Positions 1 to 32,814 of a stretch of DNA of 32,814 bases are shown in pieces. A program made the position numbers and the translations under genes. The notes below the pieces were generated by a model that was not told the origin of the DNA, did not search any database, and worked only from the letters and a program-made list of their open reading frames with translations. The stretch's first letter is position 1, and each line of letters begins with the position of its first letter. This DNA is from an uncultured Eubacterium sp. GTDB lineage: Bacteria > Bacillota > Clostridia > Lachnospirales > Lachnospiraceae. The DNA lies in assembly GCA_905236235.1 (NCBI GenBank), contig CAJOPA010000021.1, positions 1 to 32,814 of the forward strand. The letters run 5' to 3'.

Positions 1-10
1 GACTTGACCA
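1..10 (+). rRNA. Probable extreme 3' end of 23S rRNA (truncated by window)
   Basis: GACTTGACC at the window start matches the usual '...cgaGGACTTGACC' 3' terminus of bacterial 23S rRNA from memory; only about 9 nt visible. Confidence 0.4.
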
Positions 11-91
11 AAAGGAGTGAGAATGATTCAACCATTCTCACAGTTCAAGAGTCAACTCTGCTGTATGAAGTTTTGAAGGTACGGAAATCAT

Positions 92-165
92 GGCCTCGTG
101 GCTCAGTTGGTTAGAGCGCCGCCCTGTCACGGCGGAGGTCGCGGGTTCGAGTCCCGCCGGGGTCG
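92..165 (+). tRNA. tRNA-Asp (GTC)
   Basis: Acceptor GGCCTCG/CGGGGTC, anticodon loop CTGTCAC, T-arm GGGTTCGAGTCCC. Confidence 0.95.
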
Positions 166-180
166 TTTTTAATATATTAT

Positions 181-253
181 GGGATCTTAGCTCAGCTGGG
201 AGAGCATCTGCCTTACAAGCAGAGGGTCATAGGTTCGAGCCCTATAGGTCCCA
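181..253 (+). tRNA. tRNA-Val (TAC)
   Basis: Acceptor GGGATCT/AGGTCCC, anticodon TAC in CTTACAA loop, T-arm GGTTCGAGCC. Confidence 0.93.
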
Positions 254-277
254 TTCTTCTTTCTTAAATATTGTTAT

Positions 278-359
278 GGGCAGGTTCCCGAGTGGCCAAA
301 GGGGACAGACTGTAAATCTGCTGCAACTTGCTTCGATGGTTCGAATCCATCCCTGCCCA
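278..359 (+). tRNA. tRNA-Tyr (GTA)
   Basis: Class II tRNA with long variable arm; acceptor GGGCAGG/CCTGCCC; anticodon GTA in CTGTAAA. Confidence 0.93.
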
Positions 360-411
360 TTACCGTTTGGGTTTTATAGGTCCGACGGTTTGTATTTTAA
401 ATTTATATTAT

Positions 412-485
412 CGCGGGGTAGAGCAGTCTGGAAGCTCGTCGGGCTCATAACCCGGAGGTCGTAGGTTCAAATCCTTCCCCCGCAA
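412..485 (+). tRNA. Initiator tRNA-fMet (CAT)
   Basis: Acceptor CGCGGGG/CCCCGCA has the C1-A72 mismatch; anticodon stem GGG...CCC flanks CTCATAA, both initiator hallmarks. Confidence 0.93.
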
Positions 486-490
486 CGCAT

Positions 491-563
<73 letters not shown>

Positions 564-565
564 GG

Positions 566-594
566 AAGCACTCTCAAAAGAGGGTGCTTTTTTC
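566..594 (+). terminator. Rho-independent terminator of tRNA cluster
   Basis: AAGCACTCTC-AAAA-GAGGGTGCTT followed by a T-tract. Confidence 0.85.
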
Positions 595-646
595 TTTGGT
601 TATGATATATTAGATATGGGAAAAAGATGTTAAAGTGGGGGAGTTT

Positions 647-1336
647 ATGAAGGTATTTATTTTTAATCGTGATGAACGAGAAAGTAAGGAACTTTCCGAT
701 ATCATTAAGGAAATCAAAAGTGTTTCGCAGATTCGACGGTCCGAATGTTGTGATGCGACGATATGCCACCTTGGGGAAAATTTTTATGATGTGGTGTTTG
801 TCGATGTATTACCGGATGACGAAGAAGTTCTGCGGATGTTAAATATTCTCAATACGAATTATAAAAAACCTATTATCATTGTGACATCTGCAGATTATCA
901 TGGATTTAAAAGGGCGGCCGGCTATGCAGTTGATTATATTGCTAAGCCGTTTTCAAGAGAGGATATACATGCGTCATTGAATAAAGCTGCAGATATTTTT
1001 ACGGACTATCAATTTTCGGTTTTCTTTGATGGGAATGAGCATGTTCTGCATTATGGCGAAATAGAATTTCTTGAAGCAAAATTGCATAATTTGATTATTC
1101 ATACTCGTTCAAATCAAGAATATATGGTGCGAGAATCCATAAGTTCGTTTGTAGGAAAGCATAATCTTCCGTTTTTAGTTCGGTGCCATAAGAGTTTTTT
1201 CGTAAATATATATTATGTGCAAACGGTAGAGGACAATGCGATTTTAATGAGATCCGAAAATCGTGTTCCTCTCTCTCGTAAATATCGCAAAGAATCGTTT
1301 TATCCTGTTTTTAATCAAATTGTGGATCGTTATTGA
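647..1336 (+). CDS. Response regulator, receiver plus LytTR DNA-binding domain
   Basis: Receiver motifs (VVFVDVLPDDEEV, VTSA, YIAKPF) then LytTR-like C-terminus (HYGEIEFLEAKLHNLIIHTR...RCHKSFFVNIYYVQ). ATG at 647 has GGGGGAG upstream; the ORF track starts at GTG 635. Confidence 0.88.
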   Translation: MKVFIFNRDERESKELSDIIKEIKSVSQIRRSECCDATICHLGENFYDVVFVDVLPDDEEVLRMLNILNTNYKKPIIIVTSADYHGFKRAAGYAVDYIAKPFSREDIHASLNKAADIFTDYQFSVFFDGNEHVLHYGEIEFLEAKLHNLIIHTRSNQEYMVRESISSFVGKHNLPFLVRCHKSFFVNIYYVQTVEDNAILMRSENRVPLSRKYRKESFYPVFNQIVDRY

Positions 1337-1370
1337 ATGTTTGAGATATAGTGCAAACGCGCCTCTCCAT

Positions 1371-1402
1371 GACCTGTTATGTCATAAAAACGACCTGTTG
1401 TG
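1371..1402 (+). promoter_or_regulatory. Candidate LytTR operator: direct repeats GACCTGTTATG / GACCTGTTGTG
   Basis: Two 11-nt near-identical repeats (1371-1381, 1392-1402) with a 21-bp period, just upstream of a -35 box. Confidence 0.7.
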
Positions 1403-1411
1403 CCAAACCTA

Positions 1412-1440
1412 TTGAAAAATAAAAAGCCGTTTTTTATAAT
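1412..1440 (+). promoter_or_regulatory. Sigma70-type promoter
   Basis: TTGAAA (1412-1417), 17-bp spacer, TATAAT (1435-1440). Confidence 0.8.
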
Positions 1441-1494
1441 GAGGGCGTCCAACACAAAGGACTGACTGACACAGAAGAGAAAGGGGAGAAGGCG

Positions 1495-1539
1495 ATGAAA
1501 GTAAAAAAGTGTGGCGTTCTTACGCATATCCCGCGGTAA
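1495..1539 (+). CDS. Possible 14-aa leader/small peptide MKVKKCGVLTHIPR
   Basis: Strong SD-like AAGGGGAGAAGG 3 nt before ATG; lies between the LytTR-type promoter and the ABC operon. Not in the supplied ORF track because it is too short. Confidence 0.3.
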   Translation: MKVKKCGVLTHIPR

Positions 1540-1652
1540 CTTATGGTCAATATTCCTGCAGTGGGTATGTTGCAACGTATACGAGATAATATGTAGGCCC
1601 TTGGGTTGGACAGATAAAGAAAAACCGGATAGCGTATGGGGGCGCATATTTT

Positions 1653-3658
1653 ATGAATAAAAATGATTTTAGGTTATTGAAAGCAGCACCGGTAACGATG
1701 GGTATTTTATTGGCATTGTTATTAGGGGCTGTTATTTATTCCTTTTACCAAATGGTAGCTGTTCCGGCGGGTGGATCGCTCTATTTATCAGCCTTTTTGA
1801 CGTTTTCCCAGCGAACAAGTGTAGTATTCTTTTTGGGCTTTTCGTTTGCGACGTTTGAGTTTTTGTATTTGGAAAAAGCATCTCATTTACAGGAAACCCT
1901 GATCGGGAGGAAGGCCTATTGGGAAGGAAAGATATGGAAAAAAATCCTGCTAATGATGGGGATCTCCATTCTATTTTCCTTTGTACAATATGGGCTTTGG
2001 ATGATGGCATTTGCGTCTTTTGGTGTGCTTAAAGGGAAGGTTGCAGGATTCTTTTTGTTGGTTTTGATCATCAATTATATTTTGCCTTCGTTTGTGGCCG
2101 TGCTTTTTGGAGGCCTGTTGGCACTTCTCTTGGAGAACCGGATTGTGGCGTATTTGCTGTCGCTGATTTTCGTGTTTTTTATGCTTCCGTTTGCGAAGCT
2201 ATGGGCGGCAATGTTTGTGATCCGTACGGGAGAATCCTCTTTTGATCTTATGAGGATTGTGGATTTCTTTGATATCTGCGCACAAAACCTGGACAGTGCA
2301 ACCGATTTACAATATGGCGTTCCGATAGAGATTAGCCGGTGGTATCTGGCATTGTTCTGGATTGCATTTCTTGCCGGAGCTATATTCTTAAAAACTGCGC
2401 AGAGAAAATCGAAGCGCATCCTCATGGTGGTACCGCTTTTATGCTGCGTGGTTGGCATGGTCGGATTTTTAAGGATGGGTGGCGACAGTGTCGTTCGGTA
2501 TGACACACGACTGCACGGGATCATGACGGGGGATATTGAGACATACGATCTGCAGGATCCGCAGGAGGCGACATTTAGCGTTGATGCATATGACATGCAG
2601 ATTAAAGTCAGGTCGCGTCTGTATGCGGATGTGTCTATGACAATCTCTCAAACGGAAAAAACTGATACTTATTTGTTTACTTTATACCATGGGTATAAAG
2701 TAAACGAAGTTTTGGACGGCGAAGGAATGCTCTGTCTTATCAAAGAACCGGGGATTATCTGGATGTTACAGCTAATCTAAAGGAGGGCAATGAGGTTATC
2801 CGCGTGATCTATGAGGGAAGCGGAAACCGGTATTACAGCAACTATCAGGGAATCGCCCTTATGGGATACTTTGCATGGTATCCGAGGGCAGGGCATTTGC
2901 AGATATTTGAGTTGCAGTCAGCTCTTACCAGGACCAATATATCCGAAACGTCATCGAAGTTTCATCTTGCAGCGGATATCAAGGGAGAGTATATGACGAA
3001 CTTAAATGCCGTGGGCGAGGACGAATATGAGGGACAAACCAATGGCGTAACCGTTCTTTCGGGTTTGATGCAGCAGATGACGGTAGGGGATATCAGGTAT
3101 TGCTGTCCTGTGATGATTGCTGATGAAATTGCAAACTATGATTTAAAGGGGAGAGTTGCGGTCGCCGAGGATTATCTTGCCGGAGACTTGCAGGTGAATA
3201 CAGACTTGTGTATGACCGTTGCCTCGACGATCGCGGATTATAACGGAGCAAATGACGCATTTGCAGCGCTTGCGGACCATACGCTGATGAGAGAAGATGG
3301 GGCTTTGGTATGTGATATGATCATGTCGAAAGTGAAAGCGAGAGAAGGTACAAAAGAGCTTTATACGTGTCTGTCTGCTTATCCCTTTGCTATGGAAGGC
3401 CCGACAGAGGAAGTGGAAAAGCCGGCATATGAAGATGTTCTTTTCTTCATCCTGTACGACAGATCAGATGAAGAATACAATAGGGGCTTTCCGCTTGCGC
3501 ATGAAGCGTATTATCAGCTTTTCGAATACCAGGTCAACACCCTTGGCGAGAAGGCTGTATTTCAGGCCTGCTACGAGTATTTAAACAGTGATTCCGACGT
3601 GAATGAAGTGGATTTTCTTTATAATCTGGACGTGGATAATGGGGGGAAAACGGAATGA
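1653..3658 (+). pseudogene. ABC-2-type transporter permease with large extracytoplasmic domain, split by a 1-nt frameshift (ORFs 1653-2780 and 2804-3658)
   Basis: Re-reading with one extra A near 2726 gives continuous protein ...DGEGNALSYQRTGDYLDVTANLKEGNEVIRVIYEGSGNRYYSNYQG..., joining the two ORFs without a stop. Confidence 0.8.
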
Positions 3659-4491
3659 TACAAATACGGGAATTGGATTATACCATCAATAAAAAGCATA
3701 TATTAAAAAATCTTTCCATGGAGCTTAAAGAGGGCGTCTATGGACTGTTGGGGCCAAACGGTGCCGGTAAAACAACGCTGATGCGGTGCATGACGGGGAT
3801 CTATTCCCCGCCCAAAGGAAAGATCTTCTTTGAAGGAAAGGACATTTGCCAAAGCGACCAGTTGCAGAAAAACACCGGATATCTGCCGCAGCAATTTGGA
3901 ATGTACAAAGGACTGAAACTCTCGGAGATGCTGGAGATCTTTGCGGAGTTTAAGGATGTGCCGGGGCAGGAGTTGGAAAGTGAAGTCGCGCGGTGCCTGG
4001 AGATCGCCGGGCTTGAAGAGAGGCGGGAAGACAAGGTCAAAAGCCTATCCGGCGGGATGGTGCGACGCATGGGGATCGCGCAGGCGTTTATGGGAAATCC
4101 CAAGGTAGTAATCCTGGATGAACCGACCGCCGGGCTCGACCCGGAGGAGAGGCTTCGTTTTAAGCGTGTGATCCATGCGCAGAACGGGAAAGGCACGATC
4201 CTGCTTTCCACACATATCGTGGAAGATGTTGCCGCGCTGTGCGATCGTATTATCATTTTAAATAAGGGAGAGGTTGTCGCGGAAGGGACGCTTCAGGAGA
4301 TTGCGGACTTTGCAAAGGAGCGGGTGTATCTGGTGCCGGCAGAAAAAGAGGGCGAGCTTACAGGGGAATATATTGTCTCGCGGACGGAGCAGGAAACGCT
4401 GCGTGTCTTGTCAAACGACAAGCAACCTGGCGAATTGGACGAGCCAACCGTGGAGGATGGATACCTGTGTAAGATAAGGGGGTTTGCATGA
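3655..4491 (+). CDS. ABC transporter ATP-binding protein
   Basis: Walker A GPNGAGKTT, signature LSGGM, Walker B VVILDEPTAGLD; ATGA overlap with upstream gene. Confidence 0.96.
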   Translation: MIQIRELDYTINKKHILKNLSMELKEGVYGLLGPNGAGKTTLMRCMTGIYSPPKGKIFFEGKDICQSDQLQKNTGYLPQQFGMYKGLKLSEMLEIFAEFKDVPGQELESEVARCLEIAGLEERREDKVKSLSGGMVRRMGIAQAFMGNPKVVILDEPTAGLDPEERLRFKRVIHAQNGKGTILLSTHIVEDVAALCDRIIILNKGEVVAEGTLQEIADFAKERVYLVPAEKEGELTGEYIVSRTEQETLRVLSNDKQPGELDEPTVEDGYLCKIRGFA

Positions 4492-5162
4492 AAACCGTAA
4501 GGTTAACCATGTTGTCATTAAAGGCCGGCGGGAAAACTTATTTTTTGCCGCCGGTGATTGTCCTGGTCCTCGTGCCGGTTTTGTGCCGGCGTTTCATCAT
4601 CTATTATGGGGGAAGTCCGGAAGGATATATCGGGGCATCGAATATGATGCAGCAACTGATCCCGCTGTTGGCGGTCTGGTGGATCATGATCCTGACGCAG
4701 GAGATCATTGACGGGCCGGGCAGGGAGGTTTATCTGTTTTGTGATCCGGGATGCCGTAAAACGCTTCGGCAATGCGCGGTTATTTTTTTATGGTATCTGG
4801 TGCATATCGCGGTGGCGATGCTTCTTGTTTGTACCGTGATGCCTTCGGTGGGATGGATCTTTTTGGAACTTGCGCTGCAGAGCCTGTTTTTTGTGGGGTT
4901 CTATCTGCTCATCGGCGCGTTGCTTCGCAAAACCGGAGCGGCTCTTTTATTGCTGATGTTGTACTACGTGGTCATGGCGTATATGGACCAGACGACGAAG
5001 CCGTGGTTAAAGGCGATCAATGTGTATAATCTGGGGGAGATCGCAAATGCGCATATCCTCCGTACCCATAGTGTGTGGGTTGGCGCAGTCGGATTCGTCA
5101 TGGCGATCCTTGGGTGGTGGTTGCTGCGTCACCCTATCATGCATTCTTCTTCCAATGTTTAA
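4488..5162 (+). CDS. Hydrophobic ABC transporter membrane protein
   Basis: Multiple hydrophobic segments; ATGA overlap with the ATPase gene. Confidence 0.75.
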   Translation: MKTVRLTMLSLKAGGKTYFLPPVIVLVLVPVLCRRFIIYYGGSPEGYIGASNMMQQLIPLLAVWWIMILTQEIIDGPGREVYLFCDPGCRKTLRQCAVIFLWYLVHIAVAMLLVCTVMPSVGWIFLELALQSLFFVGFYLLIGALLRKTGAALLLLMLYYVVMAYMDQTTKPWLKAINVYNLGEIANAHILRTHSVWVGAVGFVMAILGWWLLRHPIMHSSSNV

Positions 5163-6045
5163 AAAAGCGTCGCGTGATCTCTAAGAAAACGCGCTCCGGC
5201 TCGGTCAGATCCCGGTCGGCAGGGTAGCAGATATAGCTGGTGGGGATGGCGCTCGGAATATTGGGGATATGATAAAAGTCTCCAAGGAGCGGATTGTTTT
5301 GTGCCTGCCCCAGGAAGGTGACGAGTGCTCCCTGGCCGGTGGCGCACAGCTGGGCCATGGCGGAGGTGCTGCCGGTGACAGGCAAAAAATCCGGACGAAA
5401 ATCATTTTTTTCAAAAACCAGATCCGCAAGGTGCTCCAACGGCGTATGCTGCATACGTATGAAGGGGCATTTTTCGATGGCGCTGAGATCTCCTTTTTGG
5501 GCAGCCTCCTTGTGGGCCTTCCAGCCGGCGCCGTAGACCTTTTCCAAGAGGGAATCCTTTACGCAGATGATCAGCTCGTCGGAGAAGAGATTCTCACACT
5601 TGTAGCCGCGTAGTTCCCTGGCGCTGATCAGGATGGAAATGCTGCGCGGAATGTCCTCGAGCGGCGAAAACTCCCGCGTGGTGATCAGGACGTTGGGGCA
5701 TTTCTTAAGGAATAATTCCACCAAAGCCGGGATGAAATCCGGCGTACCGTAGTCCACGCAACCGACGATCAGGGTGTCGGGGGTCTGACCCTTGATGATG
5801 GCAAGCTCTTTGTCCATGCGGTCCAAGGACGCAAGGATCTCCGAGGACGTCTGATAAAAGACGCGGCCGGCCTGGGTTAAGGTCAGGGGATTGTCGCGGT
5901 GAAACAGCGTGACACCCAGTTCCTTTTCCAGCTTGCGGATATTTTCACTTAAAGATTGTTGTGAGATATAGAGTTTGCGTGCGGCAGCGCCCATGGTGCC
6001 CATTTCGCAGACCGTGAGAAAGTATTGGCAGTTTCGAAAATTCAT
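5137..6045 (-). CDS. LysR-family transcriptional regulator
   Basis: N-terminal HTH (MNFRNCQYFLTVCEMGTMGAAARKLYISQQSLSENIRKLEKELGVTLFHR) and LysR-like effector domain. Confidence 0.96.
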   Translation of the reverse strand: MNFRNCQYFLTVCEMGTMGAAARKLYISQQSLSENIRKLEKELGVTLFHRDNPLTLTQAGRVFYQTSSEILASLDRMDKELAIIKGQTPDTLIVGCVDYGTPDFIPALVELFLKKCPNVLITTREFSPLEDIPRSISILISARELRGYKCENLFSDELIICVKDSLLEKVYGAGWKAHKEAAQKGDLSAIEKCPFIRMQHTPLEHLADLVFEKNDFRPDFLPVTGSTSAMAQLCATGQGALVTFLGQAQNNPLLGDFYHIPNIPSAIPTSYICYPADRDLTEPERVFLEITRRFFKHWKKNA

Positions 6046-6100
6046 AGGATCCCCCCCCGTGTTCCTTTTTTCTCATCATAGCAGAGGCAATCCGGGCACA

Positions 6101-6124
6101 CAAGTATTTGCTTGCCGATTCAAG
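6101..6124. promoter_or_regulatory. Candidate LysR-type operator: CAAG-N6-CTTG-N6-CAAG
   Basis: CAAGTATTTGCTTG (6101-6114) overlaps CTTGCCGATTCAAG (6111-6124) in the divergent intergenic region. Confidence 0.45.
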
Positions 6125-6154
6125 ACTTTTTCGTGCTTGTTGTCAGTAAAAAAA

Positions 6155-6168
6155 TCATGGTACCATGA
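6155..6168. promoter_or_regulatory. Perfect 14-bp palindrome TCATGGTACCATGA
   Basis: Read directly; just upstream of the 6196 gene. Confidence 0.4.
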
Positions 6169-6195
6169 AGAAAAGAAGCGAAAAGGAGGCATACC

Positions 6196-7068
6196 ATGCC
6201 AAGTAAAGAATTTCAAAATCGTCCGGGCAGTGTTTGGGAGCGATACTCTTTTGACGGGAAGCCTTTTGACGTGATCCGGAAGGAAATGGAAGAGCTGGCG
6301 ATCGCCGGGGTGAAAACTTATCCGGATGTGACCTGGGAGGAGGGAAACGCCGGTACGATCTGCGGTAAATGGATCCGCCCGGCAGAGCCCAACGGCAAAT
6401 TGATCTATTATGTTCACGGGGGAGGATTTACGACAGGTTCCTCCGGGATCCCACTTCCGTTTTTGATGGAGGTGGCACATCGACTGGGTGTGACTTGCTT
6501 TTCGGCGGACTACCGTTTGGCCCCGGAGGAGCCGTTCCCGGCGGCGCCGGAGGATGTGTATGCGGGATACCTGGCGTTATTGGATATGGGCTATGCCCCC
6601 GGGGATATGATCCTTAGCGGAGAATTCGCCGGAGGGACGTTGGTGTTGGATGTTCCGCTTTTGGCAAAGAGGGACGGCGTGCCGGTGCCGGCGGGTATCG
6701 TTGCCATGTCACCGGTGACGGATATGACGCAGGTGTTAAATGAGACGGTACTCGAAGGCTTGGATGATCCGGACGAATTGTTTAAGATCTATGCGCCCGG
6801 GTACGATAAGGCGGACCCCATCGTATCGCCGGCGCTGGGCGACCTTAAGGACTATCCCGTCACGTTTCTGATCGCGGGAGGTGCGGAGACGCTGATGCAG
6901 GATACGCTTATTTTTGCGACGGCTGCAGCCAAGGCCGGAAATGACGTGCGGATCCATATCGGAAAAGATATGATCCATACGTACCCATTGGATTTTTGGG
7001 ATTATCCAGAGGCGATGACGGCATTTGAGGAGATCGTGTTGTTTATCCGCCAGATCCTGGCATTGTAG
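6196..7068 (+). CDS. HSL-like alpha/beta hydrolase fold protein with degenerate catalytic residues
   Basis: Oxyanion motif HGGGF kept; nucleophile elbow reads GEFAGG instead of GDSAGG; RBS AAAAGGAGG. Confidence 0.85.
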   Translation: MPSKEFQNRPGSVWERYSFDGKPFDVIRKEMEELAIAGVKTYPDVTWEEGNAGTICGKWIRPAEPNGKLIYYVHGGGFTTGSSGIPLPFLMEVAHRLGVTCFSADYRLAPEEPFPAAPEDVYAGYLALLDMGYAPGDMILSGEFAGGTLVLDVPLLAKRDGVPVPAGIVAMSPVTDMTQVLNETVLEGLDDPDELFKIYAPGYDKADPIVSPALGDLKDYPVTFLIAGGAETLMQDTLIFATAAAKAGNDVRIHIGKDMIHTYPLDFWDYPEAMTAFEEIVLFIRQILAL

Positions 7069-7071
7069 AAA

Positions 7072-7101
7072 CACTGAACCTCTTTGAGAAGAGATTCGGT
7101 G
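7072..7101. terminator. Hairpin between convergent genes (possible bidirectional terminator)
   Basis: CACTGAACCTCTT-TGAG-AAGAGATTCGGTG, 13-bp stem with one wobble and one mismatch; no strong T-tract. Confidence 0.4.
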
Positions 7102-7110
7102 GTACGATGT

Positions 7111-7977
7111 CTACATTTGCGTATAATGCTTCTCGCGGATCTGACCGGAGGCAAGGGCGGCGTCGATCTGCGCCATCATGGACTGCCGTCCGGCGTTGAA
7201 GGTGCCACGGATGTTTAAATAATTCGAGACATGATTGGAGCGGAACACGCAGCCTTCATTGTCGATATGTTCGATGAGGAGGCGGGTCTCCGTGAGGATT
7301 TCGGTGGGTGAAGGCAGGATGAAAAGGCCTTTGTCCACCTCTTCTTTTAGTTTGGTGCCCGGCATGATGTTTAAGGTCATCTCGCCCACATAGTCCGGTT
7401 TCATGTCGGAGATGGCTTTGGCCGTCTGCAGCGCATGCTCTTCCCACATTTCCTTGCCGCCAAGACCGGAGAGGATGGTGACGGACAGGGTAAAGCCTGC
7501 GGTTTTGGCTTTTTGTCCCGCCAGGACGATCTCTGCGGAGGTCGCGCCTTTGTTCATGCGGGTGAGGATCTCATCACTGCCGGACTCAAGGCCGAGGTAG
7601 AGCATAAAAAGACCGTGCTCCCGGATAAGCGCAAGCTCCTCAGGGGTTTTTAAAAGAAGGCTGCGCGGCGTGGCGTAGCTGGTGACCCTTTGACATTCCG
7701 GGAAATGCTCCTTGATAAAATCAAGGATGGCGAGCATGTGCTCCGTCTTCATGATGAGCGCATCGCCGTCCGCAATAAAGATCCTGTCCACATAGGTGTA
7801 GGTGCTGCGCGCATCGGCAAGGTCTTCTAAGACCTCGTCAATAGGACGCAGGTGAAATCTTTTGTCCTTGTACATACCGCAAAAGATACAGCCGTTGTGG
7901 CTGCAACCTACGGTTGCCTGTAGGATCAGGCTGTAAGCTTCGCTGGGGGGTCTGTAAACACTTCCTTCGTATCGCAT
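7111..7977 (-). CDS. Radical SAM protein
   Basis: GCSHNGCIFCGMYKDKRF Cys cluster near N-terminus and radical SAM barrel-like sequence; RBS AAGGAG. Confidence 0.9.
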   Translation of the reverse strand: MRYEGSVYRPPSEAYSLILQATVGCSHNGCIFCGMYKDKRFHLRPIDEVLEDLADARSTYTYVDRIFIADGDALIMKTEHMLAILDFIKEHFPECQRVTSYATPRSLLLKTPEELALIREHGLFMLYLGLESGSDEILTRMNKGATSAEIVLAGQKAKTAGFTLSVTILSGLGGKEMWEEHALQTAKAISDMKPDYVGEMTLNIMPGTKLKEEVDKGLFILPSPTEILTETRLLIEHIDNEGCVFRSNHVSNYLNIRGTFNAGRQSMMAQIDAALASGQIREKHYTQM

Positions 7978-8028
7978 GGGGGGTTCTCCTTTTTTATGAT
8001 GATAGAGGGGGATCCTGATGACAGAGCG

Positions 8029-9126
8029 TCAGGAGTCTAATATATCCCGGATAGTTTTTTCAAATTCGCGAGAGGGCGGCAGCCCCATCTCTTCTTCGTA
8101 GCGGTTGCGCATCTCGGTATACAGATCTTTGGCTGAGGAGCCGCCGCGGTTCTTTTTGCGCAGCAGTACGCTTTGGCGGATGGCATTTTCGTTCAAGGGA
8201 TCGTTTAAAAGTATTTTGTGTAGCGTCAGTTCTGCAGCGTCATTATCATTATCCTGCATCTGCAATTCAAAAAGTTTAAACAGCATGCTCATATAGAGGC
8301 TGGAAAACCAGGCCTGGCGGTCAAAGAGCCAATCGTAGTAGCGATCCTCCAGATAGGCTCCACGATAGAGCATAACTCCCGTAAGCAGCTCCTCCTTGGT
8401 GGCGGTAGTATAACGGTCCGCGATCTCGGTGAAGGCAAACAGGTCGCAATCGATCTTCGTATAATCCAGGGTAAAGGAATCCTTGTAGCGCTGCAGCGCT
8501 TCGGGAAGGCCCGCCTCGGACAGGGCGTTTCGCAGATAGGAGCAGGTCACGCGAAAATGGTTGCCTGCCTTCTCCGCGTCCTCGGCATCCGGCCAAAGGG
8601 TATCGATAAGAAAATCCCGGGTACGGGGTTTCTTTTCACTATCGATCAAAAGTGCAAAAAGTTCCTCCGCCTTGGCGGTCCGAAACTTGATGGGCAGGTC
8701 GGCGCCCTCGGGGATACATTGCAAAGAGCCGAGACATTGCACGTGTAATTTTTTCAAAAAAACTTGTCGAACATCAAGAAGATGCACGAGTTCGTTGTGA
8801 ATATCTTCGTATGAAAAAGGTTTTAAAATATAGCCGTCGGCATGCACGCGAAAGGCATTGAGCGCATACTGATCGTAGGCCGTCAGGAAAATAATGGAGA
8901 TGGACGGACGGATCTCGCGCAGCTTTTGGGCCAGGGTAAGGCCGTTCATATGCGGCATTTCCATGTCCAAAAAAGCAAGATTGTATTCCTTGGTCCGGGC
9001 ATCGGAAAGCGCCTCTTCGGGGTTTGTGAAGGTGGTCAAGGACAGGACGCCGGGTTCGTTTTCCAAAAGACGGGAAAGCCGGGAAAGGGATCCGTGTTCG
9101 TCGTCAACAGCGAGGACATGAAACAT
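8029..9126 (-). CDS. Response regulator with SARP/BTAD-type output domain
   Basis: Receiver (VLAVDDEHG, LAFLDMEMPHMNG, YILKPF) then winged-helix plus BTAD-like C-terminus (LWPDAEDAEKAGNHFRVTCSYLRNAL...). Confidence 0.88.
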   Translation of the reverse strand: MFHVLAVDDEHGSLSRLSRLLENEPGVLSLTTFTNPEEALSDARTKEYNLAFLDMEMPHMNGLTLAQKLREIRPSISIIFLTAYDQYALNAFRVHADGYILKPFSYEDIHNELVHLLDVRQVFLKKLHVQCLGSLQCIPEGADLPIKFRTAKAEELFALLIDSEKKPRTRDFLIDTLWPDAEDAEKAGNHFRVTCSYLRNALSEAGLPEALQRYKDSFTLDYTKIDCDLFAFTEIADRYTTATKEELLTGVMLYRGAYLEDRYYDWLFDRQAWFSSLYMSMLFKLFELQMQDNDNDAAELTLHKILLNDPLNENAIRQSVLLRKKNRGGSSAKDLYTEMRNRYEEEMGLPPSREFEKTIRDILDS

Positions 9127-9184
9127 AAAAAAGCCTTTCTTTGTATTGATCTGATTGTTTCAGTTTAGTATACATGAAAAATTT

Positions 9185-9213
9185 TTGCAAGGAAGGAAGA
9201 AATTGTGTAAAAT
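9185..9213 (+). promoter_or_regulatory. Promoter for LtaS-like gene
   Basis: TTGCAA (9185-9190), 17 bp, TAAAAT (9208-9213). Confidence 0.6.
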
Positions 9214-9248
9214 GTAGGGCGCATAAAGAATTTGTCGGGTATGTGATT

Positions 9249-11420
9249 ATGAATGAAGATAATAAAAGTAACAATATAGCAGAGACGGTGACAAACGGCC
9301 GGACGACCGGGGTGAAGGACGCGCTTAAGGTGACGGGATTAAGGATCTTGTATTTTTTCCTTTTCTTCGCCTATGAGGAGCTTTTGGTCCATTGGTGGAT
9401 CTATCCTGCCTTCGGAAACACCTGGCCGTTGCTTTTGTGCGTTATTTTAAGCGTGGCGGTGATCTTTGCGTTTTTAACGCTACTGTTTCCCGCGCGCATC
9501 GGTGGGATCCTGTTTTATGTGATCACCTGGGCGGGCAGCATTTATCAGGCGGTCAATGTGGTCTTTTATCAGATCTTTCAGCATTTCTTTTCTCTGGGAT
9601 ACATCGACGTGACCAATGCCAAGGCGGCAAGTTATTATCGGGAAACCTTATACGGGATGGGAAAATGCTGGTGGATGCTGGTGCTGGTACTGGTCGTTCC
9701 CATGGTGTTGATCTACGTGTTCCGACACTTGAAAGTATATGATTTCAGGGGCCTCAGGCTGCGGGATCTTTACTGCCCGGTGCTGTTTTTGGCGGTCGTG
9801 ATCCTTGGGGAAAGCGGACTGATCACGGCGTACGGCAAGGATGCCCTGTCTCCTTACGGGCTCGTGACGGAGCAGCTGGTGATGGTTTATGCCGTGGAGG
9901 ATTACGGGATCTTTGGCACCACGGGACTGCAGCTTCGCAATATGCTTATCCCCAGAAAGGTAGTCTACGAGGAATTTTCACCCTGGGGTGAAGAGATGCA
10001 AACTGCGGCGAGTGGGGAGACGACCGACGGCAGCGGTTCGGAAAGCGGCAATGCCAATGTTGGCGGAGACGAGGCTGCTTTGGCGGAGATCGTGAGCAAC
10101 CTTGAGGAAACGTCGGCTAACGTGCTGGATATTGACTTTGTCTCGTTGGCGGCGGAAGAGGATGATGAGACCATCCGCGCCATCCATAACTATTTTGCCT
10201 CGGTGGAACCTTCCTATAAAAATGAATACACGGGGATGTTTGAGGGATTCAACCTGATCTTTTTGACGGCGGAATCCTTTACGACCTATGCCATTGATGA
10301 GGAGCTGACGCCGACCTTGTACAAACTGGCGACGGAAGGATTTGTTTTTACCAATTTTTACAATCCCGATACGGCGGGTTCGACGAGTGACGGCGAGTTT
10401 GTATGCTCCACGAGCCTTTGTCCGGCCTACGACGGCGCGAGGAATTTCCGGACGGTGGGAGGCAATGCGATGCCGTTTGCCCTGGGCAATCTTTTTAATA
10501 GCAAGTATGGCATCATCAGTCGCGCGTACCATAACAATACCTATAATTATTATGGAAGAGACGTTACCTACCCCGGTATGGGATACTATTACCAGGGTCT
10601 CGGCAACGGGCTTAACGTGGCGGAGACCTGGCCGGAGTCCGATCTGGAAATGATGGAGCAAAGCGTGGGTGAGTACATTGATGATCCTATTTTCCATACA
10701 TACTATATGACGGTCAGCGGTCATATGGACTACACCTTTGAGGGCAATTACTGTGCGGCCAAGCATCAGGCTGAGGTACAGGATCTGCCCTACAGTGAAT
10801 CCTGCAAGGCGTATCTGGCGGCGCAGATGGAATTTGACGCAGCCATGGAATATCTGCTTGAACAATTGGAGGAAAAAGGGATCGCGGACCGGACGGTGAT
10901 CTGCTTTACGGGGGATCACTGGCCGTATGCTTTGACCAATGAAGAGATCGCGGAATTCCTCGGACATATGCCGGAAGAGGAATTTGAACTATACAAATCC
11001 ACATTGGTATTGTGGTCAGGCGCGATAGAGGAGCCGATCACGGTGGATAAAGTCTGCGGCAGCATGGATATCCTGCCGACACTTTTAAATCTCTTTGGAT
11101 TTGATTATGATTCCCGTTTGCTGATGGGACGGGATATCCTGTCCGACACGGAAGGATTTGTCATGTTTATGGACTACAGCTTTATCACGGACAAGGTGAT
11201 GTACAACGCGCGGACAGGCGAGGTGACGAACCTGACGGACGAAGAGGTGACGGAGGAGTATATTGCCGAAAAGCGCAGGGATCTGGCCAATCGTTGGAAG
11301 TATTCGCTGCTTGTGATGGAGAATGATTATTACGCCACGATCTGCGACGCACTGGGGATTGAGATCCCGGAAGTGGCGCAAAATGAGGTGTCGGGCAATG
11401 TTGTGTTAACACAGAATTAG
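9249..11420 (+). CDS. LtaS-like membrane sulfatase/phosphoglycerol transferase
   Basis: N-terminal TM segments then sulfatase domain (NLIFLTAESFT, AGSTSDGEFVCSTSLCP, FTGDHWPY). The track start at 9174 overlaps the promoter, so ATG 9249 preferred. Confidence 0.9.
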   Translation: MNEDNKSNNIAETVTNGRTTGVKDALKVTGLRILYFFLFFAYEELLVHWWIYPAFGNTWPLLLCVILSVAVIFAFLTLLFPARIGGILFYVITWAGSIYQAVNVVFYQIFQHFFSLGYIDVTNAKAASYYRETLYGMGKCWWMLVLVLVVPMVLIYVFRHLKVYDFRGLRLRDLYCPVLFLAVVILGESGLITAYGKDALSPYGLVTEQLVMVYAVEDYGIFGTTGLQLRNMLIPRKVVYEEFSPWGEEMQTAASGETTDGSGSESGNANVGGDEAALAEIVSNLEETSANVLDIDFVSLAAEEDDETIRAIHNYFASVEPSYKNEYTGMFEGFNLIFLTAESFTTYAIDEELTPTLYKLATEGFVFTNFYNPDTAGSTSDGEFVCSTSLCPAYDGARNFRTVGGNAMPFALGNLFNSKYGIISRAYHNNTYNYYGRDVTYPGMGYYYQGLGNGLNVAETWPESDLEMMEQSVGEYIDDPIFHTYYMTVSGHMDYTFEGNYCAAKHQAEVQDLPYSESCKAYLAAQMEFDAAMEYLLEQLEEKGIADRTVICFTGDHWPYALTNEEIAEFLGHMPEEEFELYKSTLVLWSGAIEEPITVDKVCGSMDILPTLLNLFGFDYDSRLLMGRDILSDTEGFVMFMDYSFITDKVMYNARTGEVTNLTDEEVTEEYIAEKRRDLANRWKYSLLVMENDYYATICDALGIEIPEVAQNEVSGNVVLTQN

Positions 11421-11434
11421 AAGGGGGAGTATGC

Positions 11435-12337
11435 ATGTCGACGATTATCATTGAGGAGGCGGAGATCGCCAGGGGAAAAGAAATGCAGGCGTTAAATGCC
11501 AGGATCAACGCCGGCGGAGATCGGTTGATGCTGCATCTGGCAGACCGTGACATCGAGGCGATCTGGTATGCGGCCAAAGAACCGGGCAGACCTTTGCTTG
11601 TGACCATGCACGGGGGTGGATTCCTTTTTGGCGGGAGTGCGCTTGATAAAAACATGTGGAAGAGCCTGCGGGATGCGTGGGATGTCAATGTGGCCAGTAT
11701 CGGCTATCGCATGACACCGGAGCATCGCTTCCCGGATGCGCTTTATGACTGCTATGAAAGTATCCTGTATCTGCGGGATCGGATGCCGGAGCTTGCTTTT
11801 GACAGAGAGCATATCTCCGTTATGGGCAACAGCGCGGGGGCAAACCTTGCGGCAGCGACGTGCCTGTTGGCCGCGCAAAAAGGCGACCTGCGATTAAAGA
11901 ATCAGATCCTGATCTATCCGCTTCTTGATCTTTACACGGCGCCGGAGGAGAAAGCGCCGGAACTGGTGGGAGATTATGCCATGGACGAGCTGTTTCACAA
12001 GCTCTATGTGGATCGCGAGGCGGCAAAGGATCCGCTGGTAAGCCCGATCTATGCGGATACGGACGCACTTGCCAAAGTGCCGGAGGCTATGATCGTGGTA
12101 TGTGAATATGACAATCTGCGGGGCGAGGGCGAAGCCTATGCGGGGAAGCTTACAGAGGCCGGAGTCACGACCTATCTGCATCTGGCAAAAGACATGGCGC
12201 ATATCTTTTTTGAAAATGCCTTTATGATGCCGCGCTCGGATGAAGCGACGGAGGAGTGGGAGCTTGCGGAAAGAGAGCTGATCCAAAAACGAACCGGGGA
12301 AGTGATGGAGTTTATCGCATCACATTATGAACGATAA
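11435..12337 (+). CDS. Alpha/beta hydrolase (HSL-like esterase/lipase)
   Basis: HGGGFLFGG, GNSAGANLA, EYDNLRGEGEAYA, DMAHIF: full triad apparent. Confidence 0.92.
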   Translation: MSTIIIEEAEIARGKEMQALNARINAGGDRLMLHLADRDIEAIWYAAKEPGRPLLVTMHGGGFLFGGSALDKNMWKSLRDAWDVNVASIGYRMTPEHRFPDALYDCYESILYLRDRMPELAFDREHISVMGNSAGANLAAATCLLAAQKGDLRLKNQILIYPLLDLYTAPEEKAPELVGDYAMDELFHKLYVDREAAKDPLVSPIYADTDALAKVPEAMIVVCEYDNLRGEGEAYAGKLTEAGVTTYLHLAKDMAHIFFENAFMMPRSDEATEEWELAERELIQKRTGEVMEFIASHYER

Positions 12338-12365
12338 AAACTGGAAAGAGGGAGCGAGACAACGT

Positions 12366-14588
12366 ATGAAACGAAAGACATTAAGAGCGATCTTGGCAAT
12401 GACGGGACTGCTGTTTGCCTTTGCGGTCTGCGCGGGATGCGGAGACGCGCAGACAGACACACAGGAAGGATCGGTGTCCGGAGAAGGTACCGTGAAGGAG
12501 GCTGTCGGATTTGTGGCGGACGGGACGACGCAGGAAGTGGAGCCGAACTATATCGGCACGTTTATCCCGACCTTTAGCGCAAGAACGGACGATTCCTACA
12601 CGGTCGGCCTTTATATCAAGGGGAATGCCGTCGTGGATGAATACTCCATCTACGGAGACGTGGCGAGCGCTGGGGAAGATGGCGTGACGCTTTCCGATAT
12701 CGCCATTACCGCAGAGGGCAGCGGCTTTACGGCTGTGGTGGCCCAGGCAACCTCGGCGGAGGAAGTTTCCACGGTGAACATCATTAATACCGAGATCCTG
12801 CTTACGGATGATTCCGATGGCACCAACGCCTGTGATTTTACGGGACTGGGCGCTGCCATTGTGGCCTCGGGTGCGACGGAGGATGCGCATATCCTTTTAA
12901 ATATCGACAATGTCAACGTGACTACGACGGGATTTGTGCGGGACGGCATCATCGTGGATGATTATGCCGATGCGGTGATCACCAACTCCACGTTTGTGAC
13001 CAACGGTGCAGATCCGCTTCCGGGCGGGGATGCATATGATAGTTATGTATCGACGGCAAAGCAGGCGTATATGCTGAGTCCGCCGTGGGTACTGGGCATT
13101 GCCGGCGGTGCAAGAACGGCCAATGTGCTGGGAGATTACAGTTCCCTTACCGTGGTGGACTCCCATATGGAGTCCGGCGCCTGGGCGGTGCTTTCGACCG
13201 ATGACTGTACGTCTCCGACCATCAATGTGATCAATTCCGCACTGGTGATCACGCCGGCGGATGAGGAGTATGGCTTGGAAGGCGGCTCTGAGCTTTTCGG
13301 CTATGATACTGTATACGGTTCCGGCTACGGAACGTATAATATCGGCGCGTCCAATGAGTATTTCTACGGCGCCTTGTTTGAAAATGTAACCTATGCCACC
13401 ATTATGACGGGCACGGGAGAGATGTATTATGGTGCTTCCTACAACGGACTGACCGTCAATGATGCACTCGGCAATGCCATCTATACTTATGAGGGCGAAG
13501 GGGAGGAAACCATAGTCAACGCCATCTGGGGACTGATGGATCACCAGAGCGGCCAGGCGGTACTTGACGAAGGCTCCGTATGGAACACGGAAGAAGCCGT
13601 GATCCTAAAGAAAGGAAAGGGAGCTTCCGATTTTACGATCTCGGGAGCAGAGCTGCATTCCAACAGCGGCGTGCTTTTCCTTTCCATGGATGATGATGAC
13701 GGATACGGCACGAGCGGTGCCGGCGGAGACACGAGCGCGCTGACCTATGATGGCGAGGAGTGGGGTATGCCCACCTTCTCCGGCGGCTGGTACGAAATGG
13801 CCGGAATGCCGGGACTTCCCACTGATGTGGGTACGCGTGCGACCGGTGGTGCGGTAGCGCAGACCATGACCTTTACGAACGGCGATTATGAAGGCGATGT
13901 CTTTAACGGAACCGGATCCGGAGCGGATCAAAGCGGTACGGGACTGGCTGTCGTGATCGGAAGCGGATCCCTTACGGGACGGATTTCTTCCACGGACAGC
14001 GTACACGGAATGAAATATTCTGAAGAAGCAGTTGCATATTTGGATGCACTTGCTGTAAAATACGGAAATGGAGTTGCCTACCAGGGTGGCACCGACGGCG
14101 CAAACGGAGACGGCACCTACACCGTGAAGTATGCCTTTTTGGATGAAAACGGCAGGGTCACGGAGGATGAGTCCGAGGCGGCCTATCTCCAGTTTATGGA
14201 ATTTACCATTAAGGAATATTATATGCTCGGGCATATGATCAATTTTGCGGCGGAGGGCTGTACGACGGAGGTCAGCGTCGGCGCGGAAGGCACGTGGAAC
14301 GTGACCGGCGATTGCTATATCACCTGGCTTGATGTGGCCGAGGGAGCAACCGTGACGATCGCAGACGGTGCAACTCTGTATATCAATGGAACAGCTTATA
14401 CAGGAACCATGGAGGCCGGCACGTATGGCGCTCACTACACGGAGGATGCCAGCGGAGATGCAGGTATGGGCATGATGGGAGGACCCGGCGGGCCGGGGAT
14501 GGCTGCGGCTTCCGGAGACGCAGAGGAAACGGTTACTCCTGTGATCGATACGACCCATAAGGTAATGCTGGCGGTTTCCAAATTGTAA
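12366..14588 (+). CDS. Large acidic lipoprotein, probable beta-helix-like repeats
   Basis: Signal peptide with lipobox (LLFAFAVCAGCGD); repetitive short beta-strand-like segments rich in N/T/G/D/V; C-terminal GMGMMGGPGGPGM. Confidence 0.75.
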   Translation: MKRKTLRAILAMTGLLFAFAVCAGCGDAQTDTQEGSVSGEGTVKEAVGFVADGTTQEVEPNYIGTFIPTFSARTDDSYTVGLYIKGNAVVDEYSIYGDVASAGEDGVTLSDIAITAEGSGFTAVVAQATSAEEVSTVNIINTEILLTDDSDGTNACDFTGLGAAIVASGATEDAHILLNIDNVNVTTTGFVRDGIIVDDYADAVITNSTFVTNGADPLPGGDAYDSYVSTAKQAYMLSPPWVLGIAGGARTANVLGDYSSLTVVDSHMESGAWAVLSTDDCTSPTINVINSALVITPADEEYGLEGGSELFGYDTVYGSGYGTYNIGASNEYFYGALFENVTYATIMTGTGEMYYGASYNGLTVNDALGNAIYTYEGEGEETIVNAIWGLMDHQSGQAVLDEGSVWNTEEAVILKKGKGASDFTISGAELHSNSGVLFLSMDDDDGYGTSGAGGDTSALTYDGEEWGMPTFSGGWYEMAGMPGLPTDVGTRATGGAVAQTMTFTNGDYEGDVFNGTGSGADQSGTGLAVVIGSGSLTGRISSTDSVHGMKYSEEAVAYLDALAVKYGNGVAYQGGTDGANGDGTYTVKYAFLDENGRVTEDESEAAYLQFMEFTIKEYYMLGHMINFAAEGCTTEVSVGAEGTWNVTGDCYITWLDVAEGATVTIADGATLYINGTAYTGTMEAGTYGAHYTEDASGDAGMGMMGGPGGPGMAAASGDAEETVTPVIDTTHKVMLAVSKL

Positions 14589-14624
14589 AAGCGAAGACCA
14601 GTATGGAAAGGAAGTATTTTTGTA

Positions 14625-15200
14625 ATGAAACTTAGAAAAGGATGGTTACTGCTTTTGATGTGCTGTGCCCTTTTTGCGGCTTGCGGCGAATCTTCCGAAG
14701 AAGCAACCGATACTGTGGGAAATGATGAGTTTAGTGATACCGTAACGCTTACCGATGCCAGTGGTGCGGATGTGGTTATGAATCAGTCGACGGATTATGC
14801 CATCACCGGCACCTATATCTGCGCAGCGGATGACTCCGTATGGGCATTTGGCGGCGATATCCTTGCTGTAGCCTTTAACGACGAAGAGGCGGCGCTCGAT
14901 TGCTATGTCTGCAAGCTGGGATTTTATCAGACCGTAGCGGAAAATGATGAGGATTCGCAGCTTTGCGTTGTGATCTACAATGCGACCGGAGAGGAGATCA
15001 GCTATTGGTATCTTTCCAACCTTGTGGATGAGGAAGGCACCTATATCGGACTGTACCTGTCTCTTCCGGGCGACGATAGCAGCTTTATTCAGCTGATCGA
15101 AGAGAGCGTTTACGACGAAGTTGTGGAAAGCGTTACCGGAGCATCCGGCGACGCGGCAGCGGATGATGTGGATGCAGCTGAGGATGCAGATGCTGAGTAA
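14625..15200 (+). CDS. Small lipoprotein of unknown function
   Basis: Lipobox LLMCCALFAACGES; highly acidic C-terminus. Confidence 0.8.
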   Translation: MKLRKGWLLLLMCCALFAACGESSEEATDTVGNDEFSDTVTLTDASGADVVMNQSTDYAITGTYICAADDSVWAFGGDILAVAFNDEEAALDCYVCKLGFYQTVAENDEDSQLCVVIYNATGEEISYWYLSNLVDEEGTYIGLYLSLPGDDSSFIQLIEESVYDEVVESVTGASGDAAADDVDAAEDADAE

Positions 15201-15228
15201 AAAACGGCAGAGCTTCAGATCAAAAGAC

Positions 15229-15262
15229 CAAGGGCCTGTGCAGACGCACGGGCTCTTTTTTT
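15229..15262 (+). terminator. Rho-independent terminator
   Basis: AGGGCCTGTGC-AGAC-GCACGGGCTC then T7. Confidence 0.65.
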
Positions 15263-15275
15263 GCGGCAAAGATGA

Positions 15276-15305
15276 TAGACAAGGGCAGGCGTTTCTTTGT
15301 ATAAT
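15276..15305 (+). promoter_or_regulatory. Promoter upstream of 15329 gene
   Basis: TAGACA, 18 bp, TATAAT at 15300-15305. Confidence 0.45.
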
Positions 15306-15328
15306 ATAGGACGAGTCGGAGGGGACGC

Positions 15329-16732
15329 ATGAGATCGTATTTGAGGAAGCAATGTCTGGAGAGATTTGCGCTTGCGCTGGAGGCGAAAGTGCAGTTTTTT
15401 GCGTTGCTTGAAGCGGGTGAGACGGAGGCGGCGGGGATGCTTCTCGTTGGCTGTCAACAGACGGTGATGGATCTCGGCGACCTTCTTGAAAAGGAGGAGC
15501 AAACCGAGGAGATCGTCCGGAAGCTCACGCAGGTTTGCGAGGAGATCTACGAGACCCACACGGCGCTTTTTGGAGATGCGGAGAATCACCGCGAGGCGAA
15601 TCCGTCGGAGGCAGGCGGGCACTTCTCCTGCGGACAGGATCTTCTTCGCGAAGCTTGGGAGATGTTTTTGCAAAACGTCCCGGAGGAGAAAGAGGTTGTC
15701 TTTTTCCCTTATAATTCTTCCATGTGGGATTGCCTGGCTTCCTTTTGGAAAGAAAAAAAGGCCGAGCCGGGCACAAAGGTCTATGTTGTGCCGATCCCTT
15801 ACTATGAAAGGACACCGGACGGAGGCCTGGGGCAGATCCATTATGAAGGGGATCATTTTCCTCCCGAGGTGGAGATCACGCCGCTTGCGCAATATGACCC
15901 CGCGCTTCGTCATCCGGATGAGATCTATATCCATAATCCCTACGATGGGAATAATCTGGTGACTTCGGTGGCACCGGCATTTTATTCCGATCAATTAAAA
16001 AAATATACGGACCGGCTGATCTATGTTCCTTACTTTGTGCTCGGGGAACCGCAGGAGGACGATCCGGCCGTATACGAGACGGAAGAATTTTTTGAAAGGA
16101 TGCGGCATTTTTGTGTTTTGCCGGGCGTGCTGCATGCGGACTGCGTCATCCTTCCTTCCGAAAAAATGAAACAGATCTATATCGACACCCTGGACCACTG
16201 GTTAAATCCTGATTTAACCCCGGGGTTTAAAGAGGCGCTCGACCGTAAGTTCCTTGTGCATCATTCGACCAAAGAGGAGCACTACAAGCGGCTTGCCAAA
16301 GAGGGGGTAGAAGTGCCGGAGGCCTGGAAATCCCTGCTTTTGGATGAGGATGGGCAGCTGCGTAAATCTATATTTTACAACACCTCGGTGCTGTCCATGT
16401 TAAACGGCGCGCAAAAAATGCTGCAAAAGATCCGGGACACCCTTGCCATCTTTTATGAGGAGAGGAACAACGTGGTCCTGATCTGGCGTCCGCATCCCCT
16501 GATGGAAAACACGTTGCGGGCCTTATCACCGGAGCTTTTGGAGGAATACAGGGATATCGTAGAAGGCTATAGAGCCGGCGGTTGGGGGATCTACGACGAT
16601 CTGCCCAATGCGGACGCGGCCATGATCTTAAGCACGGCGTACTACGGGGACAATTCTTCGCTGGTGCAGCTGTATCACAGTTTGGATAAACCTGTCATGG
16701 TGCAGAATATTGACGTGTTAAATCACGATTAA
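15329..16732 (+). CDS. Protein of unknown function; possible CDP-glycerol glycerophosphotransferase-like fold
   Basis: Intact 467-aa ORF; C-terminal segments (VLIWRPHPLMENTLRAL, LVQLYHSLDKPVM) resemble the glycerophosphotransferase-like pattern. Family call tentative. Confidence 0.65.
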   Translation: MRSYLRKQCLERFALALEAKVQFFALLEAGETEAAGMLLVGCQQTVMDLGDLLEKEEQTEEIVRKLTQVCEEIYETHTALFGDAENHREANPSEAGGHFSCGQDLLREAWEMFLQNVPEEKEVVFFPYNSSMWDCLASFWKEKKAEPGTKVYVVPIPYYERTPDGGLGQIHYEGDHFPPEVEITPLAQYDPALRHPDEIYIHNPYDGNNLVTSVAPAFYSDQLKKYTDRLIYVPYFVLGEPQEDDPAVYETEEFFERMRHFCVLPGVLHADCVILPSEKMKQIYIDTLDHWLNPDLTPGFKEALDRKFLVHHSTKEEHYKRLAKEGVEVPEAWKSLLLDEDGQLRKSIFYNTSVLSMLNGAQKMLQKIRDTLAIFYEERNNVVLIWRPHPLMENTLRALSPELLEEYRDIVEGYRAGGWGIYDDLPNADAAMILSTAYYGDNSSLVQLYHSLDKPVMVQNIDVLNHD

Positions 16733-16780
16733 ATGCAAGGCGGCGTTGTCGGACCGTCTTTCACATAATGGAGAAAACCT

Positions 16781-19468
16781 ATGAGACTGACCCGAGAGGG
16801 AAAAAAGAGAATCAAGCGCGTGTGGATCCTGGCCCTGGTATACCTGGTGGCCGTGATCGGTTTTTTCTTTGTCTTTTCCACAAGAGAAACGGAGGATCTG
16901 TCGGTGGACCTTTCCGAGGCTTCCATGCCGGTCGTATCCACGGAGTATAACGGAATGTTGTTAAACCGTGCCAACGGTTACAGCGCGCAGATGGACGCGA
17001 CCTATCTCAGGGACTGCATCACGCCGGTGGATGATGACCGTACGCTCTCTCTTCGTGTGGACACTTACGGAGCGACCGTGATGGCGTTGTATTATGAACT
17101 TCGCAGCATGGACGGGGAACGTCTTTTGGAAAATTATGATATCGAGGATTGGACGCAGAGTGATGATGCGATCCTCTTTGACGTGACGCTGCAAAATCTG
17201 ATGGAGGCGGGACAGGAGTATGTCCTGAGCGTAAAAGTAACGACCGACGAACAGGCGTATACGTATTATACCCGTATCCTGCAGACAGATACGGAGAGCT
17301 TTGAAAAAGTGCTTTTGTTTGCGCAGCAGTTCCATGAGGCCACGTTTGAGGAAGAGGCCGGCGAGGAGATCCTGTCTCACCTGGAGCGCGATGCACAGAC
17401 CGGCGGCAACGACCTTTCCTATGTCAATATCCATTCGGCAACCGATCTGGTAATGTGGGGAGATATGCAGCCTGAGATCGTTTCCGAGGTGCAGTATTAT
17501 ATAGCGGAGATCAGTGATTATTATGATGCGCTGGTTTTGGAATACGTGATCAGTGATGACACCATGGGAGTGGAGCTGACATACGAAGTACAGGAATACT
17601 ATCGTATCCGCGTGGGGAATAATGCGATCTATCTGCTCGATTTTGAGCGGACCATGGAGCAGATCTATACTACGGAGACGGCGGTGTTTGAGGACGGTTT
17701 CGTAAAACTCGGTATTGCGAATGATGACGAGACGGAGTACCTCGGCAATCAGTACGGGACGATCCTTGCCTATGTTGCCAGCGGAGAATTGTGGCTGTAC
17801 GACCAGAACGCCGGCGAGGTGATCAAGGTCTTTGGATTTAGGACGGATGATTATTCGGATATCCGAAGCTGTAATATGGACCACGAGATCCATATCCTTT
17901 CCGTAGACGAAAGCGGCAATACGGAGTTTGTGGTCTGCGGCTATATGGCGCGAGGCGACCACGAGGGTGAAGTGGGCATTGGCGTCTACCGATATAATCG
18001 TGATGAAAATACCGTAGAGGAAGAGCTGTTTTTGCGGGACAACAAGGAAGCGTCCGTGGTGATCCGCAATACGTCCAACCTTTTCTATGTGAATGCCAAA
18101 AACAATTTCTACCTGATGTTGGACGGCGTGCTGTACCGGATCGATATGCTCTCCCAGACGGCAACCGTCGTGCGTGAAGGACTGGCGCAGGACAGCTTCC
18201 TGGTATCGGAAGGCGGACGCTATATCGCCTGGATCGACGAAGCGGAGTCCTATAGCAGTGAAACGATCTATATGATGGACATGGAGACCGAGGAGATCCT
18301 GGAGATCACGGGGCAGGAGGGACAATACCTGATGCCGTTAATGTATCGCGGGGATGACTTTGTGTATGGTATCGCCAATGCGACGGATGTTGTCACGGAT
18401 GCGGCAGGAAATGTTACCTTCGCCATGGAGTCTGTGCGCATCCTGGATGAAAATCAGGATTTAATAAAGGAATACAGCGCGGCAGGATATTACATACTCT
18501 CTGTTTACAGCGAGGGCGATGTCATGCATGTCGTACGCGTTACAAAGGATTCGGACTCCTACGAGGAAGTAGAGATCGCAGCGGATGCGGAAGAGGAAGA
18601 GGATGCCTTTGCGGGCGTGACGACAAGCGAACAAGCCGGGGAAGAAGCCGCAGATACAGCGGATGCGAGCGCCACGACGGTGACGAGAAATTATACCGGC
18701 GGCTACGTGCTGGCGGATGAGGATACCATCGTAAGCTATGACGTGGAGGGAACGGAATTCAATAAATCGCAGACGTTAAATCTGGATTATACCGGTATGA
18801 TCTGCGTGGCGATCACCATGGCGGATGCAACCGAGACGGCGCCGACATTTGCGGATGCCCGATTCACGGTGGTGGAGGGGCGTGACACACTGACGCTGTT
18901 AGGAGATAAGGAACTGACGGATTATTATCTGGTCTATCGGGCGTGCGACTGCGTGCTCTCTGTGAAGCATGCTGCGACGGCGGTGACGCTGGCGGACGAG
19001 GAAGGCGGCGTAGTCATCGGCGTGGGACAGGCCTACATGTGGCGGCGCGGCAAGCAGACGAGCATCAACATCGGCACGTTGACCTATCCGACGAGCGCGC
19101 AGACGGCCGGCAGCTCGGCACAATGTGTGGACGCCATTCTTGATTATGAAGAAATCTCCAACAATGCGGAGTTTTATCTCAATCAGGGATATGATGTTTT
19201 CAGCACCATGAAGGCGACGTTAAGCGAACATTGCGTGCTGGATCTCGGCGGCTGCACGTTGGATGAGGTATTGTACTATGTGGCGCAGGGGACGCCCGTG
19301 CTGGCGATGGCTTCCCGTACGGATGCGGTGCTTCTTGTCGGATACGACGCAACGAACGTTGTGATTTTTTATCCGGCAGACATGAGCACGGCGCGGATGA
19401 CGCTGACCGAGGCGGCGGAGCTCTTTGCATCTGTGGGGAATGTGTATGTGGGTTATGTGAGAACGTAG
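16781..19468 (+). CDS. 895-aa membrane-anchored protein with C-terminal C39-like domain
   Basis: Single N-terminal TM (VWILALVYLVAVIGFFFVF), large extracytoplasmic region, C-terminal QCVDAILDY...LLVGYDATNVVIFYPAD pattern. Confidence 0.75.
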   Translation: MRLTREGKKRIKRVWILALVYLVAVIGFFFVFSTRETEDLSVDLSEASMPVVSTEYNGMLLNRANGYSAQMDATYLRDCITPVDDDRTLSLRVDTYGATVMALYYELRSMDGERLLENYDIEDWTQSDDAILFDVTLQNLMEAGQEYVLSVKVTTDEQAYTYYTRILQTDTESFEKVLLFAQQFHEATFEEEAGEEILSHLERDAQTGGNDLSYVNIHSATDLVMWGDMQPEIVSEVQYYIAEISDYYDALVLEYVISDDTMGVELTYEVQEYYRIRVGNNAIYLLDFERTMEQIYTTETAVFEDGFVKLGIANDDETEYLGNQYGTILAYVASGELWLYDQNAGEVIKVFGFRTDDYSDIRSCNMDHEIHILSVDESGNTEFVVCGYMARGDHEGEVGIGVYRYNRDENTVEEELFLRDNKEASVVIRNTSNLFYVNAKNNFYLMLDGVLYRIDMLSQTATVVREGLAQDSFLVSEGGRYIAWIDEAESYSSETIYMMDMETEEILEITGQEGQYLMPLMYRGDDFVYGIANATDVVTDAAGNVTFAMESVRILDENQDLIKEYSAAGYYILSVYSEGDVMHVVRVTKDSDSYEEVEIAADAEEEEDAFAGVTTSEQAGEEAADTADASATTVTRNYTGGYVLADEDTIVSYDVEGTEFNKSQTLNLDYTGMICVAITMADATETAPTFADARFTVVEGRDTLTLLGDKELTDYYLVYRACDCVLSVKHAATAVTLADEEGGVVIGVGQAYMWRRGKQTSINIGTLTYPTSAQTAGSSAQCVDAILDYEEISNNAEFYLNQGYDVFSTMKATLSEHCVLDLGGCTLDEVLYYVAQGTPVLAMASRTDAVLLVGYDATNVVIFYPADMSTARMTLTEAAELFASVGNVYVGYVRT

Positions 19469-19490
19469 GCAATCGTGCCATAAATATCTC

Positions 19491-19519
19491 TTTACAAACC
19501 CAAAGAAGTATGATAATAT
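19491..19519 (+). promoter_or_regulatory. tRNA-Pro promoter
   Basis: TTTACA (19491-19496), 17 bp, TAATAT (19514-19519). Confidence 0.65.
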
Positions 19520-19548
19520 TCTCGGGTGACTGAAAAGGTCACCCGTAA

Positions 19549-19622
19549 CGATGCGTGGCTCAGCTTGGTAGAGCGCTGCGTTCGGGACGCAGAGGTCGCA
19601 GGTTCAAATCCTGTCGCATCGA
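19549..19622 (+). tRNA. tRNA-Pro (CGG)
   Basis: Acceptor CGATGCG/CGCATCG; anticodon CGG in TTCGGGA; T-arm GGTTCAAATCC. Confidence 0.93.
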
Positions 19623-19663
19623 TAGCAAAAAAGGACATCCGGTTGGATGTCCTTTTTTGCTAT
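19622..19663. terminator. Near-perfect bidirectional terminator
   Basis: ATAGCAAAAAAGGACATCC-GGTT-GGATGTCCTTTTTTGCTAT. Confidence 0.92.
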
Positions 19664-19714
19664 CATAACTTCAGTCTTTAAACCTGCGCCCTCTAGCGTC
19701 CCGGGCGCACGCGT
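19646..19714 (+). repeat. 69-bp direct repeat, copy 1
   Basis: GATGTCCTTTTTTGCTATCATAACTTCAGTCTTTAAACCTGCGCCCTCTAGCGTCCCGGGCGCACGCGT; 68/69 identical to 19814-19882. Confidence 0.97.
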
Positions 19715-19729
19715 TCGAGGACGCATGCA

Positions 19730-19767
19730 AGAAGTACTAGCCGAGCTTGCGAGGCTTAGTACTTCTG
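19730..19767. repeat. Inverted repeat between the two direct repeats
   Basis: AGAAGTACTAGCC ... GGCTTAGTACTTCT, one bulge. Confidence 0.85.
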
Positions 19768-19813
19768 TATCCGGAGAGAGCGAAGCGAGCGGAGGTGAGG
19801 TCGCAGGGGAGGA

Positions 19814-19882
19814 GATGTCCTTTTTTGCTATCATAACTTCAGTCTTTAAACCTGCGCCCTCTAGCGACCCGGGCGCACGCGT
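19814..19882 (+). repeat. 69-bp direct repeat, copy 2
   Basis: One substitution versus copy 1 (19699 T vs 19867 A); offset 168 bp. Confidence 0.97.
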
Positions 19883-19938
19883 GAGGGAGCGGGGTTGCGG
19901 GGCGCAGAGGCTCTTTTGATCACATTCATGAAGTTTGG

Positions 19939-19966
19939 TTGATTTTGATATTAGAATGATTATAAT
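19939..19966 (+). promoter_or_regulatory. Promoter for DUF4160/DUF2442 pair
   Basis: TTGATT, 16 bp, TATAAT. Confidence 0.5.
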
Positions 19967-20023
19967 GAAGGTAGAAATCAAGGTCAAAGCGGTTCTATGA
20001 AACCAGAGAGGAGTATGCTGATA

Positions 20024-20290
20024 ATGCCGGAAATATCCAGATTCTATGGGATAGTTATTAAGATGATTTTTAATGATAATGAAAAACATCACAAACCGCA
20101 TGTCCATGTTTATTTCGGAGAATATGAGGCGTCCGTGGGTCTGGATGGAGAAGTGCTGGACGGGAAATTGCCAATAAAGCAATATCGTATGTTAAGCGGT
20201 TGGATGGCACTTCATGAAGACGAATTGTATGCGGCGTGGAACAATGCAGTTCGACAAATGCCATTTGATAAGATTGATCCTCTTCAGTAA
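20024..20290 (+). CDS. DUF4160 family protein
   Basis: MPEISRFYGIVIKMIFNDNEKHHKPHVHVYFGEYEASV...GKLP is the recognisable DUF4160 pattern; RBS GAGGAG. Confidence 0.85.
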   Translation: MPEISRFYGIVIKMIFNDNEKHHKPHVHVYFGEYEASVGLDGEVLDGKLPIKQYRMLSGWMALHEDELYAAWNNAVRQMPFDKIDPLQ

Positions 20291-20307
20291 TAAGGAGGTG
20301 TTGTGCA

Positions 20308-20628
20308 ATGTTTTTTGTTGATGGATACGTGTGTGGGGGAATGCCCACAGAACCACTGAAAGTGATTCATATTAAAGTTCTATCGGATATGATGATGCTT
20401 ATAGCGTTCAACAATGGAGAAACACGCCTTTTTGATGCGACAATATTGTCTGGCGCTGTCTTTTCGGATCTGCAAAATGAGGAAGTATTCCGCAGTGCCG
20501 ATATAGATCATGGAATCGTTGTATGGAAGGATGGCGAAATTGATTGTGCGCCGGAGTATATGTACGAACACAGCTTTTCATATGAAAACACTTCGTTAAT
20601 AGGAGAAAAAATTCGTATCGTCGGATGA
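20308..20628 (+). CDS. DUF2442 family protein
   Basis: IAFNNGETRLFDATIL...VFSDLQNEEVFRSADIDHGIVVWKDGEIDCAPEYMYE matches the DUF2442 pattern; RBS AAGGAGG. Confidence 0.8.
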   Translation: MFFVDGYVCGGMPTEPLKVIHIKVLSDMMMLIAFNNGETRLFDATILSGAVFSDLQNEEVFRSADIDHGIVVWKDGEIDCAPEYMYEHSFSYENTSLIGEKIRIVG

Positions 20629-20829
20629 TCTTGGACTGATAGGGGATGACTTTTTTATCAATGCGAGGGAAATGCCGGAACATTGATGCGTAGCGAAATG
20701 TTTGATATAATCATTTGAGATATTTGCTTATACAGATAGTGAGTCGGCTTAGGAATATGGTGAATCATTATCGACATCGAAATTTTATGAAAGGGCTTGA
20801 CAGCCATGGAAAGAGAAATTAGCCTTAAT

Positions 20830-20850
20830 CGCATCGCATCGCATCGCATC
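20830..20850 (+). repeat. (GCATC)4 tandem repeat
   Basis: CGCATCGCATCGCATCGCATC. Confidence 0.95.
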
Positions 20851-20898
20851 TATAGTTGAGACTCTTGATAAAGTAATAAAAAATGTAGGTAGAAATTT

Positions 20899-20953
20899 GC
20901 CGCCTATATGCGCAGAAAATACTTAGCGCATATAGGCGGCTTTTATTATTTTT
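20899..20953 (+). terminator. Strong intrinsic-terminator-like hairpin upstream of acyltransferase
   Basis: GCCGCCTATATGCGC - 12-nt loop - GCGCATATAGGCGGC, perfect 15-bp stem, then TTTTATTATTTTT. Confidence 0.88.
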
Positions 20954-20981
20954 AAATGATTCAGAAGGAGAAATACGTAAA

Positions 20982-22019
20982 ATGGGTGAGGGTTTTGTAA
21001 ATCGAAAAACATATGTGGATCTTGTTAAGGTTTTTGCTATTCTTGGAGTGATCTATAATCATATTCCGGGTGCGTTTTGCTCTTTTCAAAATAATTCTAA
21101 CCTTATTTTGAATGTTATTCAAATATTCCTGTCTATTCTATGTAAGGCAGGTGTTCCATTATTTTTGATGTGTTCCGGTGCTTTGCTGCTTGAAAAGCAA
21201 CGGTCTGTATCGTCTCTTATGAAAAGAATCATAAAATATATCGCAATCCTGATCGGATTTACGCTACTATATTATCTGATGTTATGTATTGTGGAAAACT
21301 CGACTTTTGATCTGCGATGGATATTGCCCTATATGTATTCAAACAGGACGTTTGGTTATTCGGGGGCCTATTGGTTTTTATATGCGTATATTGGCTTTCT
21401 CGTTATTAGTCCCATGCTTTGCGCAATTGTCAATCATCTATCTGATGAACTTCTGTTGTATTTTCAATTTGTTATTGTTCTTATTTACTTCGCGATACCT
21501 TTGTTTGAAAGGGTATTTCAGGTGGGGCCGCTGGCGATTGATATACCCATACTTTACAGTGAATTTTGCATTTATCCGATGATAGGTTATTTGATAGACA
21601 AGGAGAAAATATTAAAGTCCAAACGTTCATTTATTATTCTAAATGTTCTTGGGATCATTATTATGGGCTTGAATATAATGGTAAGTTATAAAAGCATTTC
21701 TGCAAATGCATTTGACGAGTCAAAGTTATCCTATCTGGGTGTAATACTGTATGCGACGATTTTTGTCAATCTGAAGCATCTGGGGAGCGTTATTCAATCC
21801 GAATCGCTGAAAGGCGTTCTGCAAAAAGTAGGGCAGGTGGTATTGGGAATTTATTTATCCCATGTCTTTGTTTTGTATATGTTTGATGTGATCATTGCAA
21901 AATACAACATCTCTCTTTCTTATTGGATGTGTTTGGTGGAAACGGGTTTGGTTTTTCTTATCGGATGGATGTTGGCCACAGTGGTGGCATTTCTCCGCAA
22001 GGTCGTGAAGATTCGATAG
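20982..22019 (+). CDS. Membrane acyltransferase (acyltransferase 3 family)
   Basis: RKTYVDLVKVFAILGVIYNHIPG, PLFLMCSGALLL, YWFLYAYIGFLVISPML; about 10 TM segments. Confidence 0.88.
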   Translation: MGEGFVNRKTYVDLVKVFAILGVIYNHIPGAFCSFQNNSNLILNVIQIFLSILCKAGVPLFLMCSGALLLEKQRSVSSLMKRIIKYIAILIGFTLLYYLMLCIVENSTFDLRWILPYMYSNRTFGYSGAYWFLYAYIGFLVISPMLCAIVNHLSDELLLYFQFVIVLIYFAIPLFERVFQVGPLAIDIPILYSEFCIYPMIGYLIDKEKILKSKRSFIILNVLGIIIMGLNIMVSYKSISANAFDESKLSYLGVILYATIFVNLKHLGSVIQSESLKGVLQKVGQVVLGIYLSHVFVLYMFDVIIAKYNISLSYWMCLVETGLVFLIGWMLATVVAFLRKVVKIR

Positions 22020-22030
22020 GTTTTGCCCCC

Positions 22031-22058
22031 TTGCAACTTATCCAAATTGTGGTATAGT
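22031..22058 (+). promoter_or_regulatory. Promoter of cobalamin riboswitch transcript
   Basis: TTGCAA, 16 bp, TATAGT. Confidence 0.6.
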
Positions 22059-22078
22059 ATCCAAAGAAATGAAACCGC

Positions 22079-22266
22079 ACACAGGTGCCCATGGACGATG
22101 CCCGCTTTAGGCGCGCGTTGTCGGCATGGGAGAATAGGGAACTCGGTGAGAATCCGAGACGAAGCCGTCACTGTGTACCGGAGCGCTGCATAACCACCGG
22201 CCCGTCAGAGCGGACCCCGGGAAGGGTGCAGAGAGCGAAGAAGGAAGTCAGGAGACCTGCCTGTGT
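22079..22266 (+). ncRNA. Cobalamin riboswitch aptamer
   Basis: ACAGGTGCCC ... GGGAACTCGGTGAGAATCCGAGACGAAGCCGTCACTGTGTA ... GAAGTCAGGAGACCTGCCTGTG (B12-box features). Confidence 0.93.
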
Positions 22267-22348
22267 GGGAAACGTTTGTTGCCGCGGTCCTCGGCATTAC
22301 GTTGGGTGATCCCTTTTGATTGCACAAATCAAAGGGTTGCCATAAATG

Positions 22349-22370
22349 GGCCGCAAAAGCGGTCTTTTTT
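22349..22370 (+). terminator. Riboswitch expression-platform terminator
   Basis: GGCCGC-AAAA-GCGGTC-TTTTTT; preceded by CCCTTTTGATT...AATCAAAGGG hairpin (22311-22336). Confidence 0.75.
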
Positions 22371-22417
22371 ATGTCGGCTTGCGCCGACGGAATCATTTTA
22401 AGAAAGGGATGAAAAGA

Positions 22418-23449
22418 ATGAAGAAGAATTGGTTAAGTATGTTGCTTGTGCTTGCCATGACGGCATCTTTGTTTGCCGGCTGCGGAAATGCTGCAGACGA
22501 GACACAGGATGTTGCGCAGGAGAGCGGCGCGGCGACGACAGAGGAAGCACAGGAAGGAAACGACACGGCTTCTGCAGATGCAGCCATCACCGTGACGGAC
22601 ATGAGCGGAGCAACCATTACGCTCTCTGAGCCCGCAACGCGGATCGTTGCCCTGACGGCAGCGGATTGTGAGATCCTGTATGCGCTTGGTGCAGGGGATG
22701 CACTTGTCGGCCGCGGAGAGTATTGCGATTATCCGGCAGAGGTACTGGACGTGGAAGCTGTACAGTCCGGCGCGGACACCAATATTGAGCAGATCATCGC
22801 ACTTGAGCCGCAGGTTGTGCTTATGGGCACCATGGCACAGACCGAGGAGCAGGTACAGGCTTTAAGAGATGCCGGGATTGAGGTTGTTGTCAGTGATGCA
22901 CAGGATATCGAGGGTGTTTATACCGCCATTGAGATGATCGGTGCACTGATGGCAAAGGATGCCGAGGCTGAGGCGCTTGTAAGCAGCATGAAGGCTACTT
23001 TTGATGAGCTGGCAGAAAAGTCCACGGGTGACGGTTCCGAAACCGTATACTTTGAGGTTTCTCCGTTGGAGTATGGTCTGTGGGCAGCCGGCAGCGGCAC
23101 CTTTATGGATGAGATCGCAACCATGCTCGGACTGACCAACGCCTTCGCAGATGTGGAAGGCTGGGGCGAGATCTCCGAGGAGCAGGTGATCGAGCGTGAT
23201 CCGGATTATATCGTGACCATCAGCATGTACTTTGGCGAAGGTCCCACACCGGTAGAGGAGATCCTCTCCAGAAGCGGTTGGGAAAATGTAGCAGCCGTAG
23301 CCAATGAAAAGATCTTAAACCTGCAGGACAATGAGCTGTCCAGACCGGGTCCGAGACTTGCGGACGGCGCACAAATGTTGTACGATTTTGTATATGGCAG
23401 TGCGTCCGATGAGGCGCAGGAAGCCGAAGAGGCTGATGATGCGGCATAG
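22418..23449 (+). CDS. btuF: ABC transporter substrate-binding lipoprotein (BtuF-like)
   Basis: Lipobox SLFAGCGN; periplasmic binding protein pattern (ATRIVALTAADCEILYALGAGDALVGR); riboswitch-controlled. Confidence 0.88.
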   Translation: MKKNWLSMLLVLAMTASLFAGCGNAADETQDVAQESGAATTEEAQEGNDTASADAAITVTDMSGATITLSEPATRIVALTAADCEILYALGAGDALVGRGEYCDYPAEVLDVEAVQSGADTNIEQIIALEPQVVLMGTMAQTEEQVQALRDAGIEVVVSDAQDIEGVYTAIEMIGALMAKDAEAEALVSSMKATFDELAEKSTGDGSETVYFEVSPLEYGLWAAGSGTFMDEIATMLGLTNAFADVEGWGEISEEQVIERDPDYIVTISMYFGEGPTPVEEILSRSGWENVAAVANEKILNLQDNELSRPGPRLADGAQMLYDFVYGSASDEAQEAEEADDAA

Positions 23450-23510
23450 GCGCGATCGCAGAGCCTGATGCGGTATCGATCCGCGAAATAAGACAGACAG
23501 GAGCGCAAAA

Positions 23511-24548
23511 ATGAAAAGATCCGGCGGTTTTACAATACGAACCCGATTGATTTTGATGCTCCTTACTGTTGCGGTATTTTTATTATGTATGTGTGTCGGT
23601 AGTGTTACCATTCCGCTCGGGGAGACCGTGGAGGTCCTCCGCAATGCGGCGCGCGGACTTGCGCAGTCCGCGGAGGGTAACGCTGCCGATATTTTATTGT
23701 CCGTGCGCATCCCCCGCGTCTTATGTGTGGCGCTGGTGGGGGCGGCCCTGTCCATCAGCGGTGTAGTCATGCAGGGGTTGTTAAAAAATCCTTTGGCAGA
23801 CGGCTCCACCATGGGTGTATCGGCGGCGGCAAGCCTGGGGGCGGTGGTTTCCATGGCATTCGGCATCACGCTTCCGGCGCTTCCTTTATCCGGCACCATG
23901 GGCATGGCGATCCTGTTTGCATTTTTATCGCTCCTGTTGATCCTTTCCCTGGCCTATCGACTGGATGCGTCGCTCTCGACGAATACGATCATCCTGATCG
24001 GTGTGATTTTTTCCATGTTTGTCAGTTCGATTTCGAATCTCATCATTACCTTTGCAGGGGAAAAGGTCAAGACCATTACGTTTTGGACGTTGGGATCTTT
24101 GCAGGGGAGCAGTTACAAAAATGCCTGGATTCTGTTTGTTTTTCTTGTGATCTGCGGGGGGATCATGCTGACGATGGCCGAGGAGCTTAATGCCTTTGCT
24201 GTGGGCGAGGATAATGCCAGGACCATCGGCGTTAACGTGCGCAGGGTCAAGCTTCTTGCACTTATCAGCGTCAGCATTTTGGTAGGCGTCTGCGTATCCA
24301 TCGGCGGCAACATTGCTTTTGTCGGCCTGGCCACACCGCACATTCTGCGGCCTTTTACCGGCGCGAATCATAAACGACTGCTTCCGGCATCTTTATACGG
24401 TGGGGCGATCTTTTTGATGCTGGCGGACCTTGTGGGACGGGTGATCCTGCGCCCCAGGGAGCTTCCGATCGGCGTGGTGACCTCCATGGTGGGAACGCTG
24501 GTATTTTTGAGCGTCTTTTATAAGGGAAGAAAGGGGGCAAAAGAATGA
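23511..24548 (+). CDS. btuC: FecCD-family permease (BtuC-like)
   Basis: RIPRVLCVALVGAALSISGVVMQGLLKNPLADGSTMGVSAAASLG and downstream GLATPHILR motif. Confidence 0.95.
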   Translation: MKRSGGFTIRTRLILMLLTVAVFLLCMCVGSVTIPLGETVEVLRNAARGLAQSAEGNAADILLSVRIPRVLCVALVGAALSISGVVMQGLLKNPLADGSTMGVSAAASLGAVVSMAFGITLPALPLSGTMGMAILFAFLSLLLILSLAYRLDASLSTNTIILIGVIFSMFVSSISNLIITFAGEKVKTITFWTLGSLQGSSYKNAWILFVFLVICGGIMLTMAEELNAFAVGEDNARTIGVNVRRVKLLALISVSILVGVCVSIGGNIAFVGLATPHILRPFTGANHKRLLPASLYGGAIFLMLADLVGRVILRPRELPIGVVTSMVGTLVFLSVFYKGRKGAKE

Positions 24549-25306
24549 TCGAAGTGAAGGATCTGTCGGTTGCCTTCGGGGAGCGCAGCGTGTTGCGCTC
24601 GGTTTCTTTCCGTGTGGAGGACGATGACTGGCTCATGATCGTGGGGCCGAACGGCGCAGGGAAATCTACCATTGTAAACGCGCTTTCCAAAGGGGTATAC
24701 TATCAGGGAGAGATCCGGGTGGACGGGCAGGATATTGCCGAGATGAAGCCCAGGGCGCTGGCGCACAAGATCGGCGTGCTCAGGCAGAGTCATTCGGTGG
24801 GATACGGGTTCCTCACGGAGGAAGTGATCCGCCTGGGATGCTACAGCCATCGCACCCTGTTTTCCGCGGGCGAAAAGGACAGTGAAAAATGTTTTCGCGA
24901 AGCGGTGGAAGCGACGGGGATGGAGCCGTATCTCGCACAGCCCGTGACCACGCTTTCCGGAGGTGAGATGCAAAGAGCATTCCTTGCGCAACTTTTTGCG
25001 CAGGATCCGGAGATGCTGATTTTGGATGAGCCGACGAATCATCTGGATCTGCGCTACCAAAAGCAGATCTTTGCCCTGGTGGAGGCGTGGCGCAAGAAAA
25101 AGAAAGGCGCCGTGATCTCCGTGGTTCATGATCTCAGCATGGCGCGGTTGTACGGGACGAAAGTCCTTTTGTTGGACGCCGGGCAAGTGGTTGCCTGCGG
25201 AGAAAAGGAAGAGGTGCTCGCTCCGCAGTATATCAATCGGGTCTACGATATGGACGTGGGCGCCTGGATGCGTAATCTTTATGAAATCTGGAAAGAAGGG
25301 GAATAA
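24545..25306 (+). CDS. btuD: ABC transporter ATP-binding protein (BtuD-like)
   Basis: GPNGAGKST, LSGGEMQRAFLA, LILDEPTNHLD; ATGA overlap with permease. Confidence 0.95.
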   Translation: MIEVKDLSVAFGERSVLRSVSFRVEDDDWLMIVGPNGAGKSTIVNALSKGVYYQGEIRVDGQDIAEMKPRALAHKIGVLRQSHSVGYGFLTEEVIRLGCYSHRTLFSAGEKDSEKCFREAVEATGMEPYLAQPVTTLSGGEMQRAFLAQLFAQDPEMLILDEPTNHLDLRYQKQIFALVEAWRKKKKGAVISVVHDLSMARLYGTKVLLLDAGQVVACGEKEEVLAPQYINRVYDMDVGAWMRNLYEIWKEGE

Positions 25307-25308
25307 CG

Positions 25309-26028
25309 ATGGATCAGTTACAAACGTTGCAGCATTGGGTGGATGAAAGTCAAAGGATCGTATTTTTCGGTGGGGCCGGCGTGTCCACGGAGAGTGGGAT
25401 CCCGGATTTTCGAAGCGTGGACGGATTGTACAATCAAAAATATGACTATCCGCCGGAGACGATCTTGAGTCATACGTTTTTTATGAAAAAACCGGACGAG
25501 TTTTACCGTTTCTATCGCGACAAGATGCTGTGCCTGGACGCGGAGCCCAATACGGCGCACAAGCAGCTTGCGCGGCTGGAGGAAGTCGGGAAACTCACGG
25601 CGGTGGTGACGCAAAATATTGACGGGCTGCATCAGGCAGCCGGGAGCAAGCGGGTGTATGAACTGCACGGTAGCGTCCTTCGTAATTATTGCATGCAGTG
25701 TGGGAAGCCCTATGCTGTGGAGGATATCGTAAACGGCAGCGGCATTCCGAAGTGCGCCTGCGGCGGTATGATCAAGCCGGATGTGGTGCTTTACGAGGAG
25801 GGGCTCGATGATGGCGTGATCTCGGGCGCGGTGCAGGCGATCCGCGAGGCGGACATGCTGATCATCGCGGGGACGTCTTTGGTGGTCTATCCGGCAGCGG
25901 GACTTGTGAACTACTATCGCGGCAACCGTCTGGTGATCATCAATCGAAGTATCACGCCGATGGATCAGGATGCGGATCTTGTGATCTCCGGGAGCGTGGG
26001 AGAAGTGCTGGGGAGTCTTCGGATCTAA
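25309..26028 (+). CDS. cobB: Sir2-family NAD-dependent protein deacylase
   Basis: GAGVSTESGIPDFRS, TQNIDGLHQAAGS, ELHGS, zinc Cys YCMQC...CACGG. Confidence 0.96.
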   Translation: MDQLQTLQHWVDESQRIVFFGGAGVSTESGIPDFRSVDGLYNQKYDYPPETILSHTFFMKKPDEFYRFYRDKMLCLDAEPNTAHKQLARLEEVGKLTAVVTQNIDGLHQAAGSKRVYELHGSVLRNYCMQCGKPYAVEDIVNGSGIPKCACGGMIKPDVVLYEEGLDDGVISGAVQAIREADMLIIAGTSLVVYPAAGLVNYYRGNRLVIINRSITPMDQDADLVISGSVGEVLGSLRI

Positions 26029-26053
26029 AATGAGACATATGCGGGGATTTGAG

Positions 26054-27913
26054 ATGATGAAAAAACAAAGACTTTTTTACGGAGCGATGATACTGATGGC
26101 TGGATTATTGGCGGGATGCGCAGGAGCATCTTCTGAGCAAAATAACGTCGATCTCTCGACAGCAGCGGCGCCGGACGTGGAGGTAGAGGCGCTGTCCGGG
26201 ATCCCGGAGGACTTTATGACCGGTGCGGACCTTTCTTCCTATATCGCAGAGAAGGAAAGCGGCGTAACGTACTATGATTTTGAGGGGAATGCGCTGGATG
26301 ATGCGGGATTTTTCAAGCTTCTGGCAGACGGTGGCGTGAACTATGTGCGTATTCGTTTGTGGAATGACCCCACGGATGACAAGGGGCATACCTACGGCGG
26401 AGGACATTGTGATCTGGATACGGTCACGGAGCTCGGGAAGCTTGCCACACAAGCCGGCATGAAGGTGCTTCTTGATTTTCATTACTCCGATTTTTGGGCA
26501 GATCCCGGCAAGCAAAAGGCGCCGAAGGCGTGGGACGGCATGGCGCACGAAGACATGGCGCAGGCGCTGTATGATTTTACAAAGGAATCCCTGCAGCATC
26601 TGCTTGCGGAAGGCGTGGACGTAGGGATGGTCCAGATCGGAAATGAGATCACCAACGGCCTTTGCGGGACGAGCTATCACCATCTGATGACGGAGCTTTT
26701 AAGCGCCGGCAGCAAGGCGGTGCGGGAAGTGGCCGCAGAGGAAGAGCGGGAGATTTTGATCGCGGTGCACTATACGAATCCCGAAGAGGAAAACTACGGA
26801 GAATATGCGGATTATCTGGACCGTTACGGCGTGGACTATGATGTTTTTGCATCCTCCTACTATCCTTACTGGCACGGCACGCTTGAGAATCTCACGGCGC
26901 AGCTTGCCCTGGTGGCGGACACCTACGGCAAAAAGGTCATGGTTGCGGAGACGTCTTATGTGCATACTCTGACGGACTATGACGGGGCTGCCAATACGGA
27001 GAGCGCGGAAAAGGGCTTTGATACCTTTGATTATGATATATCCGCGCAGGGACAGATCGATGAAGTGCGCGCCGTGATGCAGGCAGTACTTGCCGTGGGT
27101 GAGGCGGGTATCGGCGTATGCTATTGGGAGCCGGCATGGATCCCGGTCAGTGTCTATGATGAGACGAGCGCGGACGCGGCGCAGGTATTTGCGCACAATC
27201 AGGAGATCTGGGAGACGATCGGATCCGGTTGGGCGACGTCCTATGCAGGAGCGTATGATAAGGATGCTGCGCTCTATTACGGTGGCAGCGCTGTGGATAA
27301 CGAGGCGTGGTTTACGGCAGACGGACATCCCCTGTCTTCCGTGAATACCTATAAGTACATTCGCGAGGGCGCAACCCTGGGCGAAGGCTACAGCCGCATG
27401 GAGGCAGAACCCGTGCCGGAGGTGGAGGAGGTCTCCTCCGATCTGCCGGGAGGAGCGGTGAATCTTCTTGCCAACCCCGGATTTGAGGAGGAAACGGCGT
27501 GGGAGATCCATAACCTTACAGGAGAGGCCTGCGCCATTGAGGATGATACCAACAACGTATTAAATGGGGAATACTGCCTGAAATTCTGGGACAATGTGGA
27601 TTTCACCTTCATTGTGACGCAAACGGTTACGCTGGATGCCGGCACCTATCATTACGGCGGCTGGTTTGAAGGCGGCGATTGCGGTGACAGCGCGCGGCTT
27701 GCCTTGTTTGCAACGACGGGAGAAGTGACGGATAACATAGACGAAGCGGAGTACACGGCAGACACGACAGCACAGGGCTGGCGGACTTGGGACAACCCGG
27801 AACTTCTCATGGAGATCGTAGAGGACGTCACGGAAGTAACGGTCGGTGTGTTTGTACAGGCTCCTGCCGGCGGGTGGGGCGCTTTTGATGATCTGTATTT
27901 GTACAAAGAATAG
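26054..27913 (+). CDS. GH53 arabinogalactan endo-beta-1,4-galactanase lipoprotein with C-terminal carbohydrate-binding-like domain
   Basis: Lipobox LMAGLLAGCAG; GADLSSYIAEKESG, VRIRLWNDP, LLDFHYSDFWADPGKQ, QIGNEITNG, MVAETSY. Confidence 0.92.
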   Translation: MMKKQRLFYGAMILMAGLLAGCAGASSEQNNVDLSTAAAPDVEVEALSGIPEDFMTGADLSSYIAEKESGVTYYDFEGNALDDAGFFKLLADGGVNYVRIRLWNDPTDDKGHTYGGGHCDLDTVTELGKLATQAGMKVLLDFHYSDFWADPGKQKAPKAWDGMAHEDMAQALYDFTKESLQHLLAEGVDVGMVQIGNEITNGLCGTSYHHLMTELLSAGSKAVREVAAEEEREILIAVHYTNPEEENYGEYADYLDRYGVDYDVFASSYYPYWHGTLENLTAQLALVADTYGKKVMVAETSYVHTLTDYDGAANTESAEKGFDTFDYDISAQGQIDEVRAVMQAVLAVGEAGIGVCYWEPAWIPVSVYDETSADAAQVFAHNQEIWETIGSGWATSYAGAYDKDAALYYGGSAVDNEAWFTADGHPLSSVNTYKYIREGATLGEGYSRMEAEPVPEVEEVSSDLPGGAVNLLANPGFEEETAWEIHNLTGEACAIEDDTNNVLNGEYCLKFWDNVDFTFIVTQTVTLDAGTYHYGGWFEGGDCGDSARLALFATTGEVTDNIDEAEYTADTTAQGWRTWDNPELLMEIVEDVTEVTVGVFVQAPAGGWGAFDDLYLYKE

Positions 27914-27924
27914 AGAAAAAGCCC

Positions 27925-27953
27925 TTGAAAACACGCGGAAAATATGATATTAT
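27925..27953 (+). promoter_or_regulatory. Promoter of rpsF-ssb-rpsR operon
   Basis: TTGAAA, 17 bp, TATTAT. Confidence 0.75.
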
Positions 27954-28031
27954 ACCGATTCGTGATATATATTTTTATCCTTGCTCCCTTCCTGAAAGGG
28001 GGCCATCAGACCATAAGGAGGTACGATAAGC

Positions 28032-28319
28032 ATGAACAAGTATGAATTGGCAGTTGTTCTGAATGCGAAGATCGAAGACGAAGCCAGAGAAGCAACCTTG
28101 GAAAAGGTAAAGGATCTGGTTGCCCGTTTCGGCGGTACCATCTCTGACATCGAGGAGGCAGGCAAGAAGAAGCTTGCTTACGAGATCCAGAAGATGCCGG
28201 AAGGGTATTACTACTTCGTTCACTTCGAGGCAGAGTCCACAGCTCCCGCTGAGATCGAGAGCCGTATGCGCATCATGGACAACGTTCTCAGATATTTGTG
28301 CGTAAGTCAGGACGCATAA
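28032..28319 (+). CDS. rpsF: 30S ribosomal protein S6
   Basis: MNKYELAVVLNAKIEDEAREATLEKVKDLV...KLAYEIQK, operon context. Confidence 0.97.
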   Translation: MNKYELAVVLNAKIEDEAREATLEKVKDLVARFGGTISDIEEAGKKKLAYEIQKMPEGYYYFVHFEAESTAPAEIESRMRIMDNVLRYLCVSQDA

Positions 28320-28341
28320 ATAACAGAAAGGAAAAGGAAGT

Positions 28342-28782
28342 ATGAATAAAGTAATATTGATGGGGCGGTTAACGAGAGATCCGGATGTTCGGTATTCTCA
28401 GGGCGAGAATCCCATGGCGGTTGCAAGATATTCGATCGCGGTGGATCGCCGTGTAAAGAGAGAAGGCAGACCGGATGCGGACTTCATTAACTGTGTGTCG
28501 TTCGGAAAGCAGGGCGAATTCGTTGAGAAATACCTTCGCAAGGGAACGAAGGTGGTTGTAGAAGGCGAGCTGCAGAATGACAATTATACCAATAAGGACG
28601 GCAATATGGTTTATGGCATGCAAGTAGCCGTAAGCAATGTGGAATTTGCCGAGAGCAAGAAAGCATCCGATGAGAATGCCGGCGGTGTTGGCTCCTTCGG
28701 CGCAGGCGCAGGCAATGCTGCACCCAGCGATGGTTTTATCAACATTCCGGACTCTGTGGATGATGAACTTCCCTTTGAATAG
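28342..28782 (+). CDS. ssb: Single-stranded DNA-binding protein
   Basis: [20 protein letters not shown]...; acidic tip DELPFE. Confidence 0.98.
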
Positions 28783-28811
28783 GGAGCGTGAAACCTACAG
28801 GAGGTAGAAAA

Positions 28812-29072
28812 ATGGCTTATGATAAAGCAGGCAGACCCGATTCTCCGATGAAGAGAAAAGGCGGACGCAGAAGAAAAAAAGTTTGCGTATTCTGCGGTAA
28901 AGACAATGTGATCGATTACAAGGATACCGCAAAGCTTAGAAAGTATGTTTCCGAGAGAGGCAAGATCCTCCCGAGAAGAATCACAGGAAACTGCGCAAAG
29001 CACCAGAGAGAGATGACCGTTGCCATCAAGAGAGCACGTCACCTGGCACTGATGCCCTACGTACAGGACTAG
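28812..29072 (+). CDS. rpsR: 30S ribosomal protein S18 (Cys-containing form)
   Basis: [53 protein letters not shown] before ATG 28812. Confidence 0.97.
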
Positions 29073-29127
29073 GCTCTGTATAGCGATGAAGCACCGTAAA
29101 CGAGAGAGATCGTTTGTATAGGTAGGA

Positions 29128-29180
29128 GGACAGAGGCCAAGCCACAGGGATGACCGGTGGCGGGGCCGCTGTCCTTTTTT
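29128..29180 (+). terminator. Terminator after rpsR with nested stems
   Basis: GGACAG-GGCC-GCCAC ... GGTGGC-GGCC-CTGTCC then T6. Confidence 0.8.
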
Positions 29181-29198
29181 ATCAGGGGGGGAAGACAG

Positions 29199-29591
29199 AT
29201 GAGAGAAGATACGATTTATGCATCCGGCCGGATTAGGGGATGCGGGTCCATATTGTTATTTATTCATTTGGTTGTAGGAATTTTAATGATTATATTCGGA
29301 GCCTACCAGTGCTTTATTATAGGGAATTATTCGGGGAGTATTCTTGGCGCGATGCCGGGGATTGCAATGGCCATTGGTGGACTTGTTTTCATTTTTTTCG
29401 GTTATGTAATGTATGTTATTTTACATTCGATAGCGACCGTGATTGAAAACACGGATAAAACATCTGTTGTTATGGCATTAAATGACATCAATGAGACTTT
29501 GGCAAAGTTGAAAACAGGCGCAAAAGATGAAAAGGATGCGCTTATTGAGCAGGCTGTGAAGACTGTTGCCGAAATGCAGGATAAACAGTAA
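29199..29591 (+). CDS. Small membrane protein, unknown function
   Basis: Two hydrophobic segments; RBS GGGGGAAG; ATG 29199 preferred over track start 29157, which lies in the terminator. Confidence 0.65.
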   Translation: MREDTIYASGRIRGCGSILLFIHLVVGILMIIFGAYQCFIIGNYSGSILGAMPGIAMAIGGLVFIFFGYVMYVILHSIATVIENTDKTSVVMALNDINETLAKLKTGAKDEKDALIEQAVKTVAEMQDKQ

Positions 29592-29633
29592 TTTTTAATA
29601 TAAAGAATAATTAAAATATTTAGGAGAATGAAA

Positions 29634-31130
29634 ATGTTAGAAACGATAGCAAATATCAATGACGTGGTCAACGGCCTCGTATGGGGATGGCCGGCCCTGA
29701 TCCTTTTGGCATTCGTCGGCGTACTCATGACCATTCTTACCAAATTCTTTCAGGTAAGCCACATTCCCCATTGGATGCACAACACCATCGGTGCGATCTT
29801 TAAGGATAAGCACGTGGTGAAGCATACGGATGACAAATCCATTTCTCAGTTCCAGTCCTTGTGTACCGCGCTGGCGGCAACGGTGGGAACCGGCAATATC
29901 GTCGGCGTCTCCGGCGCCATTCTTGTGGGCGGACCGGGCGCTGTTTTCTGGATGTGGATCATTGCCTTCTTTGGGATGATGACCAATTTTTCGGAGAACG
30001 TGCTGGGTATTTATTACCGCAGAAAAAATGACCGGGGCGAATGGTCCGGCGGTGCAATGTATTACCTTCGCGACGGCCTTGGCGCCAAGAAGGGATGCAA
30101 GCAGATCGGTATGATCCTTGCGGTTCTTTTTTCTGTTTTCTGCGTGATCGCATCCTTCGGTATCGGGAATATGACGCAGGTGAATTCCATTTCCGGCAAT
30201 ATGGAGTCCGTATTCGGGATCCCCACGTGGGTAACGGGTATCGTGATCCTGGCGATCGCAGCGCTGGTTATCATTGGTGGATTAAAGCGTATTGCGGCCG
30301 TAACGGAGAGAATCGTGCCGTTTATGGTGGTTTTATATATGCTGGGAACCATCGTGATCTTCTTTATGAACATCACCACGATCCCCGCGGTTATTGTTGC
30401 GATCTTTAAGGGCGCGTTTGCCATGCAGGCCGTGGGCGGCGGTATCGTCGGTTCCGGTATCAAGCTTGCCGTTGAGCAGGGTATGAAGCGTGGTGTTTTC
30501 TCCAATGAGGCAGGTCTCGGTTCTTCGGTTATGGTGCATTCCAATTCCAACGTTCGCGAGCCGGTGCGCCAGGGTATGTGGGGCATCTTTGAGGTGTTTG
30601 CGGACACGATCATCGTGTGTACGTTAACGGCAGTTTCCGTTCTTTCTTCCGGGATCATCGATCTTAATACCGGTGCGGTGGTGGCAGAGTACGAAGGGAT
30701 CACCAAGGCACAGGTGATGAGCCAGGTATTTACCAATCATTTCGGGTTTGTCGGCGGTGCATTTGTGGCGATCGCCATCATGCTTTTTGCTTTCTCCACG
30801 ACGCTTGGATGGAGCCATTACGGCAGCAAGGCATTTGAGTTCCTTTTCGGCACCAAGGCAACCATCGGTTATAAGATTGTTTTCGTGATTGCGATCTATG
30901 GCGGCGCCGTGATGGGAGACAATCTGGCTTGGGATCTTTCCGATACGTTTAACGGTATGATGATGATCCCGAACTTGATCGGTGTACTTGTTCTTGCACC
31001 GGAGGTAGTGAAGATCACGTCGAACTATGTGGACAGAAAACTAAAGGGCAAGAATGTGGAGCCCATGATGTCCCACTGGCCGGACATTCAGGAGGAGCAC
31101 GCCAAGGAAGTACGCGGCGGCGCGGAATAA
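29634..31130 (+). CDS. AGCS-family sodium:alanine/glycine symporter
   Basis: ATVGTGNIVGVSGAILVGGPGAVFWMW, FSNEAGLGSS, GWSHYGSKAFEFLFG. Confidence 0.95.
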   Translation: MLETIANINDVVNGLVWGWPALILLAFVGVLMTILTKFFQVSHIPHWMHNTIGAIFKDKHVVKHTDDKSISQFQSLCTALAATVGTGNIVGVSGAILVGGPGAVFWMWIIAFFGMMTNFSENVLGIYYRRKNDRGEWSGGAMYYLRDGLGAKKGCKQIGMILAVLFSVFCVIASFGIGNMTQVNSISGNMESVFGIPTWVTGIVILAIAALVIIGGLKRIAAVTERIVPFMVVLYMLGTIVIFFMNITTIPAVIVAIFKGAFAMQAVGGGIVGSGIKLAVEQGMKRGVFSNEAGLGSSVMVHSNSNVREPVRQGMWGIFEVFADTIIVCTLTAVSVLSSGIIDLNTGAVVAEYEGITKAQVMSQVFTNHFGFVGGAFVAIAIMLFAFSTTLGWSHYGSKAFEFLFGTKATIGYKIVFVIAIYGGAVMGDNLAWDLSDTFNGMMMIPNLIGVLVLAPEVVKITSNYVDRKLKGKNVEPMMSHWPDIQEEHAKEVRGGAE

Positions 31131-31160
31131 ATCGCAAAAGGGGTTTGAAAGGGGGAACCT

Positions 31161-32378
31161 ATGGCAGAGTTAAAATGCCCGCATTGCGGACAGGCATTTA
31201 CGGTGGATGATACGGAGCTAAGCTCCATTGTGCAGCAAATCCGTGACAGTGAGTTTGAAAAGGACCTGCACAAGCGTGTGGCAGAGCTGGAGGAGAAGCA
31301 TGCGCTGGAGATGTCCGCGCAAAAGAATGAGATCACGCTTGCCACCAAGGATGCTTACGAAAAGGAGATTCAAAAGCTCAAGGATGCGTTAAGCGAGGAA
31401 AAAGGCAGGACCATGAACCTGCAGGCAAAGCTTGACAAGTCTGAGGACGCCAAGACCATTGCCGTGATGACGGCGGTGAAGGCGGCTGAGGACGAGAAGC
31501 GCGATCTGGAGCGGGAAATGGCGGCGCAAAAGCAGGCGCTTGAGCAGAATCTCAGGGCGGAAAAGGACAAGAACGGGACGCTTTTGGCGGAAAAGGACGA
31601 GCAGATCCGTCTGCTTCGTGACATGAAGACGCGGATGTCCACCAAGATGGTGGGTGAGACGTTGGAGCGCCACTGCGAGGATGAATTTAACCGGATCCGC
31701 CCGGCGGCTTTTCCCAATGCGTATTTTGAAAAAGATAACGATGCCCGCAGCGGTAGCAAGGGTGACTACATCTTCCGTGAGGAGGATGAGGACGGCAATG
31801 AGATCATTTCCATCATGTTTGAGATGAAAAACGAGATGGAAACGACGGCCACCAAGCACAAGAACGAAGATTTTTTTAAAGAGCTCGACAAGGACCGCAA
31901 GGAGAAAAACTGCGAGTATGCGGTGTTGGTATCGCTTTTGGAAGCGGACAGCGACCTGTATAATGCCGGCATCGTGGATGTGTCCTATCGTTATGAAAAG
32001 ATGTATGTGGTGCGCCCCCAGTGCTTTATCCCCATGATCACGCTGCTGCGCAATGCCGCCATGAATGCTCTGACCTACAAGCAGGAGCTGGCGGAGGTGC
32101 GCAATCAGGACATCGATATCTCCAATTTTGAAGACAAGCTCTTGAAATTCAAGGACGAATTCGGCAAAAACTATGTTAGGGCGCATGATCATTTTGATAA
32201 AGCCATCGAGGAGATCGACAAGACGATCCAGCATCTCGAAAAGGTGAAAAAAGAACTGCTCGGTTCGGATAATCAGCTGCGGCTCGCCAACAATAAGGTG
32301 GAGGATATCAGCGTCAAGAAGCTGACCCGCGGTAATCCTACCATGCAGGCAAAGTTTGAGGCGGCAAAGAAGTCATGA
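31161..32378 (+). CDS. DUF2130 domain-containing protein
   Basis: N-terminal CPHCGQAF, long coiled coil, then [33 protein letters not shown]...[10 protein letters not shown] typical of DUF2130. Confidence 0.9.
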
Positions 32379-32814
32379 GTTATATTACCACCGTTTCCGG
32401 AAAGCATTTTGACCCCGTGCATCCGCAGGAGGAGCTGATCGAGGCGTATGATATCGCGCACTCGCTGTCGCTTGTCTGCCGGGGCAACGGACATTGCAGG
32501 TTTTTTTATTCCGTGGCACAGCATTGCCTGGCTTGCGCAAAGGAGGCCGAGGCGCGGGGCGAGACGGATCGCGTGATCCTCGGATGCCTTTTGCATGATG
32601 CAAGCGAGGCCTATCTGTCGGACGTGACCCGCCCGATCAAGCAGGAATTAAAAGAATACCTGCGGGTTGAGGATGTGCTTCAGGATCTGATCTGGGCGCA
32701 TTTTCTCGGGACGGCGCCGACCGCCAAGGAGCGGGAAAAGATCTTTGCTATCGATGATCTTATGCTGTCCTTGGAATTTCACCAGATCATGTTTGAGGAC
32801 GTCAACGAAGATTA
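32375..32814 (+). CDS. HD-superfamily phosphohydrolase, truncated by window end
   Basis: Open from ATG 32375 (ATGA overlap): [32 protein letters not shown]...YSVAQHCLA...[23 protein letters not shown] motif present. Not in track because it lacks a stop. Confidence 0.88.

Follow-up and report, generated by a model that had tools for sequence, protein, structure and literature searches.

Which protein acts on the direct repeats that stand in front of an ABC transporter operon in an uncultured Eubacterium sp. of the Lachnospiraceae, and how is that protein controlled? The stretch of DNA analysed here (the window, 32,814 nucleotides) carries two operator half-sites on the plus strand, GACCTGTTATG at 1371-1381 and GACCTGTTGTG at 1392-1402, which recur with a 21-bp period and differ at 1 of 11 positions. 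Within them lie the LytTR 9-mers ACCTGTTAT (1372-1380) and ACCTGTTGT (1393-1401), 12 bp apart. The second 11-mer is followed after 9 bp (1403-1411), or 10 bp when counted from the second 9-mer, by the promoter TTGAAA-17-TATAAT (1412-1440, plus strand; -35 at 1412-1417 and -10 at 1435-1440), the whole layout reading ACCTGTTAT-12 bp-ACCTGTTGT-10 bp-TTGAAA-17-TATAAT. The original prediction had described these repeats, their period and their distance to the promoter correctly to the base, and had read them as a LytTR operator.

The specific repeat pattern was observed once in the window and in none of 100 shuffles. A generic search, for any 11-mer repeated with a period of 20-22 bp and placed 7-11 bp from a strong promoter, returned only this site in the real window and none across 60 dinucleotide-shuffled windows, some 2 Mb in total. 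A chance origin of the repeats is excluded by these shuffles together with a paralogous copy described below. An RNA element in the 5' leader of the operon was also considered and rejected (z = -0.02; no Rfam match there). Elsewhere in the window, a cobalamin riboswitch (22092-22278; Rfam, 73.7 bits) precedes a substrate-binding protein/permease/ATPase operon (22346-25306), and at 19604-20182 two copies of a stretch encoding FFAIITSVFKPAPSS lie inside some 250 bp, immediately ahead of a gene pair (19997-20628) which we take to resemble small toxin-antitoxin-like families.

Published LytTR promoters follow the layout ACCxxTTAx-12 bp-ACCxxTTxx, mostly 10 bp upstream of the -35, and their repeats, among them ACCTCTTAT, ACCAGTTAT and ACCTTTTGT, are mostly 12 bp apart (PMC6193735). 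The window site has the two ~9-bp direct repeats, 11-13 bp apart and ~10 bp upstream of the -35, of this standard, and since geometry, repeat sequence and -35 distance all match the published promoters, its layout is the standard LytTR one (PMC6193735). Judged on its sequence, the predicted site at 1371-1402 is thus a genuine LytTR-type operator. The VirR boxes of Clostridium perfringens are similar in combining a LytTR regulator with two imperfect direct repeats immediately upstream of the -35; they have a ~50-bp core and several unlinked targets, but differ from the window site in repeat sequence, and VirR is activated by a kinase, VirS (PMC2838878).

The spacing is also that of the HdrRM/BrsRM LytTR regulatory systems (LRS) of Streptococcus mutans, in which ACCxxTTAx-12 bp-ACCxxTTAx lies 8-10 bp upstream of the -35 and HdrR and BrsR activate bacteriocin operons (PMC6193735). 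The window locus could on this basis be an LRS, with its regulator held by a membrane inhibitor and autoregulating positively through the repeats. Repeat spacing and -35 distance are exactly those of LRS promoters; however, the pairing with a membrane inhibitor and the autoregulation that mark LRS regulators (PMC6193735) are not seen at the window locus, where no membrane-inhibitor gene follows the regulator gene, the encoded protein includes a receiver-like domain, and the repeats come after the regulator gene and not in front. No operator copy was seen ahead of the regulator gene, and a terminator-like hairpin (563-592, plus strand) separates it from tRNA-Phe. LRS identity was rejected on this wrong gene order, and we regard such a system here as highly improbable.

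The original prediction had proposed a search for the repeats at related operons and in the rest of the genome, and within the genome a single second locus emerged. A permease search turned up, in this genome, a paralogue of the operon on contig C36 (G000:C36, L037, 9283-13501, minus strand), with the upstream region CCTCTCTTATGACCTGTTACGTCGAAAAAACGACCTGTTGTGCCAAAGGTATTGACT, in which the repeats, their 21-bp period and the 9 bp to the -35 are all as in the window. Its promoter, TTGACT-17-TATTCA, keeps the 17-bp spacer of the window promoter and has a poor -10. A scan of the genome (1.6 Mb) with the pattern and one extra degeneracy returned exactly two zero-mismatch sites, those of the window and of C36, and the sole mismatched match (3 mismatches) was no better than what the reversed-pattern control gave. 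Between the two operons, 54 of 62 aligned bases (87%) are identical over 1354-1415 (plus strand), a block that ends in the -35. The shared coding genes, in comparison, are 33-61% identical in protein and 39-44% identical at third codon positions, and against a background of 43% the block identity has a binomial P of about 7e-13. Mere inheritance with a duplicated operon was therefore rejected: since neutral sites are near saturation while the block stays 87% identical, the operator has been maintained by selection. Gene conversion restricted to 1354-1415 would be a possible, though less simple, explanation. The lack of conserved repeats and spacing by which the original prediction was to be refuted was thus not observed, as both are conserved at this diverged paralogue. 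A tRNA-Ala gene lies ~195 bp upstream of the second operator, and the C36 operon end adjoins tRNA-Leu; the window copy likewise follows a tRNA cluster, and the module may have been inserted at sites flanked by tRNA genes.

As originally predicted, a LytTR gene stands next to the operon. Its product (647-1336, plus strand) is a response-regulator-like protein with a LytTR DNA-binding domain encoded at 1040-1294 (Pfam LytTR, 2.6e-15), and its Response_reg match falls below that model's cut-off. No other LytTR protein was detected in the genome, and a protein scan of the genome_contigs collection with it as query gave no match. The assembly is about 87% complete, and for this reason it may lack a further LytTR gene or the gene of a partner kinase. 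We consider it very probable, from the sequence and the layout, that this adjacent protein binds the repeats at 1371-1402. Because no regulator gene lies beside the C36 operon, and 647-1336 is the sole LytTR protein, we infer that it would also act there in trans. A different kind of regulator might by coincidence use 21-bp direct repeats and bind this site instead: the half-site, GACCTGTTRTGYC, is longer than a LytTR 9-mer, and a second response regulator, with a receiver and a BTAD output domain and no adjoining kinase, is encoded at 8029-9126 on the minus strand. The adjoining LytTR gene, the layout shared with published LytTR promoters (PMC6193735) and the LytTR/kinase genes found beside related operators in other species all argue against this, and we consider it very unlikely.

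How the regulator receives its signal is a separate matter, and here the receiver domain is informative. An ungapped N-terminal alignment to the solved receiver 6m8o, together with an alignment of nine relatives, placed N7 and R8 at the positions of both acidic Mg2+-binding residues, while the phospho-acceptor D53, the Thr and K100 remain in place. Not all of the five catalytic residues of a phosphorylated response regulator (acidic pair, Asp, Thr/Ser, Lys) are thus present, and since the acidic pair is lost the domain is a pseudo-receiver by the published definition (PMC12632262). In having a receiver fold that lacks catalytic residues, the protein resembles the atypical response regulators described there. 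A LytTR output domain sets it apart, as the best-known regulators with pseudo-receivers have other output classes.

No kinase gene adjoins the regulator or lies anywhere in the window, and the earlier remark that no histidine kinase was visible held for the whole window. Nearly all of the LytTR regulators sampled, by contrast, adjoin a GHKL-type kinase. The protein may simply need none, as a receiver that has lost its acidic pair would suggest; with both metal-binding acids missing, a dedicated kinase is probably not required. The same pair is also lost (A, T) in the only other module-linked regulator that lacks a nearby kinase (G146). Acidic residues are kept in 8 of 8 module- or operator-linked regulators with a kinase and lost in 2 of 2 without one (Fisher P = 0.02, from a small sample of species that are not independent), a trend that fits kinase independence.

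The alternative is an ordinary phosphorylated regulator whose kinase lies elsewhere, with the same action at the operator and a two-component input, perhaps a peptide. The intact Asp, Thr and Lys would allow for it, as would the habitual pairing of LytTR regulators with GHKL kinases, and a strong AgrC-type GHKL kinase is encoded on contig C115, close to the contig end, its neighbour falling beyond that end; this kinase is a possible partner in trans. The two replaced acids, which make the domain a pseudo-receiver (PMC12632262), and the lack of any adjoining kinase count against it. AgrB was not found in the genome. Overall, we find a phosphorylated regulator rather unlikely.

AgrA and the Agr promoters of the Staphylococcus aureus type share with the window a REC-LytTR regulator and a pair of 9-bp direct repeats, spaced by 12 bp and close to the -35 on its upstream side. 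A standard Agr locus keeps agrB, agrD, agrC and agrA together, whereas the window regulator has no kinase, AgrB or AgrD beside it, its receiver lacks the acidic pair, and its repeats stand downstream of the regulator gene. It would be best described as a pseudo-receiver version of the AgrA-like regulators.

The ABC transporter operon behind the promoter was present as the original prediction had it in its transporter part, but its first gene proved to be the remnant of a secreted-peptide gene, and its permease gene is frameshifted. Three-frame translation of 1430-1680 beside the C36 copy located this remnant at 1495-1589 (plus strand), with a start codon and ribosome site at 1495 (MKVKK...). 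Its C-terminal part, ...YAYPAVTYGQYSCSGYVATYTR, lies in another frame, and the tail, ...YGQYSCSGYVATYTR, resembles the C36 ending ...YNYSGCYGYAGIYTY*. The C36 peptide gene keeps its hydrophobic signal and mature parts and has lost its start. There follow, all on the plus strand, a permease with a large extracytoplasmic domain (1653-3658), whose gene is left as two ORFs, 1653-2780 and 2804-3658, by a frameshift near 2723-2726; an ABC transporter ATPase (3655-4491; Pfam ABC_tran, 2.2e-31); and, at the end of the operon, an ORF for a second membrane protein of the transporter (4488-5162), 33% identical to its C36 paralogue. The C36 permease gene carries an in-frame stop.

Since both target operons are damaged or misassembled, the functional state of the system in this genome is uncertain. 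Against an active regulon, the damaged downstream genes may mean either a relic or assembly errors. Were it a decaying relic, operator and regulator would persist over two operons already non-functional, and nothing useful would remain in this strain. The truncated, out-of-frame peptide gene and frameshifted permease of the window, the lost start and in-frame stop of C36, and the lack of a homologous permease in the sampled genomes of the same genus would all be expected of decay. Yet neither copy shows damage to its ATPase gene or to that of the second membrane protein, the ATPase is 80% conserved at second positions against 43% at third positions, the regulator gene and the operator block are also intact, and some of the breaks may be assembly errors. 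A relic is a serious possibility, albeit a less than even one.

As a family, these secreted-protein/ABC modules match no Pfam or NCBIfam model. In a relative, the secreted protein is predicted as a beta-sandwich (pLDDT 84), with a Foldseek likeness to PirA and other beta-sandwich proteins (TM about 0.6) that is modest and was given no weight as to function, and the permease as transmembrane helices with an ectodomain whose fold is similar to that of M1 aminopeptidases (Foldseek E 5e-9). The HExxH zinc motif that an M1 aminopeptidase carries in this domain is absent in the window and C36 permeases, and the sole match among relatives, HEYHH in L095, lies near the C-terminus. The ectodomain is thus, as modelled, M1-peptidase-like in fold only and predicted to be catalytically dead. 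The gene order of the module (small secreted protein, ~600-aa membrane protein, ATPase) presumably resembles that of Lactococcin 972-type loci. A bacteriocin locus of that type was rejected as no Pfam or NCBIfam model of it matched the module proteins, and the M1-like ectodomain is a further difference. An anti-phage defence role was likewise rejected, with only generic ATPase matches. A bacteriocin-like or peptide-export function is suggested by analogy, from the gene order and from the Agr linkage of relatives rather than from the window locus.

These relatives were found in 20 other genomes; including this one, the permease and ATPase operon type occurs in 21 of 397 sampled Lachnospiraceae genomes, and in most copies the gene immediately ahead of the permease gene encodes a small protein with a signal peptide. 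Complete agr loci (LytTR regulator, GHKL kinase, AgrB and AgrD-like peptide) surround the module in G059, G355 and G348, and AgrB and an AgrD-like peptide are also present in G430. The promoters of these three complete loci have repeats with a 20-22-bp period: TTTTCTGCA/TATTCTGCA in G059, a perfect AAATTCTGC repeat in G348, and ACCATTCGT-13-ACATTTCGT-10-TTGACA-17-TAAAAT in G355. The last lies between the LytTR/GHKL pair and agrD-agrB-secreted protein-permease, and shares the flank GTGCCAAACGTATTGA with the window site. A search with this flank led to repeat-plus-promoter sites on a second G355 contig, in G400 (beside a LytTR/HK pair) and in G055; one of the four extra matches among family genomes (G312) was rejected as chance, lying inside a coding gene. 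Two other Clostridia have such sites, L116 (uncultured Clostridia, beside LytTR/HK) and L118. Variants of the repeats extend to LytTR/kinase loci of other species. Among named genomes, a broad scan with the pattern yielded 8 exact matches against about 7.5 expected by our own estimate, and only 3 of the 8 (L116, L118 and L120) had the full architecture. No convincing repeat was observed in the region scanned at the G146, G430 and G494 loci, which have the same operon type.

Two further arrangements were noticed in these genomes. In G355, a second operator of the same type (L110, G355:C61, 6380-6479, minus strand), with GTTGTGCAA repeats and TTGAAA...TATAAT, is followed at some distance by a patatin-like gene; the genome also has a complete agr locus, and the operator is likely to be another member of the G355 regulon. 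In G368, two secreted-protein/permease modules stand in tandem (L087, G368:C7, 6378-13606), which suggests that the secreted protein was duplicated locally and diversified.

We propose that a dimer of 647-1336 would bind both half-sites on one helix face just upstream of the -35, and would activate rather than repress the promoter, driving the small secreted peptide, the permease with its dead M1-like ectodomain, the ATPase and the second membrane protein. Acting in trans on the near-identical C36 operator, it would control a two-operon regulon, probably independently of a kinase. We consider this model as a whole probable. The locus would then be a reduced form of the Agr-linked secreted-protein/ABC loci of other Lachnospiraceae. 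More tentatively, it may descend from an Agr circuit by loss of the kinase gene and the signal genes, leaving a kinase-independent LytTR pseudo-response regulator over a dispersed secreted-protein/ABC regulon, with input through the degenerate receiver or the transporter.

The system is a known kind of switch, and what is new in it is the pseudo-receiver, the lack of an adjoining kinase, the two operons in trans and the unfamiliar secreted-protein/ABC module. With one regulator, two operators and no obvious kinase, it lends itself to testing what controls a LytTR regulator whose receiver is degenerate. The secreted-protein/ABC modules of the Lachnospiraceae, several of which lie within Agr loci, may represent a hitherto undescribed class of proteins that gut bacteria secrete under quorum control.
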